From the NCBI RefSeq assembly GCF_025399835.1, contig NZ_JAODVR010000001.1, forward strand, positions 3,100,001-3,164,000: a DNA stretch of 64,000 nucleotides, written 5' to 3'. The notes under the pieces are model-generated. The model saw nothing but the letters and a program-made list of their open reading frames with translations, made no database searches and had not been told where the DNA came from. The DNA comes from Haloarchaeobius sp. HME9146. Lineage in GTDB: Archaea; Halobacteriota; Halobacteria; Halobacteriales; Natrialbaceae. The position numbers were made by a program, and so were the translations under genes. Of this stretch, positions 1-64,000 are shown piece after piece. Each line of letters opens with the position of its first letter. Within the stretch, counting starts at the first letter, position 1.

Positions 1-410
1 ACGGGAAACTGTACGCCCTGTACCCGAAGGCCGGCCAGAACGGGGCGGGCGAGTTCGCCGGTACTGCGGGCCTCCACCCCGACTGGGACCGCCGGAGCGT
101 CACCTTCGGGATGTGGCTCCGCAAGCCCTTCTGGGGCCGGGGCTACTCCGGCGAGCGCGCCGACGCCTTCGTCACGCTCGCGTTCGACCGCCTCGACCTC
201 GACCTCGTCGCCGCGACGGTCCTCGACGAGAACGAGCAGTCGAAACGAGCCATCGAGAAGTACGTGGGCAGGTGGGGTGGCCAGCACGACGGCTACTTCC
301 GCAACCTGCAGACCCACGGCGACGACCCCGCGAGCGTCCACCGCTACAGCATCACCCGCGAGCAGTACGAGGAATCGGACGTGGACGTTGCGCTGACCAT
401 CCAGGACTGA
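1..410 (+). CDS. GNAT family N-acetyltransferase (5' end outside window)
   Basis: The reading frame is open from base 3 to the TGA ending at 410, giving 135 visible residues. The true start lies upstream, so ATG 111 is an internal Met. The visible part has the RimJ/RimL-like GNAT core: a strand with GMWLRKPFWGRGYSGE, whose RGYSG segment fits the acetyl-CoA pyrophosphate loop, and an NEQSKRAIEKYVGRW helix matching the NxxSxrxxEK motif. It probably transfers acetyl from acetyl-CoA to a protein or small-molecule amine; the substrate is unknown. A paralog starts 2 bases after its stop, so the two form a tandem pair, probably co-transcribed. Confidence 0.85.
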   Translation, partial: GKLYALYPKAGQNGAGEFAGTAGLHPDWDRRSVTFGMWLRKPFWGRGYSGERADAFVTLAFDRLDLDLVAATVLDENEQSKRAIEKYVGRWGGQHDGYFRNLQTHGDDPASVHRYSITREQYEESDVDVALTIQD

Positions 411-412
411 CC

Positions 413-1036
413 ATGACCGACCTCTTCCCCGACCGAATCGAGACCGAGCGCCTGACCCTGGTCCACGAGTCGCCCGACTCGACGGACGTGTTCGAACGAT
501 ACGAGCCGATGAACACCGAGAACGCGAGTCCCGACGCGTTCGAGCACATCCCCATCGAGCCCTTCGACCACCCCCAGGAGGCCCGCGAGTTCCTCGCCTC
601 GCGGAACGACCGCTGGGCCAGCGGGAACGCCGGGACCTACGTCGTCCGTCCGAAACCGGGCGAAGACGGTGCCGGGGAGCCAGCCGGCGAGGCCGAGCTG
701 TTCGCCCTCTGGGACCGCCGGACCGCGTACTTCACCTTCGGCCTGCGCAAGCCCTTCTGGGGTCGTGGCTACTCCGGCGAACGCGCCGACGCCTTCGTCG
801 TCCTGACCTTCGAGCGCCTCGACCTCGAGATGGTGTCGGTGTCCCACACGGTCGCGAACGAGCAGTCGAAGCGAGCCATCGGGAAGTACATCGACCGCTG
901 GAACGGCCAGCGCGACGCCGTACTCCGGAACGGGCACGTCATCGACGGCGAGCCACACGACGTGGTCCAGTACAGCATCACCCGCGAGGATTACGAGGCG
1001 AGTGACGTCGACCCTGACGTGCGATTTTTCGGGTGA
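413..1036 (+). CDS. GNAT family N-acetyltransferase (tandem paralog)
   Basis: 207 residues from ATG 413, two bases after the stop of the preceding gene. A longer in-frame extension back to 113 would overlap the upstream paralog and is rejected. It begins DLFPDRIETERL, the usual first strand of RimJ/RimL-like acetyltransferases. It repeats the upstream gene's LRKPFWGRGYSGERADAF acetyl-CoA loop region and NEQSKRAIGKY helix, so the pair arose by duplication. The likely role is N-acetylation of an unknown acceptor. The N-terminal half, visible here, is acidic and Pro-rich as expected for a halophile. Confidence 0.88.
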   Translation: MTDLFPDRIETERLTLVHESPDSTDVFERYEPMNTENASPDAFEHIPIEPFDHPQEAREFLASRNDRWASGNAGTYVVRPKPGEDGAGEPAGEAELFALWDRRTAYFTFGLRKPFWGRGYSGERADAFVVLTFERLDLEMVSVSHTVANEQSKRAIGKYIDRWNGQRDAVLRNGHVIDGEPHDVVQYSITREDYEASDVDPDVRFFG

Positions 1037-1151
1037 GAACAGGGGATGACTGCCCGCCGGGACGACCGCGTGTGATGCCCACGGCGTCGATTCGGCGGGT
1101 TGGCGGCTGGAAATCGAGAGATGCGATAGCGGGCCGAAGCGTGGTCGGACC

Positions 1152-1754
1152 TTATTCGAAGGCGGCGACGGCGTCCTCGTACCGGCTGCTCGGCTCGCGC
1201 CAGTCGACGACCTCGAAGAAGGCATCCACGAAGTCGCCGCGGGCCGGGCCGTAGTCGTGGTAGTACGAGTGCTCCCAGACGTCGAGCGCGAGGATGGGCT
1301 GGGCACCCCACAGCGCGCCCTGGTCGTGCTTGTCCACGACGACGTTTCGGAGCTGGTTGCTGAACGAGTCGTAGACGAGCAGCGCCCAGCCACCGGCGTT
1401 CCCGGCGGCGGCACGGAACTCGCCCTCCCAGGCGTCGTACGAGCCGAAATCGGCCTCGATTCGGTCACGGAGGTCGCCGTCGGGCTCGTCGCCACCCTCG
1501 GGGCTCATGCTCTGCCAGAACAGGTCGTGGAGGACGTGTCCGGAACCGTTGTGGGTGACACTGCGGATTGCACCCGGGGAGTCACCGAACTCACCGGCCT
1601 CGCGGTTCGCGGCGAGCGTGTCCTCGGCCGCGTTCCAGCCGTTCACGTAGCCCTGATGGTGGGTGTCGTGGTGCCACGTCAGCACCTGTTCGGAGATGTG
1701 CGGTTCGAGTGCGTCGTAGTCGTACGGGAGTGGCGGCAGTTCGTAGTCGGTCAT
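1152..1754 (-). CDS. sod: Superoxide dismutase (Mn/Fe family)
   Basis: 200 residues, full length for the family. It converts superoxide to oxygen and hydrogen peroxide in the cytoplasm. The four metal ligands are in family positions: His28 in WHHDTHHQGYV, His76 in VLHDLFW, and Asp158 and His162 in the DVWEHSYYHDY signature. Haloarchaeal enzymes of this type are usually manganese proteins, but the metal is not decided here. The gene is convergent with the GNAT pair and divergent from the membrane protein at 1982. About 190 bases upstream is AT-rich and probably holds both promoters. Confidence 0.97.
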   Translation of the reverse strand: MTDYELPPLPYDYDALEPHISEQVLTWHHDTHHQGYVNGWNAAEDTLAANREAGEFGDSPGAIRSVTHNGSGHVLHDLFWQSMSPEGGDEPDGDLRDRIEADFGSYDAWEGEFRAAAGNAGGWALLVYDSFSNQLRNVVVDKHDQGALWGAQPILALDVWEHSYYHDYGPARGDFVDAFFEVVDWREPSSRYEDAVAAFE

Positions 1755-1981
1755 GGTACGTTCGGATGCAGGCCCCGGACCCTGTTAACCGTAATCTGAA
1801 GCGTATTCCAGTAGTGAGAGTGACAGGTCGGGGGCCGTCGAACCTAGTGGTTTCGGTTCGCCCCCACTTCAACGACGACCCTACGTATCTTATCTTGTTT
1901 GTGATAAATGTAATCGATACTTACAACAAAGTCGCGGTTTACACAATGTCTTTACCGGATGCGCCGGAAGCCGGAACTATC

Positions 1982-2599
1982 ATGTCGACCGACAATAGTC
2001 TGTCCGCGACGTTCGGTGACGAGGGCGCGACGCTCGACGCGACGACGGTGGCACGGAGCGCCGCCGCCGGCGTCGGCGCGTTCGTCGCGAGCTATCTGCT
2101 GGCGTTCGTCCTGTGGACGCAGACCCAGCTGCCACAGCCCGATTCGCTGGGGCAGGCGCTCGAACAGGCCTTCATCAGTGCCATCCGTGACGGTGTCGCG
2201 ACGTGGAAGGCCGCAGGGATGGTGCTGTTCAACGGGCACTTCGTCCAGCTAGCCTACGAGGGCCCGCTCGCCAGCGGGTCGTTCAACCTCATCGACCTCG
2301 CCGGCGGCGGGCTCGTGCAGGTGACCTACGTCGTGGTCCCGCTGGCGCTCCTGGCCGCGGGCTTCCTCGCGGCGCGCACGAGTGGCCTCGCCGGCGACAT
2401 CGCCGATTCGGCCGTCGCGGGCGCACTCGTCGCCGTGGGCTACCTCGTGCTGTCGGCCCTCGGCTCGGTCCTGTTCGCGGCCTCGGGTGACGGCACGTCG
2501 CTGTCGGTCCCGCTGGTCAACGCGGTGGTCGTCGCCGGCATCGTCTACCCGGTCATCTGTGGCGGGCTGGGTGGCGTCATCGCCCACCTGGCGGACTGA
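1982..2599 (+). CDS. Haloarchaeal integral membrane protein, unknown function
   Basis: 205 residues from ATG 1982 (MSTDNSLSATF). An in-frame ATG at 1946 would add 12 residues. It has a short acidic N-terminus and about four or five hydrophobic segments: near residues 25-45 (VGAFVASYLLAFVLW), 105-130, 138-165 and 175-200. No catalytic motif is visible. The AT-rich stretch 1885-1930 (tatcttatcttgtttgtgat) is the likely promoter. It resembles other haloarchaeal multi-pass proteins of unknown role, and no function can be assigned. The neighbours (sod, a convergent GNAT) give no functional hint. Confidence 0.75.
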   Translation: MSTDNSLSATFGDEGATLDATTVARSAAAGVGAFVASYLLAFVLWTQTQLPQPDSLGQALEQAFISAIRDGVATWKAAGMVLFNGHFVQLAYEGPLASGSFNLIDLAGGGLVQVTYVVVPLALLAAGFLAARTSGLAGDIADSAVAGALVAVGYLVLSALGSVLFAASGDGTSLSVPLVNAVVVAGIVYPVICGGLGGVIAHLAD

Positions 2600-2615
2600 C
2601 GCCGACCGACAGACC

Positions 2616-3110
2616 CTACAGCTGTCGGGCGACCATCTCGCCCCAGTGGTCGAACCCGTGGCGGTCGTAGAAGGACTTCGCACGCTCGTTCTCCCGGTCG
2701 ACGTCCAGCACCAGCCGGTCGAGCGGGAGGTCCTGGTCACGGGCGAGCGCGACCGCGGCGGCCATCAGGTCGTCTGCGACCCCGGTGCCGCGGTACTCGG
2801 GTCGGACGTAGAGCTCGTTGAGGACCGCGGCGTCCCAGATGAACGCGAATCGTGACGGAAGGACGAACACGTAACCGGCGATGGTTCCGTCGTCGTCTTC
2901 GGCGAGCGTCACACAGCGGTCGTCCTCGTCGACACATCGCTGGACCCAGTCGAGCCACTCCTCGCGATAGTCGTCGTCCAGCTTGTCCTCGTACTTCGCC
3001 TGCTTCTCGTCGCCGCCCGTCCCGGAGCCGAGCCCGAGCTCGAAGCCGCGCTTCAGTTCCCAGAGCGTCTCCGCGTCGCTGTCGGGGTCGTACGGTCTGG
3101 TCATGGTCAC
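2616..3110 (-). CDS. GNAT family N-acetyltransferase
   Basis: 164 residues; translation could also start at the Met two codons downstream. The GNAT fold is clear: VLNELYVRPEYRGTGVADDLM is the beta4-alpha3 acetyl-CoA site (RGTGVA matches Q/RxxGxG/A), and LVLDVDRENERAKSFYDRHGF is the classic NxxAxxFYxxxGF C-terminal motif. The N-terminal third is acidic and has an inserted EEWLDWVQRCV helix. The substrate is unknown. It is convergent with the membrane protein at 1982 (17-base gap) and lies downstream of the YdjM-type gene on the same strand. Confidence 0.9.
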   Translation of the reverse strand: MTMTRPYDPDSDAETLWELKRGFELGLGSGTGGDEKQAKYEDKLDDDYREEWLDWVQRCVDEDDRCVTLAEDDDGTIAGYVFVLPSRFAFIWDAAVLNELYVRPEYRGTGVADDLMAAAVALARDQDLPLDRLVLDVDRENERAKSFYDRHGFDHWGEMVARQL

Positions 3111-3160
3111 AGTTCAGCAGGGGCCCACCTCACCGTTTCGTTCGCGGACTGGCACGCCGG

Positions 3161-3802
3161 TCATCGCTCCTCCCACAGCCGCGCCGCCGAGACGAACCCC
3201 CCGGTGAGGACGAGCAGGAGCTGGACGCCGGAGTCGACCAGCGGGAAGATGCGCTCCCGGGTGACCGGTTCCCCGGTGCGGTCCGGGTTGGTGTCGACGC
3301 CGGTGTAGTACTGGAACTCCCTGGTGGAGCCCTTGGCGACCTTCTTCGTCGGTTCGCCGTTCTCGAACTCGACGAAGGTCTGGATGATGCCCTCCTGGTT
3401 CGAGAGGTGGAGCTTGCCGGTCAGGGCGTAGAACTGGTCGTGGAGCGGCCAGAACACGTTCACGCCGTTGGTCATCAGGTCTGGTCCGATGGCACCGAAC
3501 ACTGCCCCCACGACGGCGACACCGGCGATCCGGGGAGCGTGCGGGCCGAACCGCGCGGCGAGTTTCGAGGGGCGGTCGGCGAGCAGGTCGAACGCGAGGA
3601 TGCCCGCGAGGGCCGCGGGAAACAGCAGCGTGTGGAACGCGGCCCGGTGGGCACCGACGAGGACGAACCCCAGGAACACGTCGAGGTCGACGAACGCGGT
3701 CAGGCCCATCACGACGAGGAGTGCGCGGCCGGAGAAGGCTGGCCCGAGGAGGGCACAGCCGATGATGGCGGCGAGGGCGACGTGGACGACGGTCGAGGGC
3801 AT
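3161..3802 (-). CDS. YdjM/DUF457-type membrane-bound metal-dependent hydrolase
   Basis: 213 residues from the ATG at 3802, with about five hydrophobic segments. The family hallmarks of PF04307 are present: an N-terminal VVHVALAAIIG (His8 region), an acidic FVDLDVFLG motif and, before the third segment, HRAAFHTLLF, the counterpart of the HRGxTHS metal-binding motif. Members are predicted metal-dependent hydrolases of the inner membrane, and their substrate is not known. A polar insert near residues 130-180 is probably extracellular. It is divergent from the XRE regulator at 3905 over a 102-base shared promoter region. Confidence 0.75.
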   Translation of the reverse strand: MPSTVVHVALAAIIGCALLGPAFSGRALLVVMGLTAFVDLDVFLGFVLVGAHRAAFHTLLFPAALAGILAFDLLADRPSKLAARFGPHAPRIAGVAVVGAVFGAIGPDLMTNGVNVFWPLHDQFYALTGKLHLSNQEGIIQTFVEFENGEPTKKVAKGSTREFQYYTGVDTNPDRTGEPVTRERIFPLVDSGVQLLLVLTGGFVSAARLWEER

Positions 3803-3904
3803 AGGAGACGGTATCGGTACCCATGGTGAAATCCCTCGTGGTTCGTCGTCTGTCGAGGTGCGGTTTCGATACGCTTTTGCCCGGGGTCGCACCATTCCGT
3901 GACG

Positions 3905-4612
3905 ATGAGTGACAGTCCACGGCGCAACCTGGCGACGAAGATCGCCGGCGAGGTGACCCTCTCGGACGACCCCGGCGCGACCCTCCGGAAGTGGCGCACC
4001 GACTTCGGGGTCTCCCAGACCGACATCGCAGCCCACCTCGACGTCTCTTCGTCGGTCATCTCCGACTACGAGAGCGGACGCCGCGAGAACCCCGGAATCG
4101 GGGTCGTGAGCCGGATGGTGAACGCGCTCCTCGACATCGACGAGGCACGTGGCGGCGACCACATCCGGCAGTACGCCCGTGTCCTCTCGGCCGGCTTCGA
4201 GAGCGACATCGTCCGCGACCTGCGCGAGTACCCGACGACCATCCCGCTGTCGCGCTTCTACGACGCCATCGACGCCACCGAGATACACGCTGCCGAGGAG
4301 CGCAACATCTCGGGCCACACCGTCATCAACTCCATCGCGGCCATCACCCGTCTCTCCTCGGAGGAATTCTACCGGCTCTACGGGCAGTCGACCTCGCGGG
4401 CGCTCGTCTTCACCGACATCACCCGCGGGGAGTCCCCGCTGGTGGCGATGCGGGTCGTCACGCCGACCCCGAACGCGGTGGTCCTCCACGGTATCGAGGA
4501 GGAGGACCTCTGGCGTCACGCCTCGAAACTCGCGCGTGCCGACGGCTTCTCGCTCGCGATAACGAAGAAACCCGTCGACGAGATGGTCGACGCGCTGCGC
4601 GAACTGCCGTAG
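3905..4612 (+). CDS. XRE-type helix-turn-helix transcriptional regulator
   Basis: 235 residues from ATG 3905; an in-frame GTG at 3899 is the alternative. An N-terminal Cro/XRE HTH covers about residues 25-75: LRKWRTDFGVSQTDIAAHLD, then SSSVISDYESGRR, which is typical recognition-helix sequence. The C-terminal 150 residues have no DNA-binding motif and look like a conserved archaeal regulatory or ligand-binding domain, as in the archaeal family of predicted HTH regulators of about 230-320 residues. It probably binds DNA as a dimer. It is divergent from the membrane hydrolase at 3161-3802, a possible target. The effector is unknown. Confidence 0.85.
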   Translation: MSDSPRRNLATKIAGEVTLSDDPGATLRKWRTDFGVSQTDIAAHLDVSSSVISDYESGRRENPGIGVVSRMVNALLDIDEARGGDHIRQYARVLSAGFESDIVRDLREYPTTIPLSRFYDAIDATEIHAAEERNISGHTVINSIAAITRLSSEEFYRLYGQSTSRALVFTDITRGESPLVAMRVVTPTPNAVVLHGIEEEDLWRHASKLARADGFSLAITKKPVDEMVDALRELP

Positions 4613-4617
4613 GAGAA

Positions 4618-5097
4618 TCAGGCTGCGGGCCGAGCCGTCTTCTTCTCTTCACGCTCGGCCAGCCAGTGTGCGACCGAGTACTTCCCGGGGTCAGTGAACA
4701 CGAGCGACACCGACGCGAGCAGGACGAGCAAGGCGAACTCGTAGCCACCGTTCGAGACGACGAAACCGTTCGGCAGGTGGACGAGCAGGATGGCCCCCGT
4801 CATGACGACCGCGATGGCAGCCGCGCCAATCCGGCTGAATAGCCCGACGAGCACGAGCAGCCCGCCGATGGTCTCGGCGAATCCGACGAGCCACGCGGTC
4901 AGCACGGGTGCGGGGACCCCGAGGCTGACGAGGGCGGCAGCGAATCCCTCGATTCCTGAGCCTGCGGGGCCGGCCCCGGTGAGCTTCCCGAGCCCGTGGA
5001 CCAGCATGATGAGGCCAACGCCGAGGCGCACGGCCAGGACGCTCACGTCCGTGTTCGACACCCGGTCCAGGTCGAGCCGCCCGGTTACTGTAGACAT
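4618..5097 (-). CDS. DoxX family integral membrane protein
   Basis: 159 residues from ATG 5097 (MSTVTGRLDLD); an in-frame ATG at 5124 would add nine residues. There are four hydrophobic helices: LAVRLGVGLIMLVHGLGKL, a second around APVLTAWLVGFAETIGGLLVLVG, a third AAAIAVVMTGAILLVHLP, and a fourth FALLVLLASVSLVF. The HGxxKL motif at the end of helix 1 and the E-G-L pattern of helix 2 are typical of DoxX/DoxD-like proteins, which are linked to quinone or thiosulfate redox processes and are mostly uncharacterised. It is convergent with the XRE regulator (5-base gap) and divergent from the lipoprotein gene. Confidence 0.88.
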   Translation of the reverse strand: MSTVTGRLDLDRVSNTDVSVLAVRLGVGLIMLVHGLGKLTGAGPAGSGIEGFAAALVSLGVPAPVLTAWLVGFAETIGGLLVLVGLFSRIGAAAIAVVMTGAILLVHLPNGFVVSNGGYEFALLVLLASVSLVFTDPGKYSVAHWLAEREEKKTARPAA

Positions 5098-5250
5098 ACC
5101 CGGAAAGACGGGGCGCAGAGACATTTGTGCTATTCTCGTCCGCTGGGGAAAGAAACCCTCAGAACCCGAGACATCGGCCGATAGAGGTATGTAGGCACGT
5201 CTCGCCCGGCCGTAGTGTTTACATCGGCCACCGACCGATTCGAACTCGAC

Positions 5251-6063
5251 ATGCGAGGTCGACTCCTACTGACCGTCGCCGTGCTGGTGATGCTCGCGGG
5301 CTGCAGCGCGACGGGCTTCGGCGTGGGACCCACCCCAGCCCCTGCTGACGCCGTGGTCCCCGACAGCGACGACCCGGTTTCGAGCACGCAGACCTCGGGG
5401 GACTCGACGGCAGGCGCTGGCGATGAACCGTCGCGCCCGGTCGGCCCCGCGGCCACTCCCGACCCGCCCCGGACGATTCGACACGAGGGCGACCTCGTCG
5501 TGACCAACCGGACGAGCTACGAGTCGGTCCGGCTCGTCGTGACCGGTGACGTCGTCGTCGCCGACGGCGGCTCGCTGGTCCTCGAAGAGTCGGTCCTCGA
5601 GCTCGGCGATGGTGCCAGTGCTGACGACCCAGCACTCACGGTCCGTGGCCAGGGTAGTCTCACCGCGAAGACGGTCGCGTTCGCCACCGAGCCAGCGGCG
5701 ACCCTCGCCTACGACGACCACGCGACGGTCGACCTGCGGAACGTCTCCCACCGGAACGGGAGCGCCGTCCACCGCGTCAGCGACGACGCCCACCTCTCCG
5801 TCACGGACAGTCAGCTCGCCGTGATTGGAGCAAACGAGGCGACCGTCGACGTGGAGACCTGCGACTGTCGCATCACCGTTCCCCTCCCCGGAGAGTCCGG
5901 ATCGTTCGCCTTCCCGGACGGATTCACCGCCGACTACCGGTTCGTGGTGTCGAACGAGAACACCGCGGTCACGGTCCACGTGACGGAGTCGGTCATCAGG
6001 ACGGAGTCGGTCATCAGGACGGAGTCGGTCATCAGAACCGGAACGTCCGACGCAGACGAATAG
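5251..6063 (+). CDS. Secreted lipoprotein, unknown function
   Basis: 270 residues from ATG 5251. A Sec-type signal MRGRLLLTVAVLVMLAGC with lipobox LAGC puts the lipidated Cys at residue 18, followed by a Thr/Ser/Pro/Asp-rich linker typical of haloarchaeal surface lipoproteins. The middle (about residues 80-210) has short repeating beta-strand patterns such as VRLVVTGDVVVADGGSLVLEE, suggesting a right-handed beta-helix or a carbohydrate-binding-like fold. The C-terminus contains three copies of TESVIR from an 18-bp tandem repeat. It is convergent with the metalloprotease gene, with a 2-base gap. An in-frame start at 5215 would bury the signal and is rejected. Confidence 0.75.
   Translation: MRGRLLLTVAVLVMLAGCSATGFGVGPTPAPADAVVPDSDDPVSSTQTSGDSTAGAGDEPSRPVGPAATPDPPRTIRHEGDLVVTNRTSYESVRLVVTGDVVVADGGSLVLEESVLELGDGASADDPALTVRGQGSLTAKTVAFATEPAATLAYDDHATVDLRNVSHRNGSAVHRVSDDAHLSVTDSQLAVIGANEATVDVETCDCRITVPLPGESGSFAFPDGFTADYRFVVSNENTAVTVHVTESVIRTESVIRTESVIRTGTSDADE
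5983..6036 (+). repeat. 18-bp tandem repeat, three copies
   Basis: The unit acggagtcggtcatcagg occurs at 5983-6000, 6001-6018 and 6019-6036 (last base changed). It encodes TESVIR three times near the C-terminus of the lipoprotein. Copies identical to one base indicate recent expansion by slippage. Confidence 0.95.
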
Positions 6064-6065
6064 AC

Positions 6066-6989
6066 TCAGTTCTCTGTCGTGGTCTCCTGTCCCGTGCAGA
6101 GCCGGTAGTAGTAGCCGTGGTTCGCGTCGGGGAAGACGAAGCCCGTCTCGTTCAGCCGAGTCCGGGTCGGTTCCGAGAGGAAGTCCCGCGGCCCGTCCCG
6201 CTCGCCGGACAGCCAGCCCGCGCCGGTGTGGCCGTCCTCACCGACCCGCCCGGCGACATTGTGGAGCAACTCGTGCGTGATGACGCCCGAGACGCCCGTC
6301 CCGTTGTGGGCGTACCACGGCGCGTCACGGTGGACGACGCTGGCGTAGCCCGGCGCGTCACCCAGCCCGAGGTACCGGCCCGCGTCGAGTTCGCCGACGG
6401 TGACGCCGTAGTAGGTGCACAAGCCGCCGTCGAGTCGCTCGCGGGTGTAGTGCCCGCGGACCGCCTCGGCGTCGACGGATTCGACCGTCACCGCGTGGTC
6501 CAGCCGGTCTGCTCTGACGATGTGGAGGTCGATACCCGTCGAACCGTCGGGGTTCGACACCGGCATCTCCGCCCAGATGCGTTTCAATCGTATCTTCTCG
6601 CCCTGGGTCAGTCGCTCGACGTTCGAGCCGTAGCTCAGGTAGACGTAGATGTCCTTCCGGTCCGGGTCAGCGCCCGGAAGTGGTGTTCCGTCGGGCAACT
6701 CGCCGGCGCGCTCCCACGAGTCCGCGAGCAGGTCGCCGTCGCGGTCCGGGGCGGGACGGTCGGGCGTGCCACCGATGCTCCCGTCCCCGAGCAGCAGGCC
6801 GTCGCGAATCTTCGTCATCGTCTCGCTGCCGACCAAGCCGAGGTCCCGCGCCAGGTCCTCGCCACCTTCGAGGATTCCCGTATCGTCGTCGTCCGCGACG
6901 ACCACGACGGTCACACTCGTCAGTACACCCACCAGCAAAGCGACGGCGACGAGGACACCCAGGCCTCGTCGCGTCGGTCGAGCCACCAT
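6066..6989 (-). CDS. Secreted HELLH-type zinc metalloprotease-like protein
   Basis: 307 residues. The N-terminus has a basic start, a hydrophobic signal or anchor (GVLVAVALLVGVLTSVTVVVV, residues 10-31) and an acidic stretch. Residues 81-92 (PDRDGDLLADSWE) match a calcium-binding DxDGDxxxD loop. The catalytic segment GVITHELLHNVAG gives His239, Glu240 and His243 of a HExxH site. His254 in DGHTGAG is a possible third ligand, as in metzincin-like or other gluzincin families with a distal His. It is probably an extracellular or membrane-anchored peptidase. I cannot place it in a named MEROPS family. It follows HMG-CoA synthase on the same strand with an 83-base gap. Confidence 0.7.
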   Translation of the reverse strand: MVARPTRRGLGVLVAVALLVGVLTSVTVVVVADDDDTGILEGGEDLARDLGLVGSETMTKIRDGLLLGDGSIGGTPDRPAPDRDGDLLADSWERAGELPDGTPLPGADPDRKDIYVYLSYGSNVERLTQGEKIRLKRIWAEMPVSNPDGSTGIDLHIVRADRLDHAVTVESVDAEAVRGHYTRERLDGGLCTYYGVTVGELDAGRYLGLGDAPGYASVVHRDAPWYAHNGTGVSGVITHELLHNVAGRVGEDGHTGAGWLSGERDGPRDFLSEPTRTRLNETGFVFPDANHGYYYRLCTGQETTTEN

Positions 6990-7072
6990 CTGCCCGAGGT
7001 TACGCCGGGGTATCGGTATAGGTTGCGTATGGTATCAGCCACCGACCGGGCGGAAGAAAAGACGAACCGCGA

Positions 7073-8410
7073 CTATTCGACGTACCGGTACTTGCGCTCG
7101 CCCATGCGGCCCCAGCCGTCGAAGGCGAACTCGTTCTGCGGCGCGGTGAACTCCTCGAGTTCCTTGTCCTTCTCGTGGTTGTGGCGGTCGTGGACCTCCT
7201 CGTACTCCTCCCAGGAGAGGTCGTAGCGGGCGTCGATCTGCTCGTCGACGTCGAGCGCCTCGACCTCCTCGAGCCAGTTCTCGGAGACGGTCTCGGCGTG
7301 AATCTCGGCCTGTGCACCGGAGCCGTAGGAGCCGACGAGGAGCTTCTTCCCGGCGAGGTCCTCGCCCTTCTCGGCGGCGTGCATGAGCGCGGAGAGGCGA
7401 GCGATGTGGACCGAGCCGGTGTACCAGTTCCCGACCTCGCGGGAGATGCCCAGGGTGGGCTCGATGGTGCGGCCGTACCAGTCCTGGTACTGTTCGGTGC
7501 CCTTCAGGGCGTCCATGTACTCGCGCAGTGCCTCGGTGAATTCCTCGTCGTCGTCGAACGCCTCCTGGCGGGGCTGGCGGCCGATCTCGTCGGCGAGCTC
7601 GTCCTCGACCTCGGTGTCGCGGATGATGTGGCGGTACGCGAGCAGGGCGGCCTTGCGGACCATGCCCGGGAACGGCGTGTGGAACGGGCCGTAGGCGAAG
7701 TCGTCGGGGTGGATCTTGCCCGCGACGGACTCGTAGTCCTCCAGGGCTTCGCGCATGCGGGCGAGGTACACCTTCACCGAGCGCTTGCCGTCGACGCTCG
7801 GGAACTGCTGGTTCGGCTTGAGGAAGTCGGTCTCGTCGGCGGAGCCGTAGCCCTGCTCCATCGAGAGTTCCACGAGGTCCGGGTCTTCGTCGATGAGCAT
7901 CGCGACCGCGCCCGCGCCCTGGGTCGCCTCGCCGGCGTCGCCCCGGGCGTACAGCGCGGTGTCGGTCGCGATGACGAGCGCGGCACGGCCGCGGTTGCGC
8001 CCCGCGCGAATCCAGTTGTAGGCGTCGTCGATGGACTGGGTGCCCGCGATGCAGGCGAACTTGCGCTCGCCCTTGTTCGCGTGGTGGAAGTCACCCTCGT
8101 ACACCTGTTCGAGACAGCCTGCGATGTACGTCGAAATCGGCTTCGAGTTGTCGAAGCTGGACTCCGTGGCCACGTCGATTCGGCCGATGTCGTCCGGTTC
8201 GAGGCCCTTTCGGTCCATCAGCTTCTTCGCGGCGTTGGCCCCCATCGTCACGATGTCCTCGTAGGAATCGGGGAACGACGACGCGTTCAGCCCGAGGCCC
8301 TTCGTGTACTTCGCGGGGTCCTCGCCCTTCTCCGGGGCGAACGTGTTGGGCAGGTCCAGTTTGAGCTTTCCTGTCCAGATCTCCATGGCGTCGATTCCGA
8401 CGGTGGTCAT
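7073..8410 (-). CDS. hmgB: Hydroxymethylglutaryl-CoA synthase
   Basis: 445 residues, normal for the archaeal/eukaryal HMGS type. It condenses acetyl-CoA with acetoacetyl-CoA to HMG-CoA for the mevalonate route to isoprenoid lipids. The catalytic triad is visible: Glu83 in ATESSFDNSKP, the acyl-accepting Cys120 in KFACIAGTQS, and His244 in GPFHTPFPGM. GNWYTGSVHIARLSAL and a late GSYGSGAQAE loop are also conserved. The C-terminal extension is rich in Glu/Asp/His/Lys, which is a halophile trait. Upstream, 8411-8666 carries AT-rich sequence including ctatatgatattg, a likely promoter. Confidence 0.97.
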   Translation of the reverse strand: MTTVGIDAMEIWTGKLKLDLPNTFAPEKGEDPAKYTKGLGLNASSFPDSYEDIVTMGANAAKKLMDRKGLEPDDIGRIDVATESSFDNSKPISTYIAGCLEQVYEGDFHHANKGERKFACIAGTQSIDDAYNWIRAGRNRGRAALVIATDTALYARGDAGEATQGAGAVAMLIDEDPDLVELSMEQGYGSADETDFLKPNQQFPSVDGKRSVKVYLARMREALEDYESVAGKIHPDDFAYGPFHTPFPGMVRKAALLAYRHIIRDTEVEDELADEIGRQPRQEAFDDDEEFTEALREYMDALKGTEQYQDWYGRTIEPTLGISREVGNWYTGSVHIARLSALMHAAEKGEDLAGKKLLVGSYGSGAQAEIHAETVSENWLEEVEALDVDEQIDARYDLSWEEYEEVHDRHNHEKDKELEEFTAPQNEFAFDGWGRMGERKYRYVE

Positions 8411-8666
8411 GATACCAGTGATTGCGTGTCGGTTCTATATGATATTGTCGACTGCGAGTTCGACAGGTGTCGAATTACTAGGGGACGTTCACCCGAGGCG
8501 AACGCAAGCAGAATACCCCGCCAATCTGTACCGTGACGGCACGCTCAAGCATTACAGCCTGTTTTAATTATCAAATAAATAGATCTATTGTCGATTTTGC
8601 GGTGGTGGAAATCATAGGTGGCAGAAGATAGAAACTTACTATCGAGCCCCGTTCATCAAGCAACCC

Positions 8667-10964
8667 CTAAGACCGAAGGAGCATTTCACGCTTCACTGAA
8701 AGACGAATATTCGTCGTATCGCTGCCGTCTGCCTTCTGCGTATCACTCTGAGAACTCTGGTTGTTCGCGGCGTCGATTACGGTAATCGTGATTGTGTAGT
8801 CCTCGTTCTTCCGCAACTTGGTGTCTTCCACAGTCGTCTGGCCCGAGGCGGTCGTCCCGCTGACGGCGATGGTCTTGTTCGCCACCACGCCATCCTTCAC
8901 GTTACTCAGCGTGATACGGACCGTCTGTAGGTCTTGGTTATCGGAGACGGACCAGTTGACCTGGAAGGATGCCCTCTGGTTCGGACCGCTGGTCGTACTC
9001 TGGTCAGTCACACTGAACGTATCGATGGTCGGTGCCGTCGAGTCGCCACTCCCACCAGTATCCTGTACGGTCACCGTCGTCGTATCCGTGCTCGTCGACC
9101 CGTTGTCGTCGGTGACCGTCAACTGGACGGTCATGTCGGTGTCAGACCCGACGTTGGCAGGCGCGTTGTAGGTCGCAGTTGGCGTCGTGTTGTCGGTGTT
9201 CGTGATGCTCCCCGAGCCACTGATGACCTGCCAGTCGTAGGTCTCGATTGTGCCGTCACTGTCGCTGCTCGCGCTCCCATCGAGCGTGGTACTGTTCCCT
9301 TCGTCGACCGTGTACGGCCCACCGGCATCTGCGACTGGCGGGTTGTTCGCCCCACCGCCACCGCCGCTCCCGATGACCTTCAGCGTCATCGTCTCGGGGT
9401 CCTCGACCGCGGACGCGAGCAGCCGAAGCGTGCCCGTCGGATCACCGTTCTCGAACGACAGCGTGGTCGTCCGGTAGCCGCTCCCGTCGGTTGCGCCCTC
9501 GGACGGGTTGAACGCCTTCACGATGGTGCTGTCGTTGTGACCGAAGTCGACGAACACCTCGGAGGTCGCTGGCGTCGTGTTGACGCGCATGTCGAGGTTG
9601 TCGTTGGTCGTCTGGCTGATGTTGTAGACGCAGGTCTCGTTGGCGGTGTAGCACTGGGTGTAGGTGTTCTGGGCTTCGATGTAGTCGAAATCCCACATCA
9701 TGTCGTAGTTGCCAGCGCCGCCGCCACCACTGCCGTCAGAGTTCCGTATCTCGACGGTCGCCGAGACGTTCTCCGGGGCACTGGCGTCGATACTGGTCGT
9801 CGAGGTGTTCACCGTGAAGCTCGCATTGACGGTGTCCGTGTTGTCGCTCCCATCCACGTCGCTCGGAGCCTGATAGGAGAACTCGACCTGACCGTTCGCG
9901 GCGGTCGTCTGCGGGTTCGAACTCGTGATAGTACCGCTCGACGCGCTCGCGTTCACGGTTATTCCACTGACTGGGTTGTCGTACTGGTCGCGGACCTCGA
10001 ACGTCACCGTGCCCGTCTCGCCCTCGCTGACCTGTGGGTCGCCGACGAGGGTGAGATACGTCGCGTTCGTCCTGTCTACCCCACTCGTCTCGCCGACCCC
10101 GATCCGGGCGAGGTCGAGTTCGTAGGTCACGTCCTGTTCGAACTCCAGCGTGACGAGGTTGAACTGCTGTCCGGGGACCGGTTGGTAGCTCACACTGTGG
10201 ACGTAGGCGTCGTTGCTGGTGTTCCCGGTCCCGTCGACCTCGTCACCCATGACGTCCAGCCACTGGGTCTGGTTGAGGTACGTCGGGAACGTGATGGTGA
10301 GGTTCGTGCCGGTCTCGTTCGTCAGTTCGACCGTGTTCTCGGAGGTGCTCAGGCTGGTCACGTCGACAGTTTCGGTTCCACCAGAGTTCGCCTGGAGTTC
10401 ACCACCCAGAGCGACCAGGGTTATCTCCGTCCCGTCGACCATGCCTTGCCCTGCGACGGTGATGTTCGCCGACCGGTAGACGTTGTAGAGGAGCGAGTTC
10501 TCGTACACCGTCGTCGGCCCGTTCTCGTAGACGTTGTAGTTCGGCTGGTAGACGAGTGCACCCGTCGAAAAGTTCCGGGCCGTGCCGTCCCAGTAGTCGT
10601 CTATCTCGGCGTCGACCGCGGTCCCGTTGGCCACGGAGACGTTGATACTGGTGTTCTGCGTGCCGACGGTTCGCAAGGACCCTGCTGGTGGTCCAGGGTT
10701 GACGAAGATGGTCCGCGAAGGATAGGTCGTCCCGAGGCTCACCGTCTGGGGTGTCGCTCGCCCGGTCGCCGCAGCGGTGACGATGCTGTTTCGGACCTCC
10801 TGCAACTGCGTTTGGACCTGCTGGTTGTGGTTGTACTCGACCTGGGAGTTCTGCTGGGGGACGACCTGCGCCTGGTAGGTCGCGATGGCGATGACGACGA
10901 ACGCGAGCAAGATGACTGCGCCTACCTGCACGGTCACGGCGCGCTCGTCCCCGCAGCTATCCAT
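8667..10964 (-). CDS. Large pilin-like surface protein with Ig-like and PKD domains
   Basis: 765 residues. The N-terminus has a short charged leader followed by AVTVQVGAVILLAFVVIAIA, a hydrophobic helix like those of archaeal type IV pilin-like or pseudopilin-like proteins. The ectodomain is Thr/Ser/Asn-rich with many N-x-S/T sequons. Residues about 300-400 look like a Big-1/invasin Ig domain (YDNPVSGITVNAS). A Gly-rich linker leads to a PKD domain at about 540-635 (PPVADAGGPYTVDEGNSTTL). A last Ig-like module covers 645-760. One Cys pair lies near residues 440-450. It is probably a long cell-surface adhesin or filament tip; no biochemical role can be named. Confidence 0.75.
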   Translation of the reverse strand: MDSCGDERAVTVQVGAVILLAFVVIAIATYQAQVVPQQNSQVEYNHNQQVQTQLQEVRNSIVTAAATGRATPQTVSLGTTYPSRTIFVNPGPPAGSLRTVGTQNTSINVSVANGTAVDAEIDDYWDGTARNFSTGALVYQPNYNVYENGPTTVYENSLLYNVYRSANITVAGQGMVDGTEITLVALGGELQANSGGTETVDVTSLSTSENTVELTNETGTNLTITFPTYLNQTQWLDVMGDEVDGTGNTSNDAYVHSVSYQPVPGQQFNLVTLEFEQDVTYELDLARIGVGETSGVDRTNATYLTLVGDPQVSEGETGTVTFEVRDQYDNPVSGITVNASASSGTITSSNPQTTAANGQVEFSYQAPSDVDGSDNTDTVNASFTVNTSTTSIDASAPENVSATVEIRNSDGSGGGGAGNYDMMWDFDYIEAQNTYTQCYTANETCVYNISQTTNDNLDMRVNTTPATSEVFVDFGHNDSTIVKAFNPSEGATDGSGYRTTTLSFENGDPTGTLRLLASAVEDPETMTLKVIGSGGGGGANNPPVADAGGPYTVDEGNSTTLDGSASSDSDGTIETYDWQVISGSGSITNTDNTTPTATYNAPANVGSDTDMTVQLTVTDDNGSTSTDTTTVTVQDTGGSGDSTAPTIDTFSVTDQSTTSGPNQRASFQVNWSVSDNQDLQTVRITLSNVKDGVVANKTIAVSGTTASGQTTVEDTKLRKNEDYTITITVIDAANNQSSQSDTQKADGSDTTNIRLSVKREMLLRS

Positions 10965-11013
10965 TTGTCTGTCCTATCCCGCGTGAGACTAAAACCCTTG
11001 TTGCCAACCGGGG

Positions 11014-11595
11014 TTACTCGTCGTCTTCTTCGACGACTTCTGGGTCTTCCATGGCGGACTGGAGGCTCGCGAGGCCGTTGAGCCATTCGGCGACCGGGCC
11101 GTACTCGAGGTCCTTGCCGAGTTCGGGCGAGAGGTTCTCGCCGTCGATGATGAGCGTCCCGGCCTTGACGAGGAAGCCGCGGGCGCTCTCGATGTCCTCT
11201 TCCTCCTCGGCGTCGGCGGCGGCGGCGACGTACTCTTCGATGCTCGCCTCTTCGGCAGCGCCGGCATGGATGTACTCCATGCAGGCGTGGAGGACGATGC
11301 TCAGACTCTCCTGGACGCTCCCGACGAGGAACACCTTGTCCTCGTCGTCGAAATCGGGTTCGGAGAAGACGATGTCGCCGATCTCGTTGATCTTCTCGGA
11401 GGCACCCTCTTCGTCGAGGTCGCCGTCGTCGAAGCTGGAGACGATCTTGGCGGCCGCGATGGCCGCGTCGTCCTGCATGAGGTCGAAGACGCGCATGGAG
11501 TCCTCGTCTTCGGCGTCTATCTCTTCCTCGCGGATGCGGTCCACCCAGTTCTGCCAACGTTCGGCCGAGTAGTACTCGGTCGGGGGCGTGCTCAT
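11014..11595 (-). CDS. DUF2150 family protein (haloarchaeal)
   Basis: 193 residues, strongly acidic and largely helical, without membrane segments. I recognise the N-terminal pattern (STPPTEYYSAERWQNWVDRI) as DUF2150, a conserved haloarchaeal family of unknown function. The C-terminus ends in an acidic EEDDE tail. It lies 102 bases downstream of the TatD-like gene on the same strand and 49 bases before the pilin-like gene. There is no catalytic signature. Confidence 0.82.
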   Translation of the reverse strand: MSTPPTEYYSAERWQNWVDRIREEEIDAEDEDSMRVFDLMQDDAAIAAAKIVSSFDDGDLDEEGASEKINEIGDIVFSEPDFDDEDKVFLVGSVQESLSIVLHACMEYIHAGAAEEASIEEYVAAAADAEEEEDIESARGFLVKAGTLIIDGENLSPELGKDLEYGPVAEWLNGLASLQSAMEDPEVVEEDDE

Positions 11596-11697
11596 ACGTG
11601 AACCTACCCCGGCGTAGTCAAATGCCTTTCTCTACTTGGGCCCCGTGGGGACGGTGCACATCCGGTCCGAGCGTGACACGTGGCCTCGGCCAGTCGG

Positions 11698-12537
11698 TCA
11701 CAGGGTCGCTTCGGTGTCGATGTCGTACACCAGCCGGGGCGTCTCGACGTGGGCCCGGTGGACCGCTTCGTCGTAGCCCTCCTCGAGCAGCCAGCGGACC
11801 CGGCGGGGGACGGTCTTCGGGCCGAGGACCGCACCCGGGCGGTCGGGGTCGTCGACGAAGTCGGTCTCCATCAGGAAGTGGTCGTCGCGCTCGGCCGCCA
11901 GCTCGAGGCGGTCCTTCTCGCTCATCACGCTCGGGATCGGGCCAGCGAGTTTGCCACCTGCGTAGTGCTTCACCACGTGCGTGCGGTCGAGGCCAGCCGC
12001 TTCGGCCCACTCGGCGACCTCGGTGAGGTCGTCGGAGCCCTCGGTGTGGAGCTGGACGGCGCACTTCTCGCGAGCGCCGAGCCTGAAGGCGTGGCGCATC
12101 ACGTCGTTGGACGCATCCCAGACCGCGTCGGAGACCTCGTAGTGGGGACGGCCGGACTTCAGCGCGAGTGCCTTGCCGTCGTCGACGTACTCGGCGGCGA
12201 GGTCCAGTCCGGCCTGCATGAGGTCGCGGGCGTCTGTCGGGGAGTGCCCCGCGTCGACGAGTTTGGAGACGAGCCCGGGGTGGACGCCGAGGACGGGCCA
12301 CGCCCTGCCGGGGAGTTCGGTGGTCGCGTCGGCGACCACGTCGATGGTCGTCTCGAAGACGTGCCGGAAGTCCGAGCGCTCGGCCGGGAGGTCGCCGAGG
12401 TGCCACGACGGCTTGTTCACCACGAGCAGGTGGGTGCCGCCGACGCGCGCGAAGTCTTTCACGGCCTCGATGCCGCGCCCGTGCGCCGGGTCGAGGTGCA
12501 TGTGGTTGTCCAGTACCGGCGTGTCGAGTTCGGCCAT
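11698..12537 (-). CDS. TatD-related metal-dependent hydrolase
   Basis: 279 residues, amidohydrolase-like TIM barrel. DNHMHLD at residues 10-16 supplies the HxH metal site. VQLHTEG and HVVKHYAGG contribute the later histidines, and FLMETDFVDDP the catalytic Asp region, as in TatD-type hydrolases (E-T-D in ETDxP). Archaeal members are annotated as TatD-related nucleases or hydrolases with uncertain substrate. The start at ATG 12537 places the metal motif correctly near the N-terminus. It may be co-transcribed with DUF2150 downstream. Confidence 0.88.
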   Translation of the reverse strand: MAELDTPVLDNHMHLDPAHGRGIEAVKDFARVGGTHLLVVNKPSWHLGDLPAERSDFRHVFETTIDVVADATTELPGRAWPVLGVHPGLVSKLVDAGHSPTDARDLMQAGLDLAAEYVDDGKALALKSGRPHYEVSDAVWDASNDVMRHAFRLGAREKCAVQLHTEGSDDLTEVAEWAEAAGLDRTHVVKHYAGGKLAGPIPSVMSEKDRLELAAERDDHFLMETDFVDDPDRPGAVLGPKTVPRRVRWLLEEGYDEAVHRAHVETPRLVYDIDTEATL

Positions 12538-12686
12538 TGCTGGTCGTGCGTGCGCGTGGGCGAGTGAAAAATTTGTCCCCAGCGGTCGCTCGCCCTGCGA
12601 GACCGCCGCGACGCCGGCGCACAGTTTCTCTACGATTCAATCTGTAAACTAGTGTAACTCAGAATTGATTTATAGCAATATTTGGC

Positions 12687-12697
12687 AAAATATAAGT
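12687..12697 (+). promoter_or_regulatory. TATA-like element of halolysin 1
   Basis: The stretch aaaatataagt lies about 28 bases before ATG 12725, the spacing expected for a TATA box of a nearly leaderless haloarchaeal transcript. The same AATATAAGT core stands upstream of halolysin 2 at 14857-14865. Confidence 0.6.
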
Positions 12698-12724
12698 GGT
12701 AATCACCATTCGACAGTGGTAGGC

Positions 12725-14605
12725 ATGGCAGACGATAGCAACCAGCCGTCCCCAAGCCGACGTACGTTCCTACAAGCAACCGGTATCGCCGCAGGTGCGG
12801 CAGCCCTCCCCGGCCTGACCGCCGCAACGCCGGGACGCTCCCCCGGACCGAAGGAGGACGAACTCCTCGTGGGCGTCGCCGCGAGTGCGAGCGTGGCCGA
12901 CGCGAAGGCAGCTATCACAAGCGACCTCCCCGCGAACGCGGACGTCGTTCACGAGAACGACGAGCTCGGCTACATGGCCGTCAAGCTCCCCGACCAGGCC
13001 GCCGCGCAGGCGAACTCCTCCGTCGCAGAGGCGATGAAACAGAAGCCCGGCGTGAAGTACGTCGAGGAGAACAAGACGCACTACGCGCTCGGGACCCCGA
13101 ACGACCCCAAGTTCGACGGGCAGTACGCGCCCCAGCAGGTGCGCGCACCGACCGCCTGGGACACGACCCAGGGGAGCTCGGACGTGACCATCGCCGTCGT
13201 CGACCAGGGCGTCATGTACGACCACCCCGACCTCTCCGCTCGCTTCGGCTCGGACAAGGGTCAGGACTTCGTCGACTCCGATTCGGACCCGTACCCGGAC
13301 TCGATGAGCGACGAGTACCACGGTACCCACGTCGCCGGCATCTGCGCGGGCACCATCGACAACGGCACGGGCATCGCCGGCATGTCGAACTCCACGCTGC
13401 TCTCCGGGCGCTCGCTCAGCGAGGAGGGCTCCGGGTCGACGGCCGACATCGCGGACGCGGTCCAGTGGGCCGCAGACCAGGGCGCGGACATCATCAACAT
13501 GAGCCTCGGTGGCGGCGGCTACACGGACACGATGAAGAACGCAGTCAGCTACGCCGTCAACAACGGCGCGCTGCCCATCTGTGCCGCCGGGAACGCGGGC
13601 GAGGGCTCCGTCGACTACCCCGCCGCGTACAACGAGTGTGTCGCGGTCTCCGCCGTCGACGAGAACGAGGACCTCGCGAGCTTCTCGAACTACGGCAGCA
13701 AGATCGACGTGGCTGCACCCGGCGTCGACATCCTCTCGTGCTGGACGAACGACGACGGGCAGCGCTCGGCAGACATCCCGGGCAAGTACGCCCGTATCTC
13801 GGGCACCTCGATGGCCTGTCCGGCCGCCGCGGGTGTCGCCGCACTCGGCCTCGCGGCCGACCCGGGCCTCACCGTGTCGGAACTCCGTTCGAAGCTCAAG
13901 AGCACGGCGGTCGACATCGGCCTCTCCTCGGACGAACAGGGCGCGGGCCGCGTCGACGCCGCGAACATCGTCGGCGGCGGTGGCGGCGGTGGCGGTAACT
14001 CCGGCCCGACCGCGGACATCGCGGGCGGTTCGCGCACGGTCACGGTCGGTGACTCCGTCTCCTTCGACGGCTCCGGCTCCTCTGACTCCGACGGCTCCAT
14101 CAGCTCCTACGAGTGGGACTTCGGTGACGGCTCGTCCGCCACGGGCGCGACGACCTCGCACTCCTACGGGAGTTCGGGCGACTACACCGTCAGCCTCACC
14201 GTGACCGACGACGACGGCGCGAGTTCGTCGACCTCGGTGACCGTCACGGTCGAGTCCGACGGCGGCAGTGGCTCGTGCGGCGACACGTCCTCCGGTGGCT
14301 CCGCCGACGGCTCGCTCTCGGGCTACTGGGACAGTGACAGCTACTCGTACACGGCCGACCTCGCCGACCCGTGCCAGGTCACGGTGACCCTCGACGGGCC
14401 GTACGACGCCGACTTCGACCTGTACGTGACCAAAGACGGGCGCACCCCGAGCACCAGCGACTACGACGAGCGCTCGATCACCCAGGACAGCAACGAGCAG
14501 ATCGTCATCGACACCGTGAGCTCCGGGCAGGAGTTCGGCATCCTCGTCGACTCCTACTCCGGCTCCGGCAGTTACACCGTCTCCGTCGAGGAGCTCGGCA
14601 AGTAA
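12725..14605 (+). CDS. Halolysin 1: Tat-exported subtilase (S8) with PKD and PPC domains
   Basis: 626 residues from ATG 12725. The Tat signal is [10 protein letters not shown] at residues 11-20. An inhibitor-I9-like propeptide covers about 45-120. The S8 catalytic domain covers 130-415, with Asp160 (AVVDQGV), His199 (YHGTHVAG), oxyanion Asn290 (AAGN) and Ser362 (GTSMACP). The Asp motif reads DQG rather than the usual DTG. A Gly-rich linker (417-424) joins a PKD domain (428-511, EWDFGDGS) and a PPC-type beta domain (517-624, FDLYV). It hydrolyses extracellular protein at high salt. It is the first of three tandem paralogs. Confidence 0.96.
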
Positions 14606-14652
14606 CGACGGCTGCCCGAATCGCGTCACGCCACCAGCGAATCCCCCGCCGC

Positions 14653-14658
14653 TTTTTT
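14653..14658 (+). terminator. Oligo-T terminator candidate after halolysin 1
   Basis: A run of six T lies 48 bases after the halolysin 1 stop, in otherwise GC-rich DNA. Archaeal RNA polymerase terminates at such T tracts. Confidence 0.45.
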
Positions 14659-14810
14659 CTCGCAGTATCGCACGACGAACACGAGTCGCCGAGCCGTGGG
14701 TGTCGCTGTCAACCACGGCGCGAGACGCCGAGGTGCCGGATATCGAACAACCAGCGCTCCGTTCACAATAGTTTCTATCTGCGACGGCACACAATTTTAT
14801 CCGAAATTAT

Positions 14811-14866
14811 TCGGAAATAGCCTCAATCTACTATAAATTTAGCTCAGTTTTGTAAAAATATAAGTA
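14811..14866 (+). promoter_or_regulatory. Promoter region of halolysin 2 with element shared with the amylase gene
   Basis: Two parts are visible. First, tcggaaatagcctcaatcta (14811-14830) closely resembles the amylase upstream block at 46801-46820 (ccggaataaccttaatctat). Second, the TATA-like aaaaatataagta at 14854-14866 lies about 28 bases before ATG 14894. A shorter GGAAATAGCC core recurs upstream of halolysin 3 at 17544-17553, also about 73 bases before its start. The first part is a candidate activator site; its role is inferred from recurrence only. Confidence 0.45.
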
Positions 14867-14893
14867 GTGGCGGTACATCTGCTGGCGTGTGTC

Positions 14894-16768
14894 ATGACAG
14901 ACGATAACAGTCAATCGTGGGCACGGCGTACCTTCCTGAAAGCGACGGGTGCAGCGGGCGCAGCCGCTGTTCTCGCAGGCGTCACATCGGCGACGCCCGG
15001 TCGCGACCCCGGACCGAAAGAGGACGAACTCCTCGTGGGTATCTCGGCATCGACCAGCATGTCGACCGCCCAGTCGCGCGTCCAGGACGCGCTCCCCAGC
15101 AACGCACAGGTCGTTCACCGGAACGACGGCCTCGGCTACATGGCCGTTCGACTCCCCGACCAGGCCGCTGCACAGGCCGACTCCGCCGTCGCCAAGGCGA
15201 TGAAGAAGAAGGCGGGCGTGAAGTACGTCGAGGAGAACAAGACGCACTACGCGTTCGCGACCCCGAACGACCCCGACTTCGGTGACCAGTACGCACCGCA
15301 GCAGGTCCGTGCCCCCCAGGCGTGGGACACGACCCTGGGAAGCTCGGACGTGACCATCGCGGTCGTCGACCAGGGCGTCATGTACGACCACCCCGACCTC
15401 TCGGCCGCCTTCGGCTCCGACAAGGGCCAGGACTTCGTCGACTCCGATTCCGACCCGTACCCGGACTCGATGAGCGACGAGTACCACGGCACCCACGTCG
15501 CCGGCATCTGTGCCGCGACCACCGACAACAGCACCGGTATCGCCGGCATGTCGAACTCCTCGCTCCTCTCCGGGCGCGCACTCAGCGAGCAGGGCTCCGG
15601 GTCGACGGCCGACATCGCCGACGCCGTCAAGTGGGCAGCCGACCAGGGCGCGGACATCATCAACATGAGCCTCGGTGGCGGCGGCTACACGGACACGATG
15701 AAGAACGCCGTCAGCTACGCCGCAGACGCGGGCGTCACCATCATCTGTGCGTCCGGGAACGACGGCTCCAGCTCGGTGTCGTACCCGGCGGCCTACGACG
15801 AGTGTATGGCCATCGGTGCAGTCGACGAGAACGAGGACCTCGCGAGCTTCTCGCAGTACGGTCCCAACCAGAGCGTCGTCGCCCCCGGTGTGGACATCCT
15901 CTCGACGTGGACCGAGAACGTCTCGCAGTACGGCGGCAAGTACAACAAGATCTCCGGCACCTCGATGGCGTGCCCGGCCGCCGCCGGTGTCGCCGCGCTC
16001 GGCCTCGCCGCGAACCCCGACTGGACGAACACCCAGCTCCGTTCGAAGCTGAAGGAGACGGCCGTCGACATCGGTCTCTCCTCGGACAAGCAGGGTGCCG
16101 GTCGCGTCGACGCCGCGAACCTCGTCGACGCAGGCGGCGACGGTGGCGGTGGCGGCGACGGCAACACGGCCCCGACCGTCGACATCAGCGCGTCCTCCGC
16201 GACTGTCACGGTCGGCCAGGACGTCACCTTCGACGGCTCCGGCTCCTCGGACTCCGACGGGTCCATCAGCTCCTACGAGTGGGCCTTCGGTGACGGCGCG
16301 ACCGCGACCGGCGCGACCGCGACCCACGCCTACGACACCGCCGGTGACTACACGGCGACGCTGACCGTCACGGACGACGACGGCGCGAGCTCGTCCGACT
16401 CCGTCGCCATCACCGTCGAGTCCAGCAGCGGTGGCTCCTGTGGCGACGCCACCTCCGGCGGCTCCGCCGACGGCTACCTCTACGGCTACTACGACTCCGA
16501 CTCCTACACGTACGACCTCGACCTCGCCGACCCGTGCCAGGTCACCATCTCGCTGAACGGTGGCAACTGGTCCGACTTCGACCTGTACGTGACCAAAGAC
16601 GGGCGCACCCCGAGCACCTACGACTACGACAAGCGCTCGATCACCCAGGACAGCAACGAGCAGATCACCCTGGACGACGTGAGTGCTGGACAGACCATCG
16701 GCATCCTCGTCGACTCCTACTCCGGCTCCGGCAGTTACACCGTCTCCGTCGAGGAGCTCGGCAAGTAA
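14894..16768 (+). CDS. Halolysin 2: Tat-exported subtilase (S8) with PKD and PPC domains
   Basis: 624 residues from ATG 14894. The domain order is the same as halolysin 1: Tat signal ARRTFLKATG (residues 10-19), propeptide, S8 domain with Asp159 (again DQG), His198, oxyanion Asn289 and Ser357, a Gly-rich linker, a PKD domain (about 425-515) and a PPC domain ending VSVEELGK exactly as in halolysin 1. The two are near-identical over long stretches, so this is a recent tandem duplication. The role is secreted endopeptidase. It has its own AT-rich promoter and is probably transcribed alone. Confidence 0.96.
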   Translation: MTDDNSQSWARRTFLKATGAAGAAAVLAGVTSATPGRDPGPKEDELLVGISASTSMSTAQSRVQDALPSNAQVVHRNDGLGYMAVRLPDQAAAQADSAVAKAMKKKAGVKYVEENKTHYAFATPNDPDFGDQYAPQQVRAPQAWDTTLGSSDVTIAVVDQGVMYDHPDLSAAFGSDKGQDFVDSDSDPYPDSMSDEYHGTHVAGICAATTDNSTGIAGMSNSSLLSGRALSEQGSGSTADIADAVKWAADQGADIINMSLGGGGYTDTMKNAVSYAADAGVTIICASGNDGSSSVSYPAAYDECMAIGAVDENEDLASFSQYGPNQSVVAPGVDILSTWTENVSQYGGKYNKISGTSMACPAAAGVAALGLAANPDWTNTQLRSKLKETAVDIGLSSDKQGAGRVDAANLVDAGGDGGGGGDGNTAPTVDISASSATVTVGQDVTFDGSGSSDSDGSISSYEWAFGDGATATGATATHAYDTAGDYTATLTVTDDDGASSSDSVAITVESSSGGSCGDATSGGSADGYLYGYYDSDSYTYDLDLADPCQVTISLNGGNWSDFDLYVTKDGRTPSTYDYDKRSITQDSNEQITLDDVSAGQTIGILVDSYSGSGSYTVSVEELGK

Positions 16769-16908
16769 CGGCTCCGGACGCCACTCGGTCTCCCACCCAC
16801 CACGACTGCGCGGGTAGCGCCCCTTCGCCGGTGTCGACTGGCGCGGCTCCCGCGCGTTCTTTCTGCCCGATCTGAGAGAAACAGCGACGGCACCGCCCGA
16901 GACGGTCG

Positions 16909-17367
16909 CTACTGCAGGACGATAGCGTCGTTCGCGGCGTTCTGGAGCGCATCCGACCGGCCGTACTCGCCCGGCGCGATAGCCAGCGTGCGCAGGCCGT
17001 GTCGGCCCGCGGTCTCCAGGACCGGTTTGAAGTCGGTGTCTCGCGAGACGATGGCGAGGGTGTCGATCGCCTCGGTCACCGCGGCTTCGGTGGCGTCGAT
17101 GGCGAGTTTCACGTCGACGTCGCCACTCGTCACGATCACTTCGTAGCCCCGGGCTTCGGCCGCCTGGATGAGCCCCGGCGTGGCGTGCTCGTCGAGGTAG
17201 AGTCGCGTCACGACGAGGTCGCCCTCGGCTCGAGCGGCCTCGCGCACGTCGTCGAGGTCCACGTCGAACTCGTCACGGAGCACGTTCGGCCCGTCCACGA
17301 ACAGGCCGATTCGTGCACGAGGATGGGGCTCGGTGCCCGGCAGGAGCCGTCTGAACCGCTCGTTCAT
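16909..17367 (-). CDS. NYN-domain (LabA/DUF88-like) protein, putative nuclease
   Basis: 152 residues from ATG 17367 (MNERFRRLLPG); an in-frame extension to 17400 is less likely. The NYN/PIN-like fold is indicated by IGLFVDGPNVLRDEF (first acidic Asp), SGDVDVKLAIDAT (second acidic cluster) and AIVSRDTDFKPVLETA (third, SRDTDF). These aspartates form the predicted metal site of NYN ribonucleases. The archaeal TIGR00288 group fits in length and motifs. It lies antisense between halolysins 2 and 3, with no obvious functional link. It is a cytoplasmic RNA-processing or regulatory candidate. Confidence 0.85.
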   Translation of the reverse strand: MNERFRRLLPGTEPHPRARIGLFVDGPNVLRDEFDVDLDDVREAARAEGDLVVTRLYLDEHATPGLIQAAEARGYEVIVTSGDVDVKLAIDATEAAVTEAIDTLAIVSRDTDFKPVLETAGRHGLRTLAIAPGEYGRSDALQNAANDAIVLQ

Positions 17368-17543
17368 GCCCCAGAGTATCGGGGTCGCGCTCAAAGCCAT
17401 GGCGGTTTCTGTCGTCGCTGTCGGCGACCGCGCGCCACCGCATCCAAACAGTGTTTCGTGAAATAATAAATAAAATTAAGACTAAGACATATTTGAATTA
17501 GATTCTGTCCCTGCTGAGGCGGCGATATATTTTTATATCTATT

Positions 17544-17601
17544 GGAAATAGCCATCGGAAATCGGACATTTATTGCAGGCATTTCGTAACAGTTTAATAG
17601 T
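17544..17601 (+). promoter_or_regulatory. Promoter region of halolysin 3
   Basis: GGAAATAGCC at 17544-17553 repeats the core found before halolysin 2 at the same distance from the start. The TATA-like agtttaatagt at 17591-17601 is 26 bases before ATG 17627. The whole region 17460-17600 is unusually AT-rich. Confidence 0.4.
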
Positions 17602-17626
17602 ATCTCTCGGGACGGTATCTCGTCTC

Positions 17627-19216
17627 ATGGCAGATGATGACACCCCACAATTCGGGCGGCGACAGTTCGTCAAAGCAACCGGTGCAGTCGCAGGCGCTGC
17701 CGCACTCGGCGGCGTGGTGAGTGCAACTCCCGGACGCAAACCGGGTCCGAAAGAGGACGAGGTCCTCGTCGGCGTCTCGGCAGGCGTCGACCGGCGTGCC
17801 ACCGTCGAACAGGCGGTCCCCGGCAACGCCGAGATCGTCCACGAGAACGACACACTCAGCTACGTCGCGGTGAAGTTCCCGAGTACGGCCAGTGACGCGG
17901 CTCGTGAGAACTTCATCGAGGCGGTCACGAAGAAAGACGGCGTGAAGTACGCCGAACCGAACACGACCCACACGACGATGCTGTCGCCGAACGACCCGCA
18001 GTTCGGCGACCAGTACGCCCCCCAGCAGGTCAAGTCCGACCAGGCGTGGGACACCACGCTCGGTGATTCCTCGGTCACCATCGCGGTGATAGACACGGGC
18101 GCACAGTACGACCACCCAGACCTCGCGGGCAACTACAAGTCCAACCCCGGCAGGGACTTCGCCGACGGCGACTCCGACCCGTACCCGGACGTCCCCTCCG
18201 ACGAGTACCACGGCACCCACGTCTCCGGCTGTGCCGCAGCCGTCGTCGACAACGGCACCGGCGTCGCCGGGCAGGGCAACTCCTCGCTCATCAACGGCCG
18301 CTCGCTCGACGAGAGCGGGAGCGGTTCCACCAGCGACATCGCGGACGCGGTCCAGTGGGCAGCCGACCAGGGCGCAGACGTCATCAACATGTCCCTCGGT
18401 GGCGGCGGCTACACGAGCACGATGAAGAACGCGGTGAGCTACGCCCAGAACAACGGCTCGCTCATCATCGCCGCCGCAGGAAACGACGGCTCCAGCTCGG
18501 TGTCGTACCCGGCGGCCTACAGCGAATGTATGGCCATCTCGGCGGTCGACTCCAACGAGAACCTCGCCAGCTTCAGCCAGTACGGGGACAGCGTCGAACT
18601 GTGCGCCCCCGGCGTGGACGTCCTCTCGACGACCACCGAGGCCCGCGGCAGCTACGAGAGGCTCTCGGGCACCTCGATGGCGACGCCGGTCACCTCCGGT
18701 GTGGCCGGGCTCACCCTCGCGAAGTGGTCGAGCCTCGCCAACAACGAGCTCCGGAGCCACCTGAAGAACACGGCCGAGGACATCGGTCTCTCCTCGAGTC
18801 AACAGGGTAGCGGCCAGGTCGACGCCTACGCCGCAGTCACGACCGACCCGTCCGATGGCGGCGACGGCGGTGGCGGCGGCGGTGGCGGTGGTGGCGACTC
18901 GACCACCGCGACCGTCAGCGACTCCCTCGCGGGCTACTGGGACTACGACGACTGGTCCTACGCGTGGGAGTACAGCGACCCGAGCCAGGTCGTCGTCGAA
19001 CTCGACGGGCCGGCCGACGCCGACTTCGACCTCTACATCAACACGGGGACGACGACGAACGCCAGTCCCTCGAACTACGACTACGCCTCCTACAGCACCG
19101 ACAGCCAGGAGTCCATCACCATCGACGCGCCCGACGACTCGACCGACATGCAGATCGACGTGGACTCCTACTCCGGCTCCGGCAGCTACGACCTGACCAT
19201 CACGGAGTACCAGTAA
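17627..19216 (+). CDS. Halolysin 3: Tat-exported subtilase (S8) with PPC domain, no PKD
   Basis: 529 residues from ATG 17627. The Tat signal is GRRQFVKATG (residues 10-19), followed by a propeptide. The S8 domain has Asp156 in the canonical DTG, His195 (EYHGTHVSG), oxyanion Asn286 (AAGND) and Ser350 (GTSMATP). A long Gly-rich linker (about residues 413-425) leads straight to a PPC-type beta domain (430-529, ADFDLYI); the PKD module of the other two copies is absent. It is more diverged than halolysins 1 and 2, so an older paralog. The product is a secreted salt-adapted endopeptidase. Confidence 0.96.
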   Translation: MADDDTPQFGRRQFVKATGAVAGAAALGGVVSATPGRKPGPKEDEVLVGVSAGVDRRATVEQAVPGNAEIVHENDTLSYVAVKFPSTASDAARENFIEAVTKKDGVKYAEPNTTHTTMLSPNDPQFGDQYAPQQVKSDQAWDTTLGDSSVTIAVIDTGAQYDHPDLAGNYKSNPGRDFADGDSDPYPDVPSDEYHGTHVSGCAAAVVDNGTGVAGQGNSSLINGRSLDESGSGSTSDIADAVQWAADQGADVINMSLGGGGYTSTMKNAVSYAQNNGSLIIAAAGNDGSSSVSYPAAYSECMAISAVDSNENLASFSQYGDSVELCAPGVDVLSTTTEARGSYERLSGTSMATPVTSGVAGLTLAKWSSLANNELRSHLKNTAEDIGLSSSQQGSGQVDAYAAVTTDPSDGGDGGGGGGGGGGDSTTATVSDSLAGYWDYDDWSYAWEYSDPSQVVVELDGPADADFDLYINTGTTTNASPSNYDYASYSTDSQESITIDAPDDSTDMQIDVDSYSGSGSYDLTITEYQ

Positions 19217-19413
19217 GACAGGACACACCCCACTGAGCCACACTCCCGTCGACGCTCGCCGGGTGCCCGACTCCCACTCGACCCGGCAGCGCCGACACCG
19301 CGTCGACACCACACTGTCGACACACTCCCTGCCACCATGCCAGCCTCCCACACGGGCTGGCATCGCTGACTGCTTTCTTTAACTCTTTACGTCATCACCG
19401 AGATGCCCCCCAC

Positions 19414-20064
19414 ATGAGCAAACCACACATCCTGATACTCGGTGCGCCCGGGGCAGGTAAGGGCACGCAGTCCAAGCACATCGTCGAGACGTTCGGCGTC
19501 GAGCACGTCACCACCGGCGACGCGCTCCGCGGGAACAAGGACATGGACATCAGCGACATGGACACGGAGTACGACACCCCGCGAGAGTACATGGAGCAGG
19601 GCGACCTCGTCCCCGACGAAGTCGTCAACGCCATCGTCGAGGAGGCGCTCTCCAGCGCCGACGGCTACGTCCTCGACGGCTACCCGCGTAACCTCGAACA
19701 GGCCGAGGAGCTCGCCGAGATGACCGACCTCGACGTCATCCTCCACCTCGACGTGGACCGCAGCGAACTCACCGACCGCCTCACCGGTCGCCGCGTCTGT
19801 ACGGAGTGCAAGACGAACTACCACGTCAAGTACAACCAGCCCGAGGAAGCGGGCGTCTGCGACGAGTGCGGTGGCGACCTGCACCAGCGCGACGACGACA
19901 CCGAGGAGGCCGTCGCGAACCGCCTCGACGTGTTCGAGGAGAACACCGTGCCTGTCATCGAGTTCTACGAGGGCCGCGACGAGTTCGCCGCCATCGACGG
20001 GAACCAGGCACCCGACGCCGTCTGGGCTGACGTGAAGGCCGCCATCGAAGCGCGCGCAGAGTAA
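19414..20064 (+). CDS. adk: Adenylate kinase
   Basis: 216 residues. It interconverts AMP + ATP and 2 ADP. P-loop GAPGAGKGT is at residues 10-18, the NMP-binding TTGDALR at 33-39, and [12 protein letters not shown] at 87-98. The LID carries four cysteines (129, 132, 149, 152) that bind structural zinc, as in long-form AdkA. In archaea this gene sits beside the secY/DUF106/cmk/truB genes, as here. A short AT-rich promoter (ctttctttaactctttacg) ends about 25 bases upstream, so the mRNA is probably nearly leaderless. Confidence 0.98.
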
Positions 20065-20100
20065 AAGCTTCTTACCCATCCGTTCCTAACACGTCTCCAT

Positions 20101-21009
20101 ATGGCGTGGACAGCGGACAAGGTAGCCTCCTTCATCGAGGACAACCCCGAGATGGCCGAGGCGCTCACCGTCCTCATGGACGCGAGCGACGACGGCGACA
20201 GGGCCCTCGAATGGAAGGACGTCAAGGACACGAACGGGATGGACAGCGGCCGGTGGGGTCGACTCATCCAGACCGACCTGCTCGTCGACAGCGACGACGG
20301 GTTCAAGATCGCCGACCCCGAGGCCGTCCAGACGGCCCTCGACGGGGACCTCACGGTCAGCTCCAGTAGCGTCGAACTCGACGAGACGAGCAGCGGGTCG
20401 AGCTGGCGCACCGAGGACAAGGTCGCCGGGGTCGTCGCGCTCGCGATGATGGCCGGGTACTACTACACCCCCATCCGGAACGTCGTCGGCAGCACCATCG
20501 ACGTGGTGTTCCAGCCGCTGAACAACGTACTCCCGTTCTACGCGGTCATCCTCGCGATCGCCCTGCTCACGGGGCTCTACTCGACGCTCCTGCAGGCGAA
20601 CATGGTCGACCAGAGCAAGGTCAAGGGCATCCAGAAGAAGATGCAGGACATCAACGAGCGCGAGAAGGCCGCCAAGGAGCGCGGCGACGACGACGCGCTC
20701 GACAAGATCCAGGAGGAGAAGATGGACGCGCTCGGCGACCAGGGCGAGATGATGAAGGAGAACTTCCGCCCGATGGCGTGGATCATGCTCCTCACCATCC
20801 CCGCGTTCCTCTGGATGTACTGGATGATCCGTGACGGCCACCTCGACACGGCCATCGAGGGCGGCATGGTCATGCCCATCTTCGGCGAGCACGGCTGGCA
20901 GGAGGGCGTCGGCCCGATGCCGGCGTGGATTATCTGGTACTTCCTCTGCTCGATGGGCTTCACGCAGCTCATCCGGAAGACGCTCGACCTCGACGCGACG
21001 CCGACGTAA
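20101..21009 (+). CDS. DUF106 (EMC3/TMCO1/YidC-superfamily) membrane protein, copy A
   Basis: 302 residues from ATG 20101, 36 bases after adk. The N-terminal 95 residues are soluble and acidic. The membrane part has helices near 105-122 and 143-165, a charged amphipathic coiled coil at about 170-220 (MQDINEREKAAKERGDDD), and helices near 225-245 and 270-295. This is the DUF106 architecture, an archaeal relative of Oxa1/YidC/EMC3 thought to act as a ribosome-associated membrane protein insertase. Its place between adk and cmk is the conserved archaeal order. A tandem paralog follows at once. Confidence 0.92.
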   Translation: MAWTADKVASFIEDNPEMAEALTVLMDASDDGDRALEWKDVKDTNGMDSGRWGRLIQTDLLVDSDDGFKIADPEAVQTALDGDLTVSSSSVELDETSSGSSWRTEDKVAGVVALAMMAGYYYTPIRNVVGSTIDVVFQPLNNVLPFYAVILAIALLTGLYSTLLQANMVDQSKVKGIQKKMQDINEREKAAKERGDDDALDKIQEEKMDALGDQGEMMKENFRPMAWIMLLTIPAFLWMYWMIRDGHLDTAIEGGMVMPIFGEHGWQEGVGPMPAWIIWYFLCSMGFTQLIRKTLDLDATPT

Positions 21010-21025
21010 TCGTCCGCGCTCCCTC

Positions 21026-21030
21026 TTTTT
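21026..21030 (+). terminator. T-tract between the two DUF106 copies
   Basis: Five T residues lie 17 bases after the stop of copy A and before a TATA-like tgacaagttttgtaat (21056-21071) that precedes copy B. This suggests the second copy has its own promoter. Confidence 0.4.
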
Positions 21031-21096
21031 CGCCTTTGTTTCGGCCCTGTCGAGAGTGACAAGTTTTGTAATGGGCGGTTTCAAAACTGTCGCCAG

Positions 21097-21996
21097 ATGA
21101 CCACTACAGTCGGAACGACCATCAGGGAGAATCCCGGCCTGGCTGCCGCCCTCGAGGCCATCATGGACGAAAGCGACGATGGCGAGGAGACGGTCGAGTG
21201 GAAAGACATCAAGGACAGGGACGCGATAGACAGCGGGCAGTGGGGTCGACTCATCCAGACCGACGCGCTGGTCGAACGGGAGAACGGGTTCGCAATTGCC
21301 GACCCAGATGCAGTTGCCGAGGCACTCGAATCGGACGCCACGGCTGGCTCCAGTAGCGCCGACCTCGACGAAAGCAGCGGGTCAAGCTGGCGAACCGCCG
21401 ACAAGGTCGCTGGGCTGGTCTCACTGACGCTGATGACGGGGTACTACTTCTCTCCGATTCGGACCGTCGTCGGAGGGGCGGTCGACGTGGTGTTCCAGCC
21501 CCTCAACGACGTGCTCCCGTTCTACGCGGTCATCCTCTCACTCGCACTCGTCACTGGTCTCTTCACGTCCCTGCTACAGGCGAAGATGGTCGACCAGAGC
21601 AAGGTCAAGGGCATCCAGCAGAAGATGCAGGACATCAACGAGCGCGAGCAGGCCGCCAAGGAACGCGGCGACGACGACGCCCTCGAGCAGATCCAGCAGG
21701 AGAAGATGGACGCAATCGGGGACCAGGGCGAGATGATGAAGGAGAACTTCCGCCCGATGGCCTGGATCATGCTCCTCACCATCCCCGCGTTCCTCTGGAT
21801 GTACTGGATGATTCGCGACGGCCATCTCGACACCGCCGTCGAGGGCGGAATGATCCTTCCCTTCGTCGGTGAAACCGGCTGGCGAGAGGGTGTCGCCGGG
21901 CCGATGCCGGCGTGGATCGTCTGGTACTTCCTCTGCTCGATGGGGTTCAGCCAGCTCATCCGGAAGCCACTCGACCTCAACGCGACCCCGACGTAA
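21097..21996 (+). CDS. DUF106 (EMC3/YidC-superfamily) membrane protein, copy B
   Basis: 299 residues. It aligns end to end with copy A. The membrane and coiled-coil core, including VDQSKVKGIQ and MMKENFRPMAWIMLLTIP, is almost identical, while the N-terminal 95 residues and the loop before the last helix differ. The likely role is again co-translational membrane insertion. Codon usage is similar but with more A/T third positions than copy A, which fits an independently evolving paralog. It sits where a single DUF106 gene is normally followed by cmk. Full length and intact. Confidence 0.9.
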   Translation: MTTTVGTTIRENPGLAAALEAIMDESDDGEETVEWKDIKDRDAIDSGQWGRLIQTDALVERENGFAIADPDAVAEALESDATAGSSSADLDESSGSSWRTADKVAGLVSLTLMTGYYFSPIRTVVGGAVDVVFQPLNDVLPFYAVILSLALVTGLFTSLLQAKMVDQSKVKGIQQKMQDINEREQAAKERGDDDALEQIQQEKMDAIGDQGEMMKENFRPMAWIMLLTIPAFLWMYWMIRDGHLDTAVEGGMILPFVGETGWREGVAGPMPAWIVWYFLCSMGFSQLIRKPLDLNATPT

Positions 21997-22092
21997 CTCG
22001 TCACTCCGCGTCTCGAACCGCCACACCCAGCCGTGACACGCCCCCGCGTGCCCGGCTGAAGTCACAATCTCTTTTACAGGCACGCTCCGAGG

Positions 22093-22674
22093 ATGGATAT
22101 GTTACTGACCGTCTCCGGACCGCCGGGAACAGGCAAGAGCACCACGGCTGCCGGGCTGGCCGAGGCCTTCGACCTGGAACACATCTCCGGCGGCGACATC
22201 TTCCGCGAACTCGCCGCCGAGCGGGACATGACGCCCCTGGAGTTCAACAAGCTCGCCGAGGAGGACGAGCAGATAGACATCGACCTCGACCGACGACTGC
22301 GAGAGATCGCCCACGAGCGCGACGGCGTCGTCCTCGAATCCCGCCTCGCGGGCTGGCTCGCCGGCGACACCGCGGACTTCCGCTTCTGGCTCGACGCCCC
22401 GCTCTCGGTCCGCGGCGAGCGCATCGCCGACCGCGAGGAGAAGTCGCCCGAGACCGCCGCCGAGGAGACCCAGGCCCGCGAGGCCAGCGAGGCCAAGCGC
22501 TACCAGGAGTACTACGGCATCGACATCGGCGACCGTTCTATCTACGACGTCTGTCTCAACACCGCCCGCTGGGACGCCGACACCGTCGTCGACATCCTCG
22601 TCGGAGCCGTCGACGCCCACGACGGTGACACCGACGAAGGCAAGAGCGCGGTCGAGTTCGACTACGAGTTCTAA
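22093..22674 (+). CDS. cmk: Cytidylate kinase (archaeal type)
   Basis: 193 residues; the Met two codons in (22099) is an equally good start. It phosphorylates CMP and dCMP. P-loop GPPGTGKST is at residues 9-17, followed by [17 protein letters not shown], the NMP-binding region of the short archaeal Cmk, and [10 protein letters not shown]. The [17 protein letters not shown] stretch is the typical C-terminal LID/arginine region. It ends 2 bases before truB starts, so the two are co-transcribed and probably translationally coupled. Confidence 0.96.
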
Positions 22675-22676
22675 GC

Positions 22677-23552
22677 ATGAGTCTTCGCGCACCGCCCGAC
22701 GACCGTTCGCCCGAGGAACTGCTCGAATTCGGCGTCGTCAACCTCGACAAACCGCCGGGACCCTCCGCACACCAGGTCGCCGCGTGGGTCCGTGACGAGG
22801 CCGGCGTCGAGCAGGCCGCCCACTCCGGCACGCTCGACCCGAAGGTGACGGGCTGCCTGCCGATGCTGCTCGGCGACGCCACCCGCATGGCACAGGTGTT
22901 CCTCGAAGGCTCGAAGGAGTACGTCAGTGTACTCGAACTCCACGGGACCGCCCCCGGGGACTTCGAGGCCACTGTCGCCGAGTTCGAGGCACCCATCTAC
23001 CAGAAGCCGCCGCGCAAGAGCGCGGTCTCGCGTCGCCTGCGCGTGCGCGAGGTGTACGACCTCGACGTGCTCGAGATCGAGGACCGCAAGGCACTCCTCC
23101 GCATCGAGTGCGAGTCCGGCACCTACATCCGCAAGCTCTGCCACGACATCGGGCTCGCCGCGGGCACCGGCGGCCACATGGGCCACCTCCGGCGCACCGC
23201 GACCGACCCCTTCGACGACTCGACGCTCGTGACGCTGGAAGACCTCTGGGACGCCCTCGCGTTCTACCGCGAGGAGGACGACGAGTCCTGGCTCCGCGAC
23301 GTGGTCCAGCCCGCCGAGCGGGCACTGGAACACCTCCCACACGTGACCATCGCACCGAACGCTGCCGAGCAGGTCGCGAACGGCGCACCGGTGTACGCCC
23401 CGGGCGTCATCGACGTGGACGACGATGCCGAGTCCGGTGACCTCGTTGCCTGCTTCGCCCCGCAGGGAACCGCGGTGTGTCTCGGACGGTTCGTGGGCGA
23501 GAAAGGAGCAGACTCCGGCGTCGTCGTCGAGCTGGAGCGCGTCCTCGTCTGA
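22677..23552 (+). CDS. truB: tRNA pseudouridine synthase / Cbf5 (TruB family)
   Basis: 291 residues. The catalytic Asp54 lies in HSGTLDPKVTG, preceded by NLDKPPGPSAHQV. The Tyr-containing QKPPRKSAV and IRKLCHDIG motifs of TruB/Cbf5 follow, and a C-terminal PUA domain spans about residues 205-285. In archaea Cbf5 works with H/ACA guide RNAs and Nop10/Gar1/L7Ae on rRNA, and alone or guided at tRNA U55. It is shorter than eukaryal dyskerin, as usual. It is translationally coupled to cmk. tRNA-Pro follows 70 bases downstream on the same strand. Confidence 0.97.
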   Translation: MSLRAPPDDRSPEELLEFGVVNLDKPPGPSAHQVAAWVRDEAGVEQAAHSGTLDPKVTGCLPMLLGDATRMAQVFLEGSKEYVSVLELHGTAPGDFEATVAEFEAPIYQKPPRKSAVSRRLRVREVYDLDVLEIEDRKALLRIECESGTYIRKLCHDIGLAAGTGGHMGHLRRTATDPFDDSTLVTLEDLWDALAFYREEDDESWLRDVVQPAERALEHLPHVTIAPNAAEQVANGAPVYAPGVIDVDDDAESGDLVACFAPQGTAVCLGRFVGEKGADSGVVVELERVLV

Positions 23553-23622
23553 GTGGCTGTACCTCTCACGGTGCCAACGAAACGACACCCTTAAACGGCA
23601 GACGGGCATCGGTCAAAGTACA

Positions 23623-23693
23623 GGGACCGTGGGGTAGTGGTATCCTCTGCGGATGGGGTCCGTAGGACCCGAGTTCAATTCTCGGCGGTCCCA
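23623..23693 (+). tRNA. tRNA-Pro (anticodon GGG)
   Basis: A 71-base cloverleaf. Acceptor gggaccg (23623-23629) pairs with cggtccc (23686-23692), with discriminator A at 23693. D-arm gggt/agtggta/tcct. Anticodon stem tgcgg/ccgta with loop atggggt, anticodon GGG at 23655-23657. T-arm ccgag/ttcaatt/ctcgg. The D stem contains a U-U pair at 13-22. CCA is not encoded. A TATA-like ccttaaacgg (23588-23597) lies about 30 bases upstream. There is no intron. Confidence 0.95.
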
Positions 23694-23881
23694 TTTTCTG
23701 CAACGAAACGGAGCGATAGCGGAGTGTAGTGGAAGAAAATGGGAGCAGGTTGCGAGCGTAGCGAGCAACCGTGGTCCCACTTTCGACCCTTGTGAAAAGA
23801 TGGACCAGGTCGCGAGCAACCGTGGTCCCATTCTCGAGCTTCGTGAGGAAGCCCTGCCCGGAGTGAGCAGTCGTGGTCCCT
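23687..23881 (+). repeat. Imperfect 51-bp repeats echoing the tRNA-Pro 3' end
   Basis: The tRNA 3' terminus ggtccca (23687-23693) recurs as gtggtccca(c/t)t at 23773-23779 and 23824-23830 and as ggtccct at 23875-23881. Spacings are 86, 51 and 51 bases. The flanks gcgagcaaccgtggtccca and ttctcgag are also shared. They look like serial copies of a tRNA 3'-end segment, as left by repeated integration, or a local repeat expansion. Confidence 0.65.
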
Positions 23882-24537
23882 CTCCCAGCACGAACGATCA
23901 CGACCAGCACGGCAGTTGGCTCGGTAACGGTCGTGCCGGAAGAATTGCGACCGTGTCTTCACAGCTGGCAGTCAGTAACGAGTGACTCGACCACGACCAC
24001 CTCGTGACTGCAGCGAAGATCTCGGGTCGTCACCCTCGGCCTGCGGCATGTGCCTGTGGTTGTCACTGTTGGTGATGTCTTTCAATTGCAACTCCATACA
24101 GGCCATACGACACGTTCCTTTCCGGCATTCTCTGTCAGATTTCAACGTCAGACAGGGTCGGCACGAAAGCGCGCGTGAGAGAATTGCCGGGACCGCACTC
24201 GAACTTATAAATAAGGTTGTCGGCCAACACCGGGTAGTTCTCTGGAAGTTACCTTTCACAGACGCTGGAGAAATCAGCTTTGATAATCATTCGGTTTCTG
24301 GGGATATGAACTATCTTAGTCGGTTTCAATGGGGCCTTGACGGGTTACAACCCACTGCTGAAGGCGGTTCCTAACTACCCATTAAGATAAGAAATATTTC
24401 ATATTGAGATAGGTTTATCCCATCCCAATGACCTTCCATCCGATAACACCTGACGGCACCGGCGGGCTACCCACCTGCCGCGTTCCCCTGGCAGGCGCTC
24501 GCCGGCTGTCGCACGGTGTGGGATACAACACGCAAAC
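23694..24537. other. Gene-free region between tRNA-Pro and the pilin genes
   Basis: About 840 bases with no convincing gene. It begins with the 51-bp repeats. It has lower GC than the surroundings. It contains a good TATA-like cttataaataagg near 24205 with no clear ORF behind it, and ends in an AT-rich stretch (24380-24420) that is probably the pilin promoter. An open frame at 23982-24374 encodes a protein with no haloarchaeal composition or motif and is not called. The tRNA boundary and low GC suit a decayed insertion. Confidence 0.5.
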
Positions 24538-24945
24538 ATGGAACTGAAAAACCTCTTTACAGACGACGACGCGGTCTCGCCGGTTATCGGCGTCATCCTG
24601 ATGGTCGCCATCACGGTGATTCTGGCCGCAGTTATCGGCGCATTCGTACTGAACATCGGTGGATCGCAGGAGAAGGTGCCCCAGGCGAGCTTCTCCTATG
24701 CCAACAACAGCGGTAACATCACCATCACGCACGATGGTGGAGACGATATTGAACTCTCTCAGCTTGAGGTCACGAACGGTTCGGCCACGAACTCCAGCCT
24801 CAGTCTGTCCGGTGGTGCAACCACTTGGAGTGGTGGTATGAGCATGGACAATGCTACGTACAGCAGCGGGTCCGAGACCGTCCGTATCGTCTGGAATAGC
24901 CCGAGCGGTGGGAGCAGCAACGTGATCAGCGAGCACCAGTTCTAA
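24538..24945 (+). CDS. Archaeal type IV pilin 1
   Basis: 135 residues. A class III prepilin signal ([12 protein letters not shown]) is followed by the invariant hydrophobic domain [20 protein letters not shown] of the archaeal PilA-type N-terminal family. The prepilin peptidase PibD would remove the charged leader. The remainder is a small Ser/Asn/Thr-rich beta domain with several N-x-S/T sequons, ending near [15 protein letters not shown]. It is expected to assemble into adhesive pili on the cell surface. A second pilin starts 2 bases after its stop. Confidence 0.95.
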
Positions 24946-24947
24946 CA

Positions 24948-25370
24948 ATGAATCTTAAAAACCTCTTCACAGACGACGACGCAGTCTCGCCGGTCATCGG
25001 CGTGATCCTCATGGTCGCGATTACGGTCATTCTCGCGGCTGTGATCGGTGCGTTCGTTCTGAATATTGGCGGCAATCAAGAGAAAACACCCCAGGCAACG
25101 TTCTCGTGGGAAAACGGTGCAAGCTCCAACCTGAACATCACTCATGAGGGAGGTGACACTCTGGACCCGACAACGCTCTCACTTGCTGGTGCGGGCTTCA
25201 GTCAGGACTTGGACAGTGTTGGCAGTTTCTCGAGTGGTGCATCTGAGTGGACTGCTGGTGAAACGTATTCGTCGACGAACACTGGCAACTCTGGTGAAAC
25301 GGTGCGACTCGTTTGGTCCTCCCCCAGCGGTGGAAGTAGCAACGTCATTGCAGAGTACACGCTCCCGTAA
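24948..25370 (+). CDS. Archaeal type IV pilin 2
   Basis: 140 residues. The leader and hydrophobic domain are nearly identical to those of pilin 1 ([18 protein letters not shown]), and it shares the C-terminal [10 protein letters not shown] motif, but the middle of the head domain differs. It is a tandem duplicate with diverged surface. The two genes are co-transcribed (2-base gap) and could form heteropolymeric pili. No prepilin peptidase or assembly ATPase is encoded in this window. Confidence 0.95.
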
Positions 25371-25382
25371 TCCAGGAGCCCA

Positions 25383-25394
25383 TTTTATTTATTT
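25383..25394 (+). terminator. T-rich terminator after the pilin pair
   Basis: ttttatttattt starts 13 bases after the pilin 2 stop. It is a typical archaeal T-rich termination region. Confidence 0.5.
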
Positions 25395-25617
25395 GCAGTG
25401 AATAGCGGCTGCTATTCTAGAGATGTTAGACACCCCGTCAATACCCTCTTAGTCTATCTAATGAACGGGTTCCGACGTCCTTGAACAGGGTGTTCAGAAA
25501 TAGAATCTCCAAAGCCGGATGCTGGACTTCCGGGAGGGTAAATAGTCACTGCGGTGGATAACCTTAGCTCCTTACCGCCACACCACTTACCACCACGCAC
25601 TCGAAACACCCCTCACA

Positions 25618-26439
25618 GTGCCCCGCGACGAACCCCACCAACTCCTCACAGACCTCGTCGCCCTCGCCTTCATCCCCCTCACACTAGCAACAATCCACTT
25701 CCTAGCCCCAACAGCCCGCCAATCACTAGCCCTCAACCACAGCAACCCGACCCTCCTCACCCTCTGGTCCTCCGCCTTCGTCCACGTCAACCTCGCACAC
25801 CTCCTCTCCAACCTCATCGGCTACTTCCTCGCGATCATCCCGACGTACCTGCTCTACCTGCACTGGAACCGCCGCAGACTCTTCTGGCACAGTCTCGCTC
25901 TCTCGCTCCTGCTAGTCCCACCGCTCGTCAACCTCGGGAGCTTCGTCTACTTCACGTCGCAGGGAGTGGCCGACGAAACGATCTCCAGGGGCTTCTCCGG
26001 TGTCGTCGGTGCCTTCGCCGGGATGGGCCTTGCCTCGGTCGTCGCCTTCGTCGCAGAGGTGTACGGCCTCCGGCGGGCGTACTGGCTGGCGCAGGCGCTC
26101 GTCCTCGCAGCGGGCGGCGTCATCCTGGTCGGGCTGGTCGGCGGGCTCGAACCGCTGCACGCTGGGCTCGTCGCGCTGGGAATCGTCCTCTCCGTGACGG
26201 GGCTCGTCCGTCAGGAACCCGAACCACTGCGGAACCTCCGCGAGCACGCCACCACCCTGCTCGTCCTCGGGTATGCGACCGCCATGTCGCTCGTCGTGGT
26301 CTATATGCTGTTCCCCTCGGAGGTCGTCACCGACGGGGGCGTGACGAACGTGGTGGCGCACGCCGTGGGCATCGTCGTCGGGAGCGTGCTGCCCGGCATG
26401 GCCCGGATGGTCACGGGCGCGGCGGTCCTCCTCGAATAG
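25618..26439 (+). CDS. Rhomboid-like intramembrane serine protease
   Basis: 273 residues from GTG 25618. There are six to seven hydrophobic helices. Rhomboid landmarks occur in order: AFVHVNLAHLLSNLIGYF (residues 53-70) in the position of the HxxxxHxxxN loop/helix, GFSG with nucleophile candidate Ser127 (residues 125-128), and VVAHAVGIVVG with His248 in the last helix, completing a Ser-His dyad. It probably cleaves membrane proteins within the bilayer. The first 200 bases use A/C-rich codons (cta, aca, cca) unlike the rest of the gene, so the 5' end may have a different history. Confidence 0.8.
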   Translation: MPRDEPHQLLTDLVALAFIPLTLATIHFLAPTARQSLALNHSNPTLLTLWSSAFVHVNLAHLLSNLIGYFLAIIPTYLLYLHWNRRRLFWHSLALSLLLVPPLVNLGSFVYFTSQGVADETISRGFSGVVGAFAGMGLASVVAFVAEVYGLRRAYWLAQALVLAAGGVILVGLVGGLEPLHAGLVALGIVLSVTGLVRQEPEPLRNLREHATTLLVLGYATAMSLVVVYMLFPSEVVTDGGVTNVVAHAVGIVVGSVLPGMARMVTGAAVLLE

Positions 26440-26445
26440 CCACCG

Positions 26446-28560
26446 TCACAGGAACGCCGACAGGGCGGCGTCCCGGCGCTCGTGGAGGTAGTTCGTGATG
26501 TCGTCGCGGTCCCAGCCGAGGGGGGAGACGATACTCTCGGTGGCGCGCATCGCGAGGTCGGCGTAGTAGTCGGCATCGTAGTCCGTGCACGCCTCGAAGT
26601 CGAGGCGGACGCGCTCGGCGTTCCGGGCAGCATCGGCCACCACGACGTAGTTGACGGGCTGGCCGGGGTGGCGGTCGACGCCGTGGCGGTCGTAGCGCTG
26701 GAGCGCCGCGACGGTGTGGGTGCGCTGGTCGTAGTCCGCGAGGCGCTTGCCGACGCGCTTGCTGATGACGAGGTCGGCGGGGTCGACCCGGCCGGCGCGG
26801 AGGTCGCAGAGCCAGACTCGGAGGCGGTCGACGACCGGCTCGGGTTCGCGGTGTTCGTCGAGCACGGCCAGCAGGTCGCGCTGGAGGTCGTCGATCCAGT
26901 CCGGGGTGGAGCGCTGGCGGGCCTCGACGCCCCGGAGCTTGTAGTCCCCGTCCTCCGACTTCCCGAAGTACTTCATCAGCGCGCCGGCCTGGGTGCCACG
27001 CCGGGGGACGAAACAGACCCAGTCGTAGGCGGCCTCGTGTTCGAGGGTGATGCCGGCCCGGTCCGAGATCTCGGCCGCGAGTTCGTCGAGGGGCGCTTGC
27101 TCGCGGCCCTCGCAGGCGGTGACCCACAGCGAGTCGACGATACCGTGGACGACGCGCCAGCCGCCGGCTTCGAGGATGCGCTTGGCCGCCATGAACACGT
27201 CCCGGGCGACCGCGTTGATGGCCTCGTGGCACTCGATGCGGCCGAACTTCGCGTTGCGGTAGCCCTGGTAGCCGAAGCAGGAGACGAGCACCCACTTGAT
27301 GGCCGCCGAGATGGACTCGGGTTCGCTGGTGTCCGCGTCGGCGTCGGCCGCCCTGATGCGGCGCTTCAGCTCGGCCCGGTCGTCCAGCAGGGGCTGGAGC
27401 ACGTCGGGGAGAAACCCCGGTTCGTCACAGATGCTGTAGCCGAGTGTGGGCACGTCCTCGCGGTCGGCGTGGCAGGCACAGCCGACGGTCTCGGGGCTGA
27501 TGTTGTGCCGGCAGATGACGTTCGGGTAGAGCGACGCGAAGTCGAGTTCGTGGACGTCCTCGTGCAGGCCGACCTCGGGCGAGAGCGTGACCCCGCCGCG
27601 GTCCGCGGCGTGGAGCGTCCGGGCGTCCTTGAACGTCTCGGGCTCCCACTTGTTCCAGGGGACGAGCACGCCCCGTGAGAGCGCCTCGCGGGTCTGCATC
27701 GCGGTCAGCACCGTCCCGATGCTGGCCCAGCCGGTCTCCTGGATGGGCCGCCAGGAGCGCTCGACCATGTACTCCAGGCCGGCGAGGCTGGACTCGTGCC
27801 AGAGGAAGCTGTTGTTCGTCGCGACGATGGCCCGCCCGGGCACGTCGTACCGGGCCGGCGAGTGCCCGACCCGGCCGTAGCTCTCGTACGTGTTCGAACC
27901 CGCGAGCCGGGTCCAGCCGGGCCGCCGACCGAGTTCGAGGTCGACGTCGTGGTCGCTCGCGGCCTCGTACAGCAGCGGGACGAGGTCGCCGTGGCTCAAC
28001 AGGAGCACGTCGGGGTCGACCCGGTCAAGCCGGCGGGCGAGCGTCCGCAGGGCCGCATCGGCATGCTCACCGGCAGGCTCGCCTTCGACGTGGAGTGAAT
28101 CCACCTCGCCGTCGGCCAGCGACTTCTCGTCGAGGCCGACCCGGAGCGACCGGAGGTCGTGGGCGGGAACGGGAGAGGTGTCGGTCTCGACGCAGTACCG
28201 GAACCCCGGCGCGAGGTCGACGTTGAACAACCTGAGCGTTCCTGGGGGGTAGGACCCGCGCTCGTGGTGGTGGCGAATCTCCCGGGCGAGCGTCCGGACC
28301 TCGTCGACCCGGGCGCAGTCGATTCGCAGGACCGGTTCTGGCTCGGCGGCGTGGAGGTCGAGGTGCCACTGGTCGTGGACCGTCATCGTCTCGACCACCT
28401 TCGGGTCCGCGTCGAGCGCCTCGCGCAGGTCGACTCGCGCCTCGGCCGGGCCGGCGACGTAGATGGTCGGGTGGTAGTCCTCGCGTTCGACCGTCCTGAC
28501 GCCGTCTTCGGTCCGGTGCCACTCCACGACCGCCTCGTCGAGGAAGTCGACCGCGAACAT
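26446..28560 (-). CDS. polB2: Family B DNA polymerase, PolB2 group
   Basis: 704 residues. The polymerase domain is recognisable: motif A ELDFASLYPNVI with Asp340, motif B region IKWVLVSCFGYQG with Lys422 (family Asn replaced by Val), and motif C HGIVDSLWV where the usual DTD is IVD, keeping Asp476 only. The exonuclease domain is eroded: DPDVLLLSHGDLVPLLYE is the ghost of Exo II without its Asn and Asp. This fits PolB2, a group described as largely inactivated and linked to repair or replication control. Its ATG overlaps the stop of the preceding 103-residue gene by one base, so translation is coupled. Confidence 0.92.
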   Translation of the reverse strand: MFAVDFLDEAVVEWHRTEDGVRTVEREDYHPTIYVAGPAEARVDLREALDADPKVVETMTVHDQWHLDLHAAEPEPVLRIDCARVDEVRTLAREIRHHHERGSYPPGTLRLFNVDLAPGFRYCVETDTSPVPAHDLRSLRVGLDEKSLADGEVDSLHVEGEPAGEHADAALRTLARRLDRVDPDVLLLSHGDLVPLLYEAASDHDVDLELGRRPGWTRLAGSNTYESYGRVGHSPARYDVPGRAIVATNNSFLWHESSLAGLEYMVERSWRPIQETGWASIGTVLTAMQTREALSRGVLVPWNKWEPETFKDARTLHAADRGGVTLSPEVGLHEDVHELDFASLYPNVICRHNISPETVGCACHADREDVPTLGYSICDEPGFLPDVLQPLLDDRAELKRRIRAADADADTSEPESISAAIKWVLVSCFGYQGYRNAKFGRIECHEAINAVARDVFMAAKRILEAGGWRVVHGIVDSLWVTACEGREQAPLDELAAEISDRAGITLEHEAAYDWVCFVPRRGTQAGALMKYFGKSEDGDYKLRGVEARQRSTPDWIDDLQRDLLAVLDEHREPEPVVDRLRVWLCDLRAGRVDPADLVISKRVGKRLADYDQRTHTVAALQRYDRHGVDRHPGQPVNYVVVADAARNAERVRLDFEACTDYDADYYADLAMRATESIVSPLGWDRDDITNYLHERRDAALSAFL

Positions 28561-28871
28561 CAGTCCGGCACCTCCGTGGGTGTCGTCGTGCGTTCCGGTC
28601 CGTCCTCGGGTTCGCCCTCGCCTTCGGCGACCGCGAGGCGCTCACGCAACTCCCGAAGCTCGGCCTCGTGGGCGACCAGCATCGACAGCAGGGCCGCCAC
28701 CTCGGGGTCGGTCGCGTTCTGGTAGCCGGCGGCGTGGGCGTGGGCGTCGGCGCGCTCGAACAACCGGTCGAAGTCTGCCTGGTGGCGTCGCCGGAGTGCG
28801 CGCCGGAACGGGCTATAGCGGTCCTCGAACGACCGCAGACAGTCTCGGTAGGTGGGGTTCGTCCGTCCCAT
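28560..28871 (-). CDS. Small PolB2-operon protein, unknown function
   Basis: 103 residues, starting MGRTNPTYRDCL. It is basic and helical in the first half (RRALRRRHQADFDRLFERAD), then has a short coiled coil (EAELRELRERLAV) and an acidic, Thr/Pro-rich tail. There is no metal or nucleotide motif. It begins 2 bases after the RadA-like gene and overlaps polB2 by one base. That matches the published description of PolB2 loci as encoding PolB2, an inactivated RadA-family protein and a third uncharacterised protein. It is a possible bridging or DNA-binding subunit. Confidence 0.85.
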   Translation of the reverse strand: MGRTNPTYRDCLRSFEDRYSPFRRALRRRHQADFDRLFERADAHAHAAGYQNATDPEVAALLSMLVAHEAELRELRERLAVAEGEGEPEDGPERTTTPTEVPD

Positions 28872-28873
28872 GG

Positions 28874-29527
28874 TCAGGCCCTCGCGAGCAGGTCGGCGAC
28901 GGTCGGGTCGGTGTCCACGGCGATACCGGCGTCGGTGACGGCCCCGAACAGGTCGACCCAGTACGGGATGGTCGTCTGCCAGCCGCCGGGAACCGGGTAC
29001 GCCGCGGTCTCGAAGTCCTCGCCCTCGTACCGGAAGCCCATCCGGGTCCGGGTGCAGTCCAGTTCCCGGTCGGCCACGGCCGCGACCTGTTCTGCGGCGT
29101 CGTCCCGGGCCGTCACGAGCACCGGGACGTCGCAGGCCCGGGCGAGGTCGGCGAGCACGGCCACCGACCCCTCCAGCAGGTCTGCGGCCTCCGCGTCGGG
29201 CACGTCGGGGTCGCGGTAGAGCGCCCCGAGGTTCGGACAGACGACCATCGCGGTCCGGCCGTCGACCCGCCGGACGAGCTCGCGAACGAGTTCGTGGTGC
29301 TGGTAGGCGGTGAACGCCCGGGCGACCTGTATCCGGTCGAGCAGCCGGTCGCTGTCGGCGAGTTCGGCCAGGACGTACGTCGCCGCGGTGTTCCGGGCGT
29401 CGACCCAGTAGGTGGTTCCAGCTTCGCCGGCGAGCGTCCGGACGACGAGCCGGTGCAGCGCGGTCGAGCGTGCGTCGGGCGTGTCGAGGAGCGTGAGCCC
29501 CGCGTCGAGCGTCGGTTGGGTGTCCAT
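28874..29527 (-). CDS. RadA/RecA-like protein lacking Walker A (PolB2 operon)
   Basis: 217 residues from ATG 29527; a GTG at 29545 would add six. The RecA core is recognisable by order: LDAGLTLLD, YWVDARNTAATYV (where RadA has its DxExTF strand), RIQVARAFTAYQHHELV (compare RadA VARAxNSNHQ), and AMVVCPNLGALYRD for Walker B. The GxxxxGKT loop is missing between residues 15 and 35, and Walker B has Cys/Pro in place of acidic residues, so ATP hydrolysis is unlikely. By analogy with bacterial ImuA it may link the recombinase filament to PolB2. It is the first gene of the operon. Confidence 0.8.
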   Translation of the reverse strand: MDTQPTLDAGLTLLDTPDARSTALHRLVVRTLAGEAGTTYWVDARNTAATYVLAELADSDRLLDRIQVARAFTAYQHHELVRELVRRVDGRTAMVVCPNLGALYRDPDVPDAEAADLLEGSVAVLADLARACDVPVLVTARDDAAEQVAAVADRELDCTRTRMGFRYEGEDFETAAYPVPGGWQTTIPYWVDLFGAVTDAGIAVDTDPTVADLLARA

Positions 29528-29571
29528 ACGAGGACAGAGGAACACCTATCACAAAAGTTACAGAGTGTGCG

Positions 29572-29698
29572 TTCCGGAAGTTCCGGAAGTCGTCGGTTCG
29601 GTCGAAAACGGTCGTTTCGATGCCTCTGAATCCGGAATAGCACCGTTCCGGAAAGGGGCCGGAAGTCGTTCCGGAAGCGTTCCGGAAGTGGTCCGGAT
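29572..29698. promoter_or_regulatory. Array of TTCCGGAA palindromes upstream of the PolB2 operon
   Basis: Perfect TTCCGGAA occurs at 29572-29579, 29581-29588, 29646-29653, 29669-29676 and 29680-29687. Variants are ATCCGGAA 29630, GGCCGGAA 29657 and GTCCGGAT 29691. Eight sites in 127 bases end 45 bases before the RadA-like start codon. The motif is its own reverse complement, as an operator for a dimer would be. The function is inferred. Confidence 0.6.
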
Positions 29699-29766
29699 GG
29701 GTTGCTGGGGAGTGACGCGGGTCCAGCCGACGGGTCGGGACGAGTCGTCCGAGCCGTCACCGAGGG

Positions 29767-30396
29767 TCAGGCTCGGTCGTCATCGAGCGCCCGGGGCTGC
29801 GGCTGGGGCTGTGGTTGTGGCTGTGGCTGTGGTTGTGGCTGCGGTTGGGGCTGTGGGCGGGGCTGTGGCTGCGGTTGGGGCTGTGGGCGGGGCTGTGGCT
29901 GCGGTTGGGGCTGCGGTCGCTGGGGCTCCGGCTCGGGGCCGGAATATGGCTGGGCCGGTTGGGTCTGCTTGCTGGTACAGACGTACGCGTTGTACACGTG
30001 GCTGTACTTGCACCGGTAGTTCATCCGCGCCCAGTAGCTGGTCGGATAGTTACGGCAGATGTACGCGCCCAGTTCACGGCTGTACTGGCAGTTCGGCTGT
30101 GCGGAGCCGCCGCCAGCCGTCCGGCAGATGTACGCGTTCAACTCGCGGTTGTACCGGCACTGGAGCCCCGAGGCTGCGGGGTCTACCGGGCGGCGAAGGC
30201 AGACGAACGCGCCCAGCCCACGGTTGTACTGGCAGCTGAACGTTGTGGTCCAGCTTCGGGGAGCGCTCTGCCGTGAGACAGCGCCGCCAGCGGCGTCAGC
30301 CGCGGCGATGCCACTCCCGAGCCCGAGACAGATACCCCCGATACCGATGCTCCGGACGAGGTCGCGCCTCGTCACTCCTCGGTCTGGTTCTCTCAT
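29767..30396 (-). CDS. Tat-exported Cys-X10-Cys repeat protein 1
   Basis: 209 residues. The Tat signal has VTRRDLVRS at residues 8-16 and a hydrophobic segment to about 33. Four 12-residue repeats follow: Cys55-Cys66, Cys80-Cys91, Cys103-Cys114 and Cys129-Cys140, consensus C-x-Y-[NS]-R-x-[LF]-[NG]-A-[YF]-[IV]-C. After the last repeat comes a 50-residue Pro-Gln/Pro-Arg tail (PQPQPQPRPQ) that is probably extended. The paired cysteines suggest small disulfide-closed hairpins in an exported protein. It is the last of three tandem paralogs. No known family is recognised, and no catalytic motif is visible. Confidence 0.8.
   Translation of the reverse strand: MREPDRGVTRRDLVRSIGIGGICLGLGSGIAAADAAGGAVSRQSAPRSWTTTFSCQYNRGLGAFVCLRRPVDPAASGLQCRYNRELNAYICRTAGGGSAQPNCQYSRELGAYICRNYPTSYWARMNYRCKYSHVYNAYVCTSKQTQPAQPYSGPEPEPQRPQPQPQPQPRPQPQPQPQPRPQPQPQPQPQPQPQPQPQPQPRALDDDRA
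29800..29930. repeat. Hexamer-like GGCTGT/GGTTGT repeats encoding the Pro-Gln tail
   Basis: About 130 bases of variants of ggctgtggttgt and ggctgcggttgg, including a near-perfect duplication of gggctgtgggcggggctgtg. In the minus-strand gene this reads as alternating Pro and Gln/Arg codons. Such a tract is prone to slippage, so tail length probably varies between strains. Confidence 0.85.
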
Positions 30397-30540
30397 GGTT
30401 GGTGAGGTAGAGATGGTTCCCCCTCAGAGAGACGGAGACGATTGCCGGGGATAGCCTCGCGGCGAAGTGAACGTAACCCGGCAACCACCGGGTTTCCACG
30501 TGATATGTGATTTCCGGTCGGTTAGTCACCGAGCGCAACA
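30397..30540 (-). promoter_or_regulatory. Conserved upstream block of Cys-repeat gene 1
   Basis: About 140 bases before the start codon match the blocks before genes 2 and 3. The best-kept parts are ggttagtcacc at the far end, cggtggttgccgggttac (minus strand) in the middle, and ctctacctcaccaaccatg at the start codon. Copy 1 has more changes than copies 2 and 3. The block probably carries promoter and leader. Confidence 0.6.
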
Positions 30541-30618
30541 ACACCCAAAATCGGTTCAAGCCGGTCGCCGGGACAGTCCCGGTCGCCAGCGGTTCACGGT
30601 CCCGCAGCAGCAGGCAGG

Positions 30619-31278
30619 TCAGTACGACCCGCCCGAGTCCCCACCGAGGGGCTGGTTCTCACCGAACGGGCTGGGCCGCGGCCGTGGGCGTGGCCGTGGC
30701 CGCGGAAGCTCGTCGTCCCCGAACGGGTCAGGCCAGGGGCCAGGGCGGGGCCGGGGGCGCGGGCGTGGCCGCGGCAGGTCGTCCTCGTCGAACGGACGAC
30801 CCGGGCGGAGCCGGCGGCGGCAGATGTACGCGTTGAACCGGCGGCTGTACCGGCAGCGGAACGACCGCGCCCAGTAGCCAGTGGGCCGGCGACGGCAGAC
30901 GTAGGCGTCCAGCCGGCGGTTGTACCGGCAGTACCGCGGCACGAAGTCGGGCCGGTCGGGCCTGATGCGGCGGCAGACGTACGCGTTGAACCGGCGGCTG
31001 TACCGGCACCGGTAGCCGGCGAATCCGGGGTCTATCGGCCGGCGGCGGCAGATGTACGCGTCCAGCCGGCGGTTGTACCGGCATCCTCGCAGGCCGGGAC
31101 GGGGACGTCTTCGACGACGGTCGCGGTCGTCGCGACCGTCACGCTGTGGGGAGAACGGCACGCCACCGGAGACGGTGTCCGCGGCGGCGACGCCGCTCCC
31201 GAGGCCGAGGCAGATGCTCCCGACCCCGATCGTTCGGACGAGGTCGCGCCTCGTCACCCCTCGTATTGGTCCTCTCAT
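30619..31278 (-). CDS. Tat-exported Cys-X10-Cys repeat protein 2
   Basis: 219 residues from ATG 31278. A twin-arginine signal (VTRRDLVRT) almost identical to that of copy 1 is followed by an Arg/Asp-rich linker (DRDRRRRRPRPG). Four repeats occur at Cys66-77, Cys91-102, Cys117-128 and Cys142-153, alternating type A (CRYNRRLDAYIC) and type B (CRYSRRFNAYVC), so the true unit is an A-B pair of about 51 residues. The tail is Arg-Pro repeats with Phe/Asp patches. The protein is strongly basic, unusual for a haloarchaeal exported protein. An in-frame extension to 31425 contains no signal and overlaps the regulatory block. Confidence 0.8.
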   Translation of the reverse strand: MRGPIRGVTRRDLVRTIGVGSICLGLGSGVAAADTVSGGVPFSPQRDGRDDRDRRRRRPRPGLRGCRYNRRLDAYICRRRPIDPGFAGYRCRYSRRFNAYVCRRIRPDRPDFVPRYCRYNRRLDAYVCRRRPTGYWARSFRCRYSRRFNAYICRRRLRPGRPFDEDDLPRPRPRPRPRPGPWPDPFGDDELPRPRPRPRPRPSPFGENQPLGGDSGGSY

Positions 31279-31411
31279 GGTTGGTGAAGGAGGTATCTTC
31301 CCCCTCACCGAAACGGAGGCGATAGGCGAGAATAGCCTCGCGGCGAACCCGGCGTAACCCGGCAACCACCGAGTTTCCTCGCACCACGTGATTTCGCGTC
31401 GGTTAGTCACC
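31279..31411 (-). promoter_or_regulatory. Conserved upstream block of Cys-repeat gene 2
   Basis: It is nearly identical to the block of gene 3 over its distal 60 bases (31350-31411, including cacgtgatttcgcgtcggtt) and similar down to the start codon. The intervening repeat-region coding sequence is more diverged than this block. That argues for a conserved regulatory role or gene conversion. Confidence 0.6.
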
Positions 31412-31507
31412 CCAAGAAACAGCACGGCGGCGCGCCAGTGAGCCGGCCGTAGACCGAACTAGCCCGGAGCAGGCCCCGAAAGCGGCCGGATGGCCCCGGG
31501 TGCTGGC

Positions 31508-32290
31508 TCAGTTCTCGTCGTCGTCAGCGTCGGCTCTGCGTCCCCGGCGTCCGTCACCCGGGCGCGTCCCACGACCACCGTAGGGCGAGTCGTCGAACGG
31601 GCCACGTCCGCGGCCGCCGTCGAATGGGCCCCGTCCGCGGCCATCGTCGAACGGCCAGCGTCCGCCCGGCCGCCCACCGCGCCGTCCCTCACGGCAGATG
31701 AAGGCGTTGAACCGGCGGCTGTACCGGCACCGGAACCGCGGGCGTCGCGGTGGCCGCCGGCAGATGTACGCGTTCAGCCGGCGGTTGTACCGGCAGCCGC
31801 GGGGACCTGGTCGGCCGTCACCGTCGCGTCGACGGCAGACGAAGGCGTTGAACCGGCGGCTGTACCGGCACCGGAACCGCGGGTTCCGTGGCGGGCGACG
31901 GCAGATGTACGCGTCTATCCGCTCGCTGTACCGGCAGCGGCGTGGGCCCGGTCCCGGGCGGTCCGAGTCGTCGTCGACCCGGCGGCAGATGTACACGTTG
32001 AACCGCTCGTTGTACCGGCAGCGGATGAGGCCGGTCGTTATCGGGCGTTCCCGGCAGATGTACGCGTCTATCCGCTCGTTGTACCGGCACCCGCGCAGGC
32101 CGTACCGTGGGCCGCGGCCATCGTCGTCCCGGCCTCGGCCCCGTCCTCGGCCGGGACCGTCGTACTGTCGTGCGAGCGCGTCACGAGGTGCTGCGGCGGC
32201 GGTGCCGCTCGCGAGGCCGAGACAGATGCTCCCGACCCCGATCTTTCGGACGAGGTCGCGCCTCGTCACGCTTCGGTCTGGTCTTCTCAT
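31508..32290 (-). CDS. Tat-exported Cys-X10-Cys repeat protein 3
   Basis: 260 residues from ATG 32290. The Tat signal VTRRDLVRK is followed by a Gly-Arg/Asp linker. Six repeats lie at Cys68-79, 91-102, 119-130, 141-152, 166-177 and 188-199, again alternating an I/L-D/N-A-Y form with an F-N-A/V-F/Y form. The tail has GRGRGPFD units and ends in acidic DDDEN. It is the largest copy and, in the minus direction, first of the three tandem genes. The conserved signal plus variable repeat number and tail suggest modular surface or matrix proteins. Function unknown. Confidence 0.8.
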   Translation of the reverse strand: MRRPDRSVTRRDLVRKIGVGSICLGLASGTAAAAPRDALARQYDGPGRGRGRGRDDDGRGPRYGLRGCRYNERIDAYICRERPITTGLIRCRYNERFNVYICRRVDDDSDRPGPGPRRCRYSERIDAYICRRPPRNPRFRCRYSRRFNAFVCRRRDGDGRPGPRGCRYNRRLNAYICRRPPRRPRFRCRYSRRFNAFICREGRRGGRPGGRWPFDDGRGRGPFDGGRGRGPFDDSPYGGRGTRPGDGRRGRRADADDDEN

Positions 32291-32425
32291 GATGGTGAGG
32301 TGGAGATGGTTCCCCCCTACAGAGACGGAGAAGATGGACGCGAATAGGCTCGCGGCGAAGTCGACGTAACCCGGCAACCACCGAGTTTCCTCGCACCACG
32401 TGATTTCGCGCCGGTTAGTCACCGC
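32291..32425 (-). promoter_or_regulatory. Conserved upstream block of Cys-repeat gene 3
   Basis: Third copy of the shared block: aacccggcaaccaccgagtt at 32369-32388, then the cacgtgatttcgcgccggtt segment and gtcaccg. A leader rich in ccaccatc adjoins the ATG. It ends 32 bases short of the upstream gene's stop, so transcription probably starts here. Confidence 0.6.
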
Positions 32426-32457
32426 GGGAGACAGGAATCGGGGCCGCCACCGCGTCG

Positions 32458-33234
32458 CTACACCGCACCCGCCGGGACCGTCCCGGTCGCGTACAGCGTG
32501 AGGTTCCCGCCGACCCAGAGCACGACGATGAGGAGGACGAGCTGTGCGTGCGAGAGGTCGAGCCCGGCCCAGCGGAGCAGCCGGCGGCGCGTCAGCGGAA
32601 CCGAGACCAGTCCCGCCGCGGTCGCGAGTATCCCCGAGAGGAGGATGCCCACGTTGACCTCGGCGACCGCGAGGAAGAGGACGCCCATGCCCGAGAGCAG
32701 CGCGAGGAGGCCGAACGCCCACGCGACGATGGTCGAGATGATGCCGAACACACCCCGAGACGTGCTCGATGCCGTGGGACCGTCCCAGTCGTCGGCCCAG
32801 GCGTCGGCCGCTTCACGGACCTCTCGAATGGGCGCGAGGTCGGTGCCGCCGCAGTTCGGGCAGACGTCCTTCTGGTCGGGATAGCGCGCTCCACACGCCT
32901 TGCAGAGGTGTTCGACCGACGGGGCCACCGACTGCTGCTGGGCGGTCGCGTTCCGGTCACGGGACGCCGGTTCGGACCGGTCGCCAGTGCCGCCCCAGTC
33001 GTCGTCTATCCAGTGGTCGGCGTCGGTGCCCGTCGAGGCGTTGTTCCCGGTCTCGGCCCACTCGAACTCGTCCGTCGACTCGTCGGTCGTGGCCGCGTCG
33101 TCCCCCCCATCGTCGGCCTCGTCGCCGACGCGAACGAGGGTCTCGCCGGCACAGTACATGCAGGGCGGGTTGTACGACTCGTGGGTGCGCCCACAACTGG
33201 CACAGCGCCATCGGTCGTCGCCAGCAGTGTCCAT
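32458..33234 (-). CDS. Double zinc-ribbon membrane protein, unknown function
   Basis: 258 residues. An N-terminal zinc ribbon (Cys11, 14, 25, 28) is followed by a long acidic Asp/Thr/Glu linker, then a second ribbon, LCKACGARYP with VCPNCGG, near residues 110-130. The C-terminal 100 residues form about three hydrophobic helices (GIISTIVAWAFGLLALLSG, VGILLSGILATAAGLVSV, LVLLIVVLWVGGNLTLYA). The ribbons face the cytoplasm if the N-terminus is inside. It resembles other haloarchaeal zinc-ribbon/transmembrane proteins with no assigned role. It ends just before the promoter block of Cys-repeat gene 3 on the same strand. Confidence 0.82.
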   Translation of the reverse strand: MDTAGDDRWRCASCGRTHESYNPPCMYCAGETLVRVGDEADDGGDDAATTDESTDEFEWAETGNNASTGTDADHWIDDDWGGTGDRSEPASRDRNATAQQQSVAPSVEHLCKACGARYPDQKDVCPNCGGTDLAPIREVREAADAWADDWDGPTASSTSRGVFGIISTIVAWAFGLLALLSGMGVLFLAVAEVNVGILLSGILATAAGLVSVPLTRRRLLRWAGLDLSHAQLVLLIVVLWVGGNLTLYATGTVPAGAV

Positions 33235-33297
33235 GCCGCATAGGTGTCACCCCGTGACGACAAAGGTTCCGCCTGCGGCGACACGGACACGCCCTGC

Positions 33298-34314
33298 TCA
33301 GAGGTTCGGCGCGGGCTCGACGACCCGGTAGGTCCGCGCCCGCCCCTCGCCCTCCTTCGCGAGCAGGTCGTACTCACAGAGCTTGTGGAGGTGTTTCCGG
33401 CGGGTCCGGCGGACGTGTGGCTCCTCGACCCGCTCCTCGTAGGCGTCGTGGAGGGTTGCCGAGGAGACCTCGCCGCGCTCGCGGACGATCTCGTACAGGA
33501 CGCGCTGGTGTGCCGAGAGCTTCGAGAGGGTGCTCCGGCGCATGTCGTGTTCGGCTTCCGGAATCGCGCTCGTGACGTGGTCCGCCGCCAGCGTGTCCGA
33601 GCCCTCCTCCTGGGCGGCCTGGGCGGCCGTCCGGAGGATACCGATGGCGAGCCGGGCGTCACCTGCCGCCGCGTCCGCGATGCGTTCGAGCTGGGCCGTC
33701 GCGACCGAATCGGGTTCGAATCCCAGGCGGACGCGGTCCGAGAGGATGGAGACGAGCTGGTCGGTCGCGTAGGGCGTCATCCGGATGGACGTGCAGGTCC
33801 GGAGGCGACTCTGCAGCCGCGGGTCGAGGTTCGCCAGGAACTCCTCCTCGTCGTTGGCGATGAGGACGACCGCCACGTCGGGTATCTGGTAGAGGTCGTA
33901 CAGCACGTCGGTGTCCCGGAGCACGTCTACCTCGTCGAGGACGACGACGTAGGGCTCGCCGTGGTCGCGCAGCCGGCGGACCAGTTCGTCCGCGGGCGTC
34001 GACTGCCGGTGGATGTCGCCGACCGCGCCGAGGTTCTCCAGCAGGCGTTCGAGCACCGCGAATCGGGTGGAGTCGCTCCAGCAGTTGACGTACTGGTGGG
34101 CCACGTCGCGGACCTCGCGACAGAACTGCTCGACGATGTACTGGGCACAGCAGGTCTTGCCCGCGCCGGGCGGCCCGTACAGGAACGCGCTCCCCGGTCG
34201 GTCGTCGCCCGCGACGGGCCGCAGCGCCGTCGAGAGCTGGTTCAACTCGGCGTTGCGGTGGCGGACCTCGGACGGCACCCATTCCTCGCGAAGCACCCGC
34301 GGGTCCGTTATCAT
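33298..34314 (-). CDS. Orc1/Cdc6-like AAA+ ATPase
   Basis: 338 residues from ATG 34314. The AAA+ core has Walker A GPPGAGKT (47-54), Walker B VVVLDEVD (Asp127, Glu128), sensor-1-like VLIANDEEEFL and the arginine-finger region LDPRLQSRL. A winged-helix-like C-terminus (HQRVLYEIVRERGEV, HVRRTRRKHLHKL) would bind DNA. It begins WVPSEVRHRNAELNQL, as Orc1 proteins do. It is shorter than the usual 400-plus residues of an initiator, so it may be one of the many accessory Orc paralogs of haloarchaea. The 114-base divergent spacer shows no AT-rich unwinding element or obvious ORB repeats. Confidence 0.9.
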   Translation of the reverse strand: MITDPRVLREEWVPSEVRHRNAELNQLSTALRPVAGDDRPGSAFLYGPPGAGKTCCAQYIVEQFCREVRDVAHQYVNCWSDSTRFAVLERLLENLGAVGDIHRQSTPADELVRRLRDHGEPYVVVLDEVDVLRDTDVLYDLYQIPDVAVVLIANDEEEFLANLDPRLQSRLRTCTSIRMTPYATDQLVSILSDRVRLGFEPDSVATAQLERIADAAAGDARLAIGILRTAAQAAQEEGSDTLAADHVTSAIPEAEHDMRRSTLSKLSAHQRVLYEIVRERGEVSSATLHDAYEERVEEPHVRRTRRKHLHKLCEYDLLAKEGEGRARTYRVVEPAPNL

Positions 34315-34428
34315 TGCCCGGTCGTTCACACCGGGGCGACGTAAGTGACACGGGGCCGGCACCGGGTCGCACCCGACCCGGACCCACCCAGCACCAGCTA
34401 CTTGCCCGCAGGCCGTGAGATTTCGACC

Positions 34429-35304
34429 ATGCGAGCAGACAGTGCGACGGCCCACGTCGATTCGGGCGTCGGCGTGAACGAGGACGTGGCGACGGTGACC
34501 AACGGCGCAGCCTGGGTCCTCGACGGTGCGACCGGCCTCGGTGGGGAGAGCCACACCCCGGGCGCGACCGACGCGACCTGGTACGTCGGCCGGGTCGACT
34601 GCTACCTGCGCGAGCACGTCCACGACGACGTCCCCCTCGAAACCGTGTTGCGGCGGTGTGTCCAGTCGGTCGCCGCCGAGTTCCACGAGCTGGCTGGCGA
34701 CGTTGACCCCGCGAACGAACCCTCGGCCGCCGTCGCCGTGGCACGCTGGCGCGAGGACAGTGACGCGGTCGAGTACGCGGTTCTTGGAGATGCGAGCGTC
34801 GTGTTCCGGTTCCCCAGCGGCGACGTGGAGACGGTTCACGGGCACGGCCCGCGCGAGCACGACGCCGCGGCCGTGGCCGAACTCGGCCGACTGAAGCGCG
34901 AGGAGGGCCTGAGCCACGAGGACGCGTTCGAGGCACTGCTTCCTCGATTGCGCGAGATCCGCGCCGTGAAGAACACGCCGGAGGGCTACTGGGTCCTGAG
35001 CCTCGACCCCGACGCGACCGACCAGGCGACCACCGGGACCGTCGAAGGGGTCACCGGCGCGAACCTGTTCACCGACGGGGTCGAACCGCTGGTCGAGTCC
35101 TACGAGGTGTTCGGCGACTGGGCGGAGGCGACCAGCTTCCTCCACGAACGCGGCCCGGCCGCGGCGGTCGAACACCTCCGCGAGTTCGAGCGCGCCGACG
35201 CCGACTGCGAGACCCACCCGCGATTCAAACAGCACGACGACGCGGGCATCGCCCTCGTCACGTTCGCCGACGAGACTGTCAGACCTACCGATAGTGCTAA
35301 GTGA
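34429..35304 (+). CDS. PP2C-like protein phosphatase-domain protein
   Basis: 291 residues from ATG 34429. It resembles PPM/PP2C-type Ser/Thr phosphatases by fold pattern: an early NEDVATV strand, AAWVLDGATGLGG for the DGxGG metal loop, VAVARW and YAVLGDASVVFR for the central GDSxx strand, and TGANLFTDGVEPLV for the late TDGL motif. The final DDAGIALVTF fits the DNxTxxxV motif with Ala for Asn. Partial retention of acidic ligands leaves activity uncertain. It is divergent from the Orc1-like gene and 41 bases before the KaiC-like gene, probably co-transcribed. Confidence 0.75.
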   Translation: MRADSATAHVDSGVGVNEDVATVTNGAAWVLDGATGLGGESHTPGATDATWYVGRVDCYLREHVHDDVPLETVLRRCVQSVAAEFHELAGDVDPANEPSAAVAVARWREDSDAVEYAVLGDASVVFRFPSGDVETVHGHGPREHDAAAVAELGRLKREEGLSHEDAFEALLPRLREIRAVKNTPEGYWVLSLDPDATDQATTGTVEGVTGANLFTDGVEPLVESYEVFGDWAEATSFLHERGPAAAVEHLREFERADADCETHPRFKQHDDAGIALVTFADETVRPTDSAK

Positions 35305-35345
35305 GTGAATCGTCAGTTATTGCATGAATCCTAACGGGCAGAACC

Positions 35346-36029
35346 GTGTCTGGCACATTATCCGATATCCTCCCGGACGACGCGTTGTCGCGTCACCGGG
35401 ACTTGCTCGTCGCCGGCCCGAGTCGTGAGACCGTCTGGCCGGTCCCGAGCCACATCCTCGCCAGCGCGGTCGCCCCCGACGACGGGCTGGCCGTCGTGAC
35501 GACACGCACCGCCGCCCGAACGATGGTCGACCGACTCGTCCGCGACGTCCCCGCGCTCGAGCGCGACAACACGGGCGTCGTCGACGGTACCCCCACGCAC
35601 GACGAGGTCCGGGTGGACCCGCGAGAGCGCTACTGGAGCGTCCCCTCACCGGTCGACCTGACCGGCACGAGCATGGCCGTCCACGACTGCATGGAGACGC
35701 TGTGGGAGCAAGGCGTCGCGGACCGCCACATGCTGTTCGACTCGCTGTCGAACGTCCTCATGTCGACGGACTCCGAGACCGTCACGCGCTACGCCCACCA
35801 GCTCCTCCTGCTCGCGAACGCGACCAGCGCGGTGTCGGTGTTCCCCATCTACACGAACGTGACCGACGGGACCGACTTCGAGCGACTCAAGCACCTCTTC
35901 GACGGCATGGTCCGCGTCCGTCGCCGGAACGGCACCAGAGAGGTCCGCTGTGTCGGCATCGACGGCGCGGCGACGGGCTGGGTCAGACTCGGCGATTCCG
36001 AGGCTGTCTCGGGAGCCGAAGCCGATTAA
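35346..36029 (+). CDS. KaiC/RecA-fold protein lacking Walker A (DUF7504-like)
   Basis: 227 residues from GTG 35346. The segment VADRHMLFDSLSNVLMSTDSE closely resembles the Walker B region of KaiC-like proteins (DSLSxLL), followed by the HQLLLLANATSAVSVFPIY strand of the RecA fold. The N-terminal HILASAVAPDDGLAVVTT occupies the place of the P-loop but has no GxxGxGK[ST]. This is a nucleotide-independent RecA-like domain of a type frequent in haloarchaea, and I believe it corresponds to DUF7504. Its role is probably signalling or protein interaction. Confidence 0.7.
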   Translation: MSGTLSDILPDDALSRHRDLLVAGPSRETVWPVPSHILASAVAPDDGLAVVTTRTAARTMVDRLVRDVPALERDNTGVVDGTPTHDEVRVDPRERYWSVPSPVDLTGTSMAVHDCMETLWEQGVADRHMLFDSLSNVLMSTDSETVTRYAHQLLLLANATSAVSVFPIYTNVTDGTDFERLKHLFDGMVRVRRRNGTREVRCVGIDGAATGWVRLGDSEAVSGAEAD

Positions 36030-36139
36030 CGACGAATCGAGTGCGCCGTCCATCGCAACGCAGTCCGCCGGTTTTCCCCGTCGAATCGGCGCACTGAGGG
36101 ACGCTTCGTCTTATCACGGAGTCTCGCCTAGGTAATTAC

Positions 36140-36418
36140 ATGGTCGAAATCGAGACCGAAGAGCAAAAGACACGGGCGGAGATCGCCGCCTGCCTCCGCA
36201 TCCTCGCCGACCAGTTCGAGCGAGACGGTGAGGTGAAGGTCCGCATCGGGGGCGAGAACGTGACCTTCGACCCGGCCGACACGGTGAACGTCAGGCTGGA
36301 GACGGAGTCGGAACTATCGCCCGAGTCCGTCCGGATGTACCGCCGCGTTGGGTTCGATATCGAGTGGTTGCAGCCCTTGCCACTGCGCTCGGGCCCGGTC
36401 GACAGTCACACCGACTGA
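36140..36418 (+). CDS. amphi-Trp domain protein
   Basis: 92 residues. The pattern matches the amphi-Trp domain: an N-terminal ETEEQKTRAEIAACLRILAD helix, then a beta part with VKVRIGGENVTFDPADTVNV and ending FDIEWLQP. These small proteins are common in haloarchaea and bacteria; their function is unknown. The last 105 bases overlap the 3' end of the glycosyltransferase gene on the opposite strand. Its promoter lies in 36030-36139, where cctaggtaattacatgg directly precedes the start. Confidence 0.78.
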   Translation: MVEIETEEQKTRAEIAACLRILADQFERDGEVKVRIGGENVTFDPADTVNVRLETESELSPESVRMYRRVGFDIEWLQPLPLRSGPVDSHTD

Positions 36419-38080
36419 CCCGTAGTCGCTGCCTCGTTTCTCCGCGTCTGCCTCGCCAGTGCCGACTGCCGCCGTCTCCTCCTGGACGGCCACGACGACG
36501 ACGCCCTCGTTCTCGTACACGACGGTGTAGCGGTCGCTCTCGACCAGTGAGTCGCGCATCGAGGGGGACTGCTGGTGGTGCATGCCCCGAACGGTGTAGC
36601 CGTCTTTCGGCACGTAGACGTACTCCGGCGACTGCGAGCCCGATTCGAGGAACCGGGTGAGGCAGGCGGCATCGTCACAGGTCGAGCTGTCACGGAAGGT
36701 GTTCAGCTGGTGTTCGTACCTGGCTGGCGTGGTCCACTCGACGCCCCAGGGGCCGATGAGGATGCTGCGACCGGTCTGCTGGGGGAACCACTCCGCGGCG
36801 TCGCCCAGTACGACGAAGTCGGCCGACTGGGCCGTGTTCGCCTCGGCCCACTGCATCGCCTCGACGTCGTGCGAGTCGACGAAGGCGGGCTGTGACGGGT
36901 CGCCGTGGTGGCTGTCGACCATTCCGCCCGCGTAAGCGACGCCCACGCCGACCGCCGAGAGCGACAGGAGCGCAACGGTCAGGACCGACGCGGTCCGTCG
37001 CCAGCCGGGGGCGGTCCCCGCGTCGAGGCGGGCCACGAGCGCGGGAACGACCGCGAAGACGAACTGGGCGACGAGGATGCCGCCTGCGATGAACTGGAAC
37101 CGGGTCTTGCCGAGGACCCACGCCGAGACGAACAGCCACGCGGGCACGAGGAACCGCCGCTTCCAGAGGGCGTAGAGCCCTGCCGCGTACGTGACGACGA
37201 AGAAGGGCGTGACCGCGTCGGCCACGACGATGGGCTGGACGAACTCGTCGTACAGTCGCCCGGTCCCACCACCGAGCCCGGAGTGCGTTCCGGCGGCACC
37301 GAAGAACACGTCGAACCCGTGGTGGGACGCGACGGTCAGCCACCAGGGCGCGGTCACGAGAACCCCACCGACGGCCACGATCGCGCCGGAGACCAGCCCC
37401 ATCGGCGACCGGTCGAAGGCGGCGTACAGCACGAGGTAGTTCAGGCCGAAACAGACCGCGTACAGCGGATGGGTGAGGATGGTCAGTGCGAACAGGACCA
37501 GCCCCGGGGCGAGCCAGCGCCGGTCGCCGTGGCGGAACAGTCGCAGCCCGGCGAACAGCCCGGTGACGACGAAGAAGAACGCCGGGGCACGGTTGATGCC
37601 ACCGGCCGAGAGGTGCCACTGCAGGACCGGCGGTGCGACCGCGAACACCAGCGACGCGAACGCGGCCCGGCGAGGCGTCCCGAGGAACTCCTGTGCCACG
37701 TAGAAGTACGGGACGACGGTCGCGAGCACGACCAGTCCGGGGAGCAGGCGGCTCAACAGGAACGCGTCGACCCCGGTCAGGTCACGGACGGCCGCCACCA
37801 CGTAGAACATGAGTGGCGGGTACGCCAGTGGGACGCCCTCGGCGGTGTAGCCGGGGACGGTCGGCGGGAGCCCGTACCCGTGGGCGCTGATGGTGTCCGC
37901 GATCTGGACGTAGAGGCCGGCCCCGTACGCGGGATACTGGTGCGTGAGGAGGTAGCTGACGTAGACGAGCAGGCCCGCGGTCAGCGCGAGGCCGAGCCAG
38001 AGTCGTTCGTCGAACTGGCCGGTGGCCAGTCGGGTCGCGATGCGGCTGGTGGTCGAGTCGCGAGAGGTGGTGTGTTCCAT
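36314..38080 (-). CDS. GT39/ArnT-like membrane glycosyltransferase
   Basis: 588 residues with about 11-12 hydrophobic helices. The topology and early loop (Gly-Ala-Gly-Leu-Tyr, then PLAYPPLMFYVVAA) match polyprenol-phosphate-sugar glycosyltransferases of the GT39/ArnT/PMT superfamily, which use a lipid-linked sugar donor outside the membrane. LSAGGINRAPAFFF is also typical. A C-terminal extracytoplasmic domain of about 180 residues follows the last helix (HDVEAMQWAEANT...). It is probably involved in surface protein or lipid glycosylation. It lies 24 bases downstream of the arylsulfotransferase-like gene, and its end overlaps the amphi-Trp gene. Confidence 0.82.
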   Translation of the reverse strand: MEHTTSRDSTTSRIATRLATGQFDERLWLGLALTAGLLVYVSYLLTHQYPAYGAGLYVQIADTISAHGYGLPPTVPGYTAEGVPLAYPPLMFYVVAAVRDLTGVDAFLLSRLLPGLVVLATVVPYFYVAQEFLGTPRRAAFASLVFAVAPPVLQWHLSAGGINRAPAFFFVVTGLFAGLRLFRHGDRRWLAPGLVLFALTILTHPLYAVCFGLNYLVLYAAFDRSPMGLVSGAIVAVGGVLVTAPWWLTVASHHGFDVFFGAAGTHSGLGGGTGRLYDEFVQPIVVADAVTPFFVVTYAAGLYALWKRRFLVPAWLFVSAWVLGKTRFQFIAGGILVAQFVFAVVPALVARLDAGTAPGWRRTASVLTVALLSLSAVGVGVAYAGGMVDSHHGDPSQPAFVDSHDVEAMQWAEANTAQSADFVVLGDAAEWFPQQTGRSILIGPWGVEWTTPARYEHQLNTFRDSSTCDDAACLTRFLESGSQSPEYVYVPKDGYTVRGMHHQQSPSMRDSLVESDRYTVVYENEGVVVVAVQEETAAVGTGEADAEKRGSDYGSVGVTVDRARAQWQGLQPLDIEPNAAVHPDGLGR

Positions 38081-38104
38081 GCGTGGGGACAGACGCGAGG
38101 GCGG

Positions 38105-39532
38105 TCAGTCGCGTTCCAGTTCGAGTGGCTGGTGAACGGACACGGAGTAGGGTGTCCAGCGGAGTTCGAGGGCGGTCCAGACGAGCAGCGAGGCGACACC
38201 CGCGAGGGCGGCGAACACCTCCAGCGGGCCCATCCAGAGCGGTTTGACGTACATCACCGCGTTGAGCACCCGGCCGGGGAGGAGGCCCTTGGCCGTGAGC
38301 CAGAGGGAGCCGAGGAGGCCGTCGTCGCTGGCCGTGCTCCCGTTGGTACCAGCGTCGCCGCCGGTGCCCGGGGTCTGCTCGGTCCCGTCGCCGCCGGTGC
38401 TCGATTCGCCACCGAGAGCCTGCATGCTCTGGCCGCCCGAACTCTCGTCACCGGTGCCGAGGCGCTCGGCCTCGTACGGGAAGGCGACGTCGACGCTCCA
38501 GACGACCTCGCCCTGCGCGTTCACCTCGAACACGCGGTTCCCGTTCGAGTCGGTGATGAGGGTGTTCCCGTTCGGGAGCCGGTCGGCGTCACGGGGCCAC
38601 TGGGCCCGGGCGTCGCTGTATCGCCACGACTCGGTCCAGTTCCCGTCGTCGGTCCGCTGGTACTCGACGACCCGGTTGTTCTCCGAGTCGGCGACGAGCA
38701 CCGCCGGGCCGCCGTTCTCGGCAGGGATGTAGTCCGGGTTGTGCTGCTCGTAGATGGTGTCGTGGTCGCCGTCGCTTCCCAGCGTCCAGTTCTCGACGAG
38801 ACCGGTCTCGCGGTCGAGGAAGACGACCTGGTCCTGGTTGCGCAGGCTCACCATGAACTGGCCGTCCCTGACGACCTCGACGTCGTTGACGTGGGTCCAG
38901 TCGGAGGGGTAGGGGCCCCCGCTGGAGCGCGGGTACTCGCTCTGGGCGTCCCACGACCACTCGACCAGCTCGGTGCTGGTGTTCACGACGAAGACGCGGT
39001 CCTTCGCGATGTCGGCGACGACGTACCGGGTGTCGGAGAGCCGGTCACCGTCGTGCCAGCGGGTCGAATGCTTGCCGGGCGTGACCCTGGAGTAGACGTC
39101 GGTGACGGTCCCCGTGGTGAGGTTTACGCGTTCGATCCCGTTTCGCGTACAGACCGTCTCGCTGTTGCACTCCTCGGCGGAGAGGTGGTCGGCGTAGAGG
39201 TACTCGACGGTCGCGTTCGTCCCCTCGACGGGGTCGACGTCCCAGTAGCGGGTGTGGGTGTCGTTGTAGTACAGCGTGCTCCCGTCGGCGGCGAAGGCGA
39301 CGAGTTCGGCGTTAGAGCGCGGGCCCTCGTCGGCCGAGCCGAGCCAGGTGTTCGAGTCGGTCGCGATGACCGTGATTCCGTCGCGGGGCGGAACGGACTG
39401 CGTGTCGGCGTCGGCGTCGGTGTCGTCGAAGTCGGTCGTCCGGTCGGCCGTGACCAGTCCGAACGACAGGGTCAGAACCGAGAACAGGACGACGACTCCC
39501 AGCGCGACGCGGTACGCTCGTCTCGTGAGCAT
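38105..39532 (-). CDS. Arylsulfotransferase-like beta-propeller membrane protein
   Basis: 475 residues. An N-terminal hydrophobic signal/anchor (VALGVVVLFSVLTLSFGLV) leads to a six-bladed propeller-like region with repeating HDxxxLPNGNTLI and NRVVEYQ units (ADRLPNGNTLITDSNGNRVFE). That pattern is characteristic of the ASST/arylsulfotransferase family and related NHL propellers. After a Ser/Gly/Thr linker two hydrophobic helices anchor the C-terminus. Sulfotransfer is not certain: the catalytic His cannot be fixed from sequence alone. It precedes the glycosyltransferase, so a role in modifying surface glycans is plausible. Confidence 0.78.
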   Translation of the reverse strand: MLTRRAYRVALGVVVLFSVLTLSFGLVTADRTTDFDDTDADADTQSVPPRDGITVIATDSNTWLGSADEGPRSNAELVAFAADGSTLYYNDTHTRYWDVDPVEGTNATVEYLYADHLSAEECNSETVCTRNGIERVNLTTGTVTDVYSRVTPGKHSTRWHDGDRLSDTRYVVADIAKDRVFVVNTSTELVEWSWDAQSEYPRSSGGPYPSDWTHVNDVEVVRDGQFMVSLRNQDQVVFLDRETGLVENWTLGSDGDHDTIYEQHNPDYIPAENGGPAVLVADSENNRVVEYQRTDDGNWTESWRYSDARAQWPRDADRLPNGNTLITDSNGNRVFEVNAQGEVVWSVDVAFPYEAERLGTGDESSGGQSMQALGGESSTGGDGTEQTPGTGGDAGTNGSTASDDGLLGSLWLTAKGLLPGRVLNAVMYVKPLWMGPLEVFAALAGVASLLVWTALELRWTPYSVSVHQPLELERD

Positions 39533-39696
39533 CTACCGGCACGACGATGCTCGGGTGGTTTACTATAGAGTCGTTAAGTGCGGGTCGTGAACGTTCCTCA
39601 TCCCTCCGGGACGGTCGGTATGGAACGCCGGTTAGGGGGTGTGTAACGGTTAACTCGTCCATAATAATCCCCTTCGAGGATGTACGCAGGTGACGA

Positions 39697-41037
39697 ATGG
39701 GACGTGTCTCGCGCAGCCGACTGTTGCTCGTGGTCGCACTCGTGGCCACCGTGGCCATGGTCGGGTTCGATGCCCAGCCACGGGCAGGGACGGAGCCCGC
39801 GGCTCCGAAGTCCGCCGACGAGGTGAAACTCCGCCCCGTCGCGCAGGACGGGTCGACCGCCCTGTGGCCCTACACGAGCCGCGAGACGCGGTTCGAGACA
39901 CTCACACTCCCCATCAACGTCGTCATCCGCGAGGACCCGGCTATCGTCCGGGCGATGTTGACCCGCGAAATCGCCGACGAGGGCCTCGACAGCGACGGGA
40001 GGCAACGCGTCCTGCCCGAGCTGGGCGGCGACGTGTGGGGACAGACCCACGGCGCGACTCGCTACACCTACGTCCACGACCGGGTCGGTGACGACGGGAC
40101 CTGGCAGACCGAATACGCCCAGTTGCACGTCGGCTCGTACCTCGGGAGTCGCCAGCACGTCCGACTGTACGAGGTCCCCGGCGACGACGGGCGGGCGACG
40201 GCCATCCAGGCCCATCACGAACACTGGGACTGGTTCCGCCTGCGCCACACCGTGGGGAGCACCGCCGCCGGGCAGGTGTACCTCGAACAGCACTTCTACG
40301 GCGTGCCGGCGGTGAAGCAGGTGAGCCGCGAGCGCTACGCGAACGGCGGCATCCTCGACGCCGACGGCTGGGTGACGGTCGTCGACGTCCGCGACCGACA
40401 GGCGGTTCCCCCAGGGGGCGCAGGCGGGACCGGGACACCCGCCTCGATGCCTGGCGACCTGCCGGGCGGGTCGATGCTCGACACGACGCTCGTCGGGCTC
40501 GCTGGACTGGCCATCGCCGGCACGCTCGCGACGGACGAACTGGACGAGGTCCGTCAGGAGGCCGAGGATGCTCTCGAGCAGTTCCGCGAGGACCTGAACG
40601 TGACCCGGGGCCACGTCCTGCTGTTCGGGAGTCTCGCGACCATCCCCCTGTGCGTCCGCGTCGGCGGTGTCACGGTCGAACGCCTCGGACTCGTGACGAA
40701 CCCGAAACTCGTCGTGGCCGCGTTCTACCCGGTGCTGGTCGTCGGGCTCCCGCTGTGTGCCTACGGTTTCGCCGCCGGTCTCGGATTCGCCGAGAGCGCC
40801 CTCGTAGCGGTTCTCGGGCTCCTGACCGGCGTCATCCTCGATTACACGTACCTCGGCATCGAGGTCATTCCCCGGTACGTGCTCGTCCAGCGTGCCCTCC
40901 TCCTCGGTGCCATCGCCGTGGTTGCCGCCGCCGGGACCGTCCGTGCCGACCGGCGGTGGCGCCACAACGAACTCCTCGCCGTCGGCGTCGTCTGCTGGCT
41001 GCTCGCCGTGGCGTGGCCGCTTCTGGACCTCCTCTAA
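39697..41037 (+). CDS. Haloarchaeal membrane protein, unknown function
   Basis: 446 residues. It has a signal or anchor helix at residues 8-22 and an extracytoplasmic domain to about residue 230. The C-terminal half has six or so hydrophobic helices. The ectodomain pattern LPINVVIREDPAIVRAML ... HVRLYEVPGDDG ... QVYLEQHFYG faintly recalls the LssY C-terminal domain; this is a weak resemblance, not a call. Its stop is 2 bases before the start of the substrate-binding-protein gene, so they form an operon with the PAP2 gene. It is divergent from the arylsulfotransferase-like gene. Confidence 0.72.
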   Translation: MGRVSRSRLLLVVALVATVAMVGFDAQPRAGTEPAAPKSADEVKLRPVAQDGSTALWPYTSRETRFETLTLPINVVIREDPAIVRAMLTREIADEGLDSDGRQRVLPELGGDVWGQTHGATRYTYVHDRVGDDGTWQTEYAQLHVGSYLGSRQHVRLYEVPGDDGRATAIQAHHEHWDWFRLRHTVGSTAAGQVYLEQHFYGVPAVKQVSRERYANGGILDADGWVTVVDVRDRQAVPPGGAGGTGTPASMPGDLPGGSMLDTTLVGLAGLAIAGTLATDELDEVRQEAEDALEQFREDLNVTRGHVLLFGSLATIPLCVRVGGVTVERLGLVTNPKLVVAAFYPVLVVGLPLCAYGFAAGLGFAESALVAVLGLLTGVILDYTYLGIEVIPRYVLVQRALLLGAIAVVAAAGTVRADRRWRHNELLAVGVVCWLLAVAWPLLDLL

Positions 41038-41039
41038 CG

Positions 41040-42914
41040 ATGACGAACTCCCCTGACCCCCCGCAGACAGCTGAATCGACACGCGACCCAAACCGACCAC
41101 GCGACGACGGCCCGAGCCTCGACCGCCGTACCCTGCTCGGTGGGCTGGCGAGCGCCGGGATGGCCGCCACCGCCGGGTGTGCCAAGAAGGCACACTCGAT
41201 GCTCAACCGGTCGAACCCGGAGCAGGTGTCGCTCTCCATCAAGACGGTCCCGGCCGACGACGACCCGGTCGCGACCCGCATCGCTCGCTCCCTCGCCACG
41301 CGCCTCAAACAGGTCGGCATCGACGCGACGGTCGAGTTGCTCCGCCGCGAGAACCTGCTCATCGACGTGCTGTTCAAGCAGTCGTTCGACCTGTACGTCT
41401 GGCAGCTACCGCCGCTCACCGACCCCGACGCGCTTCGGTCCCTGGTCCACTCCCGCTTCGTCGTCGAACCGGGCTGGCAGAACCCGTTCGGGTACGCCAA
41501 CCTCGGTGTCGACGACCTGCTCGAACGACAGCGACGGCTCCCCGGTTCGCGTCGGCAGGACGTGCTCTCGACGCTGCAAGAGCGCCTCGCACAGACGCTC
41601 CCGTTCGTCACCATCGCCTTCCCGAGCCAGGTCCGGGCGGTCCGGAACGAGACGGTCTCGTTCCAGGGCGGCCCGGAGATACACTCGCCGGTCGGCTACT
41701 GTACGCTCGACGCCGTGGGCGGAACCGGAACGACCGGGAACGAGACGGCGACCACGACCGCGGCCGAGCCCCGGACGCTGACGGCGACCCTCAGCGACCC
41801 GCGCCAGACAGAGAACCTGAACCCGCTGGCCACGGAGTACCGCGACGGCTGGACCATCCCGGGGCTACTGTACGACCCGCTCGCGCGGGCAGTCGACGGC
41901 GAGATTCGCCCGTGGCTGGCACGGAACCTCGACTGGGGACAGGACGACGGGCGAGACGGACCGGTCGCGACGGTCACCCTCCGCGAGGACGCCACGTGGC
42001 ACGACGGGACGCCCATCACGGCCGACGACGTGGCGTTCACCTACCGCTTCCTCTCGGATACGTCGCTGGGTCGCATGGAGAGTCCGCTCCCGGCACCCGC
42101 GTTCCGTGGGCAGTCCACCCTGGTCGAGTCGGCGATGCCACTGGACGACCAGCGCATCCGTCTCTCGTTCGTCCCGTGCACCCGGGACGTGGCCTGGCGG
42201 GCCCTGACCGTCCCCGTCCTGCCCCGGCACGACTGGGAGCAGGCCAGCAAGCAGGCGAACGTCCCGGGCGTGCAGAACGGCCCGGTCACACGGGCCCTCG
42301 TCCGTGACAACATCGCGCCGGTGGGGAGTGGCCCCCTGCGATACGAGTCGCGAGCGGTCCGCAACTCGCTCACGCTGGTCCGCAACGACGACCACTTCCT
42401 GCACCGGGGGGACACCGAGGGCCTGCCGTCGTGGGTCGACGGCTTCGACTTCGACGAACTCACCTTCCGGGTGGTCCCGTCGGCCGCGGTCGCCCGCGAC
42501 CTCGTGCTCGCGGGTGACGCGGACGTGTCTGCGAGCCCCCTGCGGCCGGGGGCGGTACAGGAGGTGGGAGCGTCGAGCGACGTGACCCTGCACGTCAGGG
42601 ACTCGTCCGCACCCTACCACCTCGGGTTCAACGTCCGGGCCGCGCCGCTCAGCAACACGCGGTTCCGCCAGGCCCTCGCCACGTTGCTCGACCGGGAGCA
42701 CCTCGTCGACGAGGTCTTCGACGGGTTCGCCCGGCCCGCGGTGAGCCCGCTGGCCGCGACCGACAGCGTCCCGGCGACCCTGCAGTGGGCCGGGTCGGAT
42801 CCGCTGTTCCCCTTCCCGGGCGAGGACGGTGAACTGGACGCCGACCGCGCGAGACAGGCGTTCATCGACGCCGGGTACCGCTACACCAACGATGGGAGGT
42901 TGCTCGCCCGATGA
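41040..42914 (+). CDS. SBP_bac_5-type lipoprotein with apparently permuted domain order
   Basis: 624 residues from ATG 41040. Tat plus lipobox signal: LDRRTLLGG (28-36) and TAGC with lipid Cys47. Residues 63-222 (RLKQVGIDATVELL ... DLYVWQLPPLTDPD ... DDLLERQRRLP) look like the C-terminal lobe of an SBP_bac_5 peptide-binding protein. After an Asn/Thr linker, residues 246-624 read like the N-terminal part (ENLNPL, LLYDPLAR, TWHDGTPITADDVAFTY, FRQALATLLDRE) and stop where that lobe would normally follow. No ABC permease or ATPase is adjacent. It binds peptides or another solute, or has been repurposed. Confidence 0.82.
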   Translation: MTNSPDPPQTAESTRDPNRPRDDGPSLDRRTLLGGLASAGMAATAGCAKKAHSMLNRSNPEQVSLSIKTVPADDDPVATRIARSLATRLKQVGIDATVELLRRENLLIDVLFKQSFDLYVWQLPPLTDPDALRSLVHSRFVVEPGWQNPFGYANLGVDDLLERQRRLPGSRRQDVLSTLQERLAQTLPFVTIAFPSQVRAVRNETVSFQGGPEIHSPVGYCTLDAVGGTGTTGNETATTTAAEPRTLTATLSDPRQTENLNPLATEYRDGWTIPGLLYDPLARAVDGEIRPWLARNLDWGQDDGRDGPVATVTLREDATWHDGTPITADDVAFTYRFLSDTSLGRMESPLPAPAFRGQSTLVESAMPLDDQRIRLSFVPCTRDVAWRALTVPVLPRHDWEQASKQANVPGVQNGPVTRALVRDNIAPVGSGPLRYESRAVRNSLTLVRNDDHFLHRGDTEGLPSWVDGFDFDELTFRVVPSAAVARDLVLAGDADVSASPLRPGAVQEVGASSDVTLHVRDSSAPYHLGFNVRAAPLSNTRFRQALATLLDREHLVDEVFDGFARPAVSPLAATDSVPATLQWAGSDPLFPFPGEDGELDADRARQAFIDAGYRYTNDGRLLAR

Positions 42915-42921
42915 CTCCCAT

Positions 42922-42928
42922 GGAGGTG
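42922..42928 (+). promoter_or_regulatory. Strong Shine-Dalgarno site of the PAP2 gene
   Basis: GGAGGTG lies 7 bases before ATG 42936 and matches the archaeal anti-SD. It fixes the start of the PAP2 gene inside an operon, where most genes of this window lack such a site. Confidence 0.75.
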
Positions 42929-42935
42929 CCCTGAG

Positions 42936-43736
42936 ATGAGCGTCCTCGCCGTCGCCGGCAGCGTGCTGGCCATGGACCTGTTGCTGTTCGTGGTCGCCGG
43001 AGCCGTGCTGTTCGACCGGCCGGCGCTGGGTGGCGCACGCGGGCGGGTCGGGTCGCGACTCCGCGAGATATCCCCGTACCTCGTCGTACTGGCCGTGGTC
43101 CTGCTTGTCAACCGGGTCGCCCGGGACGCCGGCCCGGACCTCTCGTGGGTCATCGGCTGGAACATCACCGACGAGCTGTACGCCATCGAAGGGACGCTTG
43201 TCGCGACCATCCAGTCCGTCCAGTCGCCCCTGCTGACGCAGTACTTCTCGTTCGTCTACCTGCCGGGGTACGTGTTCCTGCTGACGTTCCCCCCGGTGCT
43301 GTACTTCTGCTGCCGGGACCCGCGTCCGCTGAAGGAGACCATCCTGGCGTTCACGCTGAACTACTCGCTCGGGCTGGTCTGCTACGTGCTGTTCATCTCG
43401 TACGGGCCCCGGAACCTGCTCCCGGAGGCCGTCGAGCCCCTGCTGTACTCGACGTATCCGGATACGCAGGTGCTGACCGGCGAGGTGAACTCGAACTCGA
43501 ACGTGTTCCCGTCGCTGCACACCTCGCTGTCGGTCACGACGGCGACGCTGGCAGTTCGCCACCACGACGCCTACCCGAAGTGGACGCCGGTCGCCATCTG
43601 GGGTGCCGTCAGCGTCTGTCTGGCGACGATGTATCTGGGGATTCACTGGGGGACCGACGTCGCTGCGGGTATCGTACTCGGCGTCGGGAGCGTGTGGCTG
43701 GCCGGGCAGGTGGTGGACTGGGAGGAAGGGCGTTAG
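42936..43736 (+). CDS. PAP2-superfamily phosphatase (PAP2_3/Aur1-like)
   Basis: 266 residues with about six hydrophobic helices. The acid-phosphatase motifs are PSLHTSLSVT (catalytic His of motif II) and YLGIHWGTDVAAG (His and Asp of motif III). Motif I is weak near RDPRPLKETI. This is the Aur1/inositolphosphotransferase-like subgroup of membrane PAP2 enzymes, which dephosphorylate or transfer headgroups of lipid phosphates, for instance polyprenyl phosphates. It is third in the operon with the membrane protein and the substrate-binding lipoprotein. It ends in a 4-base convergent overlap with the next gene. Confidence 0.9.
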   Translation: MSVLAVAGSVLAMDLLLFVVAGAVLFDRPALGGARGRVGSRLREISPYLVVLAVVLLVNRVARDAGPDLSWVIGWNITDELYAIEGTLVATIQSVQSPLLTQYFSFVYLPGYVFLLTFPPVLYFCCRDPRPLKETILAFTLNYSLGLVCYVLFISYGPRNLLPEAVEPLLYSTYPDTQVLTGEVNSNSNVFPSLHTSLSVTTATLAVRHHDAYPKWTPVAIWGAVSVCLATMYLGIHWGTDVAAGIVLGVGSVWLAGQVVDWEEGR

Positions 43737-44197
43737 GCGTCGTCTCGCCAGGGGGCTTTCGGGTCGCACTGGGTCTGGGTGGTACTGTGCCCGTAGCCGA
43801 GACTGCCGTCCGGTTCGACCGAGACGGATGCCTGGACGCACCCGTTCTTGGCGACCAGTTGCTCGCTCGTGAACGCGGTGACGGTCGGGTCGTCGTCGAG
43901 TCGGACGCGAATCTCCCAGTGACCCGGCGCTGGGTCGAAGTCCGGTGGAGCGACGAGCGCATTGTAGAGTCGCTGGTCGGTCCGCCCACGGATCGGAATC
44001 GACTCCTGGAACTGCCGGGATTCGTCGCGCCACAGGTCGAGATGGAACGTGTGTGGCTCGGGGCGCTCGTTCTTCAGGTAGACCGCGACCAATCTCGCCG
44101 GGTCGTCGGCACCGTTTGCGCTGAAACAACCCGCGAACGCACCAGCCACCCCTGCCGAGACGCTTCCGAGGAGGGTTCGGCGTGACACCGGCCGCAT
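43733..44197 (-). CDS. Tat-exported lipoprotein, unknown function
   Basis: 154 residues. The signal SRRTLLGSVSAGVAGAFAGC has twin arginines and lipobox FAGC with lipid Cys24. The mature part is a compact beta-rich domain (VAVYLKNERPEPHTFHLDLW, HWEIRVRLDD) with two later cysteines (NGCVQ and TQCDP) that may pair. It resembles small Ig-like haloarchaeal lipoproteins of unknown function. Its stop codon overlaps that of the PAP2 gene on the other strand. Confidence 0.78.
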   Translation of the reverse strand: MRPVSRRTLLGSVSAGVAGAFAGCFSANGADDPARLVAVYLKNERPEPHTFHLDLWRDESRQFQESIPIRGRTDQRLYNALVAPPDFDPAPGHWEIRVRLDDDPTVTAFTSEQLVAKNGCVQASVSVEPDGSLGYGHSTTQTQCDPKAPWRDDA

Positions 44198-44916
44198 GAT
44201 ACCGTACAGGAGGACGAGCGCGAGTATAACTGGCGTACTTGCTATGTTGGCTGTCCGCCCACCTGTCGCACACGCCTGTCAGGGTCGAGAACGAGGGAGT
44301 GGAGCCAGAAGCGACGAGAAGAGACGAGATAGCCGTCGCACAGCCGGTTCAGGGTCAGATTCGGCTCCGGAAGGAGGGATGTGAATGCAGGGAGAGGCAG
44401 ATACTGAGAGACCAGAATGGGAGTTCGACGGGTGCGAGGACGGGTCGTCGTGAGGCGGCTGGATTCGGGTGTTTCGCCGGGATCGACACCGGCTCATCGA
44501 CCGGCGAACGACCGAGTACCAGCAGGGGAAATCGCAAGACTACACCCGTGTCTGAAGATATCCGGGATGGACAGCAGCTGTCGCAGTCGGCTCCCGGATT
44601 GCGGTTTCCCTACTGTGACGGCCTCTACCTGTCGAATACGGATATCTGAACGGTCCTCGATTGCATCAACACTGGCCGTCTCTGTCCCGTCGCCTCACCT
44701 AGTTAACGTACCACCTCATCGCGACGCCACCTTCCGGAGGACAGACCGAGTCTGAACGAACACAGAACCGAGGAGACGGCCAGCCGGCGTCGCTCGATGG
44801 CTCGATTCCCGCGATACCAGGTCTGTGCCACCGCGAGAACACTGGCCGAGACTGGAGGGGTTACACCGGCTGCTCTCGGTGGCCGGTCGCAAAGCGGCCG
44901 GCTTCTGTCAGTTCCC
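44198..44916. other. Gene-poor region, no supported feature
   Basis: About 720 bases between the lipoprotein start and the ilvD stop. Open frames are present on the plus strand (44239-44649, 44417-44755), but their products are rich in Ser/Arg/Gly with no domain, no acidic bias and no start signal. The first 60 bases (cgagtataactggcgtactt) hold the promoter of the lipoprotein gene. No RNA gene or repeat is visible. Confidence 0.5.
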
Positions 44917-46644
44917 TCACTCCCGCTTCGCGCCGGGGTTGCTCACCGCGCCGTTCGCGGCGGAGCCGAAGTCGCGGCAGTACTTCGCGAGCACGCCGGT
45001 CGTGTACGACGGTTCCGGCTCCTCGCGCGCGTCGAGCCGTTCCTGAATCTCCTCGTCGGAGACGTCCACGGAGAGTTCGCGGTTCGGGATGTCGACGGTC
45101 ACGACGTCACCGTCTTCGAGCGCACCGATGGGGCCGCCGGCGTAGGACTCGGGGGCGACGTGGCCGATCATCGGGCCGCGGGTCGCGCCGGAGAAGCGGC
45201 CGTCGGTGAGCAGCGCCACGTCGTCTTCGTGGCCCGCGCCGACCACCGCGGCGGTGACGCCGAGCATCTCGCGCATGCCGGGGCCGCCCTGTGGGCCTTC
45301 GTTCCGAATCGCAATCACGTCGCCCGATTCGATGTGGCCCTCCTGGACGTACCGCATCGCGTCCTCCTCGCTCTCGAAGACGCGGACGGGGCCCTCGTGG
45401 TAGAAGTTGTCCTCGCCGGTGACCTTCAGGACCGCGCCGTCGGGTGCGAGGTTGCCAGTCAGAATCTTGATGGCACCCTCCTCGTGGAGCGGCTCGTCGA
45501 CCGGGTAGAGGAAGTCCACGTCGATGTCCGCGTCGTCGGGAAGGTCGCCTTCGGCTTCGAGGTGGGCGATCTCCTCGGCCATCGTTCTCCCAGTCACGGT
45601 CATGGCATCGCCGTGGAGGTAGCCGCCCTCCAGCAGGCGACGGAACACGACCGGGACGCCCCCGACCTCGTGCAGGTCGTTCATGACCCTGGTGCCGCCG
45701 GGCTGGAGGTCGGCGATCTTCGGCGTGCGCTTCGATATCTCGTCGAACTCCTCGATGGAGAGGTCGATGCCCGCCTCGGCGGCGAGCGCGAGCAGGTGGA
45801 GCACCGCGTTGGTGGAGCCGCCGATGGCGACCTGCAGGGCGATGGCGTTCTCGAAGGACTCCTTCGTGAGGATGTCCGAGGGACGGCGGTCCTCCTCGAC
45901 CACTTCGAGGGCGAGTTCGCCCGCGCGGCGGGCGACCTCGTAGCGTTCCTCGTCTTCGGCGGGCGGACTTGCGGAGCCGAGGGGGGCCATCCCGAGCGCC
46001 TCGGAGATGGAGGCCATCGTGTTCGCGGTGAACATCCCGCCACAGGAGCCCGCGCCGGGGCAAGCGTGGCGTTCGAGGTCGTCCAGCTCCTCCTCGGTCA
46101 TGTCGCCGGAGGCCACTGCCCCGACGCCCTCGAAGACGTTCTGGACCGTGACCTCGCGGCCCTCGTGCTCGCCGGGCATGATGGAACCGCCGTAGAGGAA
46201 GACGGAGGGCAGGTCGGTGCGGATGGATGCCATCAGCATCCCGGGGAGGTTCTTGTCACAGCCCGCGACGGTGACGAGTGCGTCCATGCGCTCGCCGAAG
46301 GAGACCAGCTCGACGGAGTCCGCGATGACCTCGCGCGAGATGAGCGAGGCCTTCATCCCTTCAGTTCCCATCGAGATGGCGTCCGAGATGGTGATGGTGC
46401 CGAACTCGATGGGCATGCCCTCGGCGTTCTCGACGCCCTCGATGGCGGCGTCGGCCACGTCGTCGAGGTGGACGTTACACGGTGTGATGTCGGCGGCGGG
46501 GTTCGCCACACCGACCATCGGGGAGGAGAGGTCGGCGTCGTCGTACCCCATCGCACGGAACATCGCCCGGTGGGGGGCGCGTTCCGGTCCCTCCGTGACC
46601 TCGCGGCTTCGGAGGTGCTCTGGTTTGTCCGGTCGGTCGTTCAT
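44917..46644 (-). CDS. ilvD: Dihydroxy-acid dehydratase
   Basis: 575 residues from ATG 46644; an in-frame extension to 46785 is non-coding in character. It dehydrates 2,3-dihydroxy-isovalerate and its methylvalerate homologue in valine, leucine and isoleucine synthesis. Iron-sulfur ligands are likely Cys56 (DITPCN), Cys129 ([10 protein letters not shown], the family signature) and Cys201 ([15 protein letters not shown]). [14 protein letters not shown] near the C-terminus is the second signature. Length and motifs are full. It is a single gene with an AT-rich promoter shared with the divergent amylase gene (46645-46875). Confidence 0.97.
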
Positions 46645-46800
46645 GCTCGGGTGGTAGCCACGAGACGCCTTAAGTCCCGCCGACGGGACAGATGTTGCTG
46701 TCGAAGGCGGGGGTGGTGCCGGTGATTCGACCCGGCGAGACGCCATCCCGGTCGGTGTCCTGCGCTGACTCCGCAACAACACCAATAGTTTGTAACTAAT

Positions 46801-46820
46801 CCGGAATAACCTTAATCTAT
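46801..46820 (+). promoter_or_regulatory. Amylase upstream element shared with halolysin 2
   Basis: ccggaataaccttaatctat lies 56 bases before the amylase ATG and matches 14811-14830 upstream of halolysin 2, except for one gap and a few substitutions. Both genes encode Tat-exported polymer hydrolases, so it may be a common activator site. Confidence 0.45.
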
Positions 46821-46875
46821 ATTCGAGTGAAAATCTAGTGGGTTTATCTATTATGTACTATTACTTCGCAGATGC

Positions 46876-48189
46876 ATGTCAGAGGAAGACAGCCACACCA
46901 CTGCGACGCACACTCACGACCAACCCACGACGACACGGCGTGGGGCGCTCCGCGGCATCGGCGCGGCCATCCTCGGGACCGTCGGCGGCGCAGCCGCCCT
47001 TTCGGCAAACAGCGAACCCGTCAGCGCCGCCGCTGGCGAGGACGCAGTCCTCCAGTACTACCACACTCCGTGGACCGAGATCACCGGGAACATGAGCAAA
47101 GTGGCGGACGCGGGCTACGCGGCCATCCAGGTCCCGCCGCCACAGAAGAGCAAACTGAGCTGGGACGACCAGGACGAGAACAACCACCCGCCGCTGGGCT
47201 ACCAGCCCATCGACAACGACTCCTTCGACAGCGCGTTCGGGACCGAGGCCGAGTACCGCGAAATGATCTCGACCGCCCACCAGCACGGCGTCGAGGTGTA
47301 CGCCGACATCGTCCTCAACCACATGGCGTACATCGGCGACGGCGAGTTCGACTTCCCCGAGTTCTCCCGACCGGACTTCCACGACTGCCGCTCCATCGAC
47401 GACTGGGACGACCAGTGGCAGGTCGAGAACTGCGACCTGCTCGGCCTCAAAGACCTGGAACAGGAGTCCTCGTACGTCCGCGGCGAGCTCAAGGAGTACA
47501 TGGGCAAGATCGCCGACTGCGGGGCCGATGGCCTGCGCTACGACGCGGCCAAGCACGTGCCCAAGTGGTTCTGGCGCGACTACGCCAACCAGTGGGCCGA
47601 CGAGTTCGGCCTCGACTACCGCGTCGCCGAGGTTTTCCACAGCGACCTGAACTACGTCGAACCCTACGCCGACACCGGCATGAGCGTCACCGACTACCCG
47701 CTGTACAACGCCATCCAGGGCGCGTTCAGCGACGGCGGCAGCTTCACCAACCTCGACGGCGCTGGTGTCGTCAACCAGAACCCGTTCGCCGCCCAGACGT
47801 TCGTGGCGAACCACGACAGCGGGTTCCCACAGTACACCGACCTCGCGCGCGCCTTCGTCCTGACCTACGAGGGCTATCCGCGCCTGTACAAGGCCGGCCT
47901 CGACGACAGCTACGTCAACCAGCTGCTCTGGATCCGTAACAACCTCTGCGGCGGGCCCGCCTACACCCGGTACGTCGACGACGACCTCTACATCTACGAG
48001 CGCTACCAGAACGTGCTCGTCGGCCTCAACAAGACCGACCAGTGGCGCGGCGAGTGGGTGTACACCGGCTGGACGGACACCACCCTCAAAGACTACTCGG
48101 GCAGCGCTGCCGACGAGACCGTCAACAGCGACGGCTGGGTCCAGGTCTGGTTCCCGCCGAAGGGCTACGCCGCGTTCGCACCGTACTGA
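46876..48189 (+). CDS. Tat-exported alpha-amylase (GH13)
   Basis: 437 residues. The twin-arginine signal is TTTRRGALRGIG (residues 18-29). The GH13 conserved regions are all visible: DIVLNHM (144-150), GLRYDAAKH with nucleophile Asp223, VAEVFH with acid/base Glu252, and FVANHDS with His313 and Asp314. PLGYQPID precedes region I as in short archaeal/bacterial alpha-amylases. The C-terminal beta domain ends WFPPKGYAAFAPY. It cleaves alpha-1,4 bonds of starch outside the cell. It stands alone, divergent from ilvD. Confidence 0.96.
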   Translation: MSEEDSHTTATHTHDQPTTTRRGALRGIGAAILGTVGGAAALSANSEPVSAAAGEDAVLQYYHTPWTEITGNMSKVADAGYAAIQVPPPQKSKLSWDDQDENNHPPLGYQPIDNDSFDSAFGTEAEYREMISTAHQHGVEVYADIVLNHMAYIGDGEFDFPEFSRPDFHDCRSIDDWDDQWQVENCDLLGLKDLEQESSYVRGELKEYMGKIADCGADGLRYDAAKHVPKWFWRDYANQWADEFGLDYRVAEVFHSDLNYVEPYADTGMSVTDYPLYNAIQGAFSDGGSFTNLDGAGVVNQNPFAAQTFVANHDSGFPQYTDLARAFVLTYEGYPRLYKAGLDDSYVNQLLWIRNNLCGGPAYTRYVDDDLYIYERYQNVLVGLNKTDQWRGEWVYTGWTDTTLKDYSGSAADETVNSDGWVQVWFPPKGYAAFAPY

Positions 48190-48404
48190 CCCCGCGACAA
48201 CGACGGCCGGGCCGTCGTGCCCCACGACAGGCCGTCATCCCGACTCCATCGCCCGCACACCACACCCGTCAGCCACTGCGTGTCCCCTTCCCGACGTATC
48301 GGGCCGTGCCGTCCCGTGGCGCAGGCTCCCGGACAGGAACAGGTTAGGGGACTGTCGTCTCGGATTTCAAAACCTTCTTGCGCGCCGCAAGTAGATGAAC
48401 CGAT

Positions 48405-49361
48405 ATGGACCCCGTCGTCGCCGTCGCCCACTATCCCGAAGGAGCCGGCCACGCCACACGCATGCTCGCGGTGGCACAGGCCCTCGAAGCCCGCGGGGCA
48501 GCAGTCCACCTCGCCGGTGGTGGCCCCGGCCAGGAGTTCGTCGAGTGCCAGGGCTACGACGAGTTCGTCCCCGCCAACGTCGACTACATCGGGGACTACC
48601 AGAACGGTGGAAACCTCCTCCGCGTGCTCACCCACAGCGTCCCGATGAGCGGCAAGCGCGTCCTCGACTACGCGGGCTGGCTCCGCCGGCTCGACCCGGA
48701 CGCCATCGTCACCGACGACATGTTCGCCGCGATGGCCGCCACCCTGACCGGCACGCCGCTGCACGTCCTCACGCACAACTCGCCGCACTTCTACGATGCG
48801 GTCGTCGAGGAGGTGTTCACCTGGCTCCTGACGAAGTACCAGATCAGCTCCGGCGAACAGTTCCTCTACCCGTCGGTGTGGCCGGCCTGCAACGCCGACC
48901 CGAAGGGCGTCACCCACATCCCGCCGATCGCACTGGAGGGCGACGGCGAGGCCGACCCGGACCCGATGGACGCGATTCTCGTCCCCAGCTACTACTCCCA
49001 CGGGTTCGACGCGCTGGAGCGGACGCTCACCGAACAGGGCCACGACGTGACCCGGGTCGGCAGCGACGACTGGGAGTCGGTCCCCGCGATGCTCCCCTAC
49101 CTCGAAGCCGCCGACGTGGTCGTCTGCTCGGGCTACTCGACCGTGATGGAGGCTGCCGTCGCCGGCACACCGTGTGTCATCTGGCCCTTCACCGACGAAC
49201 AACACGGCGTCTCCCGCGTCATCGAGAAGACCGGCGTCGCCGGCTTCCAGGTGGAACACTCCATCCCACACGTCGCGCGAGCGGTGCGCCAGCCCCCAGA
49301 AGAGCCCGACTTCGAGAACGGCGACGACACCGCCGCAGAGCACGTCCTCCGGGCGCTCTGA
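48405..49361 (+). CDS. MurG/GT28-like glycosyltransferase
   Basis: 318 residues, GT-B fold. The N-terminal half starts VVAVAHYPEGAGHATRMLAVAQAL, matching the GxGHxxR motif of MurG/GT28-type enzymes. The C-terminal donor-binding half has DVVVCSGYSTVMEAAVAGTPCVIWPF followed by DEQHGVSRVIEKTGVA, the usual nucleotide-sugar site. The acceptor is unknown; a role in glycolipid or surface polysaccharide synthesis is possible. It is slightly shorter than MurG. It is followed 82 bases later by the beta-RFAP synthase gene on the same strand. Confidence 0.85.
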   Translation: MDPVVAVAHYPEGAGHATRMLAVAQALEARGAAVHLAGGGPGQEFVECQGYDEFVPANVDYIGDYQNGGNLLRVLTHSVPMSGKRVLDYAGWLRRLDPDAIVTDDMFAAMAATLTGTPLHVLTHNSPHFYDAVVEEVFTWLLTKYQISSGEQFLYPSVWPACNADPKGVTHIPPIALEGDGEADPDPMDAILVPSYYSHGFDALERTLTEQGHDVTRVGSDDWESVPAMLPYLEAADVVVCSGYSTVMEAAVAGTPCVIWPFTDEQHGVSRVIEKTGVAGFQVEHSIPHVARAVRQPPEEPDFENGDDTAAEHVLRAL

Positions 49362-49443
49362 GCGGAACGTCCCACCCCACGCCGACACCGGATACCGTTG
49401 CCACCGCCGCAACCGTTTCTCACCTCCCCCCGTAGGTGTGGGT

Positions 49444-50436
49444 ATGGCAGTCGTCTCGACCGGCGCGCGTCTCCACTTCGGCTTCCAGAACCTCTCGCTG
49501 GCACACGAACGGCTCTATGGAGGACTGGGCGTCGGACTCGCGGAGCCGCGGGCTCGCATCGAGGCGACACGTGCGGACTCGCTCCGCTGTGACGACCCGG
49601 ACGTCGAACGCTACGCGGAGCGGGTGTTGACGGTGCTCGACCTCCCCGGGGCCGAGGTCCACGTCGAGGACAGCCTCCCGCGCCACGTCGGGCTCGGAAG
49701 CGGGACCCAGCTCGCGCTCGCGACGCTCGTCGCGGTCGCAACAGCGTACGGCCGCGAGGTCGACGTCCGGGCGCTTGCGCCACAGCTCGGGCGTGGCGGT
49801 CGCTCCGGTGTCGGCGTGGCGACGTTCGAATCCGGCGGCTTCGTCGCCGATGCCGGGCATCCGACGACGCGGTTCACGAGCGCGCCACCCGCCGACGGAG
49901 AGTGGACCGTCCCCGCGGTGGCGACCCGGCACGAACTCCCGGGGAGCTGGCGCTTCGTCCTCACCGTCCCCGACGTCCCTGCCGGTCGCAGTGGCTCGCG
50001 AGAGAACGAGAGCATGCGCGCCGTGGTCGAGCGTGCCGACGCCGCGGTCGCCGACGAGATCGCGGGCATCGTCACGCGGCAGTTGCTCCCCGCGGCTGCG
50101 GAGGGTCGCCTCGACGCCTTCGGCACCGCCGTGAGCGAAATCGGCCGGCTCAACGGCGCGTGGTACGCCGACGAGCAGGGCGGCGTGTTCCGGCCCCCGG
50201 TCGGGACCATCGTCAGCGAACTCACCGAGTCGGAGTCACTGACTGGCGTCGGTCAGTCGTCGTGGGGGCCGACGGTGTACGGCCTGACGGACCGCGCCCG
50301 GGTCGAGGACGCCCGTGCCGCGGCGGAGCGGGCGCTCGACGCGGCCGACGTGGAGGGGCAGATCCTCGTCTGTCGGCCCGGCAACACGGGAGCCTGGGTC
50401 GACACCGGGTCGCGCGCCGACCCCGAAGTTCGGTGA
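49444..50436 (+). CDS. Beta-ribofuranosylaminobenzene 5'-phosphate synthase (GHMP family)
   Basis: 330 residues from ATG 49444. Upstream in-frame codons overlap the glycosyltransferase and are rejected. The GHMP fold appears as ARLHFGFQNLSLAHERLYGGLGVGL at the N-terminus, the phosphate-binding LPRHVGLGSGTQLALA loop, and GRGGRSGVGVATFESGGFV. This order and content match beta-RFAP synthase, which joins PRPP and p-hydroxybenzoate or p-aminobenzoate in the first step of the methanopterin pathway. In haloarchaea it may serve a folate-like C1 carrier. The C-terminal GQSSWGPTVYGLT is also conserved. Confidence 0.88.
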   Translation: MAVVSTGARLHFGFQNLSLAHERLYGGLGVGLAEPRARIEATRADSLRCDDPDVERYAERVLTVLDLPGAEVHVEDSLPRHVGLGSGTQLALATLVAVATAYGREVDVRALAPQLGRGGRSGVGVATFESGGFVADAGHPTTRFTSAPPADGEWTVPAVATRHELPGSWRFVLTVPDVPAGRSGSRENESMRAVVERADAAVADEIAGIVTRQLLPAAAEGRLDAFGTAVSEIGRLNGAWYADEQGGVFRPPVGTIVSELTESESLTGVGQSSWGPTVYGLTDRARVEDARAAAERALDAADVEGQILVCRPGNTGAWVDTGSRADPEVR

Positions 50437-50869
50437 GCGTGGCCGGGGGGAGTCGGGCTGCTGGCGAACAGACGGCTTTTGCTCCTCTGGAACACGCGAC
50501 GGCTAACCGTGCAACCGCAGCCCGCCGCGTGGTGGCTCGTCAGGACATGGCTCGTCTGGTCCCGTGTTCGTATTTGAACGGTGGGATTGGCAGCCGTGTC
50601 TTCGATATCGTGCTGGCTAGTTCGGGAAGCAGTTCACTCGCGCTGGCGTCCGTGACCGCCCTGCACCGCACCGCAACCACGCCCTCCCCAGCCGATTCTG
50701 TTCCTCGCTCCGCGCTGCTCCGCTCCGGTACTCATCCCTCGCGCGCTTCCGCCACCGGCCCTCACGGTCGTTCGGTCCGGCGGCCGCGCGCGCCGCCTGG
50801 ACATTTCGAACACAGGTCGCCAGCCAACCCGCCGTAACCGTTACTTGTACCCGTCACGACTGCCGGGGT
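50437..50869. other. Gene-free region, no supported feature
   Basis: About 430 bases, GC-rich, no acceptable ORF on either strand. It contains a short ctcgctccgcgctgctccgc inverted-repeat-like segment (50704-50723) of the kind scattered through haloarchaeal intergenic DNA. The promoter of the next gene presumably lies at its 3' end. No RNA gene is visible. Confidence 0.45.
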
Positions 50870-51703
50870 ATGGAGCGGCTGCCGATGGGCATCTCGCGGC
50901 TGGATTCGATGATTGGCGGGGGCGCGCCCCCGGGGAGTGTCGTGCTCCTCGCGGGCGAGGTGGGGGCGGGTGCACGTGAGTTCGTCTACACGAGCATCGC
51001 GATGAACGGGCTGGCCCGGGAGAACCCCGAGCTGTTCGACCTCTACTACGGAAGCCTGCACAGTCAGGCGACCGTCCCCGAGGAGATACACTACGTCTCG
51101 TTCACCGCGGATCGCGACGCGCTCGTCGAGGAGATGGGATACACGATGGACAGTGAACTCGTCGAGGCGGGCACCGACCCCGTCGACTTCGCCGACCTCT
51201 CCCAGCATTACTTCCAGCTCTCGCAGGTGCCACGGGAGTGGTACTCCGACGCGACCAGCGACATCGCCTCGCTGGGTGACCGCGACCGCCGGAGCACGCT
51301 CGACGCCGTCGGCGAGTACCTCAACCGGAACGCGGCGGGCAGCCTGGTCGTCATCGACTCGGTGACTGACCTGCTGAGTGCGGCCGAAGAGCAGATGGAC
51401 TGGAACCAGATCACCCTGCTGATGAAGGGGCTGAAGAAGGCGTCCTACCGGTGGGGCGGGCTCATCCTCCTGCTGGTCAACATCGAGGCCCTCTCCGAGC
51501 GCCAGCTCGGCCGGCTGATGGACGCGGTCGATGGGTCGCTCGTGTTCCGGTGGGAGTCCGGCGGGTCCGAGCGCGCCCGGACTCTCGTCGTCAAGCAGTT
51601 CCGGGGGGTGCTCTCCCGGCTGGAGGACGAGAACATCATCCAGTTCGAGACCGAGATTCACGACGGCGGATTCGACATCAGCGACGTGCGCAAAATCCGG
51701 TGA
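50870..51703 (+). CDS. KaiC-like RecA-superfamily protein with degenerate Walker A
   Basis: 277 residues; ATG 50885 is an alternative start. It starts LPMGISRLDSMIGGGAPPGSVVLLAG as KaiC/RadA-like ATPases do, but the P-loop reads GEVGAGAREF, lacking the Lys and Ser/Thr that bind ATP phosphates. Walker B is intact in hydrophobic pattern (GSLVVIDSVTDLL, Asp near residue 163). A C-terminal VVKQFRG strand is conserved. A signalling rather than hydrolytic role is likely. It is 56 bases before the coiled-coil/zinc-ribbon gene and may be its operon partner. Confidence 0.82.
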   Translation: MERLPMGISRLDSMIGGGAPPGSVVLLAGEVGAGAREFVYTSIAMNGLARENPELFDLYYGSLHSQATVPEEIHYVSFTADRDALVEEMGYTMDSELVEAGTDPVDFADLSQHYFQLSQVPREWYSDATSDIASLGDRDRRSTLDAVGEYLNRNAAGSLVVIDSVTDLLSAAEEQMDWNQITLLMKGLKKASYRWGGLILLLVNIEALSERQLGRLMDAVDGSLVFRWESGGSERARTLVVKQFRGVLSRLEDENIIQFETEIHDGGFDISDVRKIR

Positions 51704-51759
51704 GGAGATGGTTTCATCGGCGACAATCCTTAAGAGTATCCCCACCTAAATCCGGCTGA

Positions 51760-52638
51760 ATGGCGAGCGAGGAGCAGGTCGACCTCTCTGTGCAGCTTCC
51801 GCCGGAACTCGGCGAGTGGTTGCACGAGCAGGCCACCGCGCAGGACACCGACGCGGATGAACTCCTCCAGCAGTTGCTTTCGGCGTACCGGACGGTCACC
51901 GAACTGGACGAGGACCGTCCCGACTACGACCTTCCCGAACTCCTCGACGCACAGAGCGAGGAGCTCGACGCGCGCTTCGACGCCCAGCACGAGGAGTTCA
52001 TGGAACTCGTCGAGGACGTCAGAGAGCGCGTCATCCAGGTCAAACACGAGACCGACGGGAAGGCCCCGGTAGACCACACCCACGAGGCCCTCGAGGAGCG
52101 TCTGGCCCGGGTCGACGAACTGGCCGAGACCGTCGAAGAACTCGACGGTCGGCTGGAGACGGTTCGAGCCGACCTCGACGCCGGCTTCGAGAACTACGAG
52201 GACATCCTCGAGTACCTGGTGGCGACGACCGACGACATCGACGCGAAGCTCCTGAAACTCGCCCGCGTGACCGTCGACGTCCGGGCGGAAGTGACCCGGC
52301 TCGCGGCCGCCGAATCCCGCCGCGCCGGGGCTGACGCCCTCAAACTCGCGGCCAACCGCGAGGGTATCGAGCGCGGGAAGTGCGAAGAGTGTGACTCGAC
52401 GGTGACGCTGTCGCTCCTGACCGAGGCCGAGTGCCCGCACTGTGCGAGTTCGTTCAGCGACGTCGAGCGAGGCAGCACGTTCGGCCCGTTCGGCTCGCAC
52501 CGGCTGGTGACGGGCGACCCGCCCGCGCTGCCGGAGAGCGACGTTTCGCGCGTCGACGACGATCTCGTCGAGGACTTCCTGGACGACGACGGCGAGGACG
52601 CCCCCGAGTTCCAGACCGGTGGTGAGACCGATGAGTGA
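51760..52638 (+). CDS. Coiled-coil protein with C-terminal zinc ribbon
   Basis: 292 residues. The first 45 residues (VDLSVQLPPELGEWLHEQATAQ) look like a ribbon-helix-helix-type DNA-binding segment. An acidic coiled coil spans about 50-165 (EELDARFDAQHEEFMELVEDV). A zinc ribbon follows near 208-230 (GKCEECDSTVT ... ECPHCASSF), then an acidic tail. This architecture recurs in haloarchaea without assigned function; a DNA- or transcription-associated role is inferred. The next gene starts inside its 3' end with an 8-base overlap, so translation is coupled. Confidence 0.78.
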   Translation: MASEEQVDLSVQLPPELGEWLHEQATAQDTDADELLQQLLSAYRTVTELDEDRPDYDLPELLDAQSEELDARFDAQHEEFMELVEDVRERVIQVKHETDGKAPVDHTHEALEERLARVDELAETVEELDGRLETVRADLDAGFENYEDILEYLVATTDDIDAKLLKLARVTVDVRAEVTRLAAAESRRAGADALKLAANREGIERGKCEECDSTVTLSLLTEAECPHCASSFSDVERGSTFGPFGSHRLVTGDPPALPESDVSRVDDDLVEDFLDDDGEDAPEFQTGGETDE

Positions 52639-53170
52639 CGACGGCGACGATGCCCCGCTGTCCGACCTCCGCGACGAGGTCGTCGACGACGGGGACGACG
52701 ACGCAGCCGATGAGACCGAGACCGAGGTCCGGGCCGAACTCGTCGACGGCGACGGGGACGACGAATCGACGCCCGCGATTCCGGGCGAGAGCCTCGACAC
52801 CGACGACGGGCCCACGGTTCGCTCCGGGCCGCTCAGCGACATGGCCGAGGACCTGGAGGAGCGACGCCGTGACGGCGACGCTGCCGACGACGACCTGTTC
52901 GAGTCGGTCGACGTCGGCGAGGTCGACGCCGACGAACTGTGGGACCAGGTCGACACCGACGGTCCGACCATCGACCCGGAACCCGACCGTGAGGAGGTCC
53001 GGACCATCAAGAAGAGCAAGTACTGCCAGCGTTGCGAGTACTTCGCGGACCCCCCGGAGGTCGCCTGTCACCACGAGGGGACGACCATCCGCAAGGAAGC
53101 GGACATGGAACACTTTGAAGTAGCGGACTGCCCGAAGGTTCTCGAAGACGAGCGACTCGAGAACGCCTGA
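52631..53170 (+). CDS. Acidic protein with C-terminal cysteine cluster
   Basis: 179 residues from ATG 52631. The N-terminal 115 residues are extremely acidic and probably disordered. The conserved C-terminus has KYCQRCEYFADPPEVACHH and, 20 residues on, ADCPKV, giving four Cys and one His able to bind zinc or a cluster. Function unknown. It overlaps the preceding coiled-coil gene and ends 6 bases before transcription factor S, so these are one transcription unit. That suggests a link to RNA polymerase or transcript quality control. Confidence 0.78.
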   Translation: MSDDGDDAPLSDLRDEVVDDGDDDAADETETEVRAELVDGDGDDESTPAIPGESLDTDDGPTVRSGPLSDMAEDLEERRRDGDAADDDLFESVDVGEVDADELWDQVDTDGPTIDPEPDREEVRTIKKSKYCQRCEYFADPPEVACHHEGTTIRKEADMEHFEVADCPKVLEDERLENA

Positions 53171-53176
53171 GATACT

Positions 53177-53500
53177 ATGCAATTCTGTGATGACTGCGGT
53201 TCGATGATGAAGGCACAGGGCGACGAATGGGTCTGTTCGAGCTGCGGCGCGACCGAGGCTCGCAACCGCGACGACGAGGCCGACTTCGTGAGCACCGAAG
53301 CACAGACCGACAGCGAGGTCATCGAGACCGAAGAGAACGCCGAGTTCGAGGGGAAACCCACCGCGACCGACGTGACCTGTGACAACTGTGGCACGCAGAA
53401 GGCGTGGTACTACATCCAGCAGACCGCGTCGGCCGACGAGCCGCCGACGCGCTTCTTCAAGTGTACGGAGTGCGGGAAGAAGTGGCGCGGCTACAACTGA
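53177..53500 (+). CDS. tfs: Transcription factor S (TFIIS/RPA12-like)
   Basis: 107 residues, full length. The N-terminal zinc ribbon has Cys4, 7, 20 and 23. The C-terminal ribbon has Cys68, 71, 96 and 99. The tip of the second ribbon carries the catalytic acidic pair Asp87-Glu88 in TASADEPPTRFF, which reaches the RNA polymerase active site through the secondary channel and stimulates cleavage of backtracked RNA. The linker is acidic, as expected in halophiles. It is the last gene of the three- or four-gene unit starting at 50870 or 51760. Confidence 0.97.
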   Translation: MQFCDDCGSMMKAQGDEWVCSSCGATEARNRDDEADFVSTEAQTDSEVIETEENAEFEGKPTATDVTCDNCGTQKAWYYIQQTASADEPPTRFFKCTECGKKWRGYN

Positions 53501-53592
53501 GCCACCGACTATAACGATTATTTACTCCGCACCGAGTGGCAATTTTCTCTTGAGACTTGGCCATTATAGGGGGTGGTCCCGTATCGCATGAT

Positions 53593-56280
53593 ATGACCTT
53601 GCACGACAGGGACGTGCGACAGGACGTCAGGGAGCTTGGGGCCCTCCTCGGCGACGTACTCGAAGCGCAGGCCTCTCGAGGCGCGTTCGAGACGGTCGAA
53701 TCGATCCGCGAACAGGCCATCGACTACCGACGAGACGAACTCGACAGCCGCGACGAACTCGAACGGGAGCTCGACACGCTCACGCCGGAACTGGAGAGCG
53801 TCGTCGCCCGTGCGTTCACGACGTATTTCGAGCTCATCAACCTCGCAGAGGAGCGCGAGCGCGTCCGGGCGGTCCGCCGGGCCAGCCAGGACGGCGTGCC
53901 CGCAGACGGTATCGAGGACGCCGTCCAGCAACTCGCCGACGCCGACCCCGAGACGGTCCAGCAGGTGCTCGACGACGTGCTCATCGAGCCGACGTTCACC
54001 GCGCACCCGACCGAGGCGCGCCGGAAGACCGTGAAGGCGAAGCTCCGGTCGGTCGCGGGCCACCTCGAAACCCTCGACGAGCACCGGCTCACCGACGACG
54101 ACCAGGCCCGTGTCGAGCGCGACCTCGAGGCCGAGGTGACGAGCCTGTGGCAGACGCCGCAGGTCCGCAAGCGTCGCCCGCATCCGACCGACGAGGCCCG
54201 CAACGTCCAGTGGTACCTCGAGAACACGCTGTTCGACGTGGTCGGCGAGGTGTACGACGACCTCGAGCAGGCCCTCGGCGAGTCCTTCGAGGACCTCGAC
54301 GTGGACAAGCTGTTCGAGTTCCGGTCGTGGGCCGGCAGTGACCGCGACGGCAACCCGTTCGTCACGCCCGAGGTGACGACGGACACCCTCGAACGCCAGC
54401 GCCGCGTCGTCCTCGACCGCTACCGCCGCGAGCTGAAGTCGTTGTCGGGCATCCTGAGCCAGGACGGGGCCCGGGTCGAGGTGGGGGACCAGTTCGCCGA
54501 GTCCCTCGAAGCCGACCGCGAGCGCCTCCCCGGCGTCGCCGACACGGCCGAGGAACGCTACCCGAACGAGCCGTACCGCCAGAAGCTGAAGCTCATGCGC
54601 GAGAAGCTCGACCGGGTGACCGACGTCCGCCCCGGCGGCTACGACTCCGCCGACGAACTGGCCGCCGACCTCGACGTGCTCGTCGAGAGCCTCGAGGCGA
54701 ACGACGCGGACTCCGTCGTCGCCTCCCACCTCGAACCGGTCCGCCGGCAGGTCGCGACCTTCGGCTTCTCGCTGGCGAGCCTCGACCTGCGCGACCACCA
54801 GGAGAACCACACCGAGGCCGTCGCCGAGGCCCTGGCCAGGAGCGGCATCGACTACCGTGACAAGAGCGAAGACGAGCGCGTCGAACTGCTCACCGAGGCC
54901 GTCCTGCAGGACGAGCCCATCGTCGACGTGACCGACCGCGAGGACGTCTCCGACACCACCGAGCGCGTCCTGCGCCGGTTCGACTGCCTCGCCGACTGGC
55001 AGGACGAGTACGGCACCCACGCCATCGACACCTACGCCATCTCGATGACGGACGAGCCCTCGCACGTCCTCGAGGTGCTGTTCCTCGCCGACCAGGCCGG
55101 CGTCGTCCAGCTCCCCGAGTACTGCGGACTCGACATCGTCCCGCTGCTGGAGACCGAACGCGCCCTCTCGGGAGCCCGCCGCATCATGGGCACCCTCTAC
55201 GAGAACGAGGCGTACGAGCAGGTGCTGGAGGCCCGCAACGGCACCCAGGAGATCATGCTCGGCTACTCGGACTCGAACAAGGAGAACGGCTTCCTCGCGG
55301 CGAACTGGTCGCTGTACAAGAACCAGCGCCGCCTCGCCGACATCTGCGACGAGTTCGACGTGACGTTACGACTGTTCCACGGCCGTGGCGGCTCCATCTC
55401 GCGCGGTGGCGGCCCGATGAACGAGGCGCTGCTCGCGCTGCCGAACCGGACCATCACCGGGCAGGTGAAGTTCACCGAGCAGGGTGAGGCCATCGCCGAG
55501 AAGTACGCGAACCGCCGGGTGGCAAAGCGCAACATCGAGCAGATGCTGAACGCCCAGCTCCGGGCCCGCAAGAACGCCATCGAGAATCCCGACGAGTCCA
55601 TCCCCGAGGAGTGGCTCGCGGCGATGGAGACGATGGCCGATGCGGCCCGCGACGAGTACCGCGGCCTGCTGGAGACCGACGGCTTCGTCCAGTACTTCGA
55701 GCAGGCGACGCCCATCACGGTTATCGAGGACCTCAACCTCGGCTCCCGCCCGGCCTCGCGCTCGGGCGAGCGCACGGTCGAGGACCTCCGGGCCATCCCG
55801 TGGGTGTTCTCGTGGACCCAGTCCCGGTGCATCCTGCCCGGCTGGTACTCGCTGGCGACCGGTATCGACGCCTACCTCGACCAGGGTGGCGACGTCGAGA
55901 CGCTCCAGGAGATGTACGACTCCTGGCCGTTCTTCCGGTCCATGCTCGACAACGCCGCACTCGCACTCGCGCGGACCGACCTCGACATCACCGAGCACTA
56001 CGCCGACCTCGCCGATTCGGAGCTTCGCGAACGCTTCTTCCCGCGCCTCTCCGACGAGCACGAGCGTGCGGTCGACCTCGTGCAGACGGTCGCCGAGCGC
56101 GACGAACTGTACGCCCGCGAGTGGTTCGGCGAGAGCCTCGACCGGCGCAACCCCTACGTCGACCCGCTGAACATGCTCCAGACGCGGCTGCTCAAGCAGA
56201 CCCACCGGACCGAAGAGGAAGAACAGACCCTCCGGCTGACGGTGAAAGGCATCGCTGCCGGGATGAAGAACACCGGGTGA
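53593..56280 (+). CDS. ppc: Phosphoenolpyruvate carboxylase
   Basis: 895 residues from ATG 53593; an in-frame ATG at 53557 would add 12 non-conserved residues. It makes oxaloacetate from PEP and bicarbonate, an anaplerotic reaction. Catalytic His138 lies in EPTFTAHPTEARRKTV. The second signature LGYSDSNKENG is followed by His596 in LFHGRGGSISRGGGP. Arg-rich SRPASRSGER and the C-terminal LRLTVKGIAAGMKNTG end are typical of the bacterial-type enzyme. Full length, so the active bacterial-type form rather than the short archaeal type. It stands alone after tfs. Confidence 0.98.
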   Translation: MTLHDRDVRQDVRELGALLGDVLEAQASRGAFETVESIREQAIDYRRDELDSRDELERELDTLTPELESVVARAFTTYFELINLAEERERVRAVRRASQDGVPADGIEDAVQQLADADPETVQQVLDDVLIEPTFTAHPTEARRKTVKAKLRSVAGHLETLDEHRLTDDDQARVERDLEAEVTSLWQTPQVRKRRPHPTDEARNVQWYLENTLFDVVGEVYDDLEQALGESFEDLDVDKLFEFRSWAGSDRDGNPFVTPEVTTDTLERQRRVVLDRYRRELKSLSGILSQDGARVEVGDQFAESLEADRERLPGVADTAEERYPNEPYRQKLKLMREKLDRVTDVRPGGYDSADELAADLDVLVESLEANDADSVVASHLEPVRRQVATFGFSLASLDLRDHQENHTEAVAEALARSGIDYRDKSEDERVELLTEAVLQDEPIVDVTDREDVSDTTERVLRRFDCLADWQDEYGTHAIDTYAISMTDEPSHVLEVLFLADQAGVVQLPEYCGLDIVPLLETERALSGARRIMGTLYENEAYEQVLEARNGTQEIMLGYSDSNKENGFLAANWSLYKNQRRLADICDEFDVTLRLFHGRGGSISRGGGPMNEALLALPNRTITGQVKFTEQGEAIAEKYANRRVAKRNIEQMLNAQLRARKNAIENPDESIPEEWLAAMETMADAARDEYRGLLETDGFVQYFEQATPITVIEDLNLGSRPASRSGERTVEDLRAIPWVFSWTQSRCILPGWYSLATGIDAYLDQGGDVETLQEMYDSWPFFRSMLDNAALALARTDLDITEHYADLADSELRERFFPRLSDEHERAVDLVQTVAERDELYAREWFGESLDRRNPYVDPLNMLQTRLLKQTHRTEEEEQTLRLTVKGIAAGMKNTG

Positions 56281-56398
56281 GCTCCCGCGAGAAAACCGGG
56301 TGAGCCCCCGCGTATCGACGGGGGACACGCTCTCAGCGACGGGATAAGTAGGTCCAACCCTTACAAGGACCTGCCGACAAGTTCCTCACGAGCGGATC

Positions 56399-56587
56399 AT
56401 GGACCCGACAGAGACAGCCCCGGCAGAGACACAGCAGCCGGCCGCAGATTCGTGTGCCATCTGTGGGACCCCGGTGACGACGAGCGAATGGCATCCAGCG
56501 GCGACGAAGACGACGGCGACCGGGAAGCTGGTCATCGTCTCGTTCTGCGGGCAGCCCTGTCGTGACGACTGGGCGGACGAACAGTAA
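56399..56587 (+). CDS. Small TRASH-like zinc-finger protein
   Basis: 62 residues. After an 18-residue Thr/Pro/Glu/Gln-rich start come CAICGTPV (Cys19, Cys22), a central WHPAATK, and SFCGQPCRDDW with two more cysteines. The C-x2-C ... F-C-x3-C spacing is that of TRASH/MYM-like zinc fingers, and small proteins of this type are abundant in haloarchaea. It may bind metal or a protein partner; no target is known. A TATA-like gggataagtagg (56341-56352) lies about 50 bases upstream. Confidence 0.72.
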   Translation: MDPTETAPAETQQPAADSCAICGTPVTTSEWHPAATKTTATGKLVIVSFCGQPCRDDWADEQ

Positions 56588-56838
56588 CGACGAACCGGCG
56601 GTTCTGCGGGTTCTCACGCGAATCGACGACTGGAGAGCCGAGACGGACCAGCGGCGGAACCGGGCTGTCGGGGCCGTCGTCAGTGGGACGAAAAGTCACT
56701 GACAGCCATGGGTGAGTGGCTGCCTGACACATGGGCGTTGGGGATTCGGGTACCTATGACCAGGATGTGGGCGTCCCGGTAGCGAAGGCAAGGGCGGAAT
56801 GCGACAAGGGTTCCACCCCTATTCTGTTAGGAGCGGCG

Positions 56839-59157
56839 TCATTCTACGTCACGGACGTATTCGGCGTTCCCATCGAAGAGGTCGGTGAGGAGCTTCTGTT
56901 CGGCCGTTCTGAGGTGTTCGTGGAAGGTCGGCGAGGAGATGCCGAGTGCGGCTGCGATGTCCTCGGCGTCGCTCTGGCGCGGCCACTCGAAGTAGCCGGC
57001 ATAGAGGGCCGTCTCGATGGCTTCGCGCTGGCGGTCGGTGAGTTCGTCCTCCAGTGCCGACCGGAGTTCGGCGATGCGGCGCTCGGGCCGTTGCTGTTCG
57101 CGTTTCGCCCGCATGTCCACGCGCTGGTACAGGTCCTCGAACGACTCGATGATGGACCGGATCGAGGCCGATTGCGGGAGTTCGGCGACCACGCGAGCCG
57201 TCGTCCCTTCTATCTCGAGCGTGCGTAACGTCCCGCCGTGGTCGGCCAGCAGCGTCGAGATAGGTGGGTCGACGATGGTCAGCGTGAGGAGCGTCTCGTC
57301 GCCGTCCTCGTCGACGATGGAGACCTCCTGGACGGCGTCGGTGTCGGTCGCGCGCTCGGAGATGAGCTCGACGTCGCCGCGTGTCACGGTGAAGTACTCG
57401 ATGAAGGTGTGGTCGTCCAGTGCACCCGCGCCGTCGAGTTCGAGTCGGGCGTCGGCGTCGTCGACCGCCTGGAAGAACGCCGACTCGCCCGCCTGGATCT
57501 CCAGTTCGAGTTCGATGGTCTGGTCCGCGATGAGTGCCGCCCGCCGGTCAGTCGCACTGTACGCGAGGCCGACGACGCTCCGAAGCTGTGAGAGCGCGTC
57601 GACGACGCCCTCCGTGAACGCGCCCTGTTCCTCGCTGTAGATGTTGAGAACGCCGAAGAGCGTGTCCTTGTAGACCAGCGGAATCGCCGCGGCCGAACTG
57701 AACTCGCGGTCGCGCACCCCGCCACAGCACGGGTCGCTGTCGTCGGTCTCGACGTCGTCGACGACCTGGACCTCGTGGGTTCGGACCGCCGCGTCTGCCA
57801 GCGTCTCCCCGTTTGTCGAGGTAATCTGCTCGTCCTCGATAGCCGGGACAGTGGGTCCATCGCCCGCGGCCGCGACCGGTTCCAGCCCGCGGGTGGGTCC
57901 CTGGGCCCGTCCCAGCCAGACGTAGTCGAACTGGGGCGATTCGACCAGTTCATCGCAGACGAGTCGCTCGACCGCCTGCTGGCTGGCCGCTTCGACCAGC
58001 GCCTCGTTGATACCGTGGACGACCCGGTTCAGCTGGGCGATGCTCTCCAGTTCGGTCCGCTGACGGGCCAGCTCCTGTTCGCGCTCCTTGCGCTCCGTGA
58101 CGTCCTGGAAGTACACCGAGAGCCCCGTCTCGGAGGGGTACGCCCGTACCGAGAACCACGCTTCGAGGGGCGGGAAGTACTCCTCGAAGGAGACGGACTC
58201 CTGGGTCTCCATCGCCTTCTCGTACTGCTGCTGGAACGTGGAGTTGATCGCCTCCGGGAAGCGGTCCCAGACGTTGTCACCGACCACCGCGTCCGGGTCG
58301 ACGTCGATGAGTTCCGCACCGTGCTCGTTGACGTACCGGAAGTCGAAGTCGGTGTCGAGCGCGAAGAAGGCGTCAGTGACGCGCTCGAAGTGCGATTCGA
58401 GTTCGGTCTCGAGTCGCTTTCGCTGCGATATGTCGCGGATGATGCCGGTGTAGTAGGGGCCGTCCTCGTCCGCGAAGGCACCGAACGTCGCGAGCACGGG
58501 GACATCGTGGCCGTCAGCGTGCTGGACGTCGAGCTGGGTGGTCTGCCACTGCATCGACGGCTGCGAGCCGCTCGTGCTCGGTGAGAGAACGGCGTCGGAG
58601 GCGGCTCTGTCCGGAATCACGAACGAGAGCGGTTCCCCGACGAGTTCCTCGCTCTCGTACCCGAAGAGCGTACAGGCAGCCGGATTCACGTCGGAGATGA
58701 TGCCGTCGTCGTCGACGGTCACGACGGCGTCACGGGAGTGCTGTGCGAAGACGCCGAACCGGTCGGCCGTCCCGTCCTGGTCGTCCGGCGTGGCGAGGTC
58801 GCTGGTCGCCGAGACGTAGGTGGCGAGTTCGCGGAACGGGACCTGCTGGTCGGGCTCGACCGTGTGGACGATACCCTCCGAGAACACGTCCGGCGGAATC
58901 TCCTCGCCCTCGTCGGCGAGCAGGATGAACGGGATGTCGCAGAACTCGTCGCGAATCGCATCGAGGACCGACGGGTCGTCGATCTCGGCGGCACCGACGT
59001 CCGCGATGACGCAGTCGAACTCGCCCGTATCGAGTCGCTCGCTTACTGCCGACACCGACCGCTCCGTGACGACGGACAGGGGTGGCCCTCCGGTAGTGGG
59101 CGGGGACGTGGAGGAACGCCCATCCGTCAGAAATAGAACGCTGAACTCACTGGCCAT
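56839..59157 (-). CDS. Bat-type sensor and transcriptional regulator
   Basis: 772 residues. In order: a receiver-like domain (1-115) whose phosphorylation site is degenerate, two PAS domains (about 130-245, with DAVVTVDDDGIISDVN and ending GIIRDISQRKR; and 255-370, ending YFQDVTERKERE), a GAF domain (about 385-540), a BAT domain (545-690, LELEIQAGESAFFQAV) and a C-terminal HTH_10 (705-760, LTDRQREAIETALYAGYFEWP). This is the bacterio-opsin activator architecture of haloarchaea, sensing light, oxygen or redox through PAS/GAF. The target genes cannot be told from here. Confidence 0.93.
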   Translation of the reverse strand: MASEFSVLFLTDGRSSTSPPTTGGPPLSVVTERSVSAVSERLDTGEFDCVIADVGAAEIDDPSVLDAIRDEFCDIPFILLADEGEEIPPDVFSEGIVHTVEPDQQVPFRELATYVSATSDLATPDDQDGTADRFGVFAQHSRDAVVTVDDDGIISDVNPAACTLFGYESEELVGEPLSFVIPDRAASDAVLSPSTSGSQPSMQWQTTQLDVQHADGHDVPVLATFGAFADEDGPYYTGIIRDISQRKRLETELESHFERVTDAFFALDTDFDFRYVNEHGAELIDVDPDAVVGDNVWDRFPEAINSTFQQQYEKAMETQESVSFEEYFPPLEAWFSVRAYPSETGLSVYFQDVTERKEREQELARQRTELESIAQLNRVVHGINEALVEAASQQAVERLVCDELVESPQFDYVWLGRAQGPTRGLEPVAAAGDGPTVPAIEDEQITSTNGETLADAAVRTHEVQVVDDVETDDSDPCCGGVRDREFSSAAAIPLVYKDTLFGVLNIYSEEQGAFTEGVVDALSQLRSVVGLAYSATDRRAALIADQTIELELEIQAGESAFFQAVDDADARLELDGAGALDDHTFIEYFTVTRGDVELISERATDTDAVQEVSIVDEDGDETLLTLTIVDPPISTLLADHGGTLRTLEIEGTTARVVAELPQSASIRSIIESFEDLYQRVDMRAKREQQRPERRIAELRSALEDELTDRQREAIETALYAGYFEWPRQSDAEDIAAALGISSPTFHEHLRTAEQKLLTDLFDGNAEYVRDVE

Positions 59158-59318
59158 CTCGTTGGCGGTATTGCGGTCCAGAGAATGTTAAAGGCATCGC
59201 GGTAGTGACAGCTAAGAAGCGGTAAATTACGACGGTCCTACCCACGGTTTTACGGGTTCGACGCGCAGTCGTGGCAGATGCCTGAGCAGATTCGGGGACG
59301 GGAGGCGGACCGGACCTC

Positions 59319-59924
59319 TCAGGGCTCCATCTCCGAGGGAGGGAGGAGGTCGATCGGGAGCGCCGCCTCGGTCTCCTCGTCGAGACCGGCCCGGGCGGCC
59401 TCGCGCTTGCGCCGGAGTCGGCTCCGGAGTCGCTGCAGCTGGTCGTTCGCGTCGGCGTCCCGGTACTCCAGGCGTTCGAGAACCGTCAGTGTCGAGCGGA
59501 GGGCGTAGTACTCGCGGACACGCTCGTCGCCGAGGTCGGCGAGCGCGGCCAGTCGCTCGACCGTTCCGACGACGGTTTCGCGGTCGACCGGCTTCAGGAG
59601 GTACTCGTCGAAGGGGACGTCGAGCAGGTCGAACGCCGGGCCGACCGCCGTGACGATGGCAACCGGGCAGGAAGCGTCCCGTGCCTGCAGTTCGCGGGCG
59701 ACCTCGTCACCGGAGACCGAGGGCATCCGCCGGTCGAGCAACACGACGTCGACCGCTGGTCCGTACCGCTCCAGCGCAGCCTCCCCGTCGTCCACGACCC
59801 AGACGTCGTACTCGTTGCCCAACCAGAGTGCGTACGTCTCGGCGAGGTCCTCGTCGTCGTCGACCACGAGGACCGTGGTCTTCCCCTCGGTCGCGTCACT
59901 GCTGGGGGAGTCCGTGCATGTCAT
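59319..59924 (-). CDS. Response regulator with HalX domain
   Basis: 201 residues from ATG 59924; the ATG at 59954 is an alternative. The receiver domain has acidic residues at 22-24 (VDDDED), phospho-acceptor Asp64 in VVLLDRRMPSVSG, and Lys111 in LLKPVD. The C-terminal 75 residues match the HalX domain (EYYALRSTLTVLERLEY), a helical haloarchaeal module. No DNA-binding domain is present, so output is probably by protein contact. It follows the direction of the Bat gene 162 bases away but is transcribed first; the pair may form one signalling unit. No histidine kinase is adjacent. Confidence 0.93.
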   Translation of the reverse strand: MTCTDSPSSDATEGKTTVLVVDDDEDLAETYALWLGNEYDVWVVDDGEAALERYGPAVDVVLLDRRMPSVSGDEVARELQARDASCPVAIVTAVGPAFDLLDVPFDEYLLKPVDRETVVGTVERLAALADLGDERVREYYALRSTLTVLERLEYRDADANDQLQRLRSRLRRKREAARAGLDEETEAALPIDLLPPSEMEP

Positions 59925-60035
59925 AGTCGTCGCAGTTACCCTATCGTTTGACACACAGTCCCGAATTACCCCTCCCTATACACCTTGGGAACCCAGACCG
60001 CCGCCTCTTTGGGTCCCGAGCACCGAACACAGACG

Positions 60036-60542
60036 ATGAGCGATACCCGGCGCGTCGAGGTCCACCCCGGCTGCGAGGTCGTCGTCGAGTTCGACCCCGA
60101 GTTGACGTTCGAGTGTGTCGACGACTGCACCTGGTGTTGTACCCACGGCGTGTTGCTGTACGAGCCGGACTTCTTCGAGCTGGCCGAGCGCGCGAACCTC
60201 AGCGAGGCGACCACCGAGTTCCGCGGGCACGACTTCGTCACGACCGAGGAGAAGGACCGTGACGAGCATGTCGACGAGGACGGCCGCGCCTGTTACTTCC
60301 TGCGCGACGACGGCCTCTGCTCGCTCCACCTCGACCACGACTGGAAGCCCGCCCGCTGCTCGGTGTTCCCGCTCGCGGTGACCGTCGAGGACGACGGGTT
60401 ACACGTCGACATCCGGGAGTCGGCCCACGAACACTGCGAGGGCCTCGACGTCTCCGAGCGGAAGGTCATCGACAATCTCGACGCCTTCCTGCCGGAGGTG
60501 CTGTGGGAGATCGAGGACCCGACCAGTGACGTGGCGCTGTAG
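60036..60542 (+). CDS. YkgJ-type cysteine-cluster protein
   Basis: 168 residues from ATG 60036. The N-terminal cluster CVDDCTWCCTHG matches the CxxxCxxCC motif of the YkgJ/Fe-S zinc-cluster family. A second set of cysteines (DGLCSLH, ARCSVFPL, EHCEGL) completes the usual eight-Cys pattern. Members are thought to bind iron-sulfur clusters or zinc; the substrate is unknown. The frame is open to 59985, but the shorter start fits better. It is divergent from the HalX gene. The next gene begins 63 bases downstream. Confidence 0.88.
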   Translation: MSDTRRVEVHPGCEVVVEFDPELTFECVDDCTWCCTHGVLLYEPDFFELAERANLSEATTEFRGHDFVTTEEKDRDEHVDEDGRACYFLRDDGLCSLHLDHDWKPARCSVFPLAVTVEDDGLHVDIRESAHEHCEGLDVSERKVIDNLDAFLPEVLWEIEDPTSDVAL

Positions 60543-60605
60543 GCAGACGGGAGCCAAACGAACATAGGCCCGACGCACTTCTGGCTCGCGAAGCCACCGT
60601 CGCAT

Positions 60606-60917
60606 ATGACACGAGACAGCAACAGCGACCCCGCCCCGGACTACGACTGGCCGCTGGACGACCGCCCCCGAGACGACGTGGAACACGTCGGGCTCCTGGA
60701 GAAGGGGACGAACGTGTTCTACCAGCCGGCGAACTCGATGTTCTTCACCACGGAGATCGACGAGGAGCGCCGCGCCCACACCTTCGTCGAGGGGTCCGAA
60801 CGCGAACTGAACCCGGAGGAGACGCCGGCCGAGGCCATCGAATCAATCGGCGAGACGACCGGCTGGGACTCGCTGAGCGAGTGGGCGGAAGAACACCTCG
60901 AATCGGGAGAGAAGTAG
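60606..60917 (+). CDS. Small acidic haloarchaeal protein, unknown function
   Basis: 103 residues, strongly acidic, no membrane segment or cysteine. It contains VEHVGLLEKGTNVFYQPANSMFF followed by a Glu-rich helical C-terminus (AEAIESIGETTGWDSLSEWAEEHLE). The composition and even pattern suggest a real folded protein. I do not recognise the family. It is probably co-transcribed with the cysteine-cluster gene and is convergent with the ZIP transporter, with a 17-base gap. Confidence 0.72.
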   Translation: MTRDSNSDPAPDYDWPLDDRPRDDVEHVGLLEKGTNVFYQPANSMFFTTEIDEERRAHTFVEGSERELNPEETPAEAIESIGETTGWDSLSEWAEEHLESGEK

Positions 60918-60934
60918 ACGAGAACCAGAAGCGG

Positions 60935-61828
60935 CTATCCGACCAGCAGCCACGCGACGAAGACGATTCCACCGCCGAGCAGCGTGCTGCCGACGGCGTG
61001 GTAGCGAAGATGGTCGAGCAGGTGGTGGGCGTTGTCCGACACCTGCGCGACCTCGTACACCTCCCCGCCGATCTCACACTTCGGCAGGAAGTCCATGGCG
61101 ACGTGGAGGAACACGCCGGCGGCGAAGCCGAAGACGGCCGCAGTCACGAGGGGGTCGCCCGAGAGGTCGAGGAAACTGGCCGGGATGGCCGTGAGGCCGA
61201 CGCCCGTCGCGGGCAGGAGGAGGACGGTCGCCGACTTCCCGTTGGCGGCGAGTCGCCGGGCCGCAGCATATCCTGCCGGGCCCTTGTGCGAGACGATAGC
61301 GAGGCCGAGCCCGATACCGAGGGCGGGCATCGTCCCGTAGACGATACCGATGATGACGCCCGCCGCGAGGGCGTGCGCGGAGAGTTCGACCGCGGTGTGG
61401 TCGAAGCCGAGGTCGAGGTGCCCGAAGCGATGAGCGATGGTGTGCGAGCCGAACCCGGTGAGCAGGCCTGCCGCGACGCCCACTCCCGCGTATTTCATCC
61501 CGACGGCAGGGTTCGCAGCACCCTGTGCGAGCCCGAACGCCTGCGGGAGCAGGAACATCGCGGCGCTGACGACCATCGCCCCGGAGGCGAGGCCGTACCC
61601 CCAGACGAGCGTCTTGGCGTGCTGGTCCTTCGCACGGACCCCCAGTGGGATGGCGAGTGCCATCGCGAAGAACGCGACCCAGGCGATTCCGACCGGTTTG
61701 AGCGCGGACGTCGAGTCCGCGACGTAGACCGCGCCCGCAGAGAACGCGACGAGCAGACCGACGGCACCGAGGCCGACCGACGCCCCGGTCCGGCCTGCTT
61801 TGTTAACGAGAGACTGCGTGCTGCCCAT
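60935..61828 (-). CDS. ZIP family metal transporter
   Basis: 297 residues with eight or so hydrophobic helices. ZIP landmarks: SAHALAAGVIIGIVYG in helix 4 (His in HALAAG), VSHKGPAG in helix 5 (HKxPxG form of the HEIPEG metal motif) and FGFAAGVFLHVAMDFLPK in helix 7. It imports zinc or another divalent metal. A His-rich loop common in ZIPs is reduced to GSHTIAHRFGHLD. The AT-rich 61829-61870 is a likely promoter region. It is transcribed in the same direction as the SDR gene upstream of it. Confidence 0.87.
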   Translation of the reverse strand: MGSTQSLVNKAGRTGASVGLGAVGLLVAFSAGAVYVADSTSALKPVGIAWVAFFAMALAIPLGVRAKDQHAKTLVWGYGLASGAMVVSAAMFLLPQAFGLAQGAANPAVGMKYAGVGVAAGLLTGFGSHTIAHRFGHLDLGFDHTAVELSAHALAAGVIIGIVYGTMPALGIGLGLAIVSHKGPAGYAAARRLAANGKSATVLLLPATGVGLTAIPASFLDLSGDPLVTAAVFGFAAGVFLHVAMDFLPKCEIGGEVYEVAQVSDNAHHLLDHLRYHAVGSTLLGGGIVFVAWLLVG

Positions 61829-61897
61829 GATATTACTAACTACGAGAAAGTGATTAATAACACGTTCGATTGGCCGTCTACAGGCTTTGCCGGCCCG

Positions 61898-62590
61898 TCA
61901 GCGCGTCGCCGACTTCCACTCCCGCAACCCGACGACCTGCCCCGCGAGGTCCTCCGCCGGACACTCGGTGGCGGCCCAGGTGAACATCGGGGCCACCTCT
62001 GCCGGGTCGCGCCCGGCCGGGCCAGAGAGGTCGGTCGCGACCTGCCCGGGGTCGACGCAGCCGACGACGTACTCGGTGTCGGCGGCGAACTGGCGGACGA
62101 CGGCCTCGGCGGCCGCCTTCGAGACGGCGTAGGAGCCGATGCCGGGCTTGGCGTCGCGAGCGATCTTCCCCGTCGGCACGAGCATGCGTGCCCCCTCGTT
62201 GAGATGGGGAATCGACTCGTCGAGGGTGGCGAACACGCCCCGGACGTTCGTCCGGAGGTGGTCGTCGAAACCCGCGTACGACTCCTCCTGGATGGGCGTC
62301 TCACCGGGCGTCCCGTGGTAGACACCGGCGTTGGCGACGACAACGTCGATGCCGCCGCCGACCCGCGAGGCCGTCTCCATCAGGCGCTCCACGTCGTACT
62401 CGTCGCGGACGTCGGCCCGGACCGCGGTCGCGGTTCCCCCGGCGGACTGGATGTCCCCTGCGACCGCGTCGACGTCGTCGCCACCGCGCGCACAGAGCAC
62501 GACGTGGGCCCCCCGGTCCGCGAACTCGCGTGCGATTGCTTCCCCGATGCCGCGACTCGCGCCGGTGACGACTGCTGTGAGGTCGTTCAT
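61898..62590 (-). CDS. Short-chain dehydrogenase/reductase (SDR)
   Basis: 230 residues from ATG 62590. Classical SDR: TGASRGIG nucleotide-binding turn at residues 9-16, NAG motif (VVVANAGVY), and the catalytic YAVSK (Tyr and Lys). The Ser of the triad may be replaced by Thr in VPTGKIARD. The substrate is unknown, most likely an oxo/hydroxy compound with NADP(H), because an Arg follows the Gly motif. It is divergent from crtI over 124 bases. Confidence 0.93.
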   Translation of the reverse strand: MNDLTAVVTGASRGIGEAIAREFADRGAHVVLCARGGDDVDAVAGDIQSAGGTATAVRADVRDEYDVERLMETASRVGGGIDVVVANAGVYHGTPGETPIQEESYAGFDDHLRTNVRGVFATLDESIPHLNEGARMLVPTGKIARDAKPGIGSYAVSKAAAEAVVRQFAADTEYVVGCVDPGQVATDLSGPAGRDPAEVAPMFTWAATECPAEDLAGQVVGLREWKSATR

Positions 62591-62714
62591 ACCCACTCGT
62601 TGGCACGCCATCCGCAGGAAAGCATCGGTCGCGGTACTCCCTGACATGCCACGGTCGCACCGACCGAACGAGGTCGGCACCGGGTTTATGCCGGTCTCAT
62701 CACTACAAGAGTAC

Positions 62715-64000
62715 ATGACTTCCCTCTCTGGAACGTCGGTGGTCGTCGTCGGCTCCGGCTTCGGCGGCCTCTCGACGGCCTGCTATCTCGCTGACGCCGG
62801 CGCGGACGTGACGGTCCTCGAGAAGAACGAGCAACTCGGGGGGCGCGCCTCCGTGCTGGAGAAAGACGGGTTCCGCTTCGACATGGGCCCGTCGTGGTAC
62901 CTGATGCCCGACGTGTTCGAGCGCTTCTTCGGGCACTTCGACCGCACGCCCACGGACTACTACGGCCTCGAACGGCTCGACCCGCACTACCGCATCTTCT
63001 TCAAAGACGGTGACGAGGTCGACATCACCGCCGACAAGGAGCGCACCAAACAGGTGTTCGAGTCCTACGAGGCAGGTGCTGGCGAGGCCCTCGAACGCTA
63101 CCTCGACAAATCAGAGGAGAACTACGAGGTCGGGATGGAGCACTTCGTCTACGAGGACCGCTCCTCGCTCAGGGACTTCATCGACCTCGACGTGGCCCGG
63201 CAGGCCCGCGGCCTCTCGCTGCTGGGGTCGATGCAGGACCACGTCGAGAAGTACTTCGACCACCCGAAGCTCCAGCAGATCATGCAGTACACGCTGGTGT
63301 TCCTCGGCGGCTCGCCGAACAACACGCCGGCGCTGTACAACCTGATGAGCCACGTCGACTTCAACCTCGGCGTCTGGTACCCCGAGAACGGGATGGGCGG
63401 CGTCGTCGACGGCATCGTCCAGATGGCCGAGGAACTGGGCGTGGAGTTCCACGTCGACGAGCCCGTCACGGCCATCAAGGGCCGCGGCGGCGGCTTCCTC
63501 GTCGAGACCGCCCACGGGAACAAGTTCCCGGCAGACCTCGTGGTCTCCGACGCCGACTACGCCCACACCGAGCAGGAGCTCCTGCCCGAAGAGAAGCGCC
63601 AGTACGACGCCGAATACTGGGACTCGCGCACCTATGCGCCCTCGGCGTTCCTCATGTACATGGGCGTCGAGGGTGACGTGGACGAACTCGCCCACCACAC
63701 CCTCGTGCTCCCGACCGACTGGGAGGAGCACTTCGGCCAGATATTCGACGACCCCGAGTGGCCCGAGAACCCGGCGTACTACCTCTGTGTCCCCTCGGAG
63801 ACCGACGATTCCGTGGCCCCCGAGGGCCACAGCAACCTGTTCGTGCTCGTCCCCATCGCGCCCGGCCTGGACGACGGCGAGGAGACCCGCGAGTGGTACC
63901 GCGACCTCGTCCTCGACGACATCGCCCAGAACACCGGCGTGGACCTCCGCGACCGCCTCGTGGTCGAGGAGACGTTCTCCGTCTCCGAGTTCGGCGAGCG
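62715..64000 (+). CDS. crtI: Phytoene desaturase-type carotenoid oxidoreductase (3' end outside window)
   Basis: The frame is open from ATG 62715 to the window end, 428 residues visible. The dinucleotide-binding motif VVVVGSGFGGLSTACYL, the EKNEQLGGRASVLEKDGFRF stretch and DMGPSWYLMPDVFERF are those of CrtI-type desaturases and their haloarchaeal relatives. LVFLGGSPNNTPALYNLMSH follows in the expected place. It catalyses desaturation of phytoene toward lycopene for bacterioruberin, although CrtD-like relatives share the motifs. It uses isoprenoids derived from the HMG-CoA synthase pathway. Confidence 0.92.
   Translation, partial: MTSLSGTSVVVVGSGFGGLSTACYLADAGADVTVLEKNEQLGGRASVLEKDGFRFDMGPSWYLMPDVFERFFGHFDRTPTDYYGLERLDPHYRIFFKDGDEVDITADKERTKQVFESYEAGAGEALERYLDKSEENYEVGMEHFVYEDRSSLRDFIDLDVARQARGLSLLGSMQDHVEKYFDHPKLQQIMQYTLVFLGGSPNNTPALYNLMSHVDFNLGVWYPENGMGGVVDGIVQMAEELGVEFHVDEPVTAIKGRGGGFLVETAHGNKFPADLVVSDADYAHTEQELLPEEKRQYDAEYWDSRTYAPSAFLMYMGVEGDVDELAHHTLVLPTDWEEHFGQIFDDPEWPENPAYYLCVPSETDDSVAPEGHSNLFVLVPIAPGLDDGEETREWYRDLVLDDIAQNTGVDLRDRLVVEETFSVSEFGE

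Follow-up and report, generated by a model that had tools for sequence, protein, structure and literature searches.

Paired C-X10-C repeats in a genus-restricted family of predicted secreted proteins from Haloarchaeobius

Haloarchaeobius sp. HME9146 carries three neighbouring minus-strand genes encoding proteins of 209, 219 and 260 residues, here copies 1 to 3, in which a predicted twin-arginine (Tat) signal is followed by an array of C-X10-C units and a low-complexity tail. They lie within the window, the whole stretch of 64,000 nucleotides that was analysed. Judged from sequence, the repeat family is new and genus-restricted within the collections searched, although the secreted cysteine-rich repeat protein as a kind is already known. 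The explanation ranked first, rated somewhat short of an even chance, is that these are paralogous secreted proteins whose Arg and Tyr residues act as "stickers" and which would build a coat or matrix outside the cell at molar salt; a protease-released antimicrobial and a soluble polyanion binder come next.

Copy 1 (29767-30396) and copy 2 (30619-31278, with its ATG at 31278) contain four units each and copy 3 (31508-32290), the copy nearest to the gene of the sister species G003, contains six. These three frames, their unit numbers and their near-identical twin-arginine signals had been described in the initial annotation, and all were borne out on the minus strand. The same is true of the differing tails, delimited from the sequence as a Pro-Gln tail in copy 1 (29788-29961), an Arg-Pro tail with two (PR)n blocks in copy 2 (30640-30810) and a Gly-Arg-Asp tail in copy 3 (31511-31693). 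The shared signal reads VTRRDLVR.IG.G.ICLGL.SG.AAA, and the pattern VTRRDLVR, GxGSICLGLGSG and AAA recurs in four of four proteins (copies 1-3 and the product of the G003 gene). The family model TIGR01409 gives the signals 14.9 and 12.3 bits, short of its 16.7-bit cutoff. The cysteine in the h-region is a glycine in the G003 gene, so it is not a lipobox. The signal is probably of the Tat type, without lipobox, and export is predicted.

The unit follows the consensus C-x-Y-[NS]-x-x-[LIFY]-[DNG]-[AV]-[YF]-[IV]-C. The arrays span 29977-30234 in copy 1 (units 30199-30234, 30124-30159, 30055-30090 and 29977-30012), 30820-31083 in copy 2 (31048-31083, 30973-31008, 30895-30930 and 30820-30855) and 31694-32089 in copy 3 (32054-32089, 31985-32020, 31901-31936, 31835-31870, 31760-31795 and 31694-31729), all on the minus strand. 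The distance of 12 residues from Cys to Cys, claimed earlier as constant, is exact in every unit of copies 1-3. The mature proteins contain 8, 8 and 12 cysteines, 28 in total, all of them inside C-X10-C units, and this confinement holds in four of four proteins when the G003 gene is included. Linkers of 10-16 residues lie between successive units of copies 1-3, and of up to 18 residues in the G003 protein.

A pair of units had been proposed as the building block, with a length of about 51 residues. Pairs do recur, but they measure 47-52 residues and not strictly 51; with this adjustment the pair is a real module of the repeat proteins. The alternation of an L/I-D form with an F-N form, described for copies 2 and 3, is exact in copy 2 but holds for only five of the six units in copy 3, where unit 5 is L-N; it is absent in copy 1 and hence copy-specific. 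Asn occupies position 8 of the unit in 9 of 10 second and 1 of 10 first hairpins (Fisher p 0.001, the units not being independent), which is a more general rule of the pair than the alternation. The invariant alignment columns are C, Y, A and C together with a Pro in the within-pair linker, and charges are not among them. The alignment reads as four linker types common to different genes and species: xRPxDP in pair 1 of copies 1 and 2, PxxYWAR in the last pair of copies 1, 2 and the G003 gene, ERPITTGL in pair 1 of copy 3 and the G003 gene, and PPRxPRF in pairs 2 and 3 of copy 3 and pair 2 of the G003 gene. The copy 2 array is also a 75-bp tandem repeat at the DNA level, and pairs 2 and 3 of copy 3 correspond to a 141-bp tandem repeat in the DNA with 84% matches, which indicates that pairs duplicate as units.

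The copy 2 array was modelled with AlphaFold2, with alignments of only 6-10 related rows behind the models, giving a mean pLDDT of 83 and a pTM of 0.60 for one pair and a mean pLDDT of 77 and a pTM of 0.44 for two pairs. Every unit is modelled as strand-loop-strand with a four-residue loop and with Cys1 and Cys12 facing each other at the strand ends (strands 7-10/15-18, 30-35/40-45, 58-61/66-69 and 81-86/91-96 in the two-pair model). The suggestion that each unit could be a hairpin is thus supported by the prediction, which gives a β-hairpin bounded on both sides by cysteine. From the strand register, Tyr3 and Tyr/Phe10 would be expected to face each other across the hairpin as well. No solved structure matched the model in Foldseek at an E value of 0.001 (best E above 2), and a sequence search of the PDB found no relative (E 0.04 or worse). 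These features bear on whether the cysteines might instead hold metal or scavenge oxidants, with no structural disulfides. The cysteine-dense chain and the adjoining zinc-ribbon gene would suit such a metal or redox protein; however, C-X10-C spacing makes a poor metal site where His is nearly absent and CXXC is lacking, the chain is predicted to be exported, and AlphaFold2 makes Cys1 and Cys12 direct cross-strand partners. We regard this explanation as highly improbable.

Several observations bear on whether the frames are translated and under constraint. This genome contains 14 matches to a codon pattern for C-x-Y-x6-[YF]-[IV]-C, each on the minus strand and with the listed positions inside the cluster, and the sister genome G003 contains five. 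Elsewhere among 391 genomes of the class this frame-free DNA pattern stays at the level of a reversed control; confined in this way to the two genomes above the control, the units are not a product of chance. Copy 3 and the G003 gene share 66% residue identity over 238 aligned codons, over which the sense frame gives a dN of 0.26, a dS of 0.63 and a dN/dS of about 0.4, and all 12 cysteines are retained. In two of the three antisense frames dN exceeds dS; the third is non-discriminating, since its third positions are common to the sense frame. The sense-frame ratio counters the objection, foreseen in the initial annotation, that the frames might not be translated. More broadly, these could be fast-evolving, weakly functional repeat genes or untranslated frames, as their presence in two species only, the DNA tandem repeats, the low-complexity tails and the open antisense frames might suggest. 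Against this stand the dN/dS, the 12 of 12 cysteines kept, the conserved signal and the separate leaders of about 130 bp, and we consider it very unlikely.

One-pair and two-pair profiles were run on 391 class, 125 family and 393 phylum genomes. Across these haoarchaeal genomes, more than 390 in number, they recovered a single true relative, a gene of the congener G003 that has six units, the same signal and the same neighbour, and the profile search found no repeat gene in four other congeners. That the repeat belongs to no named family, as first supposed, agrees with searches of Pfam, NCBIfam, PHROGs and PADLOC, which gave no above-cutoff match over the repeat region; copy 1 has no family match, and the best score in the repeat region is for HTH_Tnp_ISL3 (23.9 bits versus a cutoff of 27.4, over just 16 residues). 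Collections of plasmids, phages, viral contigs and genome contigs contained no relative; the contig scans use short exact patterns, which very distant relatives could escape. Weak profile matches were rejected: L081 and L096 sit in or between unrelated genes and are ascribed to chance, L030-L033, L082 and L083 are short and partial, some with internal stops, and L005, from the second replicon, owes its match mainly to its signal and an Arg-rich stretch. With a relative in one sister species only, the family seems to be new and very young.

The genomic setting is that of accessory cargo. The three repeat genes and a zinc-ribbon membrane-protein gene directly upstream of them (32458-33234, minus strand) form an inserted module (29546-33297, minus strand) between orc1 and a radB-like/polB block. 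In the congeners G001 (L106) and G002 (L107) the order is DUF7504, orc1, radB-like, a small gene and polB, and the module is absent; orc1 and radB lie 143 bp apart in G002 (L107:8377-8518), and in G001 (L106:12033-13449) the gap holds a gene that reads from its sequence as a GNAT-like acetyltransferase. G003 keeps the repeat, zinc-ribbon and PP2C genes, and orc1, radB and polB are absent there. Because the slot is empty or filled with a GNAT-like gene or the repeat module depending on the congener, the module is best seen as cargo. The genes and pairs appear to have arisen by duplication within an accessory slot of one genus. Within the genus the zinc-ribbon gene is confined to the same two species and lies upstream of a repeat gene in both. 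At 29546-29766, iterated TTCCGGAA-type palindromes, which resemble iterons or an operator, lie just upstream of the radB-like/polB genes. Elsewhere in the window, two tandem pilin-like genes (24538-24945 and 24948-25370, plus strand) are tandem and diverged in G003 too (L044:9825-10701).

Each repeat gene is preceded by a putative conserved leader or promoter on the minus strand: 30397-30530 for copy 1, which starts at GGTGACTAACCG and holds GGAAACCCGGTGGTTGCCGGGTTACG, 31279-31411 for copy 2 and 32291-32423 for copy 3, the last two delimited by conservation. These stretches of about 130 bp are 79-84% identical between copies and 75-80% identical to G003; the leader begins with the same motif, includes GGAAACYCGGTGGTTGCCGGGTTACG and contains a CGG...CCG inverted repeat. 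The exact core is found at only three places in the genome, ahead of the three repeat genes. This conservation and confinement indicate that each gene seems to own its promoter or leader. The starting motif and the CGG...CCG element could be a binding site or an RNA hairpin. A reading of the leaders as Orc1-binding (ORB-like) origin repeats, considered because of GGAAAC and the position beside orc1, was rejected since the G003 leader has no adjoining orc1 and congeners with orc1 have no leader. An N-terminal extension into the leader is unlikely, since the frame of the conserved leader differs in copy 1.

The mature proteins have pI values of 9.6, 11.5 and 11.2 (copies 1-3), and those of 14 neighbouring genes range from 4.05 to 6.86. 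The basic character ascribed to copies 2 and 3 therefore stands, but its limitation to these two does not, as copy 1 is basic as well. Mature copies 2 and 3 contain zero Lys versus 51 and 62 Arg. Arg makes up 20-28% of copies 2, 3 and the G003 protein, without Lys, but only 10% of copy 1, and Tyr makes up 6-8% in four of four proteins. A net charge of +11 to +34 amid acidic neighbours would suit soluble proteins that use their hairpins to capture extracellular DNA, sulfated or acidic glycans or S-layer sugars without forming a matrix, for use in adhesion, nutrient capture or as a virus decoy. The number of repeats differs, as it does among multivalent binders, and small hairpins would leave their aromatic and Arg side chains exposed. 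In molar salt, however, electrostatic attraction gives weak binding, charge is not a conserved property, and family searches recognised no binding domain. Such a binder is an unlikely explanation, if a serious one.

A halocin-like antagonism, in which proteases would release cationic, disulfide-closed, tachyplesin-like β-hairpins against competing haloarchaea or bacteria, seems to us about as improbable as the soluble binder. The units of copy 2 with four flanking residues carry a net charge of +6 to +8, the Arg-rich linkers could be cleaved, and a narrow family in a variable slot is often seen for competition genes. Yet charge, at -1 to +3 per unit family-wide and 0 to +1 within copy 1, is unconserved, in contrast to Cys, Tyr and Ala. 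No immunity gene was recognised, and the zinc-ribbon gene next door is not diagnostic. Halocin C8 is likewise a secreted cysteine-rich haloarchaeal protein, and to our knowledge has no C-X10-C array; its model TIGR04449 (>24 bits) matched nothing in the whole genome, whereas the Haloferax volcanii control was positive. An extracellular serine protease does activate a secreted haloarchaeal precursor of previously unknown function, HFX_0892/HmHapP (PMC12893001), but this one studied precursor acts through α-helices and not hairpins, and the words cysteine and disulfide occur 0 times in that text. The β-hairpin antimicrobials of the tachyplesin and capitellacin class (PMC7761999, PMC10968102) are disulfide-closed and cationic; here the β-hairpin, with cysteines placed for such closure, is predicted. 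They are short animal peptides without sequence match to the present proteins, which are tandem arrays with long disordered tails, and which conserve Cys and Tyr but not the cationic charge. Matrix, adhesion, metal- and toxin-related surface roles were all left as candidates in the initial annotation; the evidence favours a coat or matrix role over a toxin.

In the coat or matrix explanation, the Tat signal would export the proteins, with the hairpin array followed by the Pro-Arg, Pro-Gln or Gly-Arg-Asp tail. Each unit would be closed by its own disulfide, with Tyr3 and Tyr/Phe10 facing across the hairpin, so that the array would resemble stiff beads on a string and would require no hydrophobic core. 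Molar salt outside the cell would screen charge repulsion while Arg and Tyr of hairpins and tails act as stickers, which would lead to self-association and to binding of acidic surface polymers such as S-layer glycans, DNA or polysaccharide. The outcome could be a coat, glue or matrix, and disulfide exchange between hairpins could harden it. In vitro, a (Pro-Arg)25 peptide, PR25, condenses alone at 2.7 M KCl, and at high salt there is attraction in Arg-Tyr, Tyr-Tyr and Arg-Arg contacts (PMC7889641). The tail of copy 2 has two blocks of this (Pro-Arg)n repeat; PR25 is a model peptide, and the repeat of copy 2 is shorter and follows a chain of predicted hairpins in a protein predicted to be exported. 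The argument fits copy 1 less well, with its 10% Arg and Pro-Gln tail. CdeC and CdeM of the Clostridioides difficile exosporium (PMC6101409) offer a functional analogy only, as lineage-restricted cysteine-rich assemblers of an outer layer; organism, cell type and export route differ. The conserved Cys, aromatic and Ala positions, the pairing, predicted export, the Arg/Tyr/Pro composition and the variable charge would suit a secreted structural protein. The proteins lack any anchor, which would suit free diffusion just as well.

A second cluster, exposed through L005, lies on another replicon (G000:C2, about 513-520 kb; L045:8146-14835) and encodes eight proteins with Tat signals and a high content of Arg, Tyr, Gly and Asp. 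These include (Tyr-Gly-Arg)-rich, RRRRDDDD-rich and RRRF/YYPYY types, and two have Asp-Pro-Cys-Ala repeats; a counterpart (L094) is present on G003:C3. Among six congeners, the one member searched turned up only in the two species that have the repeat genes. The two clusters suggest an investment in Arg/Tyr-rich exported proteins, a comparison confounded by the kinship of both species. A more specific and rather doubtful proposal is a condensate-type matrix peculiar to hypersaline conditions, in which hairpin beads and tails would condense because of the molar salt, together with the proteins of the second cluster.

If true, this would be an archaeal secreted condensate-type matrix without known counterpart. 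Haloarchaeal proteins are mostly acidic, and a strongly Arg-rich protein outside the cell at molar salt has hardly been studied. The three paralogs and one ortholog are a compact, tractable set in which self-association driven by salt can be tested directly on a natural secreted protein. They also show the birth of a family in one genus, through duplication of a hairpin pair of 47-52 residues in a variable slot beside orc1.
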